Shown: positions 1 through 64,000, numbered from the stretch's first letter. The stretch: DNA of 64,000 nt from Antedon mediterranea (GCF_964355755.1 NC_092670.1:15375201-15439200); one strand, 5' to 3'. Program-made: numbers and translations. Notes: generated by a model from the sequence alone, not told the origin.

Positions 1-980
1 GTCGGCGAACAATAGAGTATCAGGATTTTAGGCAAAATAAAACAATGAGTTTCGGCTCCAGAATTAACTTTAGTTAATAATCGATGTGGTTTCACAAACA
101 TGAGAATGATGAAAATCCAATCACTGGTGGTCACACATTGGAACACGACTCCGATACAATTTCGATGGAATTGAACGAATCTAAATAATGGTTTGAAAAT
201 TACCATTATAAAGAAAATTAAAATAATAGTTTTTAAAGTAGGTTTCTTTTCTGGGTAGTATTCTCTTCTGCTCGTCTTTAGAATGGTCTTCCGGCCACAA
301 GCAATTTTAAAGAGGCGACATCAATCGATATTTACTTAGGTAACATCTTAGGTTCTCTTTGTCGATTTTTAAAATCTGTTTTGATTTTTTTTTTTTATTG
401 GATAGGATAGTAGATATCGTTTTCACTCTAGCTCCTGTGAATTCTGTTTCGGGCGAGCTCTCATGGGAGCTTCAAGCGGGAGCGATGAAAACGGTCCCTC
501 TTTCATCCTTTACTGGTGGTTAGTTTATGGACTGTTTTTTGTGTGGAAGCGCTAGTAGGCCTATTATAGGTAGTAGTATCCATGGAGGTATATAGTTTAT
601 CATAGTGTGGTGAGCTAATATAATATATAGACAAACAATTTCAAAATAATAGTGCATAAAATACTCTTGCTTTATCACCTTATAAATTAAATGATATTTT
701 TAATAATTGAAGTGGGAATGTTTGCAGGTTGGCAATTCGTTGCTAAACTTGTTTCTGGTCGGTAAACAAATATAAGAATTTTACAAAATGTATGTAGGCC
801 TATGTCTAGTAATTCATTTTAAATTTAACGTTTAATTTTTTGTAATGCAAAACATTGAGAGATGTCAACAATTAGGAAATTGCTACTGCATTAGGCCTAT
901 CCATCGATGACGCAATAGGCCACACTTTATTTTATGCGCGCATGATCGATCATCGATGATATATCGACAAAAACAAGAAA
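1..980. other. Spacer upstream of MTMR14-like gene
   Basis: I see no coding exon here. The stretch is AT-rich, with several AGGCCTA words near 557, 800, 895 and 915. Just before the MTMR14 start it carries clustered ATCGAT-type palindromes (around 900-965), which may be part of the promoter; that is an inference with no direct support. Confidence 0.5.
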
Positions 981-3900
981 ATGCAGAAGGCGAGTAGTGT
1001 AGAAGAAAGGAGATCAGTAGAAGAACTTATCTCTCTAAAAGAATTACAAAGTTTGATTCGTTATTTTTCTAAAAATGTATATAGAACACGGTGTACTATT
1101 TCTGAGGTACTGTATGTCACATAAAATAGTCGAAATGATGGAGTAGATAGGCATTTACTTCTAGCCTAAAGCTAAGCCTAGCGTCTGAATGAGCATGAAA
1201 ATACGGCCACTTAACTTGGCTCGAGTTGCCTACTTGATTCCTGAGGCTGGTGGGACGTTGTGATAGGCCTAGCCTAGGCCCTGCATAAGCTCAATCTAGG
1301 CCGAATAGATTAGTAGTAGGCCTGATTAGTACTACTACTAGTACTATGTCTACATTATAATTTGTGAATGCTTCTGTTTAATTAATTTTTAAGGTTACAG
1401 CATTTGAAGAAAAGTGTTTGATTTTATTTCGAAAAGACTACCATTTTTTTGTGAGTAATCTAAATTTGTATTTAGTAAAATTTAATTATGTGTATAATAA
1501 AGGCCTATATTATTATTATTACAACTTATATTTATTATTATTATTATATTATATTAGTGTCATATTTAATTACTTATAAAAGTCCCACATTGGTCATGAA
1601 AGTTGAGGTTTAGGTAATTATATCGTTATATCAAAATATCTTGGCACATTTCAAATCAAATCCTGTTTTACTTTATCGTTTTGTTTTAACTCTTTGCTTA
1701 TTTTATTTGTCTCCATTCAGATCATAGTTTTTTTTCTTTCAGTAATTTGCCATTTGATTCATAAAAATTATTAGTTATGTTTTTTTTCACCTTTGAAAAA
1801 AAAATATTTAGACTATACCAAATGCGAATGGAGAGTTATGTGGGCAATATCCAAAGAATCTTGTAGTACTGGAGTATGAACACAAGAATCATGCTGATAC
1901 AAGCAGGTTTGTATTTCATGTCTTGTTCCTCTTCAGGATTTTTACAGGGGGTTCGTTTTTGTACAAAATGGACAACAATCATTAAAAAAAATCAACCCTC
2001 GAACAAACCCCTTCCTTCAACCCACACCTTTCATCCCCTCTCTCATTTTGAAATTTAACTTCACATTTACAGTTAAGACTTTTTACTTTTAGTTGTTCCA
2101 AAAAGGGGTCGGCCAATGTCAATATTGAAACCAATGATCTGAAGATCTCTATCCTGTTTAGACCACTAAGTTTGCGCCAATGGCTACTGTACGAGTAATA
2201 TCCTGGCAATTATAAACCACTGTATCACATGATAGCAATAGATAGTATATATTTCAATTTGTTGATGACTCAAAATGACTTTTTCTTTTCATATCAGAGT
2301 TGAAAGTATCTATGATAAAAACAAATTAAGGACTTTATTTTCACAATCAAGTTTTGCGAGGTGCAGAGGGCGCTTTCCAATGCCGGTAATTCTTTACAAT
2401 GGAAAGGTTGGTAGTTCAGTGTAATTTTGTCGTTTTTTAATTTATACGCTGGCATCATCCACATCATGCTTCATGGAAGATGGTTAAATTGTTGGATTTT
2501 TTATTTTAAATTTACAATTATAATTCGTTGAAATCTTTTTGTTTTTTTAACAGCACATTTGTCGATCAGCCACACTGTCAGGTGGAGCTGAAATGTATGG
2601 CAGAACAAGTATGGGGTATTTATCAGGTAATACGCTTTTTTTATGAAACGGAAGACATTTTCATTTCACATGTACGAAGGTTATGGATGGTGTCCACTTA
2701 AGAAATGTGTATGCACATTAAGTTCAATTCCATTGAAAGATGTTTTTTGTGTTTATTGAATTGTTTTAAGTCGGAAACTTTATAATTTCTAAATTTCTTT
2801 GCTTTAATTATATTTTGGACCTCAATGATAGGGAAAATGCTACTTAATAAATACTGAAAACTTATAATTTCTGAGGTGTCTTAATTGATTAGGTGTGTGC
2901 TGTTGTATTTTCAGTTTTTTCCTTTCTATTTAGTTTCTATTGATAGATATAGAAGGTACAGTAATTACTTTTTACTAACAATTCTTTTATGATTTCCTTG
3001 TTTTATCATTTTAGGTACAAAGGAAGTAGATTTTAGACAAATTGATGATGAAGAAATTCCTGTTAATTACAGTGAACGGTAATTATTTTTAATTTACCTT
3101 TTCGTAAATCTACTTTTAACATGCAATATGCGCACTTTGGTTTGAAATGGCACTTACTTCCTTCATTACAAAATATTTAAAAAATTAATTTAAATAACTA
3201 AGTAAATAATTTTCTATTAAGCTAAAACACTTTAAAATTGCACCAAAAAAATTCACAATTTTAAAGGTTACACCTAAAAACAACATTTGAAACTACACTA
3301 TTATAATTACACTCTTGAATGAGAACATAGGGAAGTTCAACTGTAATTTGTTTGTTTTACAGCAATGATTGGCCATTGTTTGATAAATACCGAGGTCAGG
3401 ATATTAAGTTGTTAAAATTTCTTGAAATTGAAAGTATTTGTGATTTGATGATGGAAAGAAAAAAAGTCAAATTTGGAATGAAGTAAGGTTTTTTTTAAAA
3501 ACATTTGTATTGTCCTCAATCAAGTGGTAATTCTTAGGGACTATTAGAGCTGTTTTTAAATCTGTAGGCCATGCTTATATAAAACTCTGTCTACACTATC
3601 AAACTTTATGTGACAAAAAATATGATGTGCCCATGGACACAATGTGGACATCGTGTCATATCACTACCATATTTTGGCACATACACTAGTTTGATAGTGT
3701 AGACAGAGCTTAAGAAATTACTTTGTTAAACACTATCTGATGATGTGAACTTGTAAAGACACTCATGTCTTTTAGCGTCCCTTGTCTTTTAGCGTCCCAC
3801 TACACTAGTTATTTCCCAATTGCCCATCAATTTATAATTCAATATTTTCTATGAAAAGGGCAGAATAAAATAGAATAGACATGAGTATGGCTCCATATTT

Positions 3901-6267
3901 GGAGTTGTCAGATGTTCTGTCCACATTACCTTAACCTTATAATTATTTTTTTCTAAGCCTTATAAATATTTGTTTTTGAAGACATGGGTGTATTCCATCA
4001 TTGATGATTTGATTTATATTATGTTTAGTGTAACCTCGTCAGAGAAAGTTGACAAAGAAAAGCGATATCGAGATTTTAAAGTGATGTCAGTGCCTTATCC
4101 TGGTTGCGAGTTCTTCAGGGAATATCGGGAAGCAGGTTTTAGGGCAGAAGACCTTGTCTTTCAGTGGAACCAGGTCAGTGACCCTATTAAGGGGCCACTT
4201 TTTTAGGTCCCAAATAGGGGTTCTACTGTATAATGAGCCAATAGAAGTCAATTAACAACTCTACACATTTTTATTATTATTACTTTTTAACATCTCAATT
4301 TTACATACACCCAAACAGATGAACTAATACTTATAAATTACTTTGCTAATGTATTATCTTTTTTTTTAATAGCCATTTGTTGATGCAACTTTAGAAATTC
4401 CTGAATCTATGCAAGCTAGCATTCCTAAAGACTGGGATCATTATAAGGTATGTAGTACTAAAAGCCTGCAACATACCGGGATTCAATGTATAGGCCTATG
4501 GATCAAGAGCCTATTTACAACGGCTTAGGGCTGGCTCTGGGTCGGCAATAGAAAGCGTAAATATTCCACAAAGTAAGCCTTGGTAGTTTTTGGGAGACTG
4601 CCTTGATAGCAATAAGGTACTGTATTAGCATTTCTGGAGTTATTCATTTATTTTCTGATTTTTATCTTATAGAAATGGGATCTAGTTGACATTACAAGAA
4701 ACTATCTGAAATTATTTTTACATATTATTATGGAAGGTAAGTGCAAAAAAAATATGGTCACAATAGTAAATGGATGTATAGTACCTTTAATGCATTTTAA
4801 TCTTTGTTTTATTCTTTTTCTACAGAAGATAGTGGACTGTTGATTCACTGTATATCTGGTTGGGACAGAACGCCTCTTTTTATAGCTCTTACAAGAATAG
4901 TGTTGTGGGCGGTAAGTAGAGTACATTTGTGGTATTGACCCCTCCCATAAATACCTCACCATTTGGTCAAGAATAGTGTTATGGACGGTAAGTACAGTAC
5001 ACTTGTGGTATTCACCCCTTCCATACAGTACCTCACCATTTGGTCAAGAATAGTGTTTTGGGCGGTAAGTAGCTTGTGGTCCTCTTCCTCTCTTACCCTT
5101 CCCCCACATACATTATATACCTCATCATTTGGTTAGCTATAATAAAAATGTACTTATTGTTATCTGTGAATTGTTTCATATTTTTCAGGGTGGTTTTGTT
5201 CATGTTTCGTTAGGCTGTAATGAAATTTTATATTTGTGTGTAGCATACGACTGGCTTCTATTTGGGTAAATATTAAAATTATTCTTTATTGATAGATCAT
5301 CCCTACATACTATCCAAAACATTCAATGCAGAAAATGTGAAATTCGAGTTTATCTAGTAGTTTTAACAAATAAGCTGGACACCTTTTCGAACTACTTCCT
5401 TTGACCTAAAATTTAAATTGTATAAAATAAACAGAACAGGTATTTTGTTTATTTTAATTTCCAGACATAATCTTCCAGATAGGAACAGCAAAGGGGAAGT
5501 TGTAAGTACTGTACTACAGTATATTTACACAGTTTTATTAAAACTATTTAATATGATTTTTTCAACTTACTTTTTTTCTAATTTCTGCTCTTAATTTTCT
5601 TTTTTTAGATTTTTTTCTTCTGTTTTAACTACTTGAAGTATTTGGGAACTGACATTTTCAGGTAAGAATAAGTAAAGACTAACAATCCTAACACGATTTA
5701 GAAAACTGCTTACTGATTATTTATAAAAATTTTCTGAATTGCCAGAATATTTTCCAAACATCTCTTACAAAGGGTTACTGGTCTATGCTGCTATTCCTAT
5801 ACCATAGTTACTCTGGCGCTACATCCACGACCTTTGAACTTTTGAAATTTGGGTCCATGATAGACGAGGACTGCATGTTTTGGATGGACCCACCCAATAT
5901 TATTAATATTACTTGATGTTACTTTCTTTATGAAAGATATGCTTATATATTTGCTAATCTTTTAGTTTCACTAATAATTTAATACATTATTTGAAATCTT
6001 TGTTCAAAGTAGATTGTGTCCATAAACATTTTTTTCTATTTTGACCTCCATCCACACTTTTCCATTATTATAAATAATCTATTTAATATTTTTAGCCCAA
6101 GCTGTCATTTGAAGACAAGTCCTAGTGAATTTCGTCTTCGGCTTAGCGATGTGAGTAGCAGTTTTAACAAAGTCTACAGTGAGGTAGTGTCACCAACAGA
6201 ACTGTCTGCCAGCTTAATAGATTCAATTAAATCAAAGCTAGGATTTAAGGAACCACTTGTAAGGTAG
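981..6267 (+). CDS. MTMR14: Myotubularin-related protein 14 (Jumpy-like) phosphoinositide phosphatase
   Basis: Fifteen GT-AG exons: 981-1106, 1394-1450, 1812-1906, 2298-2406, 2554-2626, 3015-3078, 3363-3482, 4029-4173, 4373-4447, 4673-4736, 4826-4911, 5189-5265, 5465-5501, 5609-5661, 6096-6267. They sum to 1353 bp, an uninterrupted 450-residue frame. The phosphatase signature HCISGWDRTP is complete, with catalytic Cys318 and Arg324 (CX5R). The block VTSSEKVDKEKRY before PYPGCEFF, and FFFCFNYLKYL after it, are also characteristic of MTMR14. The family removes the 3-phosphate from PI3P and PI(3,5)P2 and acts in autophagy and muscle calcium handling. The vertebrate protein is about 650 residues. 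The difference lies in the disordered linker between the catalytic core and the C-terminal helix, which here follow each other almost directly (SDVSSSFNKVYSE region). The start is the first ATG, in a 126-bp exon whose ELISLKELQSLIRYFS segment resembles the vertebrate N-terminus. Odd point: the exon 11 donor has extra tandem copies in the intron. Confidence 0.93.
3580..3712. mobile_element. MITE family 2 (CTGTCTACACTATCAAA ends), full copy
   Basis: The left end reads CTCTGTCTACACTATCAAACT and the right end is its inverse, giving a 133-bp foldback in MTMR14 intron 7. It has no coding capacity. A second copy, split by an insertion, lies at 26135-26600. Confidence 0.8.
4892..5133 (+). repeat. Tandem triplication spanning exon 11 end and its splice donor
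   Basis: A unit of 76-77 bp starts at 4892, 4968 and 5045. Each unit begins with the last 20 bp of MTMR14 exon 11, followed by GGTAAGTA and then downstream intron sequence. The first unit holds the true exon end (4911); the other two carry decoy donors. Confidence 0.85.
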
Positions 6268-6545
6268 GCAGAGATGGAACCGAAGCAGCACTCTGCCTGG
6301 TGCCTGAGCAGGGGTGTCTTGGCTGTTATAGGCAGAGATGGAATCGAAACAGCGCTCTGCCTGGTGCCTGAGCAGAGGTGTCTGGGCTGTTATAGACAGA
6401 GAGGGAATCGAAGCAGCTCTGGCTGGTGCCTAAGCTGGAGGTGTCTGGGCCATTATAGGCATAGATGGAATCGAAGCAGTGCTCTGCCTAGTGCCTGAGG
6501 AGAGGGTGTCTGGGGCATAGGATTACGCAGCTATGCCTGGTGCCT
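6264..6545 (+). repeat. 64-bp minisatellite in MTMR14 3' region
   Basis: About four units begin at 6267, 6331, 6394 and 6458, with cores such as GGCAGAGATGGAATCGAAGC and TGCCTGGTGCCTGAGCAG. The array starts at the stop codon of MTMR14, so it is probably transcribed as 3' UTR. Confidence 0.85.
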
Positions 6546-9500
6546 GGCAGTGTCAGGGGGAGAATCAATAATTTGGTGCCTTGGTTGTGATTGTTCCTGG
6601 TCCAATGTTACAGAGAGCAATAGCCTAGACCGAGCTTCATAATATCAAACCATCACTTTCAAAGAGTCAATATAGTTTTATTATTTTTTAAAAAGCATTA
6701 AATTATATAATACTGTATTATATATAATTTTTTTAGTAAAAATTTTTATATTTTTAATGGAAATGTACTACCTAATTATGCAAATTTGAAATAACGAATT
6801 GAATTTTAATATTTGATAATTTTATTCATACTGCCTTGTATCTAGCCAGTGGATTTTGAACAATCATACAAATATAGGAAATTTATTTGCAATATGTTTG
6901 TCTACCTTATAGATTAGCAAAGCCATCATTGTGCAATACATTTTGGTTTTTTGATTTTCGTTAATCAGTACGCGCATTTTTAGGGCCATATCACGTGATG
7001 TATAATGGATATTAAACACCTAAATTTATGTAGATTTCGTCCATACTATCTCTATCTGTCAAATAAAAATGTTATTTTCGTTGAATCACATTTTAAGACC
7101 GTGACATGCACCCATTATACGTGACAGTAGAAAAAGAGTAGAAACGGCCTAGTGAACACCCCTATTAAAGCGACATTTTTTTGTTCCCGAAGCTGTCTTC
7201 TTAGTAGGGGCTATACTGTATTTTATATATTGTATAATTTTTTTGTAAATTTTGCTTTTTATTTTAGTATCTTGTATACATGTGTATATTTTTAATATTG
7301 AAAAGTTAGGTAGAGAATTTTGTTTCACATTTTATATAATTATATAAATTATGAGAAGATATTAAATACCATGTGCAGGTATAATATAAATATGAAAAGT
7401 GAATATTGTATGAATATGTATTTACTTATACAAAATAAGCAGTATCTTCATAACGATGACGATGAACGACAGAAACGTTACTTTATCGTCTCTGCGCATG
7501 TCAACAAACCAATCAGTTTTGTAAAATACTCCCAATCTGATACGAGTTACACTGCCTGCGCAATAAAATTTTGCGCAATAATCAGCTTTTGTTAATCCTG
7601 TTTTCCATTATTCAAATTACATGCGAATGGAAAGTGTTGATTAATACGCATACGCATTGCTGTTTTCATCTACGTAATGTTCCGTGGTGTTACGATGGTT
7701 ATACATTCTGTCAACGCGTGTTTAAATCAACATGCCAGCAATTCGATGAATTACACTGCAGATAAAATTTTAATAAAGTCCGGAGGTCATGTTATGTCCA
7801 CCTCGTGCCAGTCGACATGTGAACGCATATTACATGTTACACGGATGGTAACATATTTCATAATTTTAGCCAATGGTATTTAACGTCCACACTTCTTTTG
7901 TTTGTTCACTTTATTTCAGAATAAATATTCTATATATACTATAATATCGGAACAAATAGTTCGTGGTACACATAACCAGATCGTTTTCCTATCGCATTTA
8001 TACTTCAGTGAACAGTGGTCCTGAGCAATCTATTATTAGTGAGGGAATTTAATTGTTTACAGATATTATATGATAGAAAAAGCGCAGAATAGTGTATCGG
8101 CAACCGTGCACTAAGCACTGATGCAAGGTGGAAGAAATTGACGATTAATTAGGCCTATAACTTCAAAACGTAGGCCCAAAGTCTTGTCTTCTTCTCATAA
8201 TCGTAAGACTGCCGTAAACCAGCAAGAATTATCGCTAGTAGGCCTACTGTACAGAGAAGTATCTCAGTAATATGTAAATATATTTTGTAGCATTGAATAA
8301 TCACGACTTTCAATGATTGATGTAAAATTCCTTTTTTATATAATAAAAGTCATCGAAAACAAAAAATGTAATTTTGGAGATCATATCGTTTGGTGATTGC
8401 TTCTGTAGGCATAATAACAAGATAATCATAATCAGTTTCTTTCTCAAAAGGAATTTAAACACGTGACCAGAAAAAAATGAATTTTAAAGCGGGTTAAGGC
8501 GGACATAGGCCTACTTAACTGGAGGGTTCTATAAAGTGACGAATCTATATATAAATTTACGTAAGGGCAAAATTCGGTAAATCGCGCCTTACTTCTATAA
8601 TGTTTACTCGATGGTATATAAAGTTGGTTCGTACTTTCGGTACTGATTTTAACCACCTGATGTAACCCTTTTTACTAATTAAATTGAGTCAGATAATTAG
8701 TTATTGACAATTAAAACGAATTTAGGTTCAACGATTTGCCCCAAATAGGGATGTTTTCCGATCGTGGTATACACTGTCTAATACATGTCCATTGTGAAAA
8801 ATACCCGCATACAATAATACGAGGATGCTTCGCATTTTCCTATCTCCTCCTAAGATAACTGTTTTTAATGACTGAAAACCGGTTGAACAGCTCGAGTACA
8901 TCATCATAATGTTGAAGACAGGCCGATTTTCTTTAAAAAATACTATTTTGATAGATTTAATATACGTTTATAGAAATGTATTGATTTGCAATGAATGGAA
9001 CATTCCAAATTATTGCATACCTCCATGGTTTAACACAAGTAGGTAAATTTATAGACCCTTGGAGAATAAACAGAAATAGTATTGTAATGCTATACAATAC
9101 TGGAAATAGGTATTAACCACTTTTGATTGCCATTTGAATCAAAAGTGTGTTGGTACTGTTAGAATATAAACAAATATACTAATAAACGTTATCACTGTGA
9201 GTGTGGGTAGCTCCTACTTTTAGATTATAAACACATAATATACTTTATTACTGTCAGTTGTTTCTCAACGTTTGTATTAATTAATAATTACAAAAATATA
9301 AACGTATTAGTGGTCTTTAAATGTATTTTACTATTTCAATCGACCATGAGACAGTGACAGTTTTAATAAATTATTAAATCGGAAATGTTTTACTCTATTT
9401 AGTGGTATATTATTTATAGGCCTATAAAAAAAATATTTCGTTACTGATTGGATAATAAAGAAATATAAAAAATAATTTAACAAAATTGGGTTTGCTTAAA

Positions 9501-9698
9501 TGAGTTCAAATAACAAATTTCGACTCATTTTGTGACAAGTTTCTAGGTGCTAATTTTGGTTGACTACATAAATAATTGTGTCTATTTATTTGTTTCTGTA
9601 AACGACAATGTTTTATAGTCCTACCGTACGTACATTTGAAATCGCCAGTTTTTTTACGCTGAAATTACTATGTATTCGAGAACCATCTGTGGGCACGA
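6546..9698. other. Intergenic, no gene seen
   Basis: AT-rich spacer; the short open frames around 7320-7883 and 8444-8656 have no recognisable domain. Near 7150-7220 there is a decayed repeat with ends like CCCCTATTAA and AGTAGGGGCTATACTGTA. It resembles pieces near 4185-4232, 23240, 25431 and 36441-36515 and is probably another old MITE family. Confidence 0.45.
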
Positions 9699-9737
9699 AC
9701 TAGATGGTACGCGAGCGAAGCGAGCGTACCATCTAGT
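9699..9737. repeat. Hairpin with 14-bp perfect stem
   Basis: ACTAGATGGTACGC is followed by an 11-nt loop and its exact reverse complement GCGTACCATCTAGT. The loop itself (GAGCGAAGCGA) is near-palindromic. It stands alone in the spacer between MTMR14 and SLC20. Confidence 0.85.
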
Positions 9738-10946
9738 ACTGTAAATTAAACTCAAAACTATTTTATCAATCAAGGGTTATCTTATGTAAATCGTCCGTTA
9801 CGTATTAAAGAGCCATCACATAACATGTGGCGTGCATGAGATATGCATATCTCATTTGTCAATAAAATAAGGTTACATGTATTTGATAATTATTAGATAA
9901 CAATTTAGCTAGATCGAATTGGGTAGACACGATTAATAACACTCACTTGGAGCATGAGAAGGAACCTGACAAGAGAATAAAATCACAATTGCTAGTAGCT
10001 AAATTAAAGGTAAGGACTTAGTTGCCTTGGTACAGAGTTAGGCCTATAATTAGTATTTGAGAAATATTATCTATCAGACCTGGTTATTTACCCGGGTAAG
10101 TTTGTGATGTAACACCAAAGTTAGCGATAATTGGTCTATCAAGCTTAAGTTTATCAGTTTAACTAAGTTGAATTATATAAGTAATGTTTGGTATCTTATT
10201 CTTGGCCATTTTTGTGTCGTAGAAGGAGGAAAACTATCAACACAATTGTTGACAAATTATTATGCGAATAGAATCCTATTTATTAGGTTATATGCATTAT
10301 TATGCAATCAGGCAATTTTAAGCGTTTAAAAAATTGCCAGATTTTTGCACGCGCACTGCGCGTTAAACGTTAATGCGCACTCTTTTTGCCCGATTTCTAT
10401 TTTAATAATATCATCATATTTGATTCACTTTTCAACTCAAAATTGCGTTATAGGAGCACGTCAAAAGTGACAGGCTACGCACGTACTATAAGTTAACAAA
10501 ATGGTGAAAATAGGCTAAATTTTAAAATTAATATAATAATATCGTCAGAATGCTGGGGAACACCTATTTTTTATTTCATTTTCTTGAAGTGTATGTATCA
10601 TATTATGTATGATTTATTATCAAATTAAGAGAACAAAAGTTGATTACGGTAAGTCATCATTAATTGCATATTAAATTTTTTCAAAATAATTTTGACAATC
10701 AAACAAATTATGACATTTTCTTATAGGCCGAAATAACAAACTTAACATTAACTTTCTTTCTTAAGAAGTTCATATATTAACGTTAAAAGTATATAGTTTG
10801 ACAGTGCATCATTTTTTTACATTTTTAAAGATGTCATCATAGTAAAAAATTTTAATTCATTGCGGTATGTAATAATCTATTTCCACCAAAGTGGTTACTG
10901 CATAGTAAATACACGGAGAATTTTTTTAGTCAGTTGTGTATGTATA

Positions 10947-11040
10947 TGGCTCGGTGGTCTGTGCTCGTGTGTATATAGCATTCAAGGTACCGAGATCGAG
11001 TCTCACCTTGGGAAACGAAATAAGATCTTTTTTTTTATTA
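10947..11040 (+). mobile_element. tRNA-derived SINE-like fragment
   Basis: A TGGCTCGGTGG A-box-like motif is followed 45 bases later by GATCGAGTCTC, a B-box-like motif, and then by AAATAAGATC and a T-run. No acceptor stem can be drawn, so it is not a tRNA gene. Confidence 0.5.
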
Positions 11041-11719
11041 TCCGTATTGTTTGTTCAAATTTATTTCTTAGTGTATAGATTATACACATGGTTTATAATG
11101 AAATCTAGATAAAAAGTAACTTATGTCTTTATTATTATGTAACAACAAATGTGGTTTGTGACATTATACATACGCATGTGGATCTTTGATCGGATTGTGA
11201 TACCGGCTATTGTATTCGCGTTAGCAAGGTCCTATCATATATTATAAATAATTAAAGATTCTGAGAAAATCAATCAATCAATATATCTTTTAAAAATCAA
11301 TTATCTTTATTTAAATCAATGCATATAGCCTATAATTCGTCATAGTGACGAATTAAATCTAGTTATTATTGGGTGTGCCCAAACACTCGAGCAATAGGTC
11401 AGACATTTCGTCGACCACCCACAATCCACATGATCGTACATACAACACACTCTCAACCAATCTCATTGGGCCTACACAGTTTCGCAAATGTGAACATTCA
11501 GCACGTTCCTCTTTTGGACTTACGATTATATCATTGTCCGGCTGAAAAGATGCCCTAAATATTTTCGTAGACATCATGTTGAGATTTGACCTAATATATT
11601 CTATTAATAAACCTCTTGTTTGTAGAAAATGAAGAAAGAGAATAATACATTTCTATAACAACTTAGTTACTGCAGTAAACTAAATGTTACTTGTCGTTAT
11701 CGTTTAAATAGGATACAAA

Positions 11720-14700
11720 ATGGACGCTTATTACGATGACGCAGTGTGGATGATTGTAGTGGGTTTCATAACATCTTTCTTTCTCGCTTTTGCCGTCGGA
11801 GCCAACGATGTGGCCAACTCTTTCGGGACTTCTGTCGGGTCACGAGCACTAACGCTCGGACAAGCTTGTATTCTAGCGTCAATATTTGAAACACTAGGAG
11901 CTATTCTTATTGGAGCAAAAGTGTCGGACACGATTCGAAAAGGTCTTTTTGATCCAACGTTGTACGAAGATGATCCATTGTTACTGATGGTTGGTCAGAT
12001 ATCAGCACTTTTAGGTACGTACAGTATGTTTTCTGTTTTGATGAGGTCGACATGAGTGGGACCGTGCTTAAGAGAAACCGTCCACGATTTATGTAATGTT
12101 TACACATTACAGCTCTCTGACTAGATTCAACTAAATTCACTGACATTTCTTTTAAATCTTTCAGCTGCAACTATATGGATATTCATCGCTACTGCCCTTA
12201 AACTGCCAGTGTCTGGAACACATAGCTCCGTGGGCGCGGTACTTGGTTACCATTTGGCGGCATTCGGTGGAAAAGGCGTGGACTGGATTGAGATTATTAA
12301 AATAAGTAAATATTCAGGGTACTATTGAACTATAAAACGTCTGTCTGTCTACACCAGCAAACTTTAGTTTGAAAACTCAGCCCCGAGTGTTTGCAAACAC
12401 ACATTTGTTATTGTTTGCTAGTGTACCCTAAGTCATAAACCTCTTAACAAACTAGTTTGCTGAGATTTGTGAAATTCAAATAACAATCTCTGGTACGTTT
12501 TGCATTTGATCCTCATAGACAAAATGGCAGCTTCTATTAACTAGTCTAGACAGAAATCTTGAACTAGACTTAGGCCTAAATTTAACAAAAGAAGGTTTTT
12601 GAAAATGTGTGAAAATATAACACCAGTTAACAAACTTTGGAAAACTTCAGTTGCAGAAAAATAGTTTGCAGACGTTAAACCATATGCCTTCTTGACAAAC
12701 TAATTAGCATGAGGTGGTTTTTTGTGAACTCATGCTCACTTTCAAATAATAGTCCTACAGATCAGTAATTACTGGAATTGCATCAAAGGCTTTTTTTTCC
12801 AAACAGTGGAAAACTCCGAGTATGCAAACAAAAATATTGTTTTATTTAAGTTTTCATTAGACAGGTTTAACTCGAGGTTATTAGTATTGGCGGAAGAAAC
12901 TGATTTTGTAGATGAAGAAACATTTCATTTACCGATCTTTTATAAACGATTGCTTTATTCTTCAAATTTTTCCTTTAGTACTGTCTTGGTTTGTATCACC
13001 GGTCTTAGCTGGTGCTGTATCAATATTTGTTTTTTGGATCTTTAGAGAAACCGTTATTAAAAAGGTAGGTCTCTTTACCATTTTATTAGACTTTTCCATC
13101 GTCTCTTAGTTATTGTTAGTTGTGTATGTACATACATACATGTTTGGTTTATAATGTTTATTTTATGTAGTTTAAGTTGACTGCACCACTAATAAAGCTT
13201 TTATCGTTAACATTGCCAAAAGTTTCTAAAATGTTTTGCTTCTACGTAGAAGAAAGGCCTACTTTCATTTACTATATAACTAAATATATTATGAGGTAGA
13301 TGTTAAGATTAGAAGCTACTGAAAAGTCAATTCAAGTTTCAGCAAGGCCTTTAGGTATTTTGAACAAAAAAACGACATAAAACACGAAGATGTGTAACAC
13401 GAAGTGAATAAGGTATCTATCCATCATGAGGAAACATGGAATAGGTACAGCTAATCTATGAACAGATTGTATTGTATTTTATTTATTCTTCTTTCAGGAA
13501 GAACCGCTCGAACCTGGTTTGATATCGATGCCTTTCTGGTATGCAGTTGTAGTTTTCATTAACTTTTTCTCGATATTCATCGACACTGAAGGAGGTACAA
13601 CAACTCTTCATAGAATAATCAACACCAACTAAGTCCTGTGAATTTTTTTAGAAGGATGAGATTTATTATTGTTATGCTATGTTAAGCCTAAAGTCGTGTA
13701 TGTTACGGAATTTTGATGTTTTTTGTGTTTTTTTTAAATATCTAATGCTATCAAACCAATATTTACTATCCATCATCGCAATGTTAAATACAGTCATTTA
13801 GATCAACAATCTGCAAAAAAATGTGCTTTTGTTTGCAGGAATGGAGGATTTACCGATATGGGCAATTTGTCTAATTAGTTTTGGTATTGGTTTTGTGATT
13901 GGACTTGTAGTTTGGTTTGTATTTGTTCCTATACTACGAAGAAGAATATTAGGTGAGATTACATACATTTATGTTGATGACCATCATTGCAAATTACTTA
14001 ACATTTTGGAGAGGTATGGTCTCAATTAATTGAATATGTATTTTTTTTTTCTTGTAGTAATGATGGCTGAAAATGACGGAATTAAAATACCAGAAAAAGT
14101 AGAAACGAAAGGTAAGATTTCAATGTATGTTTATCAAACGGTTAATTATTTCAGAAGTCAAACATTATTTGTTTGATATATAAAGCGTGTTTCTAATTGG
14201 TGTTATTTTGATATATTGATATTAGAGTTAAGTGGGTTAGACAATCCTGTAATGTTGAGCAGTTATACAAAGACGGACGCAGACAAAAATTACACCGGTA
14301 TGTATTACTATTATAATATTTTGTTTGTCATAATAGGACAACATTATATACATACGCTTGGATAAATATTTTTTGCCATTTTATTGTACAAAATCCCTGC
14401 CCTCTTTCGAGAAAAAACTAAATAAAAACCGTTTATTCCAAAAATGTGCAACTACTGTATGAGTTTCTTGTCGCGTCCATGTCGAACTATTTGAGTAACC
14501 AAAGAAGAGTTGAATAATAATAATAATAATAACACTAACACTAATAATATAATAATCCTTATAATCTATGTTCGGTTATTGTGTTATAGAAACAACAACA
14601 GAGTCTGTACAGATAGAATCTGTACAGATAGAATCTGTACAGATAGAGTCTGTCAGTAAATCTATTGAAACTAATCAAAATGGAGAGGCACCTCAAAGTA

Positions 14701-16961
14701 CAGGTAAAAAAACATCACATCCAAACCTCCAAATTATGGTAAAATACAATTTATAACAAAATGCTAATTATATTTGTTACGTTTCTATTAATTTTCTTCA
14801 AATGGTACAAAATAGCCATTCTTATGCAAACTTTTTTAAACTATACATTTCTCTTCTTGGCCACTTGGCAACAACGCAATTGAGTTGACCATCACAAACG
14901 ACATTTTGGATGATACCTGTTCGTCAACTCACTACTGGTAGACTTAATTATGCCGTTGCTTTGCGTCCAAGTGGGAACCAAACTTGGTTCTTGTGATTGG
15001 TGACATAAAACCAAGACTTCATTTATTTCTTTCTTAGATGAGGTAACAACGGAACATGAAAAACACGAGGGGTGGGAAACATTGAAGGACATCCCATGTA
15101 TACACAGATTGTGCATGCCTCTTCAGATTCTTTCATCTATATTTTCATCGTTTGCGCATGGTGGGAATGACGTCAGGTAAGCGTTGCAACGCCTATCTTT
15201 TCGATGAAAACTGTTTAAGCCTGGTTCCCACTAGAACGTAACGCAAGGACGTAAACGCAACGCAAGCGTTTTAACCAATGAAAAGCGAAGTTATAGACAG
15301 TTAGCCATCACAAGCGAATAAGCTATCGCTTGTGATTGGTCAATTCACTTGCGTTGCGTTACATCCTTGCGTTGCGTCGCTAGTGGGAACCACGCTTTAG
15401 TGTAAAGTAAATCATTATCACCACGTGGTACAATTGGTGTTACACATCGATAGTTCTAAACATCAACTTTAAAGCAAGAGTGAAGTAAGCAGTAAGGACG
15501 TGTAGCCTACCAACCACGACTAAAGAAATACACACGTGCTTTATTAATACGTAATGCATTTTCCGTGGTAGGCTACGTCGGTATGTTGTTGTTGCAAGGT
15601 TGATGCTTTCTTTCTATTAACACACGTAGTCTACCTCTTTCTACCGTTTGCCAAATTGGAGTTATCAGCGTTGAATGAAGAATGGCGGGTAATTTGAATC
15701 ACAAAGCGAGACGCGTGCTGTTGCCGTAATTATAGTTCTGTACGAATTCCAACCACAATTTAAAACATTTATATTACAGTAATTCGATTGGCCCGTTCGT
15801 TGCCTTATTTGTCATCTATACCACTGGTGACGTCGAGCAAGAAGCTCCCGTTCCAGTCTGGATTCTGTTCTATGGCGCCGTTGGAATGACGATAGGATTG
15901 TGGGCTCTCGGTAGGCGAGTCATCGAAACTGTCGGAGACGACTTGACACCTCTCACTCCTTCAAGGTAAAATATTCTTTTATATTTAAGGATTTTTCTAA
16001 AAATTCTATTATATACCAACGATTATATATGCTGATTCATAGTTGTACGTTTTAAGCCCCAACTCTATTTTAAAATCCTAGATCTATCTGATCAATAGGC
16101 AGTGTATGTTGTTAAAAAGATACAATATAATTTCTATGTAAAACGCCTTTGAGCATGAACACAATACTTTATGCGCTACGATCTAGTAAAATAAACAAAA
16201 TAAACTATTGCATTATAAATTAATGCCCAATGTGTTAGTTCACTCTTGTGATGATATGATTTTATAGACCCGGATAAGAGAGTGCTGACTAATAATAATA
16301 ATATGTAATGGTAATGATTATTCATAATAGAATGCTATATTATTATATAATAATAATATATTATAATATGTTTCTATTCATATTCTTCCAATGGTTCAAA
16401 ATAGCCATTCTAAGCCAATCTGTCGATTATAAGAAGCCTATTCTAAAAAGTATGCATAAAATAAAAATGACCGTAACCTATAAAACTTTAATCCAATCAT
16501 TAAGGACTTTCGATTTACACGTCCAGTCTATGTCGACTGATACCGTATTACGTCATTTTATTGATTAATATTGCGCTCTGACTGAAATACGAGTAGACGT
16601 ATATATGACGTCATAGCAATAAAATAAATAACTTTTTATTTGTATATATAGTGGGTTTACAATCGAGCTTGGCTCTGCAACAACGGTTCTGACTGCGTCA
16701 AATCTAGGCCTCCCAGTGAGTACAACTCATTGTAAAGTCGGTGCAATAGTTGCTGTTGGATGGTTCCGAAATCGCACAGCTGTTGATTGGAAACTTTTTA
16801 AAACTATATTTTTAGCCTGGATTGTTACATTGCCTGCTACTATTGGACTCAGTGCTGGATTCATGGCGTGTCTACAATTAACCATTCGAGACTATGTATA
16901 TCCAACACCTACCGGTGGTGAAGTTATTTTTAACGCCACACGATCGATGTTGTGGGAGTGA
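11720..16961 (+). CDS. SLC20A: Sodium-dependent phosphate transporter, SLC20/PiT family
   Basis: Eleven GT-AG exons: 11720-12014, 12165-12305, 12979-13064, 13498-13594, 13839-13952, 14058-14111, 14226-14297, 14590-14703, 15038-15176, 15780-15965, 16652-16961. They total 1608 bp, 535 residues with consistent phases. It is a plasma-membrane Na+/inorganic phosphate symporter. Both halves of the inverted PiT repeat carry the family signature: [11 protein letters not shown] at residues 27-37 and AHGGNDVSNSIGP from about 364. [11 protein letters not shown] and [17 protein letters not shown] are the paired second signatures. The hydrophilic loop between the halves (exons 6-9) is shorter than in vertebrate PiT1/2 (about 650 residues) and contains a tandem five-residue repeat. 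The ATG lies 9 bases after a plausible acceptor (TTTAAATAG), suggesting an upstream noncoding exon. Vertebrate SLC20A1 and SLC20A2 arose from one gene, so a paralogue letter is not assigned. Confidence 0.94.
14852..14986. mobile_element. MITE family 1 copy (TTCCCACTAG type), diverged
   Basis: Intron 8 of SLC20. The right end GCGTCCAAGTGGGAACCAA is clear and the left end is decayed. The central region holds GTTGACCATCACAAACG, as in other copies. Confidence 0.65.
15216..15399. mobile_element. MITE family 1 copy, well preserved
   Basis: A 184-bp foldback in SLC20 intron 9. Ends are CTGGTTCCCACTAGAACG and CGCTAGTGGGAACCACG, with GTAACGCAAGGACGTAAACG inside. It is almost identical along its length to the copy at 32480-32662, which implies recent mobility of this subfamily. 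Confidence 0.9.
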
Positions 16962-17530
16962 TACGACACGCGTCATACACGCGTGGGATATGCGTGGAAC
17001 ACTGTAGACAATGAAGGGGGCCAACTATAGTGAGGTGCAGAACATTTTTAGCCCTCGAGTTTAGCTCGAAAAGTCATTGACGCGTGCTATGGTAAATAAT
17101 TCGTTGTAACTAAAGTGTTCACTGTTAGCACCTGTGAGGAGATAGCGTCCGTTTGTGTACAATTTCACCACCTGTAATGAGGCAGCCCCGGAAAAACCAG
17201 AGAGAGTTTAAACGGAGAAAACGCGGATCGACATATTATAATAGGAGTAGACTATCTTTAACAAATAAATGTGAAATTCAGTCTCATCATATAGGTGAAG
17301 GAATTGTTTTATTACTTTCTAATTTTTTTAAACATATTAGGCCTGACTGTAAGCTGGATATTAGATGTTGAAAGTAGGGGCGGGAGGATGGAAGGGAGAA
17401 AAGTTTGCGCATCAATACTAATAATAAAATATTGTAGAAACATTTATAGATCAGTATACCAAAAGCTGACTCTCAGATAAAATTACTGTAACAATGACTT
17501 ATTAATTATTATAATTAAACAGCAGTTTAT
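16962..17530. other. SLC20 3' flank / probable 3' UTR
   Basis: No coding exon recognised. The small frames at 17153-17480 have no family features. Confidence 0.4.
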
Positions 17531-18410
17531 TAAATAGATAGATAGATATAATTATAACATTTTATTCATAATAGTCATAGTCGTAAAATAAATAAAATTA
17601 CATTATGAATTGTCTTCCTTGGCAAGAATATAAATATAAAAAGACCATATATAACATATTTAAAATAAAATTAATTACACAAAAATATTTATAATATACT
17701 GCACAGGTATGAATAGTGAAGGCATCGGTATTACAAACTTCTCTTAAATCGTGAATTAAAAATATGAATAGCATTAGGAACAAAGACTAAAGCGAACGTG
17801 AATTATTTGATCGTGGTGGTCTAACTCTCCCTGATCTATTTACAATAAATTCATTGTGTAATGAGTGAGAACTCTTTCCCATAATTTTTGTGACTTTGCT
17901 CAACGTTTGTTTTTCATAAACACCATCAACATCTTTAACAATTGATTCTAGAAGCTGTTTTGCACACCTTCCTTAGTCGTATTCTTCTCTGTTAGATTCG
18001 CAAACCATGCTATACATGTTACAACTAAAATAGATTGGATGACCGATTCATAAAACAACTTAAGTCTGACATTTACTAACTTTAAAAGTATTAAGTTTTC
18101 TTAACCACTAGTACAGCCTTTGATTCCCTTTTTTAACAATCTCATCAGTATTGTTATCAAATTTCAATTTATCCTCTATGAACGTACCAAGTTATTTATA
18201 TTCATGGACACGTTCAACAACGTTCACGTCAAGTTTTAAGCATCCCTTATCATTCTCTTTTTTCCTGAAATCCCACACTATTTATTTAGTATTTTTAGCA
18301 TTTATCTTCAATTAGTTTTCATCGCACCATGTAGTTAGCCTATCAAATTCATTATACACATGTTCAGTATTATCCCTCAAACAGACCAATCAATGCCAGA
18401 TCCATTATAT
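17531..18410 (-). mobile_element. Degenerate non-LTR retrotransposon 3' end (reverse transcriptase C-terminus)
   Basis: On the minus strand, fragments in shifting frames resemble the RT C-terminal region of CR1/L2/jockey-group LINEs: HVYNEFDRLTTWCDEN, YKxLGTFIEDKLKFDNN, VTKIMGKSSHSLHNEF and finally FVPNAIHIFNSRFKRSL followed by a stop at 17731-17733. Many stops and frameshifts interrupt it, so it is dead. The downstream tail ends near a short TATC microsatellite (about 17535), as is common for CR1-like 3' ends. Only the 3' part is present, which fits 5' truncation on insertion. Confidence 0.8.
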
Positions 18411-18612
18411 ATGGCCGGCTCTGATCAATGCCAATCAATAGCGCCCTCACAAGATAGAAAACTACAAACTTTTAGAGCGACGACAGGCTAGTAGGCTAGG
18501 CATGTGAACGAAACACATGTGTTTAGGCGGCCGACAGGCCTGAGCTGTGGTGGCATGGTCTTGTAGGAGGCGGACAGTGCATTGCAGCAGGACGGACATC
18601 CACACACCACCC

Positions 18613-21600
18613 ATGATGGCGTCAGTTTCAAGAAAGAGTAGTAAAGGAAAGATTTCTGATCACAAACGAATGAATTTATCACGAGTTTTTGGAGATAGTC
18701 AAGATTTTACATCGTATACAGTTTGGCAACTTTCACGTTATGCAAGATTTATTTATAACTCGGCAGAAAAAAACGAGCTTCAGGGAACGTGGAAAGTATG
18801 TCATTTTCATTCATTGTCTTGTTGCGGACTAGCGCCCTAGTAGTAGTACTAGCTCTAGGCCTAGGCTAGGCCTAGTAGACCTAGCCAAAGAATATAATGG
18901 TTTAGGCTACCTAGTAGTACTAGTAGGCATAGCCTAGAAGTCCGATCCTACTACTAGACTATGTAAGGTATACTAGGAAGAGTATATGTCTTTATGTATA
19001 GCCTATCTATAGGTTTAGGTAGAGGTAATTATTTGTTTATAAATTATATTCCCATTTGGTAATACTAATACTATTACTATTACTATTAGTCTATTAGTAT
19101 TACAATAATATGACAGGCTATACCACTACTAGGCATAGGGCTAGCTAGGCCCTAGTGTATGGCTAGGCCTAGAGCTAGATACAGATACATTATAAATAGA
19201 CATAGCCTAGACCAACTATCAGTAGCAAGTTATTGTACTATTAAGTAAAATAGGCTTAATTAATTCTTTTTATTTATTACTTTATGTATTTTTTTTCTTA
19301 TCTGACTCTCACTCTCTCAGTCTCGTATTTATATGCAAGTTTATACATTGCCTTACTATTTCATCATAATGTTATTCACATTCTAGGCTCGCGCTAACCG
19401 CTCGCCAATTCGCCAATGGCGACTGGAGTCTCCATTTGGCGAAAATAATTATTGCCTCGTTCGCCAAATTGGCGAAAATACATTTCCAAGCCTAGGCCTA
19501 GCCTGGTCGGCGTGACTTCTTATGGGAGCGAGAATTCGCCACACTTCGGTACTTTCTGACTCGGGTACACTTTTTACCACAACAGCATTTTATGTGACGA
19601 CGTCACGATCGCCGTGTTCATTTTTTTAGTTCTGTTTAAACATGCGCAGAGCGTGCCTCGATGACGTTTTAATGACACACAGTTAATGTGATTGGTTCGT
19701 GGCCGGTCGTCGTCGACGTGATGATGAGCGAATAAAAGGGGAAGTCCCTATTCTTCGACGTAGAAAATGAACTTCGAGAAGAAAATGTAAACAGAAACAT
19801 GTGGACGAATACTTCCGTAAACGAGGCTGTTCTGTTATTTAAAAAGGGAAATTTTAAATTTAACAAAGTAATTACCTCAATAGTATAATGTTAACATGTT
19901 TAATTTTATTTCCCTTTTGATTATTCTAACCGAAAGTTGCGCTTTAAATTGAATAGCTAAGAAACAACGTATACTACAACGGCAACCCTGGCCAAAGCGC
20001 GTTTCGGCCGCCTACATAGAATGGGTTACGGCCGCTGCATAGCAAATTCAAAGCTTCTTAAATTTCTGTGGTACATTTCTTCCTAACGTACTTGTTTTGT
20101 TTTATATAATAGATTGATAAATATTCCACTTATTAAATAATTTAATAAATCGGTAAAATTGACGTTTCGAAGCAAGTATTCCATGATGAGAGGCGACATT
20201 TTTCGACATGCCTCGTGTGCGGCGAATACTAGTTCAGAAAATGGAACAGTCCACTGTGCGGGGGTTATCCAATCATTAATTAACGCGCTAATACCTAGGC
20301 GACGGTAATTTAGTAATAAGCGGAGAACTGAATCCCCCGTAAGGAAAATGGTAAACACTGATATTTATGGTAGGGATTATTTTTTTCAGTGGTTGGTCTT
20401 GTTGGCTTCTTCGCACCAGGTCCACGCAAAGTCAAGTCAAATAAAACGATGTGGTTTATCAAACAGAAATATAAATTAGCTTTAATTCATTACTAAATTA
20501 GCCAGATTTTGATAATGAGAAAGGCTAAAAAATTGTTATCGTTAAAATTGACATATGAGGCGGATGTACATAATAATAATAACCGATTTACATATCAAAA
20601 TAAAGAGTATTTAAAGCCTGATAACATGCAACAAAAATTACTCCACCACCTATTATGGACCTCGTGCGATCGGGTGCGAAAATGGGTAGGTGTTTTCCAA
20701 AGTTATTTTTAGCGCGCAGATTTCGGCTCGCCGGCTTTTGTACCTCATTTTTAACTCGTGTTTTCTATTAAAATATTTAATAAACATAGATTAAAAATAT
20801 ATAAAAAAAATCCCTTAAACAAGATCTTTCCAGGCATATAATTTTTATTCTCATGGGTACATAAGAAATAGTATATTTTTAACTTCAAAGACACGTCACT
20901 TTTTGAAATTTCACGAACGTGTTAAAATCGCGGTAACGAAAATCAGCTTCATTGGGATAAATAATAATAATATAAATGTAAAAGAAGTAAAATAACAAAC
21001 AAATACATGCATTATTTATTTAATAAACATTTTTGCGAATTTTTATGGTTTTTTAAATTTGGCTAAAGGATTTTCAATTTGGCTAATGTTTTTCAAAACC
21101 TTTCGAGAACGAAAATTTGACCTTAGCGCGAGCGTAGACATTGTATGTAGTGTTAGTTATATTGTGGAAATAAAATAGGAATTGAATTTAAACATAGCTA
21201 GACTAAAGTAGGTCTAGTGAAGTAATAGGCCTAGTAAAGTAGGGATAGGACATACAATAAAAAAAAGTATATAATTTTTATTTTACGCTTATTTTAATTT
21301 AAACAAAAAAAAAAGTATTTTCATATTTAAGATTTATGAAAATAAGGATGGAAAACTTGAACTACATCTCAAAGATGACCAATTGATTGTAACACAAGAT
21401 GACCTCATATTGGTAACCATACTTTTTATTTCATCAATGAACTAAGTTTTGTAAAACTTAAAATAAACCTCTCACTGTCGCACTTAACTTACGTATGAAA
21501 AATAACTAAGAATCTATAGGCCTAGTAGTATTCTGCCAAAAATTGTTTATACCCGGCCTAAATGTAAATGATAATTTCCACTAATCCATCATCATATATT

Positions 21601-24600
21601 TTTGTATTTCTTACGAATGTAAAAGCGCAAGCAATGATAAAATTAATTTTATTATTTTGAGTACATTTACTCGAACACGTCTTTTCTGTATCTTCACATT
21701 TTATATAGGAAAGCTATTGCCTCAAATTAGCTGGAGACACTATCAGGGTACTCAGTAAAAGTGACAGTGCCCTCATATTTTGCCGAATCAATGTAAGTTA
21801 TAGCCTCAAAAATAAGATCGTACAAAAATACGCGGCGTACACGTGACCCCCATTCTTGATACGAGCCAAAGAAACATTCCTGGAAAGTAACATAAACACA
21901 TTGTAATAATTAGCCTACACTTTTTTCAGAGTGCGCATTTTCTATGACTTAATATAATGTTGATTGTTAGGCCTACTGTACCATTATATTATATAGGAAT
22001 TTCCAATCAAAATTATGATCAGTAGTTATGAGTTGGGGGTTGGGGATTGATTGTGTTGTCATATCTTGTTTGTTATCTTTGTTGTTCATTATACAGCCTC
22101 TATTCCAATAATATATTAATAATGGTGTCAATGCATTTAATTTTATAGAATGAGAGTCGTAGATTTCGGCTTCAATTTGAATCGACCCCTGAAACCACGA
22201 CAAGCGCTCAGAATTGCGCAGACTTTCTTACCGCCATTCAGGGGTTTGTTAACTTTAGAAGTATGGAGACACATTTAGGAGAAATGGAAAGCGGAGACAA
22301 AAAGGTAGTATAGTAGTTGAGGATAACGACGACAATGCGATGGTACGTTCGTGGCAACGATGGCACATTCGGGGTAACGACGACCACGATTTTTATGTTC
22401 GTGGTAACTATTATGACAACGATGGTATGATGACAACCATGGTACATTCGGGGTATAACGACGCGACGACAACGAATGTTCGTGGTAACGATGGCAAAAC
22501 GATGGTACGGTCAGGGTAACGACGAAAACGGTGGTACGTTGGTGGTAACGACGACAACGATGGTACGTTGGTGGTAACGACGACAACGATGGTACATTGG
22601 TGGTAACGACGACAACGTTAGTACGTTGGTGGTAACGACGACAACGATGGTACGTTCGTGGATAATGACGACAACGTTGGTACGTTCGTGGTAACCATGG
22701 TACGTTCATGGTAACGATGCAGTGGTAGATGTGAGGACAACGGCGGTGTAATGATCTGACGTTGACGGATTATAGTTTGAATTCTGTTTGATTTAAACTT
22801 TATGATTACTTCCTAATTCATTTTATTATGAGTTTAGACAGAAGAAATTTGGCGAGATTTAGATCAACCGTCGATGGACGAACCAGGTATATAACGTACA
22901 TTTGTATCTCTTTTATTTAGTTGAATAAACAGACTCTGCAAGGCGAAACTACATTGTCGAACATTGCAAAGGTAAACAATGACGTCATTGTACTATACCC
23001 TTACATTGTCTCCATCATCGGACCATTGCTCAGTTGTTATAAAACGGAGTCAGTCTGCTTCCCACTTCATTGGACGCAATGAAGTACTTACATAAGCCCA
23101 ACTAAGTAATTTGACCAATCACAACGCAATGGACAATCCAAACTTGTGATTGGTCAATTCACCGGCGTTGCGCCTACGTCGTTGTGGTGCGTCCAAGTGG
23201 GAACCATACTGTAGCGTTCCTATGTTTATACACGGAGTTACTTTTTTAATAGGGGTGTTCCGGGTTTAAAAAATAATTTGCGATATAAAAATAATGTATT
23301 GGTGACTAGACTGCTGTAACATACTTTTAAACAAGAAAATATCAAAATTAATTCATTTCACTAAACATACTACTTTAAACATAAAGCAACAAGTTAATCT
23401 ACATTATAATTCGTACAAACTATAACACAAAACAACATGTTGCAACATATGCACCAATGGAAAACATGTTTAAGGATATATGTCATATGATTTACAAACG
23501 TATATCTTTACAATATTTTTTACTCTTTTTAACTGTAACTTTTTGATGGATTTGTACTAATTTTTAATTTGTACAAATCCACAATACAAGGGGTAGGTTA
23601 GGGTCTATTATACAGGAGTCACATGTGTTACACAGTAATATCATTTTGTATCATAGAATTTGTTACTGATACTTTGAAAAAATTGATACAGTACCGAAAA
23701 CCGGTTATTATTTCATGATGCGTGGTAGTCCTTTGTCGGCACGGAAGCAATGGTGTTCTATCAATGCGGATTTATAGTTGCTTATAAAAATTTTTTGGTG
23801 AAATCCTTTATTTATTGATAAAGGTCTTTCAACTTTTACGACAGCTAATTTGTGGAAGTTCGATTACAAGAAAAGTGTCTAAAGACACGACAGATTTGAA
23901 AACAGTTTTATTGTTTGTAGACAGTGTTATTGTTTGTAGACACAAAATATTGTGATTTTGTTGTTTTTTTCTTTGCATGCCCGAGGCGTTTATTACAAAC
24001 ACAACACAAACACCGTTGTATTCCGGCTAGTCAGCTTTATGTTTACATCTTTATACTGTACTTGCATAGGTTGAATGTACCGTAACCACTAAATTACACT
24101 GTATGCTGACGCTAGACTTGCAACGAAGTCTGTTTAAAATTAATTGTACTATAATTGAGTATAATTTTACTTCCGGAAATCACGAATTAATTATCTTGTT
24201 TGTAAACATAATTAATGATAACAAGACCGAAAATAATTGTATTTGAATTTTAGTGTTATTTTAAAATTGCGACTGCGGTTATTTTCAACCTAATGTACGT
24301 TCGTAAAACCATCATTTTCTTGGTTCCCACTCGGAGGAAAACGCAATTACGTAAGCGCAACGCAAATAATTTGACCAATCATGATGCGATGGATCGTCCC
24401 GACTGTCGATCTTTTGCGTTAAGGGTCTTTTACACAAGTTTCGGCATGGTTCCAGTCCGACGCCGTGAAACAGTACCGGAACAGGTGTGAAAGACCCTTG
24501 AGTAGTGTTGCACTTAGTTGAATTGAATTGAATTAAATTGAAATATATATTTATACTGGGTAATCTCTTCAGTCAAAGACTGGTCTCCCAGAGGGCCCAT

Positions 24601-25171
24601 TTGGTGATCAGTGGCTGTGATGTACTAATACACCGGGGTAACCCCCTAGTTCTTGCGTTGCGTCAGTGGGAACCAAGCTTTAACTACTGCCTGCATACAT
24701 ACACACGACTGTGGAAATCCTCCCAATTGTATTGATACAATCGTGTGTTTTCTTGGTATAAATATAATTGAATTTTAAAATATGATTTTGCTATAATTGG
24801 GAACGAACAATCAACCTGTCCCCACACGAACTTGTGGCTGTATTCTCCAATCACACCTACATTAAAAATGCTCGTATCATGTATCAAGTATCGCACTGAA
24901 GTGTGTGGTTGGTGAATACGGCCACTTGTCTTATATTGTAACGACCGGCTATGAGACGTTAACAGCAACTCAATTATGTTTTTTCCCTCTCTTTTTTTTT
25001 TTAATTTAGGCTCTGACGACACCAGGCGAAGTTAATCTTCCACTCGCGTACAAGCATGCGCATATCGCAGATGGAGATCTACCCACACTAGTGCGCATGA
25101 TACTCACTGACGCAAACTTTCCAGCGTTTGTCGGGGCTGTTGAACAGGAACTGAATGCTATAATGCAATAA
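18613..25171 (+). CDS. REC114: Meiotic recombination protein REC114
   Basis: Exons seen: 18613-18795, 21332-21412, 21709-21792, 22149-22304, 22838-22886 (tentative), 25010-25171 with TAA. REC114 pairs with MEI4 and IHO1 to promote SPO11 double-strand breaks. The first four exons give a PH-like fold: WQLSRYARFIY, then the strand LELHLKDDQLIVTQ, YCLKLAGDTIRVLSKSD, LIFCRINNESRRFRLQFE and an alpha helix with CADFLTAIQGFVNF. The last exon gives the conserved C-terminal helix NLPLAYKH ... NFPAFVGAVEQELNAI, used for MEI4 binding. Start is chosen at ATG ATG GCG (18613 or 18616); an in-frame ATG at 18547 is possible. Exons 1-4 and 6 are all phase 0. Exon 5 (TEEIWRDLDQPSMDEP) ends in phase 1 and cannot join exon 6 directly, so either a further exon lies at 22887-25009 or exon 5 is not used. 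The middle linker is short compared with mammals. Confidence 0.82.
18840..19260. repeat. Dense TAGGCCTA/CTAG-rich stretch in REC114 intron 1
   Basis: Many overlapping CTAGGCCTAG, TAGGCCTAG and ACTACTAG words. No gene is seen. It is the densest patch of a word that recurs across the whole window. Confidence 0.6.
22315..22722. repeat. 29-bp minisatellite in REC114 intron 4
   Basis: Around 13 imperfect units, with cores such as ACGACAACGATGGTACGTT and GTGGTAACG; period about 29 bp in the best-ordered part. The long minus-strand frames across it are a by-product of the period. Confidence 0.85.
23053..23212. mobile_element. MITE family 1 copy
   Basis: Foldback with CTTCCCACTTCATTGGACG at the left and CGTCCAAGTGGGAACC at the right. 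The central GACCAATCACAACGC and TTGTGATTGGTCAATTCACC are inverted partners. Lies in REC114 intron. Confidence 0.8.
24319..24682. mobile_element. MITE family 1 copy interrupted by other insertions
   Basis: Left end CTTGGTTCCCACTCGG at 24319 and right end GCGTCAGTGGGAACCAAGC at 24660-24680. The interior is about twice the usual length because a small foldback (24421-24499) and more unrelated sequence with a GAATT-rich run sit inside it. Confidence 0.75.
24421..24499. mobile_element. 79-bp foldback nested in a MITE
   Basis: AAGGGTCTTTTACAC at the left and GTGTGAAAGACCCTT at the right match inversely at 14 of 15 positions. The element lies wholly within the family 1 MITE at 24319-24682, so it inserted later. 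Confidence 0.75.
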
Positions 25172-26094
25172 TTACTGCAGTAATCCGAACAAGGAAATGC
25201 AGTAACAGAGAAGACCGTACAAGAATTTGAGATAAGCTACTTTTATTTTAACAGCAGTTATGATTGGTTTTCGCCACTAGTACACTTTTTAGAGTAAATG
25301 TTTATAGCGTTGAGTTTTTCAAAAACCTTTGAAAAGATTTTATAACAAAGTAGAAAATGAAATTCGTACAGGGTATCCTCAGCCGTAACATGTAAACGGC
25401 ATGATTGTTTAGATAGATTGTTTTAAATACAGTAGAACCTCTTCTTGAGAAACCCTTATACAGAGATTTCCCCGTTAAATAAGTGGGTAAGTATATGTTT
25501 AACACAATACGGTAAATCCCTATTCCCTGTTAACTTATAAAAGTGATAAAATAAACGGTTGAATTCAACCAAAAAACCCATTGGCTGGCAGCCAATTTGA
25601 CTATTTTTTGCTTTAAATTACAGTTTTTCGGGTAAATAATTTGTGAAGTGAATAACTATTATGTGACATTAAAATGGTATATTCAACAAAAACATTATTT
25701 GTTCAAGGGGACAATGTATTAAGATGTTTATTACAATTGTGTAACATATTGGGTAAAATATTAATAGATGAAAAGAGAGCGAGAGGGGAGAATTTTGTAA
25801 CTTCTGAACATCATTTAGGCTATCTTCTACCAATGAGATTTACCAGAAATGTACATATTCTAAGCTTTTTATGCGTCATACAGATACGGATTACTGGAAT
25901 TACAGTATTGTTTCGAGCGACAACAGGTCCGCTTACTACATTATACGGTACTTTTGGCATTGTTTGTTCGTAAATACAAGGTATAATGTACCGGTATCGG
26001 ATACTGAAAAAACCTCATAGAAATCTCAGAAATGTTTCAACCTGTGATTTCTAATACGTGGTCGATCATCGTCGTGATAGGGCAAATTACTTGC
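25172..26094. other. REC114 3' flank, no gene seen
   Basis: AT-rich. A decayed repeat end CAGTAGAACCTCTTCTTGAG occurs at 25430. The 99-codon frame at 25674-25973 has no recognisable features. Confidence 0.4.
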
Positions 26095-26134
26095 GCTTAC
26101 GTGCTTGCGTTGGGTCCTAGTTGGAACCAAGTTT
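26095..26134. mobile_element. MITE family 1, right end only
   Basis: TTGCGTTGGGTCCTAGTTGG leading to GAACCAAG; the left half is absent. It abuts the family 2 MITE that begins at 26135. Confidence 0.6.
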
Positions 26135-26600
26135 AAAGCCCTGTCTACACTATCAAACGTCATGTGACAAAAGAATGTGATCTGTCCATGGACATGATGT
26201 CAAGAAATTTATTGGTCCACCTCAAAATGGAATTTTTTTAATTGAATTGAACTGATCACTTTATTTCAGAATAAATATTCCACAATTCTATATAACGGAA
26301 AATCACACTAAAATAGGATTTTCTCCCAAGTGAAGAGATTTGAATATCGTAACAGACACCTAACAAGATCATTTTCACTATTCAAAACTCTTAATCTAAA
26401 GCCATAGACGCACTTGCGTACATGTGCTCGTAAAATTTGTTTTGCTTGGCATAATTAAGAAAATAAAACAACAAAGAAAAATACATCAAATTACGGATTG
26501 CAAAAACGCCATATCACTACCGTATTTGGGAATATCATTGCCATATTTTGGTACATCACACATTTTTGTCAAACTAGTCTGATAGTGTAGACAGAGCTTT
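26135..26600. mobile_element. MITE family 2 copy split by a 309-bp insertion
   Basis: Ends CTGTCTACACTATCAAACG and GATAGTGTAGACAGAGC match the intact copy at 3580-3712. Homology stops at 26201 and resumes at 26511. The intervening 309 bp includes CACTTTATTTCAGAATAAAT, a segment also present near 7907, so it is probably another dispersed repeat. Confidence 0.8.
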
Positions 26601-26616
26601 AGAAAAGGTATGTAAA

Positions 26617-26773
26617 GCCGATTTTCCACTAGGCGAATTTGTTCGCGCGAACCGAAATCGTCAGCTTATACGCATGTGTAGAAAGGTATTTGGAAGATGA
26701 AAATATGAATACGCATGCGTACAAGCTGGCGCTTTCGAATCGCGCGAACAAATTCGCCTAGTGGAAAATCGGC
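26617..26773. mobile_element. MITE family 3, 34-bp perfect inverted ends
   Basis: 157-bp foldback. GCCGATTTTCCACTAGGCGA and the following 14 bases at the left are exactly mirrored at the right. Inverted similarity continues towards the centre (AGCTTATACGCATG against CATGCGTACAAGCT). No coding capacity. Confidence 0.9.
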
Positions 26774-27519
26774 ATTAAGCGCTCGTAAATTTTCGCAGAT
26801 AGATTTGTGCCATTTTTTCCTGTTATTACTGACGTTGTTTGTTAGATATGTTATAATTTTGGGCCTAGTTAGAGTAGGCCTAACACGTTGATTATCTAGA
26901 AATTACCTAATGTAATCTGGTCCCCATTGTAATAATATTTTTGATTATTTTAGACCTAATGATTCCTCCTTAATTTAACAGATAAATAAATAAATTCAAA
27001 TATTTCATAATCCTGTGTGTCTGACAGGTGATTTACCATTGTTACCTTCCGCACCGGATTTTGGGTCGATAGTTCTTTTGAAAGTTAAACGATGTGTGAG
27101 ATAATTTGGGATTTAATAACGGATTGTTAATTTATGTTGCGTGCATGCGGTTAGCCGACAGGTTAGTTCCGCATACACCGGACACTTACGTATCGAAGCA
27201 CCGGACACATCGTTTTCAATCGTGTAACTTTAAGCCCATTAATAATTAATTTATCATTTTTGTGTATTTTCCCCTTTATCTTATTTTACCATGTATTGTT
27301 AATGAACAGATGAATATATACTTCAAAATTTTCGTAGAGTCCGACTGTCGTTGGCAGCGAAATCGTGACGACTCGCATGTGAACACGATATACCTTATTC
27401 TATTTTTTTAATAAATATACTCTTAGGCATATAACAAATGATGATATGAATTTAAATGGAAAGACACTATACTGTTCTTGCTATTGATGGACAAAAATTA
27501 TTTGGTTAATCCGTGTTAC

Positions 27520-27720
27520 GTAATAATAATAAACAATATTTATATAGCGCCTAATGGATCACTGACCCCTCTAGGTGCTTTACACTACATTGGTGCACTG
27601 CACTTTTTCAAACATAGGCCTAACTATTTTGTTGTTTTTGGAAATATTGAATAATAATAATAAATATTTCTAATGCGCTACTTCTCCATCAAAGGTGATC
27701 AATGCACTTAATTGATTGCT
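27520..27720. repeat. Dispersed-repeat tails with ATAATAATAA and TATATAGCGCC
   Basis: Two adjacent pieces: AATAATAATAAACAATATTT then ATATAGCGCC with CTAGGTGCTTTACA, and a second AATAATAATAAATATTTC with ATGCGC. Such tails recur in marine invertebrate genomes; here only the internal resemblance is visible. Confidence 0.45.
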
Positions 27721-28410
27721 TTAAAAAAGTGTTTAGCTGAACTGGCGTTAACTACAACGTCATGACAACTCACGTCTGAACGCTACGCTTATAAGAAAGC
27801 CTTATTTACAGTATTATTTTTAAAAGGGATAAATACAAATTTGGAAATTCAACTAGAATGAACTCGCGATGTGATGAGGTAATTCTATTAATCCAGTAAC
27901 ACGTGTTCCGTTGGTGCATTGCATTGTTTCACACGTAAATGTTTAAAAGACACTTATCAGTGACCATATTTCAACTTAAATACAGGGCGTGTTTTTATAA
28001 AAGTGCATTTAAACTAATCTAAGCTCGGCAGGCACTACCAGGTTATCTTCTGTGTTTAGAAATATACTCATTATTATAGGCCTAATACCCAAATAAGGTA
28101 TCAAGTCTGGTAGGTATACCTGGAATAGCGCCCAGCCAGGATATCGTCTCCGAAAAACAATAATATCGCTATCAATAGGATTTCTATTTTCGGAATTTAT
28201 TTAAAAGTTGAGTCATTGATGGTAAAGTTATTCATGTGTGAATAGATAGTTTTGCCGCGTATATAAACACGATAAAATGTCAACACTAAAACATTACGAT
28301 ATCCTAGATCAAGTGTGCATAACAACACGCGAACAAATTGAAACTTTGTATTTCTTGGCCACTATTTTTACCAATCGTTAGATTTCGACTAACCCATAGT
28401 AAAATTAATA

Positions 28411-31400
28411 ATGTATTACACGGATAGCAGTCGAGCTTTATTAGGCCTACTAGTAATGACTCTTATTAGTGGGTTTAGCGCAGCTCCTGTGAACAATCAA
28501 CTTCGGCAAGCAGAGAGATTTTTTATGAAGTGCGGTTACCTGGCAACAGTTGCAGAGGAAGATCAGCACTATAACGATGACTTCATCATCAGTGCTCTTG
28601 CTAGGTTCCAGATGACTGTCGGACTTCCAGCAACCGGTAAGAAACTATTTTCTACATACTTTATTTTTAGGTTATTATAGTTTTCTTCTTTAAAGCTTGG
28701 TTCCCACTTGGACGCAATGCAATGACGTTTGTTATTTGTCGGAAAAGAAATGTTTATTAGTTTTCCACTTTTTTCATACATCCTAGATTATATTATATTG
28801 GATTATAAACAGAATAATAAATACTCTTCGGTAGTATAATGTCGGAAAGCATTCTTCTGTTGATTGTAGTAAAGCTTGGTTCCCACTAGAGACCAACAGG
28901 AGTAACCACGCGCAAGCAAGTTGACCAATCAAAAAACAATTCTAATAATCCATCGCCCATGATTAGTCAAATCACTTACGCTGCGCTTACGTAATCGTTT
29001 TTTGTAACTAGTGCGAAACCGTTGAAGTAATTTTTAGTTATACATACGTATTAAAATGTTACCAGGAACAGAAATATTAATTTTACTAGTTTACCTGGTA
29101 AAAGGCATATTCGTATCTAGGTCATTGTGATTTTGGTACAAAACCAAAAATGTTAGTAAAGCACCGTGTATCATGCGTCCCCAACAGGTTATTTTCGTAT
29201 TATTATCTAATCCATGACTTAGACTATAATGCAAAATTGGAGGACTTCCAAATACGAAAACAGATATTATACAAACAATGAATAAACAATATCAATGGAA
29301 AGTCATCCAAGCAGAATATACGCCGACAAACTTCATACTAGATTTGAAATGTAAAAATACTTTCTATTGTATGCAGAAGACAAATTAGAAATCTTATTGT
29401 TCACTTGGTAAATTTTAACAGTTTTTTTTTTTACATTTCCGTTACCTTTTCAAAATAAATTCCAGAACAGAAAGAAGATTCATAACCCGATATTGCTTAA
29501 TTGTTGTTATGTCATAACTGTAAATAAATGCCAATCCAATCCAATGCACACGATTAGATAATGGAGATGTTTTACATCTTCCTGACTAGATTAATACTTG
29601 GAGCAGGCCTATAATACTTCAGTACTGAGCCAACAGTATTGATAGTCTGTGTGTACATAGAGTACGGTAAGCCTCTTATTATATGGGCCTCTTTCGGTTC
29701 CAAGAAAGGGAGGCTAATACCTTTCGATATAACCGGTTTTCTAAAGTGTTACATCAGGAGGAAAGTTCTCTCTTGTACAGCCATACATTAAAACATATTT
29801 TTATATATCGAGATTTAGGCAAATTGCCAAGGATGACAAAGCGAATGTATTCACTATCCTTCTTAAATGTGGCAATCCTGTTCACAAAGACAAACATTAT
29901 ACATAAGATGCTCTACACATGCTCTTATTACAAGTGTTTGGGTGTGGAGTTATAAATTGTTCTTAGAAAATAAATCCTAACACTGACAGGACTTGAACCC
30001 TTGGATTGGTATAGCCGCGCATCATAACTACCAATCCACAAATCCAATATTATTATTATTATTATTATTATTCATAATTTTATGATTGATACTTCATTAG
30101 AATAATAGTGACGGGGCACATTTTTTGAAATTCCAGCTCCACTGAAAATTAAATGCTATATCACTAGACGATCCTGTTTTTATTTATTTATGTGTTTGTA
30201 TATGGCTACCATTGTGTACAGTAAAGTTTATTTTACATATCTATATGTTTGAAATAAAGTAGAGTGAGTGAGCGACTGAATCAGCTTGCTAACATGGTTA
30301 AATCTAATTTCCCTATTTTTAGGAACTTTTACGGAAGAAACGTTTGTTCGAATGGAAAACATGGAGTGCAATAATGAAGGAAAGAGAAGGAGGAGAAGTT
30401 CGATCCCTGTCACACACAGGTGGTCCTCTAATGAGATCACCTGGGACATAGCCAGTTATTCAAAATGGCTTAAAAACAGCCAGGTTGACGCGACAACAGA
30501 ACAGGCTTTACAGGTACATTAGTAGTTTAGGTTCAAGACGGGAAGATGGCGTTCTATGCGTTTAATACTGGAGCTGGAATCATATTGAAATCCTCTTTCG
30601 AAAAGAAGTCCATCTCGACAAGAAGTCCATCTCTTTAGTTTACAATATCTAGAAAAAAAAAACTAAAAAGAAGCCTGTAGGCCTTAGTCAAATTGAAACG
30701 CTTACTGGTGGACTAACAGAGACAGTCTACTATACTATACAGTCTACTAAATGTAGCGCAAACGATATTAGTTGCAGGATAGACTCACTTTAGCCGTGTA
30801 ATAAATGTCATGTATTTTATCGTAATCATCTGTTAATTAATTTTGTTTAGATGTGGTCAGATGCAGCGGACTTGACCTTTAAACGCATGCGAGGTGAATC
30901 AAACGTCGACATCAAGATATCCTTTGTCGAGGGGGTTCATGAAGATAATATCGACTTCGGTGGAAGAAACAGAGCCGTTGCGCATGCGTTTTATCCACCT
31001 TCATCATCATCAAACAGCATCCCACTATCGGGGGATGTGCACCTGTACGATGGAGTCGTGTGGACTGTAAATAGTGCTACAGGTAGGCCCACTATGTAAG
31101 AAAGTATCACCCTTAAAATATGACCTATGACACTATGAAGCCACGGCGCGCTGTGACGTAAACCCGTACAATTAAATAATTAATTTCTATCTCTTCCATG
31201 GTTAAAAAGCTTAAACATAAAAAACAGGTCGGCTTATATCGCAAAGTTTATTTTCCAAAATTTCCAAAAAATAGCAGACTACATCGTTCTATTTTTGAAT
31301 GAGTATAGTAACATCAATTAAAATGATGATGTGAAGCCATCAACCACTGGCGGACAAGGTGTGGGTTCTACACAAGGAAAGCCCCGACTCATTTTGATTT

Positions 31401-34400
31401 TTAAAGATACATTCTTTTCGAGATAAATTGAATTGGTAGTCGGGTTGAAACATGACCAACCGAACGTATTTTAATAATAAATAAAAAATTAAAATTTGTT
31501 TTTGTAGGCAATAGTCTGATGGTGCATCTCCTGCATGAGATTGGCCATTCCATTGGTATCGAACATTCCAGCAACATGAATGACGTTATGCATAACCCAC
31601 CACCAGCTTACCACTCAGACATACAATTGTCTGAAAATGACAAAGAAGCGGCAAGAGAATTATACGGTAAGCTTATAGGCTCAGATCAAGAGCACTAAAC
31701 AGTTCATTTCACGCCGCGACCGCATTTGCAGAAAGCTAGCACTCTGGGAAGCAACGCAAGGATTTTGACCAACCGTCGTTTGTTATGCTTGTTTTCCCAG
31801 TAGGGACACAGCGCGAGGACGTATACGCGCAACGAAAGGGATTTGTGTGACCAATCACAAGGGCGACGGATTTAGAACTCAATTGATTACGTCTACGTCC
31901 TTGCGTTGCGTCTCTAGTGGAAACCAAGTTTTATTGCTTTGCGTCCTAGTGGGAACCAAGCTTAAACTTGATTTGTGCCACAGTGCGCACAAAAATCCAT
32001 TAACTTGTGTGTGTTTATTTTTATGGTGCGCCAATTAAATACCTTTTTTGATTTCTTTCACAATCGCAGGTGCCCCAACAGAGAATCCGGAATTTCCAGG
32101 AAACCCCATTGCACCACCGGAGGTGGTGAATCTCCCGGTGGTTACCCAGGCTCCTCCTCCAGACTGCATTGAATCGTTTGATGCTGCCACACAGATGCTT
32201 ACGGGAGAGATTATTTTCACTAGAGGTACAGTATATACATTTCTTATTATCATAATACAGTAGTGCAATCTAAAGCTTAGTTCCCACTAGCAACGTAACG
32301 CGCAACCTCAAAACGTAAGAAAATGCCCTTCCAATAATTGTGTTTTCCTCCCGCTTGCGTGAAATCAAACCTGCGATGTTTGCAGCACTGTTGCGTCGTC
32401 GTTTCTCATGTAATACAGCACTTTGCGTCAATAAGTCGCTGCGTTGCGTTACGTTGCGTCGCTAGTGGGAACCACGGTTAAAGCTTGGTTCCCACTAGAA
32501 CGTAACGCAAGGACGTAAACGCAACGAAAGCGTTTTAACCAATGACAAGCGAAGTTATAGACAGTTAGCAATCACAAGCGAATAAGCCATCGCTTGTGAT
32601 TGGTCAATTCACTTGTGTTGCGTTACGTCCTTGCGTTCCGTCGCTAGTGGGAACCACGCTTAAGTCGCTGCATTGCGTTACGTTGCGCCGCTAATGGGAA
32701 CCACGCTTAATAGTCTTATGTTAGTTAAATTTTATTTTTAAGTTTACTGTTCATATATTTTGAGTATTTCTGCTTCAGTTTGTAACAAACAAAATGTTGT
32801 ACTTTGTAGGTAACAATATGTGGAAAATAGGCCTAGATGATATCTTAAACAATAACATTATAAAAGACCCTCCGGTACCAAATTCGTCGATATTTCCAGG
32901 ATTACCCGGCGACATTGATTCGGCAATGACAGTGCCGGACCGCGTTGAATGGAGAAGCATAGCTGGAAAAACATATTTCTTTAAGGTAGGTTAATTTTTC
33001 TATTCTTCTTCAAGATACTTTAATGTACAATGTATAATAGGAAGATTATAAATCGGCTGTAAACTCTAAAACTTTCGTTTGATTCCTGTTCCTAAGGACG
33101 TGCGTAATGGGGTATTAAAATAACCAGAATTGTAGGCCTACTCTGAGAATGTTTTAAACTAATCCTTTAAATCGAACCGAGAGAGGTTTGGGTCACCGAG
33201 GGTTTGTGAGAATGAATGAATCGAAATGATCGGAAGTGTACGGGGAAGGTTTTAAACTACTTTAAAAAAGGAGGGGTTTGGTTATGTAGGGTTGGTCGGG
33301 TGAGATATCATAAAAGGTTTTAAACTACTGTACATTTGAAAACTGCCACGAAAAGGGGAGCGGTGAACAGTGGAAGTTTTGTTTTTCAACAATATTTTAC
33401 AAAGGTGATCAATCCAGCCGAAGCTGATCATTAGGTACCCTCACAAAAATAACATTTGACAAGACATTAACATACAACAATTACGAATTAGTAAACAATA
33501 ACGATAAATAGGTCTACCGTCGGTGCTAATCAGTTTACTGTATTGTTTACAGGGTAACCAAGTGTGGCGGTATACAGGTTACAGCCTAGATACCGGTTAT
33601 CCATCGACGATTAAACAAGAATTCAACATGGATTATCCCATGATAGACGCTGCCTTTTCGCTTGGTGACACGCTAGGCCTTTATTTCATTACCGGTATGT
33701 ACGTTATAATTACTAATATATGAAGGCAATTATCTTTTTTTATAATTCAATACAATACTGTTTGGACGATGTTTTTGCTGTTATGGATGGAAATCTGTAA
33801 TAGCCCTACATAAAATAAAAATGATAGTAGGACCGATATAAAAACACTGTGTTTAAATAATACAGAAAACAACTACAGAAAACAGCTAAGTTTGAATAAT
33901 TGAAAAATGTTTAAAATGTGACAGGAGAAGAGGCTTAATTTAAGCCACGGTCTTCCAAGAAGCCACGCTTCTTTGAAAACGGCGCCGTTCCATTCTGTAT
34001 ATTATGCAACAACACGACACCGTCTTCTGTGAGAAGTGTGAATGGAGCTAGCTCAGCTCGTACTGTCTGATCGAGAAAAAAATCAACAGAAGGCAGAGAT
34101 GGCGTTTCCTGAACAGAATGGAGAAATACCCGAGCACATTTCAATCAAAACCAACTGAGTGTCCGTTATGAGAGTCAAAGACAAGGCATTTTTTTTTGGT
34201 TTTCAAAAGTGCAAAAAGGACTATGCGAAAGATCAGATCACACTACTTAATTTAAAATTTAACTTTTGTTTCTTTTTTAGGTGATCAATACCGTCTTCAA
34301 ACACCATATATTTACATCGAAAACCTGCCTACCAATAGTTTCACTGGTTTCACCACCAATGCTGCAGCTGCCATTAATGTACTTATTGATGGACATGACG

Positions 34401-34501
34401 TTATGTACTTGTTTGGAAAAGACGGTAACCATTACAAAATAATGCCTCCTAACTGGTCTGTAATTTCGTCTAGTTCAACCAATCTTCCGTGCAATAATTA
34501 A
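28411..34501 (+). CDS. Secreted matrix metalloproteinase with hemopexin domain
   Basis: Eight exons: 28411-28636, 30323-30513, 30851-31082, 31508-31666, 32070-32225, 32810-32985, 33553-33694, 34281-34501. Together 1503 bp, 500 residues, phases consistent. Order of parts: hydrophobic signal peptide (about 9-25); peptidoglycan-binding-like prodomain; a cysteine at 91 in MECNNE where most MMPs have PRCGxPD; furin-type site KRRRR at 96-100; catalytic domain from about 108 with HEIGHSIGIEH at 226-236 (three zinc histidines and Glu227) and the Met-turn VM at 243-244; proline-rich hinge; hemopexin propeller closed by Cys302 and Cys498. It should degrade extracellular matrix after intracellular furin activation. 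The family is clear but the subtype is not; the degenerate cysteine switch means latency may not follow the usual mechanism. The introns are crowded with MITEs. Confidence 0.93.
28693..28730. mobile_element. MITE family 1, left end only
   Basis: AAGCTTGGTTCCCACTTGG followed by ACGCAATGCAATGACG; no partner end nearby. MMP intron 1. Confidence 0.6.
28871..29025. mobile_element. MITE family 1 copy
   Basis: Left end AAAGCTTGGTTCCCACTAG. Internal TTGACCAATCAAAAAAC and ATTAGTCAAATCACTTACGC are inverted partners. The right end is decayed (AACTAGTGCGAAACC). Confidence 0.75.
29978..30050 (-). mobile_element. tRNA-derived SINE-like fragment (minus strand)
   Basis: On the minus strand, GGATTGGTAGTTATGATG precedes a perfect B-box GGTTCAAGTCC (29989-29999), then TGTCAGTGTTAGGATTTATT. 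The downstream part resembles that of the element at 44857. No acceptor stem. Confidence 0.6.
31745..31965. mobile_element. MITE family 1, two nested or overlapping copies
   Basis: An inner copy spans about 31795-31932 (TTTTCCCAGTAGGGACAC to CTAGTGGAAACCAAG). The right end of a second copy, GCGTCCTAGTGGGAACCAAG, follows directly and ends at 31965; its left end (GCAACGCAAGG) is near 31752. MMP intron 4. Confidence 0.7.
32272..32480. mobile_element. MITE family 1 copy
   Basis: Ends AAAGCTTAGTTCCCACTAG and CTAGTGGGAACCACGGTTA. It shares its boundary with the next copy at 32480. MMP intron 5. Confidence 0.85.
32480..32709. mobile_element. MITE family 1 copy plus duplicated right arm
   Basis: A full copy at 32480-32662 (ends GGTTCCCACTAGAACG and CGCTAGTGGGAACCACG) is nearly identical to 15216-15399. 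It is followed by a further right arm at 32661-32709 (AAGTCGCTGCATTGCGTTACG) that duplicates the right arm of the preceding copy (32430-32480). Confidence 0.85.
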
Positions 34502-34732
34502 TAGTTAAATAATATTTATTAATATTTATTTATTTAATTTATAAATCCCAAAGATACGATAGTTCGGATGTTTATAGCTGGCCTATAATATACACATCCT
34601 TTTTAGCATAAATTATATACACAGTGTCATAATTGATTATATTATACTCTATCATTAATATTAACGACAAAAATGAAATATTCTGTCTCCATAATAAAAT
34701 AATCATTTACATGTTGCTATCAGATGGTGATT
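34502..34732. other. MMP 3' UTR and flank
   Basis: Follows the MMP stop codons (TAATAG). AT-rich, no further coding. Confidence 0.4.
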
Positions 34733-34882
34733 TAGTAATTGTCACAAACGTTGTCATGTCACAAACGTTGTCATGTCACAAACGTTGTCATGTCACAAAC
34801 GTTGTCATGTCACAAACGTTTTCATGTCACAAACGTTTTCAGTAATTGCCACAAACGTTGTCAGTAATTGTCACCAAAGTTG
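34733..34882. repeat. 17-bp tandem array
   Basis: About seven units of GTTGTCATGTCACAAAC, the last two with TTTTC in place of TTGTC, then degenerate units with CAGTAATTG. It lies 230 bp after the MMP stop. Confidence 0.9.
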
Positions 34883-37398
34883 TGACGTTTTGTTAAAATT
34901 ATGATTATATTATTATACCACAGTGAGGCAGGTTTATTTGTTTCTTAAAGGTAAGCCTATATTTAACCGTACATGTGTAGGTATAGACGTGAGTATCTCC
35001 TTTTGAGAGACACATGAAGTTACCATATTATAGCAATTATTCATCAATTTTAATAAAATTATGCAAAAATGTAAATATGCCTATTATATGTTTACGCATT
35101 CTAAAATTGGTTAAAATTACAGTATCTTATTTGTATGGCATGAGTCTCTCCCTATTTAAAAAAAATGTAACTGTGTATAGACAACTGAAGAATCCCAATT
35201 GTTATAAATTATTAAAATATGTAACTGCAACTGTCCTCGGATTATCGTGTACGTGCCTAGACAGTGAGTAAGGTAAAAACACCTGTATTTTCCGTCTGTG
35301 GTTTTTACCAATTGGGACCACTCGACTCTGTAAGTTGACCGTATAAAGCTAAGCTATTATCAAAGTTGGTCAGACTTGAAATATATCCCGTGATTTCCGT
35401 AACAAAAAATGTTTAGGCCTACAATACTGTATGTTATCAGTCATAGCTTATGGGCATATAAGATACCTTTGGGGAGGTATAAATGCAGTCCGATGGAGGT
35501 AGTGGTGAATGGCCTAATAAGAATTATTGGGTGATAACCATAGGGGATAAACACAGCCTTAAAAATCCAGTAATAGTTTAATTCAATTCAATTCAATTTA
35601 TTTGGTCAAACACAATAAACATGACTTGAAATTTGCCTTACAGGTTACGATATAACACAGAAAAAATCAATAATGGGATAAAATGGGTAAAATTACTGAC
35701 CATTATTGCATCACCAAAAAAAAGTTGAAAATCCAAATGCAACATGATCACAACAATATAAAAAGGAGTAGAAATACAGACAGTGTAGCAATTGGTAATA
35801 ATATAAGTAGAAATATATCATTAAAAAGGTAAAAATACTGAAATATCATAAAACCGATTGGAGAGAATGACAGTTATAAGTAGAAACATTCACCTGACAA
35901 AGTTTACATTAAAACGAATTACGTAATCGATTTGTTTTTATTATTGTAGGAAAATGTATTCAGCTTCCACTTCTATGAAACACAACGTATTTATTATTGC
36001 ATTTTTTGTTTTTAAATACTCCTATAATTAATTAGAATATTTATTTAATATTATTCAAGAAACGGTGCATAATCTACTGTAACATTACATAATAATGTAT
36101 ACATTATTTTGTAAATAAACTATGTTCACTTTAGATCTTATCGCAGTATTGTTCCGTGTAATTTATTTGTCGTTACGTTGTGCTAATTTGGCATATGATG
36201 TTTATACTGTACATTTTTTAACAGTGTCAGATTTCATTAAAAAATACTGATTAAACATAATCAATGTTGAGATACTTAAATTTAAGTTTCCTGAATTAAT
36301 TTATTATATCGGAAATATTAGTGCATTTTGGAAGTGGAACTACAAGTTTAGCCTTCAGAATCAATTGGAGATATTTATTATATTTTGAGTAAATCATATC
36401 ATCAGTTCAGCACAGTTTTGATGAATTCATGACACACAGTAAAAAAACCCCTATTTTATCGTCTATTACTGGAAACCTCTTAATAGAGGTGACTGGCCCT
36501 TGAATAGGGGTGTGAAATTATGAGGTTCCAGGGGCCGATTCAGGCTTATAGGGGAAGCGCTAAAGTATATTATTATGAGTATATCAAAAGTGGATATAAA
36601 CAATTAATAGATCATAATTTCATTATAGCTGTCAAAAGTGAAAGGAGGCCTAACCCAAAAGCACATCCCCAACCCGGCCACTCCCTGGGTTACCGTATAC
36701 CAGCGATATATGTGAGTAGGCACACTTTTGAAGCTGGCAATACCTGACAATCAAAAATAATTTTTTTACGAAAATTGCCCGTGACTAAATCCCGTATACA
36801 AAACTCGAACTGAACCCCTAACAGTATTTGTATAATCACAAATTCATCTGATAAATAAACTTTTATATAAATCAGGCCTTGAGTAATAATTTTTTTACCG
36901 CGAAGAACCACGTATGTTTTTCAACTTAAAATCGTAGGCACACATTGTTGAAATACACGCACAATGACAAAAATCGTATTTTCGGCTGTGTAATAATACA
37001 CTTTGAAATTTAGACTACAAAATTGTATAAGTTAATTTTATAATATTAACGATTACGATTACATTGCCCAAGGATAAATCAGTTAAAGTCTCCAATACAG
37101 AGCAAATTGACTATAATGTGTTATTATTAAACGTAGATACCGTTTACGGCATATTCACAGTAGGTAGATGCACGTTAGAGCATTAGTGGTGTCTCTTATT
37201 TCCAAATGCCGTGACTATCCAAAAGTATTTAAAGCAAACGTAGTTTTCGTAAATACAGATATTTTTTGTTGATGAAAAGCTTGGTTGAAGAAAGTACACC
37301 ATTGCATTTATATTAGAATGGCATTAGTACAGTATTGAATTATTGTATCGTAATTATTTCACTGTATCCCCATATCCATATATCATCATCTCCTCCTC
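34883..37398. other. Intergenic, no gene seen
   Basis: AT-rich. A (TTCAA)n run lies at 35580-35602, followed by a segment that looks like a repeat tail. A decayed repeat with CCCCTATTTT and AATAGGGGTG as inverted ends lies at 36450-36513. The small frames near 36520-36747 show no family features. Confidence 0.4.
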
Positions 37399-38377
37399 CT
37401 CTGACCAGGGAGTTGTTATTAGATGGAGTAACAACAAATTTATCAACTGATCTACAGCCAATAAGCGACGAGCGGTATACAGGAACCTCAAAGGATTATG
37501 CAGTCAACTGGCACTAATTTCCTGCCTTTTGTTTGGAGTCTACTTTGCCGACGATGCCAGGCCCTCTATCGCCGGGATTCGTCCATTTTGAGTAAAGACT
37601 TTCGATGCATTCCTGACAAACAAACATTGTAGGCATGCGCAGATGATTCCTTCTTCGTCTATAGCTTTACAATTTGTTTACGTCATTAGAGAATTCTGCA
37701 ATATATATTTTACAAAAAACCGCTTTAAATTCCGACCTTTCGTTAAAAAGTTACGATAATTCAAAGTGTACGTTCATCTGTTTGTTTGTAGACCTTCTTT
37801 CGTGATTTTCAGAGACTTTTGGTAAGTTTTAAAGTTAATATTTGATATTTTCCGCACGTTTCTCCATTTTAACACCAGCGCTAATATTTAAAAGAGTATG
37901 TCTTCTATCATTCTCTTGATATCTTATTTTCTTACAGTTTCTTACATAATCGTAATTTTGGTTAAAATACAACATGTTTTTATAGGTGTGGGCATGTTGT
38001 CAGTAGTGATAAACGCCAGCGTGTAATCTGGGTAATTAACACCCTCCGATCGTATGTTTGTTGGCGGCTGGAATCGCCGATTCTGGTGATGCACTAGGTA
38101 CACCACCAGGGCCTAGGCCTAGCCAGGGAGATGGTCTAATAACAAATCCCTGGCCTAGCCCTCTCCCATAAATAGGCCTAGGCCCCTGCACGTATGCTAG
38201 GCGGGGAATTACCTATATAACTAAGCATAGCCTATAGAATAGGCCTATATAATTATAGGATGTCCACTATAAATAATAATTAATATTAATACAATTCTAT
38301 GACTATGTATGAATGTACTGACTGTAATTTGTTTTGTTGTCTTCCTTTTATTCATTATAGGAATTTGTACTGTAATA

Positions 38378-38778
38378 ATGGAAATACAGGCTATTTGTCG
38401 TTTATGTGGGCGAGAGACTGCTGCATCTGACTCAAGACGTCTAATTTTGAAATCTGATTATTCAGATTTAATCCAGCGTGCACTACAACTTAAGTAGATG
38501 TGAACACGGATATTCTCCCACCATACAGTTGTAACAACTGTAGAGTAAAACTTGACACATGGAAGAAGAATATGCGCTCTAAAAAGAAGGATGTAAAAAT
38601 TGGAATAAACCTTGCTGATTTTGATTCCAGTGAAAAACAGACAGAAGAATCTTTTTTCTGTGAGGCAGCAGTAGTTGCATTGCATCTCAAATGGGATACA
38701 TTCTTTGGAAAGGAGAAGACAAACACATGTTTACAAACATTGTTATTTGTACATGATTGTACATGTATTTATTTTTAA
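38378..38778 (+). pseudogene. C4 zinc-finger protein inside the 2.5-kb transposon, frame broken
   Basis: The ATG (38378) follows a good acceptor (TTCATTATAG). The frame reads CRLCGRETAASDS, a first CxxC pair, and continues to a stop at about 38495. In another frame DVNTDILPPYSCNNC supplies the second CxxC pair, followed by KLDTWKK and a lysine-rich tail ending at 38778. The two halves fit one C2-C2 finger of the ZAD-like style common in transposon and insect proteins, so a single-base change has split the gene. Its function in the element is unknown; DNA-end binding is a reasonable guess. Confidence 0.6.
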
Positions 38779-38848
38779 ATATGTATTTAATACAATACAA
38801 AGAATTAAAAAATGACTCAGTATATCGATTATTTTTATTTACAGTATA

Positions 38849-39655
38849 TCATTCATTAAAAGCCTTGGTTACATTTAGATATACAGTACTGTTCAGTACT
38901 TGATTTTTCTTCTGCACTGTAGCCCCTTTCTTCCTGGTCTGTGCAGGAACATCTTTGTCTAGAATTGAAAAAAAAAACAATTAACATAACTCCCTGGTCA
39001 TACATTTAATCAGGCGTTGTCAATTTAACTCCCGGCATTTGTTAACAAATGAAAAATACATAAATCTTCCCAATTGTCAGTAGTGACAGCCCAGGTCATA
39101 ATTAATAAATGGAAATAATACTGCATCATCAGAAAGTTGTTTTTATTGGGGTAGGCCTAGCCCCTACTTGACCGTCCCTCCCTTCCTTCCTGATGAAATA
39201 TTAAAGTTCAATGAATAAATACCTGTAAAAAAAAGGCAACGTAAAAGGCCTCCTTTCTTTCCTAGAGATTCTAGCTAGGAACGGTAGGCTGCAGTAGTAT
39301 CAAATATTGAATAGGCTACACCAGTTACTAACCTGTTTCTTGAGTAGTAGTACTACTACTAGGTCGCTTAACACTAGGCCTACTTGAGCCAGGCCTATGC
39401 CCAATATTATTAACGTCGTGTTGTTGACAGCATTGCTCACAAACCCATTTGCCAGCTGGAACTTCAGAAGATGTGAGCAGTGAGCTTCACACATTCAAAA
39501 TGGAACCATTCATTAGGACATGCTTTTCCTTCACAAGCGATCATTTGATCGTCAGAACTTTCCCCACATGGGCAATACATTGGCACATTTTCATTTAGAT
39601 CAACATCTTCTAAATCGCTATCATCGAAATCTAAATCGGAAAAGTCTACGTACAT
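38849..39655 (-). pseudogene. PHD-finger protein inside the 2.5-kb transposon, frame broken
   Basis: Minus strand, two exons: 39655-39333 and 38958-38849 (stop). The start MYVDFSDLDFDDSD is very acidic. The PHD finger follows: CPCGESSDDQMIACEG, then WFHFECVKL, then GKWVCEQC. Between ECVKLT and the GKW part there is a one-base frameshift near 39465-39480, so the copy as it stands would stop early. The second exon adds a basic tail (TRKKGATVQKKN). PHD fingers of this ING-like type bind histone H3 tails; in transposons they may guide integration. That role is an inference. Confidence 0.65.
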
Positions 39656-40255
39656 CGGTATAGAAGTCGTCAGTTGTCATTGTGTGTCGCGATTGTATCA
39701 TCTGGCTTTCTGAAACACCATGACGATGTGTGACGTAGGCCAGAGTTATTCAAGCGAAGCGAAGCAACTTTGACTTTTCTGCGCATGCGCGTGTCATTGA
39801 TTACGTCAGGGAAAATTGTTTATTTGATGAGGAACTGTTTATCGGGGATTAAGTCTTATCTATTTTACTTCCTGTCGGAAAAGTAGACTGATCAAAAGAA
39901 CATACTATGATGTTACTCCATCTAATAACAACTCCCTGCTCTGACTTTCTATACGCGTCCCATATCCGTCAGCAGTCAACATTTGAAGCGTAAGATATCC
40001 ACTGTAAAGACTACAGAAATAATTAGTACAATGGGGAATAATAGTAGCTAGGCCTATTATTTGTCCACCTGGTGTACCTCGGGTGGTAAAATTGATCTCT
40101 CAGCTTTCATCCTTCACTGTGCCTTGATATTTGTTTCGTTTGTAGGTCTACTTCTATTATTACGTTACTCTTTATGTTTTCCGGGATATTGAATATGAAA
40201 CTTAATGAACTAGTGAGTGAGATCCGCCAAATGAAGTTCTTATCACATGTGATAG

Positions 40256-43200
40256 TCAGGTGGAACCATTCCTTTTACTTGAACATACGTATGACAGCAT
40301 CATTTTAATTTCTTCCCGTACAACTAGGTCGTGTGGATGAACGTCAGACCCCGTATGGTGACAATTTGTCATATCCCAAACATCTATTATCACAATATTT
40401 GGAACATCTTTCATAACGTCACGCATGATAGCATCCAATTTCATTACATACCAATCACTAAAATTAATTGTAGACGTTGGAGTGTAAGCGAAAGACCGCG
40501 TATTAGCAGATTTAATTATCACTAACGTTTCTGGACTGCGTTGATAAAGTCTAGTCAACGCGTTTCGAACGCATATGAGACGCGATTGATAATCGTCCAA
40601 CGTTACTCCTGTAAAATGTGCCCACATATTTAAAACAACCACTGTGTTTTTATCCGCTCTTAGTTTATCTATTTCATTGAACTCGTATTGTATATTCTTA
40701 ACTAGCATCCAAGTGTTTCGAATTGGAAGACCATGATGGAAAAACCTAGACGTAAAATTGTTCTTCGGATCCTCAGCCGTCAACGGACCGACTTTATAAG
40801 TAGATTTATGTTCATAGAACGTGACGTTATTTAACGTCGGTAAATACTCCAATAGGAAGTTATACCATTGACGTAATGTTGAGTCTCCGTAAAAATATAA
40901 ACGTTTGTTACGCAGACAAGACTGAACAGCTGCAGTACTTAAGTATCTGGCGTTACATACGTTAGAATGCCACACGTCTCTATAATAAAATCCCGAAGTC
41001 ATGCTGGATGTAGGCCTACTACCTCCTGCAGACGATAAGCCTGGATTTCTCGCAGAAGGCCTAGGCCTACAGAACGGTAAATGTGCTTTGCATAGATGGT
41101 AGCCTTCCAGTTGTTCTGAAAATTAACAATAAGATTTAATCCGTAAGTTTTTACGTAGTCATAACGTTTTAACGGGATAACGTTTGGGTTCAAAACTGTG
41201 TACCCGGAGCAACCATTTAAATGAGATATTTTGTTAATCAAGTACAAAAATGCCTTTTTATTTGGCACATGGATTGTTATTGGTCCTTCATGGTTCAACT
41301 TTATAAATGAAGTAGGCCTATTGGCTGCAACATTAGCCTTACATTAATATGTTAGTACGCGTTGTCTAGTGATCATTAAATCATAATCATCAAATCAGAT
41401 CTTTGTTAGTGTTGTTTTGATATCTTCTTTGTAAAATAATGTTATTGTTTGAAGCTTTAACGTTATTGTATCATAACTTTGTCAAAGATGCCGCTGATAT
41501 AAAAGCATGTCAATATATCAATGAACTTTGTTAATAGTTTGCCTACCATTTGATTGCACTTTAATAGCCAATGGCTGAAGACGTCTTAAAACTCTTCGGA
41601 TGTACTTTCTGGAAGTTTAATAATCACATGACAATGTCATTCAGATGCATTGAGTATGTAACGCTAAGTATAATGCATTTAATATTTGATTGAAATACAC
41701 CCTATTGATATTCAACCTATTTACCCTCCAAACCCTAAACTGACTTGGCCTCTACAGTACCAGCTTCAAGTGGTAGCGGAAAGGAGTTTTTTGTTTTCCA
41801 GCTCGATTTTGGAACCGTTTTGAGTTAGGCCTACCTTATTATTGTTATTCTTGCTGAATTCAAAATAGTAGGTGCTATTTGGATTTCATGGCCGAAACTC
41901 CGCACTAAACATGGTCATCCAAAAGTATCATTCGGTAATATTACACTGTTCATCTTATCCCATTACACCAATATTACAAAATGTATAGTTACATATAGTT
42001 ATAATATTTACATTTGTTAGTTTTTGTTTGTTTTGGGGGGTTTTTTTTGGTAATGTTTCATGAAAAACTTACGTTTGAAATGCATCTTCCTCTCCCGGTA
42101 ACAGTAGTTCATTTGTCCGTTTCTGTGTCAGTGCTGGGTTACCGTGGTGCTCTATCCAAGACGAACACGGTAGATTCTTTGGTTTTTCACAGAACCATGG
42201 CTGCCCGGATAATTCATCGGTAAAATTGCACAATAGTCGAGATGAATCCAAATGTATATGACATTTTGTGATTTTTATCTTCTTTCCGGATTGAAACTTA
42301 CCCTCGTAAACCATCCGATATGGATTCTCGTGGTATATTCTTTTTACAATTCTTATAACTTCACTTGGAATCATTAGCGTCACTTCAATATTCACTAATC
42401 CTGTCCATGGTAACGTAAAATACGCGGAATACGTTCCATTCCCATGATCAATAATGTCTCCATTATTTGAAGAACTAGCATTTAAATTATCATTGTATAT
42501 CCTGGCCCTGAAATAATCTCCACCATTTTGTTTAGGCCGGTTCCAGTCGTCACGTGCCTGGATAAAAACGTGTATTTTATCACATGTTACGTATTTATTT
42601 TTCAAGTCAATGATCTCATATTTACTTTTTCTTGGACTTGTTATTTGGGAAGTTAGAAGGGTTGTTGTATCAATATTGTAATTATCGTTGTAGGCTGGTA
42701 AATCACGACCATATGTGACGAGGGAAGGAGGCGACTCGGGGCCCGTGGGGTACACATGACGTATAACGAATGGTGGATGTGTTGACTTCCTATCTGAATG
42801 TTTGTATTTCTCGTTGCTTGCGGATCTTGAAGAAAAACTGTTCTGATAAAATCCATTCTGTAATTAACAATAATAATTTGTAAGTATTTAAATGTGGTTT
42901 TAAAATACATCACAGATACATAACCTACATTATAACAAAAACAGAAAAAGTTAAATAAAATATAATAATTTAATTAATAATCTAATAATTAAAAGGCAAA
43001 AGAAAAATGTTAATTGTTCCGTTAATATAGGTAGAGAAATAACCATATCCTAATTTAGTAGTATCAAAATACTTTTATGTTCTATGCCATGGAGTAAAAT
43101 TAAAAAAATCGAAACCGGTATATTTATCAATGATTCTCTGTCCTCGGATGTTTATATAGTTACTAAGCACAACGTAACGTTTGATCACTCATTGAGGAAT

Positions 43201-43683
43201 GTCAACAATAATAAACCACCTCGACTTTATTCGGCAGTTAGACGTCGACATTATGCACGACGACGACGATCAAGCGTAAATGTTTGCAATTATATCATGA
43301 GAGAGAGGCCACACTTGATTAATTACGAGCAATGATTTTAAAATATAGACTCTCTAAAACATCGCTATTCAAACGATCAACGAAAGGATGGCGAGTGTGT
43401 GTGGGTGGGGGCAGTGCATTGTTGGGTCCCATATGGGTCACCTTCTCAAAGAACTGCTGAAATTGAAAATCGGACGGTAACTATGCGCAGCTTATGTTAA
43501 ATTCCATGTCTTTATTGTGATGTAGGCCTACCATATTCTGAAAATACTAATGAGAGATGCATATTTACTCACCAAAGATACTGTCATTCGTTGTACCCCC
43601 GTAGGCCTATACGACTTATAACAAATACCCGACAGCAAAATCATACACACAAGAATGCATTTACGAACACCACCAGTACTCAT
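40256..43683 (-). CDS. NXPE: NXPE family protein with PC-esterase domain
   Basis: Minus strand. Exon 1 is 43683-43573: a short cytoplasmic start, then a hydrophobic stretch (CILVCMILLSGICY) that fits a signal anchor. Exon 2 is 42857-42073: the neurexophilin-like part with IHVFIQARDDWNRP, NGTYSAYFTLPWTG and IPSEVIRIV, ending WFCEKPKNLPCSSW. The terminal exon runs from about 41115 to the stop at 40256: FYYRDVWHSNVC, the GDSL-type block YFYGDSTLRQWY with its serine, NMWAHF, and the SDVHPH block with the catalytic Asp and His. NXPE and PC-esterase proteins are secretory-pathway or membrane proteins thought to modify glycans. Exon 2 ends in phase 2 while the terminal exon needs phase 1, so one short exon at 41116-42072 is missing from this model, or the gene is damaged. 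An extra open frame at 41002-41298 may belong to it. Confidence 0.82.
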
Positions 43684-44024
43684 ATTTTTCCTGTTGAAAT
43701 ACAGTTTTACTGCTGAGTAAGTTCATTGTTAGACGACCGGTGTACATAACATCGGACCCCGCATCGGACCTATGATGAACAACTGATGCAGCGCGCACAC
43801 AAACTATGCTCTGACGTCATGTTTAACACTCAGCATGCCTCCCAGGAGCGATGCTCTCTCGAAATTTAATAGACCTCTGTCTATCTGTGCTATATCTTCT
43901 TTCAATCTGAGGTAAAGATAACATAAGAAGTAATGGTAATGTAAACACAAAACTGATAGTGACTTTAGTGTTCTTATTCTATTATTATCTTATCATTATT
44001 ATTATTTGCAACTATAAATCTGCT
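43684..44024. other. Upstream region of the NXPE gene
   Basis: Probable 5' UTR and promoter of the minus-strand NXPE gene. No coding exon or clear core promoter motif is seen. Confidence 0.35.
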
Positions 44025-44160
44025 TAAGTCTGGTTTCTATTAAGACGCAACGCAATGACGTCGTCGTACGCGGTAGCGCAACACAAGACCAATTACAAGC
44101 GATGGATTCAAATAATTTTTTTGTTCTCACGTTGCGTCCCATGAGAGCATTTTAATTCGT
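44025..44160. mobile_element. MITE family 1 copy, diverged
   Basis: AAGTCTGGTTTCTATTAAG followed by ACGCAACGCAATGACG at the left; CACGTTGCGTCCCATGAG at the right. Weaker than the other copies. Confidence 0.6.
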
Positions 44161-44856
44161 GCTTTACTTTTACACGGAGCTGCATCATCTTCATTATCAT
44201 TACTGGATAAATAAATCAAGTATCTGTTCTAAGCATATTATAACTTGACCCGTATTTTCAACAGGTATAACATCTATTTCCCCGTCTGTCAGTTAACACG
44301 TCGTGTTCTGTCCACAGGGACCCAATTCAACCCATATTATGATTTTAATGGCGCTCCTTATACGGACAAATGAAACTAACACAAATTATACATAATCAGA
44401 AAAATGATTGAAGGAAGCGACCAATGATACCTGTTTCCGACGCATTATATGCGCATGCGCGTCTGCTTACATGCGGCGACTGGTCCTCAGTTATTTCTTT
44501 GTGTGCAAATGGAATGACTGCGCAATTAGAACTATTGTAAATGAATAACACGATTCAATATGAAAGTTCTTCCTCCATAGCAATTAAAAGATTGAAGAAA
44601 CTAAAATATGAGGCGCCATGATCGTAAATTCTGATTAGTTGTAAATGGATCGCCTTGTTTTAATTTCCTTTGATAGGAGAGCTTTGAAATACACCAGGAA
44701 CCAAGGGGCTTAGGCCTATCAAGAGAGGAGGGATAATTTGTCGGTTGACTTGAACTATCACATGGACTAACGTATGTTATGTATTAGTCAGCAACATTAG
44801 GGTGAGGGGTTGGTTGTTTTTAGCCCTGAAAAGTCACTGGGAAATAAATAATGTTC

Positions 44857-44945
44857 ACTGTTTGGTGGTTGAGATTCTCGGTTACTGCTCCTGGGTTCAA
44901 ATCCCGTTATATGTCAGGATTATGATTTATTTTATTTTTTGTTTT
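44857..44945 (+). mobile_element. tRNA-derived SINE-like fragment
   Basis: TTTGGTGGTTGAGATTCTCG gives an A-box-like region. A perfect B-box GGTTCAAATCC follows at 44894-44904, then TGTCAGGATTATGATTTATT. That tail matches the minus-strand element at 29978, so the two belong to one family. Confidence 0.65.
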
Positions 44946-45792
44946 ATGTACAGTATTTAATGTGTATATGTGAACATTGAATCGCTTATGGTTATTTATT
45001 CAATTTGCTTTTAGCAAAAAATAACACTTTAGATGAGAGGTTCCGCGCAAATGCACCATGTCGTACAGTCACGGCGCGGAAAGCGTTGGATGTATAGTGT
45101 TGAATTTATATTAGTGAAATGTATAGACCTAATGTTATCAACTTCGTTTGATTCATCATGTGAGCTAATGTGAGAACCTTTTCCGGTACTTGAATGTTAG
45201 AGATAACCTTTTTTCTTCTTTTATAGGATGCAAGCTTGATTGTTTTAGTTGGGTTTTTTTTTGGTCTTTGTATTTTGCTTTTGAATATGGACAATTAAAA
45301 AAATAAAATTTAAATAAAAAAGTAGCTGATGATTTTCAGTGGAGAAAACACAAATTATTAGACAGTGCCTAAAATGCATTAATATGAAGGATTTCCAATT
45401 GTGAATAGGTCATTAAATTCGACCTTAATCGACACTCCCAAACCCGAATGCACTGAAAACAGGAACCTCATGCCTAACCCACCAAAATGATTTCCTTTTC
45501 TTCGCGAGACGATAAAATTAACATAATCGTATACTGTACTGCGAATCATCTGTCTTATTTCAATCATGAATAAAATACCAATGACCATCAATAAGTAAAC
45601 GTGTCGTTATCGGTAAACTTGCGGTCCATAACGTTGCGTTCCGTCTAATTAGTGCGTGAACCAAAACAAAGCGTTAGCTTATTACCGCAGAAACGAATAA
45701 TCATATATCTTTCTACGTTTCAGAATGACGTCAACAAATTGTAATAACAAAACCCAACTTGGATTTTTGGAAGGAAAACGATAACGTCCAAT

Positions 45793-45831
45793 CATTACGC
45801 GGACCAGGCTACTTTAGCGTTACGTTTGGCA
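45793..45831 (+). repeat. Left terminal inverted repeat of the 11.4-kb element
   Basis: 39 bp. Inverse partner of 57119-57158, with two mismatches and one 1-bp gap. It contains the shared core GGACCAGGCTAC. Confidence 0.9.
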
Positions 45832-45850
45832 TCCACTGAATCAGTGGATG
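45830..45850. repeat. 21-bp palindrome just inside the left end
   Basis: CATCCACTGA, one base, then TCAGTGGATG: a perfect 10-bp stem abutting the left terminal repeat. No equivalent is seen at the right end, so it could mark one end for transposase binding or act as a hairpin. That role is inferred. Confidence 0.8.
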
Positions 45851-46241
45851 ACCTATCCCCTCAACATGTCAATTGTGGTATAAGTTGACAGGAATAATAC
45901 TCTGTGGTGTAATAAAAATGCCAGCGTGTTTATTTTAGATTGCAAGTGTTAAGAATAACTTGCTGTCAATTTTCAACTTCCTCTTACCAATGACCAATAG
46001 CAAACAGGCACCGCTTGTCAATTTGGTCCTCACTGACTGGGTATTAACCAATCAATGTACTATTAGATAGGTCACTGATTTTATACAATAGTTCGCGGGA
46101 AATCTGATTTCCTTATACAATACTGTACAGGAATTTAATACTGTAGTGGTTGTTTATATCCAAATATTTCTCAATGCTGCTCTATGCAAAGCAAATCAAT
46201 TTAACTAGAACTACAGACACATTAAATAAATACTGTTAAAC

Positions 46242-49200
46242 ATGGACAATAGTGTTACTAGGGAATTGGGATGGCCGTGTGATATTCCATTCATTAAATT
46301 TAATGGGAAAGTATATCTTTCACAAAATGACTCATTAAAATATCTTCGTATGTATGTCAGGCAGCGTTTTAAAGGCTGGAAGCCCTTTGATCGATTTTGG
46401 GAACAAAATGGATTGATAGTCAATCATGAGGTACTTCCGAACAGTGCTATAAATGTATCACGAAAGCATATTAGTGTTTCATGTTTTATTCACCTGTTGT
46501 TGGGTGGTGGACATCTTGTAGACAATGTACAGCAGCAACAAACATATATAATTGATACAAATGAACACAATTTAAATTTGATAACTCTACGCGATTTTAT
46601 AAGAGATAAATGCGTAGACTCGGTCATGAACGACCATCTACTTGATAATATAAACGACGAGCCCGTGGTTGAAAATAAAAGACCTGGAAGAAAATCTACA
46701 ACAGAACTATTAGAAAGAATTAATCGCAAAAGGGTTAGGCCAGATATACCAGGAGTTCAAATATCCCCCGCCATTCCTCTTGATGGATCGAGGCGGCAGG
46801 CCTCAAAGCGATTTTCAAATCGAATGGAAGCACATCGAAAATCAATAAAAGATCTTTCTCGGAAGATTCATTGTGGAGGAAAATCTGACTTGCTGCATGC
46901 GTTCGCATGGTAGGTAGAAATAAACAGTTCCGATAAAAATAATTAACAAATTCTTATTCAATATATCTACGTAAATGTGTGAAGTTAGACTAAATATGTC
47001 TTATTTACAGTATATCAGTAGGCCTAATATAGAATATTCGTATAAAAATATCAAAATATCCCGTAACATTTATACATATTGCAAGTGTACATATATCATA
47101 TGGCCATTTTCACAACCATACCTAGGTTAAATCATAATAAAAATTGTTGCCAATATAATTACAACTTTTAGGGACCTAACACGTAAAAGTAAAAACGACG
47201 GAGAAGCTGCAGGCGAATGGAATGGGGCAATATCGAAAGAAGATCTGGTGACTATCCTTACGGAAGCAAAGTCCCCCGATGATGAAGAAACGTCCGTGTT
47301 TGTAGAATTGATTCGGTATGTTATTTATAAATACCTATGTAGGCCTACCACAAAAATATAAGGTCCATCATCATAATATTATTATGTTGTATTCCACTTT
47401 GGGACATTCAGATCTCAGATATATCTGAGTTTTCTAGATTTAGAAAACGCAGATATATCTGATATCTGAATTTTCTAGATCTCAGTTTTTTATATATACA
47501 CCACACTTTATTTTATACATTTTATCATTTACAGAAAGGAAGCCGCTAATCATTTTTATATTAACGAGGAGGACCTGCTCTTTCTGGAAGACACTGCAAA
47601 CGTTGTAGGTGTACTTACATGGTTAAGAAAGCGACTTCCTGGATTTTTAGCATCTGAAAAAAGGGTGAGACTACTGAAGAAGAAGCAAAAGAGTGAATTT
47701 GAGAGAATTCTGCAGCCAAAAGCTATCCCAGGAGGAATAAAAATCGACATAGATGCGTTGCATGATACATTGATGCACGTTTACCATTACGTAAAAGGAA
47801 AGGAATGGTGGCGACTATATGGAGATGGTCGAATAATGGGAAAGCGGCAAACAACTGTACTTGGAATAACCAACATCAACAATGATCAAGCCCTATTAGG
47901 CAAAGGTTTCCATAGTCCTCATGACTTTTGGAGAATTGCTGTATTTTACTTTGGAGACGATCGTGCCAACTTAGAAGCAAATCTACGTTGTGATAATTCG
48001 CCATATTTAAATGACTGGGTTTGTAGAATGCAGCGAGATGGACATTACATATTTTTATCCTCAGATGCTAAATTTCAAGACGCAGTACTTGGAGGGAACA
48101 TTGGTCCCCTAACAACTGATGGTTTCAACGTATATATTGAAACATCGAAAATTGAGAATAAAGATTATGATGCGACAACAGGCTTACGGTCAACTATCAG
48201 AAAGTCAATCCAAAGAGAACATGATGAGCGCCTTCTAGAAATACCGATAGATCACTTTGGTGTATGTATTGACCATGGAATAACCAGAATCGTTGAGCAT
48301 CAGCTTCGACTTCTCGTTCAGGAAATTCACTCGTAAGTATATTAAGTTATGTGTAGCTAAAAAAAATGAAATACGGTACTTTATTAAAAAATGATACCCT
48401 TGTTATTATTTTCATTTGCAGTTTAATTTACCTCTTAACTTCCACATGTTTTTTTGTTTCAGTATTACTTCATTAATACCTGGAAATGAAGGTGTTGCAC
48501 AGCGAAAAGTTAGACTGCAACATCTCGTTAGCAACATTAAAGCGCGGGGCGTAAACAGGAATAAGGATGGTGGATTCCATATCCAATTTGAAAATGACCA
48601 ACTGAAGCAAATTTCATTAAATAAACCATCTGCTCAGTTGATACTATACCCAGCCACCACAGAATTCTTTCAATATGACACGTCTGTTCCTTTCCCAGAT
48701 ATTTTCGATAATGTTCTGCCTGATACCCCATACCAAAAGGAGTTGCCAATTGATTTGCAGTCTAAACTAAATTTGCCATCTCCAATTATCACTGCCAAAT
48801 ACCTACAGCAGCAGATTTTTTACCATCTAGCATGCATGTATAAATTGCAAAGAGATGAACCGAGAAAATTAAAACCTGGTAAAGACCAAGGAAGTCTATC
48901 AGCTGACGATTACATCTGGGGGCACACGGATGATTCTATTACAAAATATACAAAACATGCCGACATGTTCCATCGCCTTATGGTATTTAAATACGGCAAT
49001 GTCTTCACGGGATATGAGATGAAATTTATAGATGTCGTACCGCAGCTTCTTCAATCAACCCCATTCCATTCAGTGATGCGGTTGACAACTGAACAAGGAG
49101 AACGTTCACATTACATGGATATGTGCCGTTTTTATCAACATTCTACTAGAGGAGGCGGTATCCATAAACCCGATCCTATCCTAAAGTTGTTTGAATGGCA

Positions 49201-50429
49201 ATGGCGGATGATTCACCATCGAGTTAGAGATTGTCCTGTGGAAGTTCAACATCGATTTCATAATTTTATTGACAATAAAAATAGAGTTGAAGAACAACCA
49301 GATTTGCATGCCAATGAAGAATCAGATATCGATGTTCTCGATGCCGATGGCGAACCCCCAAATGTCCGCTACGGCAATGAAGAACAGCCAGATCATAACG
49401 AAGACATTACAGTAAATCCACCTATTGATGTCCTTGAAGGGAAATCAGTGGTTGTTGTGGGACGCCTATACAAACAGAAAGAATTAATAAAAACTATTGT
49501 TGCTAAACATGGCGGTAGGGTTTGGACGAAAGTTCTCCCAAAGATGGGTATTCCCTTACCACACTTTTTAGTAATAACAACACAAGTGGAATGTGACAGA
49601 GAACCAAAACGAATTGCTATGCCACTTGCCGAATGTTTCAAAAGACGTGTGGATATTATAGGAGATACATTATTAAAAGATTTGGAAAATAATTCTTTCG
49701 CTGGAGATATTGATAATTATAGGCTCAATATTTCTAAATTAGAAAATGCACCATCGTATACAATCCAGGCAATACGACAAGATGCGAGTCTCCAGCAGTA
49801 CAACAGGTTAGTATGCCATACATGAGCTAAATAAATAATTACTACAATAGTTTAATTATGCCATACGTGTAAAGATCAAACAAATACTTGTAAAAAAGCA
49901 TCATATAACATGAAAAAACGCGTTAATCTTTTTCAGCAAATTACCGAGTGCATACACCTACCTTAAACGAAAGGAACGACAAGACAGAAAACCTCTTCAA
50001 GAAGTGAATCACGGACAAACTGCCCATGGGAAGAGAAAAAAGAAAATGAAGTCTGCCCCAAAAAGACGAAAATCCGGTTTCAACTTATTCACTCAATTGC
50101 ATATGCCTCAGGTATTAAGATACGTCTTAAGTAAAATACCCTTAGATAAAAAGCATTATAATATGCTTATTACGTACTTCTTCTTTTCACTGCCTCTACC
50201 CCTCAAACTGTCCAAAAATGAGAGCTCAGCTATAATTAACATTGTGATGGATGTCTTTCCTTAGGTAATGCGTGAATATAAGGAGTTGTCATTGACCGGT
50301 AAAAATGTAATTATTCATGACTTATGGACGCAATGTAGTGATGAACAACATACCGAATGGAATGCTCGTGCACTTCGATTAGTTCAGCCAGAAGTAGCAG
50401 AAAATGTACACAATGTCCAGGGAGAATAA
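46242..50429 (+). CDS. DDE-type transposase-like protein with BRCT and HMG-box-like domains
   Basis: Six exons: 46242-46909, 47172-47315, 47535-48332, 48463-49806, 49937-50111, 50265-50429; 3294 bp, 1097 residues, phases consistent. The N-terminal 270 residues have a basic KRPGRKSTTELLERINRKR patch. The central core has the look of an RNase-H-fold transposase: LYGDGR with Asp368, FLSSDAKFQD with Asp448, and after a roughly 300-residue helical insertion TTEQGERSHY with Glu747 or Glu750. A large insertion before the last acid is known in hAT, RAG/Transib and KDZ transposases. Residues about 858-945 form a BRCT domain (LEGKSVVVVGRL, AKHGGRVW, HFLVITT, DIIGDTLLKDL). The tail (SGFNLFTQ to WNARALRLV) resembles an HMG box after a lysine-rich linker. 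It is the first gene inside the left end and probably drives transposition. The core assignment rests on pattern reading, not on a search. Confidence 0.8.
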
Positions 50430-51184
50430 GGTTTACATAATTAGTACCAGATAGGCTAATCACTTGAATTTAAGTTTTAAATCGCATGATACTATACTAA
50501 AAATCATCTTATCTTTCATTATTAATTCTCAAGCAGGATCTCAAAGATAATATTCAATTAAATTTGAACTGTCATAATATACCAACTTAAGCAGAAGGTT
50601 CAAATCTCAGTTAACGGGTTTTTCTCATTCATACAGGCTTGCTTATTTTGTTTACAATTTCTTCTGTGCCTGTTAATTATTATAATAATAATTATTATAT
50701 ACATCTATATTATTATATTACAATTAATAAGAAAATAAACAAATTACAGCGAACCACTATTTATATTACAGTCGTATATACACAATTTCTTTGTGTTGTA
50801 TTATACACATTTCATGATTTATTGCCTAGTATACCATAGTGGATTGATCGAATAAAGTTGAACATCACAGGCATAATTGTTTAGGACTGAAAAATACAGG
50901 CTTACACTCCTTATACTGTATTAAGTTGAATCTGGTCAAATAAGACCACAAAAAACATTACTACAATTTATTAACATTTCTTTACTGCAAAAACGTGGGC
51001 AGTGATACGGTACGTTATATTTTTCTTTATTGTAGTTTATTTTAATCCCTTGTTTATAATCGACTCTTCCACAAGTCAAATATTTGAGGTTAAGTTTTCC
51101 CACTGCTCAAAGAAATAGTTACACTACTACCAGATAGAATAGAACAGTATAACTATACTAATAAGCCTCAGAAACAACTTTAAT
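50430..51184. other. Spacer between transposase-like and Tudor-like genes
   Basis: AT-rich, no exon recognised. It probably holds the terminator of the first gene (AATAAA-type words near 50730 and 50850) and the promoter of the second. Confidence 0.4.
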
Positions 51185-52558
51185 ATGGATTATTCTTATG
51201 TTAATGGAGAGCATGTTGAAGTGTTTGATGAAGAGTGTGGTATATGGAGATCGGCTAAGGTTATTAATATTAGCACGGATACCATAAGTGAACCTGGGAT
51301 TTGTATTCATTATATTGGGTGGCAGCCAAAGCATAACACACTCATTTCAATTAAGAAACATATTCGCCCAGCAACACCATTCGTTACGGGAAAGAGAAAG
51401 CGAATTCCAAAAACGCACAGTGTTTCAAATTACTTTAAGACTGTGCCCGAAAATCTTGTTATTGAAGACCCTGTAAAATTTATGTACGATGGGAAACGGT
51501 TTCAGGGATTTGTCGTCGAAAATGACCCTTTTCTGAAAACAATGAAGGTTTCTTACGAGAACGGATATAAAGAAAAAGACATAACATATGCTGATTTAGT
51601 GGAGTCTAACAATGATGATGACACAAGTAGACCTATTCGTATGATGACAACTAATGATGAGACAACATCACCCCTGCCCACAAAAAGAAAACTGACCAAA
51701 CCAAAAAACACGAACCGAAATAAATCGGAACAAAGGATTGAGAGTCCATTCTTAGACCTACCTAGTAGTAGGCCTACTACGAACGAAGTCCCTATTATTC
51801 GAAGTTGCTCTAATAAATATGGACAAGAAATAACACAATGTGTTGTAGAAGACGAGATCGTCTTTGTGGGTTGCTTTCTTGTTACAGAGGAAAGCGATGT
51901 ATATAGGTTTGTCACCCACTTATATGTAGATGATAAAGGAACATTTAAGAGCATCGGATTTAAAGTACGAACACTTGGCACCCGAAAGTTCTTTCAAATT
52001 GGAACATATGACAATATTCTTGAAATGCCAAAGAAAATTAAGTTAAACTTGAACGCTTATTGGAGGAAAAGACAGCGAAGTACTCAAATTGCTTGTGAAG
52101 AGAGAATACTTCAGAAGATGTCAGGATTGACGATTCAGCCCAGATACATACAGAGAAGTGTTGCCCTGCGAAAATGCATCAGGCAGCAACTGAAACGAGG
52201 TTTCGGTGGTAGAAGGCGCCAAATTAAAGTTAATATACCATATGACCAAGGTACTGATGCACATTTATTTGGTTTGGATGCAAGCAACTCATTTCATGAG
52301 GAGTATACCCCAGAAAGCTTTGCGCAGCTGGACGACTTACTTGGGATTGGGTGGGATTATATGATACTAAATAATTCATCTAGGTATGCTTTTGTGTCGC
52401 GAATGATTGTCAGACTTATTCTTGAAGAACAAAGTGTAGAAGTTTTAGCACACATTCGCAATACCTCTATACATGAATGGTGCATGGACTACAGAAAACA
52501 TACTATGGATGAACTTATACATGCGAATAAAACATCAAACATTGATACGGAATCTTGA
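51185..52558 (+). CDS. Double Tudor-like protein of the 11.4-kb element
   Basis: Single-exon gene, 457 residues. Residues about 7-62 read as a Tudor or chromo-barrel module: GEHVEVFDEECGIWRSAKV then ICIHYIGWQPKHN and ending HIRPA. A second module at about 90-138 reads DPVKFMYDGKRFQGFVV then MKVSYENGYKEKDI. A charged, low-complexity linker (about 140-200) follows, with KKRKLTKPK-like basic patches. The C-terminal half (about 205-440) contains VGCFLVTEE, FFQIGTYDN and a highly basic KRGFGGRRRQIKV stretch; I do not recognise it. Tudor-type barrels bind methylated lysine or arginine on histones or other proteins, so a chromatin-targeting role for the transposon is a reasonable inference. The gene lies between the transposase-like and kinase genes on the same strand. 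Confidence 0.72.
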   Translation: MDYSYVNGEHVEVFDEECGIWRSAKVINISTDTISEPGICIHYIGWQPKHNTLISIKKHIRPATPFVTGKRKRIPKTHSVSNYFKTVPENLVIEDPVKFMYDGKRFQGFVVENDPFLKTMKVSYENGYKEKDITYADLVESNNDDDTSRPIRMMTTNDETTSPLPTKRKLTKPKNTNRNKSEQRIESPFLDLPSSRPTTNEVPIIRSCSNKYGQEITQCVVEDEIVFVGCFLVTEESDVYRFVTHLYVDDKGTFKSIGFKVRTLGTRKFFQIGTYDNILEMPKKIKLNLNAYWRKRQRSTQIACEERILQKMSGLTIQPRYIQRSVALRKCIRQQLKRGFGGRRRQIKVNIPYDQGTDAHLFGLDASNSFHEEYTPESFAQLDDLLGIGWDYMILNNSSRYAFVSRMIVRLILEEQSVEVLAHIRNTSIHEWCMDYRKHTMDELIHANKTSNIDTES

Positions 52559-53396
52559 TTAAATCTAAACATAACGTGTTATGCAGTTATTTGCGATATT
52601 ACAACCTTAGTTTACGAGGTTTATTACACGATGATTATCTGTACTGTTAGTAAATAAATTCGTTTAAAATGTACTCAGTATACATTATACTTTTCTTATA
52701 CTGTATATATTCTATGGTAATATTTCATAAGTAGACCAAAGTAATTAATTGGTAGTGATATGCCTATTAGTTTAGTTATTCATATTTTCTATATTGTAGG
52801 CCTAGGCCTATATTTACGAATTTTACATATTGTATTCTCAGTTTTAACAACATTATATAGTTTAGTTTCAGCTGTGTTTAGAATTATAAAACCCTAACTA
52901 AAACACTGTATTCTCTTTTTGAATATTTGAACTTGGAATAAAAAATTGTTGTAACAAGAAAATGTATTTTGATGTCTCTTTGGTGTTATGATATCAGTTA
53001 CATTTTTGTAAGCTTATTGGAATTCGTAAATACATGTCATTAGATAATATCAGTGAAGGCATAAAACCTCTAATAATAAATGAGACCTTCTGTATGTATG
53101 GCTTCATTGTAATAAAATACCATAGATATTGAACTATTTATTACCCTTAAAACGTTACGTCAACGCATTGCGTCTCCAATGCAGCTTGGTATGAGATATT
53201 GATATTTGCTGAATAGTGTATTTGGTATGCTAAAGATGGTCAAAAAAATGTGGTTTGACCCCTGTAACCCATACAAGTAGTAAGTACGGTATAGGACTAT
53301 ACTCATTGAATGGAATTCATTAGTTCCAAATACAATAGCCTCCCTGTACACACAGAAGTTCTCTCATCATTTCTATACTGTTGTGCATCATTGAAG
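52559..53396. other. Spacer between Tudor-like and kinase genes
   Basis: AT-rich with AATAAA words near 52650 and 52940. One GGCCTAGGCCTA word at 52799. No exon seen. Confidence 0.4.
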
Positions 53397-54970
53397 ATGA
53401 AACGTTCACCAAAAAAGATCAGCAAAAAAAAAAAGGTTCATAATGAAAATGCTAAATGGTAATTATTTCACTATCTGTTAAAAAATCTTTATAGGCCTAA
53501 TCGATGTATTTCTATTGGCATATTTATTAAGCTTTTTACAAATTCAAAAATAATTTAAGTACACTTAAAGATGCTAATGCCAAGTTGTTTTTTTTCATTT
53601 AAGGATTAATTACCTCTTCCAGCAAAAAACAGACATGGCCGTAAACGTGAAAGAAGCCTGCACTTTATTACGTGGTTACTGTCCCTACCTGACTCACAAT
53701 GGGGCAGGAAGAGCAATCTCAACAGTTTTTAAAGGAAAATTGAAACGGTCAAAATCGGGAAGGAGAGCCGACAAAACTAGGGGAGAATATAAATACATTG
53801 GCATATGCAAGCGGGAACATCACAGTCAATCACACCATTCAGTTCAGACGAAAAATGACCAGCACGTTATTTCATCGGCCAAACACAACGAAATGAGAAA
53901 AGGTACAGCTCACGAAAATAACGAAAGGCAAACAAAGAAAGATGGGCCAGTCGATCAAGTTAAAATTTTATCTAAGAAAAATGCAAACTTAATTAATGAA
54001 AACTCTAAACTTAAAATGGCTTTGAAGAACGCAAAAGAGGTCAATCATAAGGGGTTGCCTGCCAGCATGGTGATACATAATAATATGATAAAAACCTCTT
54101 CACATACAGTTGGGAGGGGTACGTTTGGCGAGTGCCAAACAGCGTTGTACCATGGAACAAGAGTGGTCATTAAATCATTCAAAAACCCAGAACAACTAAA
54201 TGATGAGAAGCTAAAGAAAACAATAATCAAGGAGGCAAACATTATTCTCAATTTAAAAGCGCACATTAATCTTCCACGATTGGTAGGAATTGCAATAGAA
54301 GAAGCACCATATCAGTTAATTACTCCTCTGTATTCAATGAAAGATGGTTCCTTTAATTTAAATGAGATATTTAAGAGGAAGGATATGTTGAGCAGATTTA
54401 ACTGGGAGAACATACTGCGACAGATTATAGATGCGATTAAGACTATCCACAACTCAGGATATGTCCATAATGATATAAAAAGTAAGAATCTGTTATATAC
54501 GTAATTTTTAAAATTAAGCCGCTAATTGTTTCATTATCATATACATTAAATTCCATTATACCATACACAATTCAGTGATTATTTTACAGTTTTTTCTCAT
54601 GTTCCCAACTGTCTTTTCTCTTACAGGTAATAACGTGGTGCTTCATGATATTGATGGTAAAATTACACCTGTAATAATAGATTATGGCAAGGCGTTTCGG
54701 ACCGGACGGAGTACTCCTTTAAAGTTGGCGTCGGAGGAGAAGATTAGATGGAAGAAATGCTTTCCATGGACTGCACCAGAAGTTATTTCTGGTGTCGAAG
54801 CACCATCGGAGCACAGCGATATTTACGCATTTGGATACATGTGCAGCCGCATATTTACCAAAACGAACAACAGAAGAATACGCGAAACTGGCGAGATATG
54901 CATGCGGCCGGCACCTTGCAGAGCTAGCTTGGCCACCGCCTTTTATGTACTAACGTTAGATCATGAATAA
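53397..54970 (+). CDS. Protein kinase carried by the 11.4-kb element
   Basis: Three exons: 53397-53458, 53604-54481, 54627-54970; 1284 bp, 427 residues. It starts with a lysine-rich peptide (KRSPKKISKKKK). A short region with basic patches follows, then a heptad-like coiled coil at about 125-160 (LSKKNANLINENSKLKMAL), then a kinase domain. The glycine loop is VGRGTFGEC (190-198) and the ATP-binding lysine is in VVIK (Lys211). The catalytic loop is HNDIKSNN (309-316), with Asp311 kept but Asn in place of the usual Arg. The metal-binding motif is DYG (Asp332), followed by WTAPEV and SDIYAFG. All key catalytic residues are there, so it is probably active; the missing HRD arginine suggests no control by activation-loop phosphorylation. 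The C-terminal lobe after the F helix is short. It resembles eukaryotic Ser/Thr or Tyr-like kinases; the group was not determined. Confidence 0.83.
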
Positions 54971-55319
54971 TTAGAATACATTTTTCAGAATGGATTTTTA
55001 AAAAAGGGTAGCAGTAAATTGTAGCTTTGTTTTCTTGTATTTATTATTAGTTTATGTATATTTTATTTTCTTTTTTGTATTCGTGTTTAATGTTCTATCT
55101 TGGGGTGGGTCAGACAAAGTCTTTCTGCGTTATTATTATGACTTTCCCCCACATGATTAATTCATTGCATTTATTATCCTGTCATTCATGTTATTATATT
55201 GTGGAATTAAAATTAAATTGGAATTGAAATTATATTTGTTTGCAATGTATTTTGTTCTATTTTACATTGTATAAAATTGTTATAAAACGATGACAACATT
55301 AAAATACAATAACAGGAAA

Positions 55320-56450
55320 AACAGTGGCAGGATACAAAAACAGTTTCTGGGTACAAAACATTTGTAAAAAAAAATGTGTTGTACAAAAACAGTGGCTGGG
55401 TACAAAAACAGTGGCAGGGTACAAAAACACTGGCTGGGTACACAAACAGTGGCAGGGTACACAAACAGTGACATGGTACAAAAACGGTAGCAGGGTACAA
55501 AACCGGTGGCAGGGTACAAAAACGATGGCAGTTGAGTAAATAAACAGTGACAGGGTACAAAAACGATGGCAGGGACGGTGGCAGGGTACAAAAACGGTGG
55601 CAGGGTACCAAAACGGTGGCAGCTGGGTACAAAAACGATGGCAAGGTACAAAAACGATGGCAGGGTACAAAAACGGTGGCAGGGTACAAAAACGGTGGCA
55701 GGGTACCAAAACGGTGGCAGCTGGGTACAAAAACGATGGCAAGGTACAAAAACGATGGCAGGGTACAAAAACGGTGGCAGGGTACAAAAACGGTGGCAGG
55801 GTACAAAAACGGCGGCAGGGTACAAAAACGATGGCAGCTGGGTACCAAAACAGTGGCAGGGTACAAAAACGGTGTCAGGGTACAAAAGCGATGGCAGCTG
55901 GGTACAAAAACAGTGGCAGGGTACAAAAACAGTGGCAGGGTACAAAAACGGTGGCAGGCTATAAAAACAGTGGCAGGGTACAAAAACAATGGCAGGGTAC
56001 AAAAACAGTGGCAGGGTACAAAAACGATGGCAGCTGGGTACAAAAACAGGGGCATGGTACAAAAACGATGGCAGCTGGGTAAAAGACAGTGGCAGGGTAC
56101 AAAAACAGAGGCATGGTACAAAAACGATGGCAGCTGGGTACAAAAAACAGTGGCAGAGAACAAAAACGGTGGCAGGGTACAAAAACGGTGGCATGGTACA
56201 TAAACGGTGGCATGGTACAAAAACGGTGGCAGGGTACAAAAACAGAGACAGGGTATGACAAGCAGTGGTCTAGGGTACAAAAACCTGTGTTTGTATACAA
56301 AGTGTCTGGGAAAAAAGACGTTAGCATGGGTACAAAAACGACGGATGGCAGGGATACAAAAAACAGTGGCAGGGTACACAAAATTGTGTTGTACTAAAAC
56401 AGTGGCAGGGTAAAAAACGTAGCATACACATTTTACGAAAACAGTAGCAG
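55320..56450. repeat. 19-22-bp minisatellite in the right arm of the 11.4-kb element
   Basis: More than 50 units of GTGGCAGGGTACAAAAACG, with variants (AGT for GGT, ATGGCAGCTGGGTAC units of 22 bp). Blocks of several units are themselves repeated (compare 55585-55680 with 55670-55770). It lies between the kinase gene and the right end. Long frames on both strands through the array are artefacts. Confidence 0.95.
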
Positions 56451-57118
56451 GGTAACATCAGCAGAGCTAAACAAATGAAGAAGGGTCAGAACATGTGACT
56501 CTGGCAGATAACAGATAACATTTTTTCAAGAGTGATAAGAAAAAAGGAAACATATTAATATATTCAATGATTTGTTAGCCTAAATATATCTTTCATTTTT
56601 AATTTATAATTATTTACATGATGATAAAACTTTTTAATTTGTATTAATTTAAATGTTTATTTTGGGGTTCTTTTATAAGTCAATCATTTTTTTTTCCATT
56701 AAAACTTAAAAATTGGCTATTTGTAGTTTATTGTATTCATCTTTATGGTTTATTTTACATCATTTATATCTCAATTTATATTGCTATATTGTTATCTTTG
56801 ATGAAATATTAATATTATGTACTGTAGTAGGCTTATACACATTTTTTAAATTCTCAACAAAGTCTCAAACCACATAAAACCTAAAAGTTGAAACTGAATA
56901 TTTAATGGCCCTTGAGAATTCTAGGTAGCCTGCGCAAAGGTCATCAAGGCCAAACTTAAGAGGATGACTCAAGCCCTTCCATGCGAATCATCTCAGGTTA
57001 GACCAACCTCCAGTGGGCAGGACTTGTAGTTGAAACTTCTGGCTCAAATGACACTCCAGGGTAATAAAATCGCAATAACTTATAAAGCACTGACAGTAAT
57101 TGCTTGTCAAAACCAAAT
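56451..57118. other. Right arm of the 11.4-kb element, no gene
   Basis: AT-rich unique-looking sequence between the minisatellite and the right inverted repeat. No exon or subterminal repeat recognised. Confidence 0.4.
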
Positions 57119-57158
57119 TGCCTAACCGTAACGCTAACGTAGCCTGGTCCGCGTAATG
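57119..57158 (-). repeat. Right terminal inverted repeat of the 11.4-kb element
   Basis: 40 bp, inverse partner of 45793-45831; outermost bases GGTCCGCGTAATG. Confidence 0.9.
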
Positions 57159-58366
57159 GTCTGATCGATAGCTAAAGACTCGTCGGACTTAAACAATTAT
57201 TTTGGACTTTCAATTAATTATACGGTTTGTATGTGTCCCTAAACGGATTACAGAAAAAGTTTATGATATGCCTAAATGTGTAGAATGCTTACAATAATAA
57301 CATGGCTATAAGATGAGAGTATAACAATGGAATACGTAAATTCAAACAAAAAGAAAAACAGCCATTTTTGTAACACAAACCTCTTGGATTGAAAAGCCTG
57401 TTTGTTAGAAGTGTTCGATATAACCAAATGGGATACCTCTTAACTCTCCATTCCCATCTCCTGTTTTTCACATACTGATCCCTGCATTTTTCACTCTCCT
57501 ATCTAAAATTATTTATATTTTATCTCATCATTAAACATCAGCTGTCCTCTAAGTGATTTGCGTTCTGTTTGACGATAAAGTCTCCTCCTGTTTTATATAA
57601 ACAGCTATAGTTTTACCTCATTTACTGCTGGTATCTGAGAGGACTTGTGCTTTTCTGTATTGTTTCTACGATTTGCCCTTCTAAATATATACACCGTGCT
57701 GCAACAAAATATATAACTTACCATACAGACTACTGAAGGTTATATCCCAAGTGAAACAAATAATGATCTCACACTATTGATCTAATGCGTAAATAGTTTG
57801 CACGACTCGAATCACTATAATAGCAATACGCATGTGCAAAGAATTGAGGAATTCTCGCCAATGAGAATTACTGTCTATTCACAGTACTTCCTGGTATTTG
57901 ATAGGCTACAATGTAGAGAGAAGAATTATCAAAGAAAATGCATTTAAACTTCACAAACTTTCCAATATTATACCTCATCCCGACGTCTTCGTTTGTATGA
58001 AATATTAACTTTTTAAATGAAAATGTATTTGTATTCCCCTATTAAATGTATAATTACTCTCAGCAACAAGCAAGTATATACAATTATGGAGAATTCTGCT
58101 CTCAGCCAGTGAAAATGGCACTTAGACGCTTCCGTAGAAATAACATAATTAAATGCTGGTTTTTTTTTTATTATAGAAAGACGATATAGTGTAAGTAGAC
58201 TATAAAAAATGTTATGAGTGCACACGATATAGATGAGCCAACTTAGCCGACTGAGCTTGTGTAATACGAACAAAAGATCTTGTGATATAATAATATTTAA
58301 ACAAGGCCAACAGCCATAAGTCGCGTGCTCTCAGGAAAAATTGAACTTTCAAAAAGTAATGTACTT
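57159..58366. other. Intergenic, no gene seen
   Basis: AT-rich; short frames on the minus strand (57289-57471, 58013-58273) show no recognisable features. Confidence 0.4.
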
Positions 58367-58590
58367 TAAAACTTTTCTGTACATCAAAACAGTTCAAAAA
58401 GTACAGAAAAACGCAAAGTGATACCCGACAGACCGATCGACCGACCGACAGACCGACCGACATAGTTAAAACTTGTCTGTACATCAAAACAGTTCAAAAA
58501 GTACAGAAAAGCGATAAAACGCATAGTGATACCGGACCGACAGAGAGACCGACAGACAGACCGACAGACCGACCGACCGACATAGTTAAC
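58367..58590. repeat. Tandem duplication with (GACC/GACA)n tails
   Basis: Two units, about 58367-58466 and 58467-58588. Each has CTGTACATCAAAACAGTTC and AAAAAGTACAGAAAA followed by a run of ACCGACAGACCGACCGAC and then CATAGTTAA. The two runs differ in length. Confidence 0.85.
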
Positions 58591-59905
58591 TATAGAGTCG
58601 CGTCCACGCGACTAAAAACGGAAACGAAAAACAAGAAATAGAAAAACAAAACAAAAATTTGAAAAAAATAGACCAATAAAAATATATAAACACATCAGGC
58701 ACATAACATTAATTCTAAAACGCCCGTTGATATACTGAAATTTAATTAATTAATTTGAAACGATAAAGATGAGGAAATCTGTGAGAATTAGAATAATTAT
58801 AAACTAGCTTTGTAGCGCCCTCTAGAAAGCCATAAATGTTGTTACGTAGTATCGATCGGAGTGCCATTGTGCCACAATACGTTCATTATTTCTACATACT
58901 CTATAGATCATTTTTGTCGTGATTAAACAATGTAACATAACATTAGTTTATGTATGTATCAATAAGAAAAAAAAACACATAACTTATTGTTTATACTGAA
59001 TCAGCCAATTAAAAAGCTCCATTACTTTGAACCAATCAGAAGACTGTAATATTCTTATCATCCAGTTAAAAGACCCGTACAATTAGAAGTTGGTTTATAC
59101 ATGGAGCGAACTGTAGTTAGCAATCGTGTGTCAGCCTAATGTTTCTACTTTGTACTATCAGTGGGACTTTTTAGTATTTTGTAGGGTTTATCTGTGGAGT
59201 CTTTTATCTCTGGTATATCCTAACTCCAGATCGATGTATCTATTCCGCCTGATTACCATCAACACCATTTCTTTGTTAATTATATTCCACGCGTACACAA
59301 TGGAACTGACTAATGCTTCAATAATAACGTTGTGGTGGAATACTCATTTTTAGTCTATCGTGTTTAGCTATTTAGCTTCAAATGTATACACACCTTTTGT
59401 GCTTTTCATATTTTATAACTGCAAACACATGTTGGATTTTTACAGCAGTGCTGTCATATTTTTAACAGCTGTAGTATTCGTCAATTTTTATGTTATTTAT
59501 GCATGTTTGTTAATAGCTGGGCCAACGAATCATGTATCATTAGTTGTTTTGATGGAGTCACCACGCCTTATTTAGCTACCTGTAGCCCTACCTCATGATG
59601 GAGACCTGTCGGCCTAAAAATGCTCTTCGATCATCTAGATTGTTAGGTTCGTCGAGTTTTTAATTTATTGAAATATGTCTTGTTGATTTTTAGCTTTGTG
59701 TCATCGCATCATCACAGTAAACCGTTTTACTATTTTATTCAAAGAGAATGTGTGTCCAGCCGTATGTAACCTGGAGTGACAATTCTGAATAGGTCTAAGA
59801 TGAAGATTAGGGCCTAGAAATCGAGTTTGTTATGCTTGTGAAATGACGTAGGCCTAACGTACATCATTGTTATCGTAGGAATTGTTACCAAACGTATCTT
59901 TCAAG
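58591..59905. other. Upstream region of the last gene
   Basis: No coding exon recognised; the frames at 59126-59575 are hydrophobic but match nothing I know. Probably contains the promoter and 5' UTR of the gene at 59906. Confidence 0.35.
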
Positions 59906-62713
59906 ATGTCACTTAAAACGTTTTTCTCAAAATTGGTCTCCAAATCCACCGAGACTAAAAAACAGCGTGTCGATATAAATAAAGCAGACGACAAAATACC
60001 AGTGCGACAGGTAACACTAGTTGATTATAGCAGTCTGTTGATGCCTGATGATAATGATGATGACGTCATGTCTTATTACCCACATGAGAGGTATGAACTA
60101 GTTTACGATGATGACGTTATTTCGCGTCCGAAGGAATTACGCGGTGCCGAGGATCTTGAGCGCTATATGATGTCGTTAAACCAACAAAATGTTGAGATAT
60201 CAAAAGCACGGAAGAAAGGTAGATATTCAAAACAAAAGAAATATAGAATTAAGAAAAGTAGTTCTTTACAAAATATCTATGATGAATCGTTATCAAACGA
60301 TAGGAATATGTCAAGAAATTCTATAGAGAGACTAAATATACGAAACACGGCGTTGTCGAAATCGTATACCGACTTGTCGCAAAGAAACCAAGAAGAGATT
60401 ATTAGTCCGCCTGAGGAGTGGAAGACGTTTGATTCGCCAAAGACAATCACTCCTTTAACTCCCGATAAAGATGAAAGAGGTTATCAAATGGATTCTTTGG
60501 AACGAGGCGTTACACTTCGGGATATGCGTCACAGAAAAGAGGAATTTATCAATAGATCTCGACAAGATAAATATTTTGAAAGGAAATCAAAATCATTCGA
60601 AAAACAGAATTCCGGAGAAGAATGGTCATATTCGACACCACGCTCAGGAAGTGACAGTAGGGCCTCATCAAGGAAATCTATTCTTCGACAAAACAGTTTG
60701 TCGACGTCTTCATCATCTGGTGTAAAGAGTCATGACGGATTGGTTGCTGATGGTGTTGTAAGCAGACCACCTTCTGGTCTTGCGTCAAGGTCTCAAGCAA
60801 GTCCTTTCTATGATGGTGCAAGAACACCTAGGAAAAGTGACGTCATGGATTCGTTTAGGGCTTCAATGGAAATATACATGAAAGGTTTAGTATTTCAGTT
60901 TATTTTGACATCAGTACAGTATTTAATTTGATTTAGTTTAACCTCTAAGCACTCGCAATGTTATTCAAGTTCATCGGGAAAAGTTTTTTTTATGATACTG
61001 TGATATTTCATTTTTTCAATATAGCGCCACCAATTTTATATTTTTACGCATGCGCTTATACTTAAAAATGTGCCATCAAAATAAAAAAAAAATATTCAAA
61101 GGGGTTACCTTTAACATACGATGGAAATTATACAGCAGATTTTAATATTATATTCCTCGTCGTTTTGGATTAGATATTACATTTATTGATTAAAAATGAA
61201 CAGTAGATAAGGTAGGTAAGAAATTGTAGAATTTAGGAAGCTCGTATTTTGTAATTACAAGTAGTAAATTCCGATGCATTGAGTGAAGAGTTAACCTGCC
61301 TGCTGCTGCTGCAGCTGGTGGCAAAGCAAAGTGTCACCCGAGGCATTCGCTCAATTTGGGCGGGTTTGTTCAGAGAACAGTCGCCGCCGTCTAGCAGGCC
61401 TAGCCTTGACCAGGCCTAAGCCTAGGCATAGTAGTAATGTCAATAATAATAATAACTGAGCTTCTTAGGCTAAGCCAAGAAACTGTTGTAGGCCCTAGGG
61501 GCTAGGCCTAGATAGTATAGGCACGCCGCCTAAGTCCAGCCAGGTACTAATAATTAGGCACACAGGTAGTATAAGTAAAAAAAGTTATATTCATTCTTGT
61601 GTTGTGAATTTTTGGTTGGTTGATGTTGTACAGTATATGTAGACACTGCTGGGTGGGGCCTAGCCATGGCCCTAGCTACTGTATTTCTTATTTCGCTGTG
61701 GCTAATAAGATACGGTACCGTATTCTAACTTCTGTTTACTAAATAAAGGTACGGTAAAATTGCATTACAGTACGTCCTAATTAGCCAGTGAGGTGCTGGT
61801 ACGTGTTTTGACTTCATCGTATAAGGACTTGGGATTTTTTTTTCATATATCGCGTCTGTACAGTAGAGAATGCCTATTGGCGGCGCATGAATGTGTGTGT
61901 GCTGATGAAGGTTTATTTTGATTCATCCTATTTAGGCCTAGGCCTATATTTTTTATTAAATTTTACAGATAGTGACCATAAACAACAAGCAAATGCGGAC
62001 AATAAAGGGGCCCTCAAATACTATGATTTAGACAGTAGCCCCAGGGCTGAGTCACAGAAATCAGCGCACACATGCAGCTGGTCCCAGCCTGGCACAGCTT
62101 TCCCTACACAAACAAATTCATTCTGTATAATGAGGTTATATATAGTACGTAGTAAGTAAGCCTAGGCCTCTTTTGAAACGGTTTTCTGTATTCTAGAATT
62201 AAAATCAACCGGTTTTGGCTTTTCAATAATAACAGACATAGGCTACATTTAGTTTTTGTCACACACGACGGCGATAATAATAGCGATAAATGAAGCATAA
62301 TAAAAATGCGGTTGATCACTGTTTTCGCGATATAAAAAAAAAATCCAAAGTCCTTATACGCACACACACACACGTACCAGCACCCCATTGGCTGGTCATG
62401 ACGCAATACAATTTTACCGTACCTTTAGCAAATGGAAGTTAGGATATGGTACCGTATCTTTAGCCACTGCGTTCTTATTTTTATACTAGTAAATAATCGT
62501 GCAACTTTATTTTTTTAATCTGTAGATTCTGGTGGTAATAAACCCAGTATCAGGTCGAGAGAGTTAGTAGTAGAGCCCCCTAAACGACGCCCACAATCTC
62601 TACACATGCCATACAGCATGGATGGGGGTCAACATGAAACCAATGGTTTGGACGATTCATCCTCTGAAAGTGTTTTTGAGCTGGTACCGTTTGATAGCTA
62701 CAATGTGACAAAG
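59906..62713 (+). CDS. Unrecognised serine-rich protein, 5' part (continues beyond the window)
   Basis: Exons seen: 59906-60884, 61969-62151, 62526-62713, all joining in phase 1 (first two junctions) and leaving phase 0 at 62713. The start MSLKTFFSKLVSKS is chosen because the upstream frame has no other ATG. The product so far is about 450 residues, hydrophilic and probably disordered. It has acidic patches (DDNDDDVMSYY), many Ser-Leu motifs preceded by basic residues (KKSSSLQNIYDESL, RKSILRQNSLSTSSSS) that look like phosphorylation and 14-3-3 sites, and a short motif SESVFELVPFDSYNV in the third exon. No signal peptide, membrane segment or catalytic domain is seen. A cytoskeletal or signalling scaffold would fit but is a guess. 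I do not recognise the family. Confidence 0.7.
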
Positions 62714-63188
62714 GTAAAGTTTGCATACTAATTTAACATATTTAATTTATTAATTGTTCATTGATACAGTACAGTATGTGATTTAATTTGATTTATGAAC
62801 ATTTATTATATTTAAATTCTCACTGAAATGTACATGTAGCATATAAAAAAGAACATTCAGTGAAGTATGGGACAAACAGGTGCTAGGTAGACACCTCTAG
62901 AGTGGTCCAATCACAAATTGCACAGTGAGTATTGAAAAGGTTTATAACATTAATATTTAAATAAATATTTAAGTATAAAAGTAAGTTATAAATTTGTAAT
63001 ATTCAAGATTTAAGTTGGCCGACATTTACAGCAGCGACAACAGGACACCCATGTGCACGTATTGGCAGTTTCATACGTATTGGTAAATAAGTCGTTAAAA
63101 TATTGGTATAGAATTGGTTGATGGAGAAATGAACACTTTTCTAAAAGTTCTTTTATTTTAGACTGTAGAAAAAATGCGACATTGTTCA
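62714..63188. other. Intron of the last gene
   Basis: No exon recognised. Confidence 0.4.
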
Positions 63189-63390
63189 ACTGTGCAAACC
63201 CTAAAAACCTGTGCAAACCCTAAACCTGTGCAAACCCTAAAAACCTGTGCAAACCCTAAAAACCTGTGCAAACCCTAAAAACCTGTGCAAACCCTAAAAA
63301 CCTGTGCAAACCCTAAAAACCTGTGCAAACCCTAAAAACCTGTGCAAACCCTAAAAACCTGTGCAAACCCTAAAAACCTGTGCAAACCTC
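63189..63390. repeat. 19-bp minisatellite containing AACCCTAAA
   Basis: About ten units of CCTGTGCAAACCCTAAAAA, nearly identical, with one 17-bp unit near the start. The low divergence implies recent expansion. Confidence 0.95.
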
Positions 63391-64000
63391 CTCCAAACCA
63401 AATGTATTTTACTGTACTATTGTATTATCGTTGTTCGTTATCATCCTACAGTATAGAACTAATACATACAGTACTGGATTAGTGCCAGTTTTTTTTGTAT
63501 TACTATCTGTCAATCTGACTATCTGTCAAAACCCACACTATATTACATTACATTGTACTGTAGTATAAGATACAGTATGTACTCGTACTGCTGTATGTGT
63601 ACAAAAAGTATGTTGAAATAATAGTTACAGTGTTATTCAAACTCATTTTGTGTTTCTAGTGACAAATTTTAAAAATAGAACACATTTTGTTATAATCGTA
63701 TCAAATAGTCCAAAATAGATTTTGCATTACTCATTTAACCATCAATGTAACTAAAGGTGTAAATATTTATTATGGATAGCTACAGTATAGAGAGTATGCA
63801 AGTGAATTCAGCTGTTGAATATTCAATCACACGCCGTCGTTGACGACCCAGCCAAATTCGTCCAGCAATTCTGGAAGCCGTGTTCACGCTTAATAAACGC
63901 ATTAATGTGTACATGTTCCCTGATGTATGATTGTCATGCTACTGTATAATAATAACAAAAAGACACATTTTGAGCATTGTTTATTTTGTTTATTTGTTGT
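63391..64000. other. Intronic or intergenic right edge of window
   Basis: AT-rich; no exon can be supported. The next exon of the last gene may lie beyond the edge. Confidence 0.35.

Follow-up and report, generated by a model that had tools for sequence, protein, structure and literature searches.

An 11.4-kb mobile element of Antedon mediterranea: a recently active, probably DDE-type transposon of apparently undescribed lineage

The 11.4-kb stretch at 45793..57158 of the analysed window (64,000 nt of Antedon mediterranea DNA, C1:15375201-15439200) is a mobile DNA transposon, with insertion demonstrated against empty sites. It appears to be of DDE type and to have been active recently, and its lineage is apparently undescribed. 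The evidence as a whole is best explained by an element with CA..TG ends, which very probably encodes a putative DDE transposase accompanied by Tudor-type and kinase accessory genes.

The whole element comprises 11,366 bp (plus strand; flanks CCAAT|..|GTCTG) and its ends agree with those of 22 other insertions. Inverted ends of about 39 bp, some 11.4 kb apart, had been proposed in the first-pass annotation; this pair indeed ranks first among the inverted pairs in 45000-58000 (35 nt, 94 %, spacing 11,296 nt), while the repeat proper comprises a homologous portion of 32 bp with one mismatch. Inverted-pair search and boundary alignment place the 5' arm (CATTACGCGGACCAGGCTACTTTAGCGTTACG) at 45793..45824 on the plus strand and the 3' arm, which carries the one mismatch relative to the 5' arm, at 57127..57158 on the minus strand. 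The arms enclose three intact genes, all on one strand as originally described (the plus strand), coding for a transposase-like protein of 1097 aa, a Tudor-like protein of 457 aa and a two-exon kinase, followed by a minisatellite of 19-bp units (55317..56418), a similar array being present inside the non-autonomous copies. Outside the element, two minus-strand frames at 40256-41002 and 42069-42755 resemble NXPE-family host proteins by eye.

In the genome (354 Mb, 18 contigs), a search with the outermost 210 bp on the 5' side retrieved 22 further places, mostly with 97–99 % identity, where the 3' end accompanies the 5' end, typically at a distance of 4–10.6 kb. Both ends are present in 20 copies including that of the window, which begin with CATTAC and finish with GTAATG amid unrelated flanks; the multiple copies with shared ends that a mobile element should have are hence at hand. 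The window harbours the only full-length copy of its family in the genome, and only this copy has kept the full transposase. The segment 47061..54446 is absent from all eight non-autonomous derivatives examined. Since the deletion junction (47061|54446) is common to them, the eight descend from one founder with kinase exon 2 downstream, as in the window. They share 97.5–99.8 % identity among themselves; across the first 1.3 kb their identity to the window copy is ~95 %, with 99.8 % in the outer 100 bp. A separate deletion derivative lacking the 5' end (L015:2060-3162; C5:13793000-13797500) joins window position 52352 to 57026, and its Tudor gene shows 97.5 % DNA identity and two stops. Two copies (L008 and L016) are located at or near one spot (T|TACAGTGG) of a single host repeat family, related pieces of which occur just outside the window element (58299-58690); a target preference is possible.

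For the empty-site analysis, joined flanks served as queries, and uninterrupted relatives of host-repeat targets were retrieved and aligned. Clear empty paralogous sites were obtained for ten copies, all residing in host repeats, and the insertions were exact, such that the empty sites called for by the first-pass annotation do exist. The target duplication amounts to 0 bp at C3:24816, C1:10432 and C9:13947, 1 bp at C6:14564 (T) and C9:14349 (G), 2 bp at C8:3038 (GT), C3:22103 (GT), C3:37346 (TA) and C5:21846 (AT, one substitution), and 3 bp at C2:23370 (AAT), with no loss of target bases seen at any of these ten insertions. The empty-site relative of C7:7449 is too diverged to be scored. Moreover, 1–3 terminal bases are shared in 17 of 21 junction pairs, compared to 9.2 expected from random re-pairing of the flanks (17 reached in 0 of 5000 shuffles). 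Taken together, empty sites and junction statistics indicate that insertion is precise and that the length of the duplication is not fixed. Because the duplication is short and varies between copies, it becomes visible only against empty sites and had previously gone unrecognised; absence of a duplication holds true for the flanks of the window copy (CCAAT|GTCTG), but not for its family. A 31-bp direct repeat at C9:23881 was considered as a long duplication, but is more probably a tandem repeat that predates the insertion: C6:14564, inserted into the same host repeat, yields 1 bp versus three empty relatives.

The transposase gene (46242..50429, plus strand, 1097 aa) consists of six exons (46242-46909, 47172-47315, 47535-48332, 48463-49806, 49937-50111 and 50265-50429) with GT..AG borders, forming a single open frame. 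Its core retrieved no Pfam match at E up to 10 and none in NCBIfam or among PDB sequences. In an alignment of four transposase lineages, the invariant columns include GD(G/A)..MG.R, D..F, CxxH and TE.GE.SHY, corresponding to the residue order D..D..CxxH..E. On the plus strand of the window, the candidate catalytic residues are D368 (GDGRIMGKR, 47824..47826), D448 (SSDAKF, 48064..48066) and E747 (TTEQGERSHY, 49091..49093; E750 as alternative), with the CxxH motif (C515 and H518, 48265-48276) encoded 3' of the D448 codon; all are invariant in the four lineages, which together with the mobility of the element suggests that the 1097-aa protein is a DDE-type transposase. Structure models predicted from single sequences, one for transposase exon 3 and one for the Tudor-like gene product, had a pLDDT of 35, too low for use. 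The BRCT and HMG-like tails noted initially are weak in the window copy and clear in relatives: the BRCT-like domain (49427..49700, plus strand) scores E 0.2 here and E 8e-9 (BRCT_2) in homologue L013, and the HMG-box-like tail (50058..50381, plus strand), interrupted by the last intron, E 0.12 here and E 4e-7 (HMG_box_2, Pfam) in the transposase of one family member. Purifying selection on the transposase is evident from exon 3, which differs by 28/11/59 % at codon positions 1/2/3 between the window element and a second element on C7.

The adjacent double Tudor/Agenet-like gene (51185..52558, plus strand) represents an intact frame of one exon coding for 457 aa, with a conserved C-terminal domain and weak matches to Tudor/Agenet. 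The protein kinase gene (53635..54970, plus strand) codes for 396 aa with an N-terminal domain of its own and matches Pkinase at E 2e-26 (Pfam). The VIK lysine, the alpha-C glutamate, HNDIKSNN and DYG are all present, the latter two motifs being regained because exons 53635-54481 and 54627-54970 were joined. By eye, the N-terminal domain (window 53635-53820; C7: RMRPGSRKGRSETCYYYV) is reminiscent of a winged helix of RFX type, which Pfam does not bear out.

Protein searches of the genome revealed a second TIR-bounded locus carrying all three genes at C7:20726153-20738966. Its 32-bp TIRs (CATTAGGCGCAGGAGCCCCGGATAGCGTTACG in the 3' arm) differ from those of the window element yet can be aligned with them, inner GCGTTACG being common to both. 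Identities to the window proteins amount to 60 % for the transposase, 41 % for the Tudor-like protein and 31 % for the kinase, which shares the N-terminal domain and lies on the opposite strand to the other two genes. The C7-type 5' end is matched at ~82 % by at least 39 other places (545 candidates), a large non-autonomous family (L092-L107) with TIRs nearly identical to those of the C7 element and with internal minisatellites. In the four copies that were read through (3.7–8.0 kb), the 32-bp TIRs are perfect and searches for transposase or Tudor sequences gave no match. By eye, a 536-bp inverted repeat with arms 94–95 % alike (C7:20740103-20741910) adjoins the C7 element, and similar motifs recur near other insertions.

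More distant relatives are located at C5:14299553-14304829 and C3:27334766-27340198, where a transposase homologue (24–25 % identity) is encoded within one uninterrupted frame each, of 1759 and 1811 codons. It has the BRCT (E 8e-9) and HMG-like tails and, in addition, a further region at the N-terminus. This region (L013:554-1570, L014:767-1800; NGLLCKxHHHGASCSxDCLLE...) recalls a cysteine peptidase by eye and has no Pfam match. Each frame is directly preceded by an equally oriented gene, the last exon of which corresponds to the Tudor-like protein in its C-terminal domain (hhalign E 0.004, low probability; likewise in an alignment) and follows exons that appear Tudor-like by eye. A genome search with this last exon retrieved both loci, a decayed copy and then the Tudor genes of the window and C7 as well as a site that has a transposase fragment 3 kb away. 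The matches to the Tudor genes and to the latter site are weak (E 0.03–0.9), but their positions lend independent support to a pairing of Tudor-type gene and transposase. A kinase gene was not found at the C5 and C3 loci, both of which are surrounded by short inverted repeats as candidate ends. The genome contains at least 10 further decayed transposase loci, and no relative of the element was found in the viral contigs scanned.

That two unrelated MITE insertions happen to flank three host genes is exceedingly improbable. Two copies of one MITE in opposite orientation can indeed yield an inverted pair around genes, but the ends are found paired 4–11 kb apart at some 20 places with an interior in common, and the empty sites prove their joint insertion, which refutes this explanation; the terminal repeats thus belong to the element. 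Likewise, a reading of the cassette as single-copy host genes was ruled out, because it recurs between other TIRs: the TIR-bounded element on C7 holds all three genes. Hardly more attractive is a mobile transposase gene with Tudor-like and kinase genes trapped once from the host in the window copy. Both genes are missing from most copies and the genome is rich in generic kinases, as such trapping would have it; against it, the C7 TIRs enclose homologues of both genes, including the N-terminal domain of the kinase, the common deletion junction shows that the founder of the derivatives had the kinase exon downstream, and a Tudor-type gene also resides beside the distant transposases. The originally claimed three-gene mobile set therefore stands for the window and C7 elements, where it recurs, but does not extend to the two most distant loci, where the kinase is missing.

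More weight is due to the affiliation of the element. In favour of a lineage not previously reported, neither Pfam and NCBIfam nor the PDB sequences contain it, and in the open-licence literature no transposase of such kind with BRCT, HMG, Tudor or kinase was found described. Novelty at the superfamily level, judged without Repbase, is probable. It is conceivable, if somewhat doubtful, that the element represents a diverged member of a Repbase superfamily not modelled by Pfam (e.g., Academ, Novosib, Sola, Zator, Dada or hAT-like), which acquired two accessory genes. Such an origin would agree with the D..D..CxxH..E order, which resembles that of the C/DxxH group (PMC9587614, PMC3706591), with the CA..TG ends also found in CMCT and KDZ elements (PMC12730594), and with the accessory genes occurring in fungal transposons of several superfamilies. 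However, the core has no Pfam or NCBIfam match even at loose thresholds, and neither BRCT plus HMG tails nor 0–3 bp duplications are described for these superfamilies in the papers found. We lean towards a new superfamily. Its hallmarks would be a transposase of the D..D..CxxH..E order bearing BRCT and HMG tails, a conserved Tudor-type partner (joined by a kinase in one branch) and a flexible 0–3 bp duplication.

As to the mechanism, the DDE-type transposase, with a presumed RNase H fold and D..D..CxxH..E residues, would bind the 32-bp ends, excise them and insert them into the target with a short stagger, cut-and-paste being assumed. The 0–3 bp range could result from a flexible stagger, with target strands joined 0–3 nt apart, or alternatively from a short fixed stagger with gaps trimmed in repair before sealing. 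The BRCT domain may bring in host break-repair factors and could plausibly connect the element with end-joining by the host, whereas DNA bending may be the task of the HMG tail. A probable role of the Tudor/Agenet-type protein is to guide the complex to certain chromatin or to protect it there. The kinase, an accessory regulator in one branch, probably acts on the transposase or on host factors by modifying them. Internally deleted copies would be mobilised in trans.

The target duplication of DDE transposases usually has a length fixed for the family, which the geometry of the transpososome dictates. A new superfamily as proposed, if true, would imply that strand transfer or repair departs from the fixed stagger that is the rule in other DDE elements, and with a 0–3 bp range beside empty sites that are unchanged, the origin of this rule becomes testable. 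Furthermore, an element with a chromatin reader and a kinase of its own would reveal ways in which transposons direct their integration or escape silencing, an idea paralleling that proposed for TET-carrying fungal elements. One copy with intact genes plus a second, diverged element make such tests practical.

Among known systems, the C/DxxH group (hAT, P, MuDR, Kolobok, Dada) has the same D..D..CxxH..E order (PMC9587614, PMC3706591), and its motif is found in the element as C515xxH518, placed between the second D and E and invariant in the four lineages. The element differs from the members of this group by its BRCT and HMG tails, the variable 0–3 bp duplication and the absence of a Pfam match, the transposase matching none of the hAT, P and MuDR models at E up to 10. 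Kolobok uses a TTAA target duplication (PMC9587614), which is absent at the ten scored insertions, and Dada inserts into small RNA genes without TIRs (PMC3706591), whereas the present element has clear TIRs and unrelated targets. CMCT elements have 5'-CA..TG-3' termini and duplications of 2–5 bp (PMC12730594); CA..TG ends and short duplications are shared by the element, but 0 and 1 bp occur in addition. By eye, the CMCT signature C(2)C..H(3-4)H is not among the invariant columns, the only such pair being C515xxH518. KDZ elements (Kyakuja, Dileera, Zisupton) are large, with long transposases, accessory genes and in some cases CA..TG ends (PMC12730594, PMC12477816), and their duplications usually comprise 7–8 bp, or 4–8 bp in Cryptococcus (PMC12810828), in contrast to 0–3 bp and no KDZ Pfam match in case of the element. 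Spy and other Harbinger-related (PHIS) elements generate duplications of 0, 2 or 3 bp (PMC12730594); there the length is a property of the family, whereas it varies here within one family, and there is no sequence match. As regards the gene set, the closest precedent is found in rust fungi, where the transposase of IS3EU is accompanied by alpha-kinase and TET/JBP genes (PMC12730594). Transposase, kinase and a chromatin-linked enzyme thus occur together in IS3EU as well, which differs in having an alpha-kinase rather than a Pkinase-family enzyme, a TET dioxygenase instead of a Tudor protein, and 6-bp duplications. With regard to class II TIR elements in general, the copies share exact boundaries and are inserted into intact targets, and their target duplication is not of fixed length. 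A fixed-length duplication is usual, not obligatory, for TIR DNA transposons. The element is of this known kind, while its lineage and its duplication behaviour look new.
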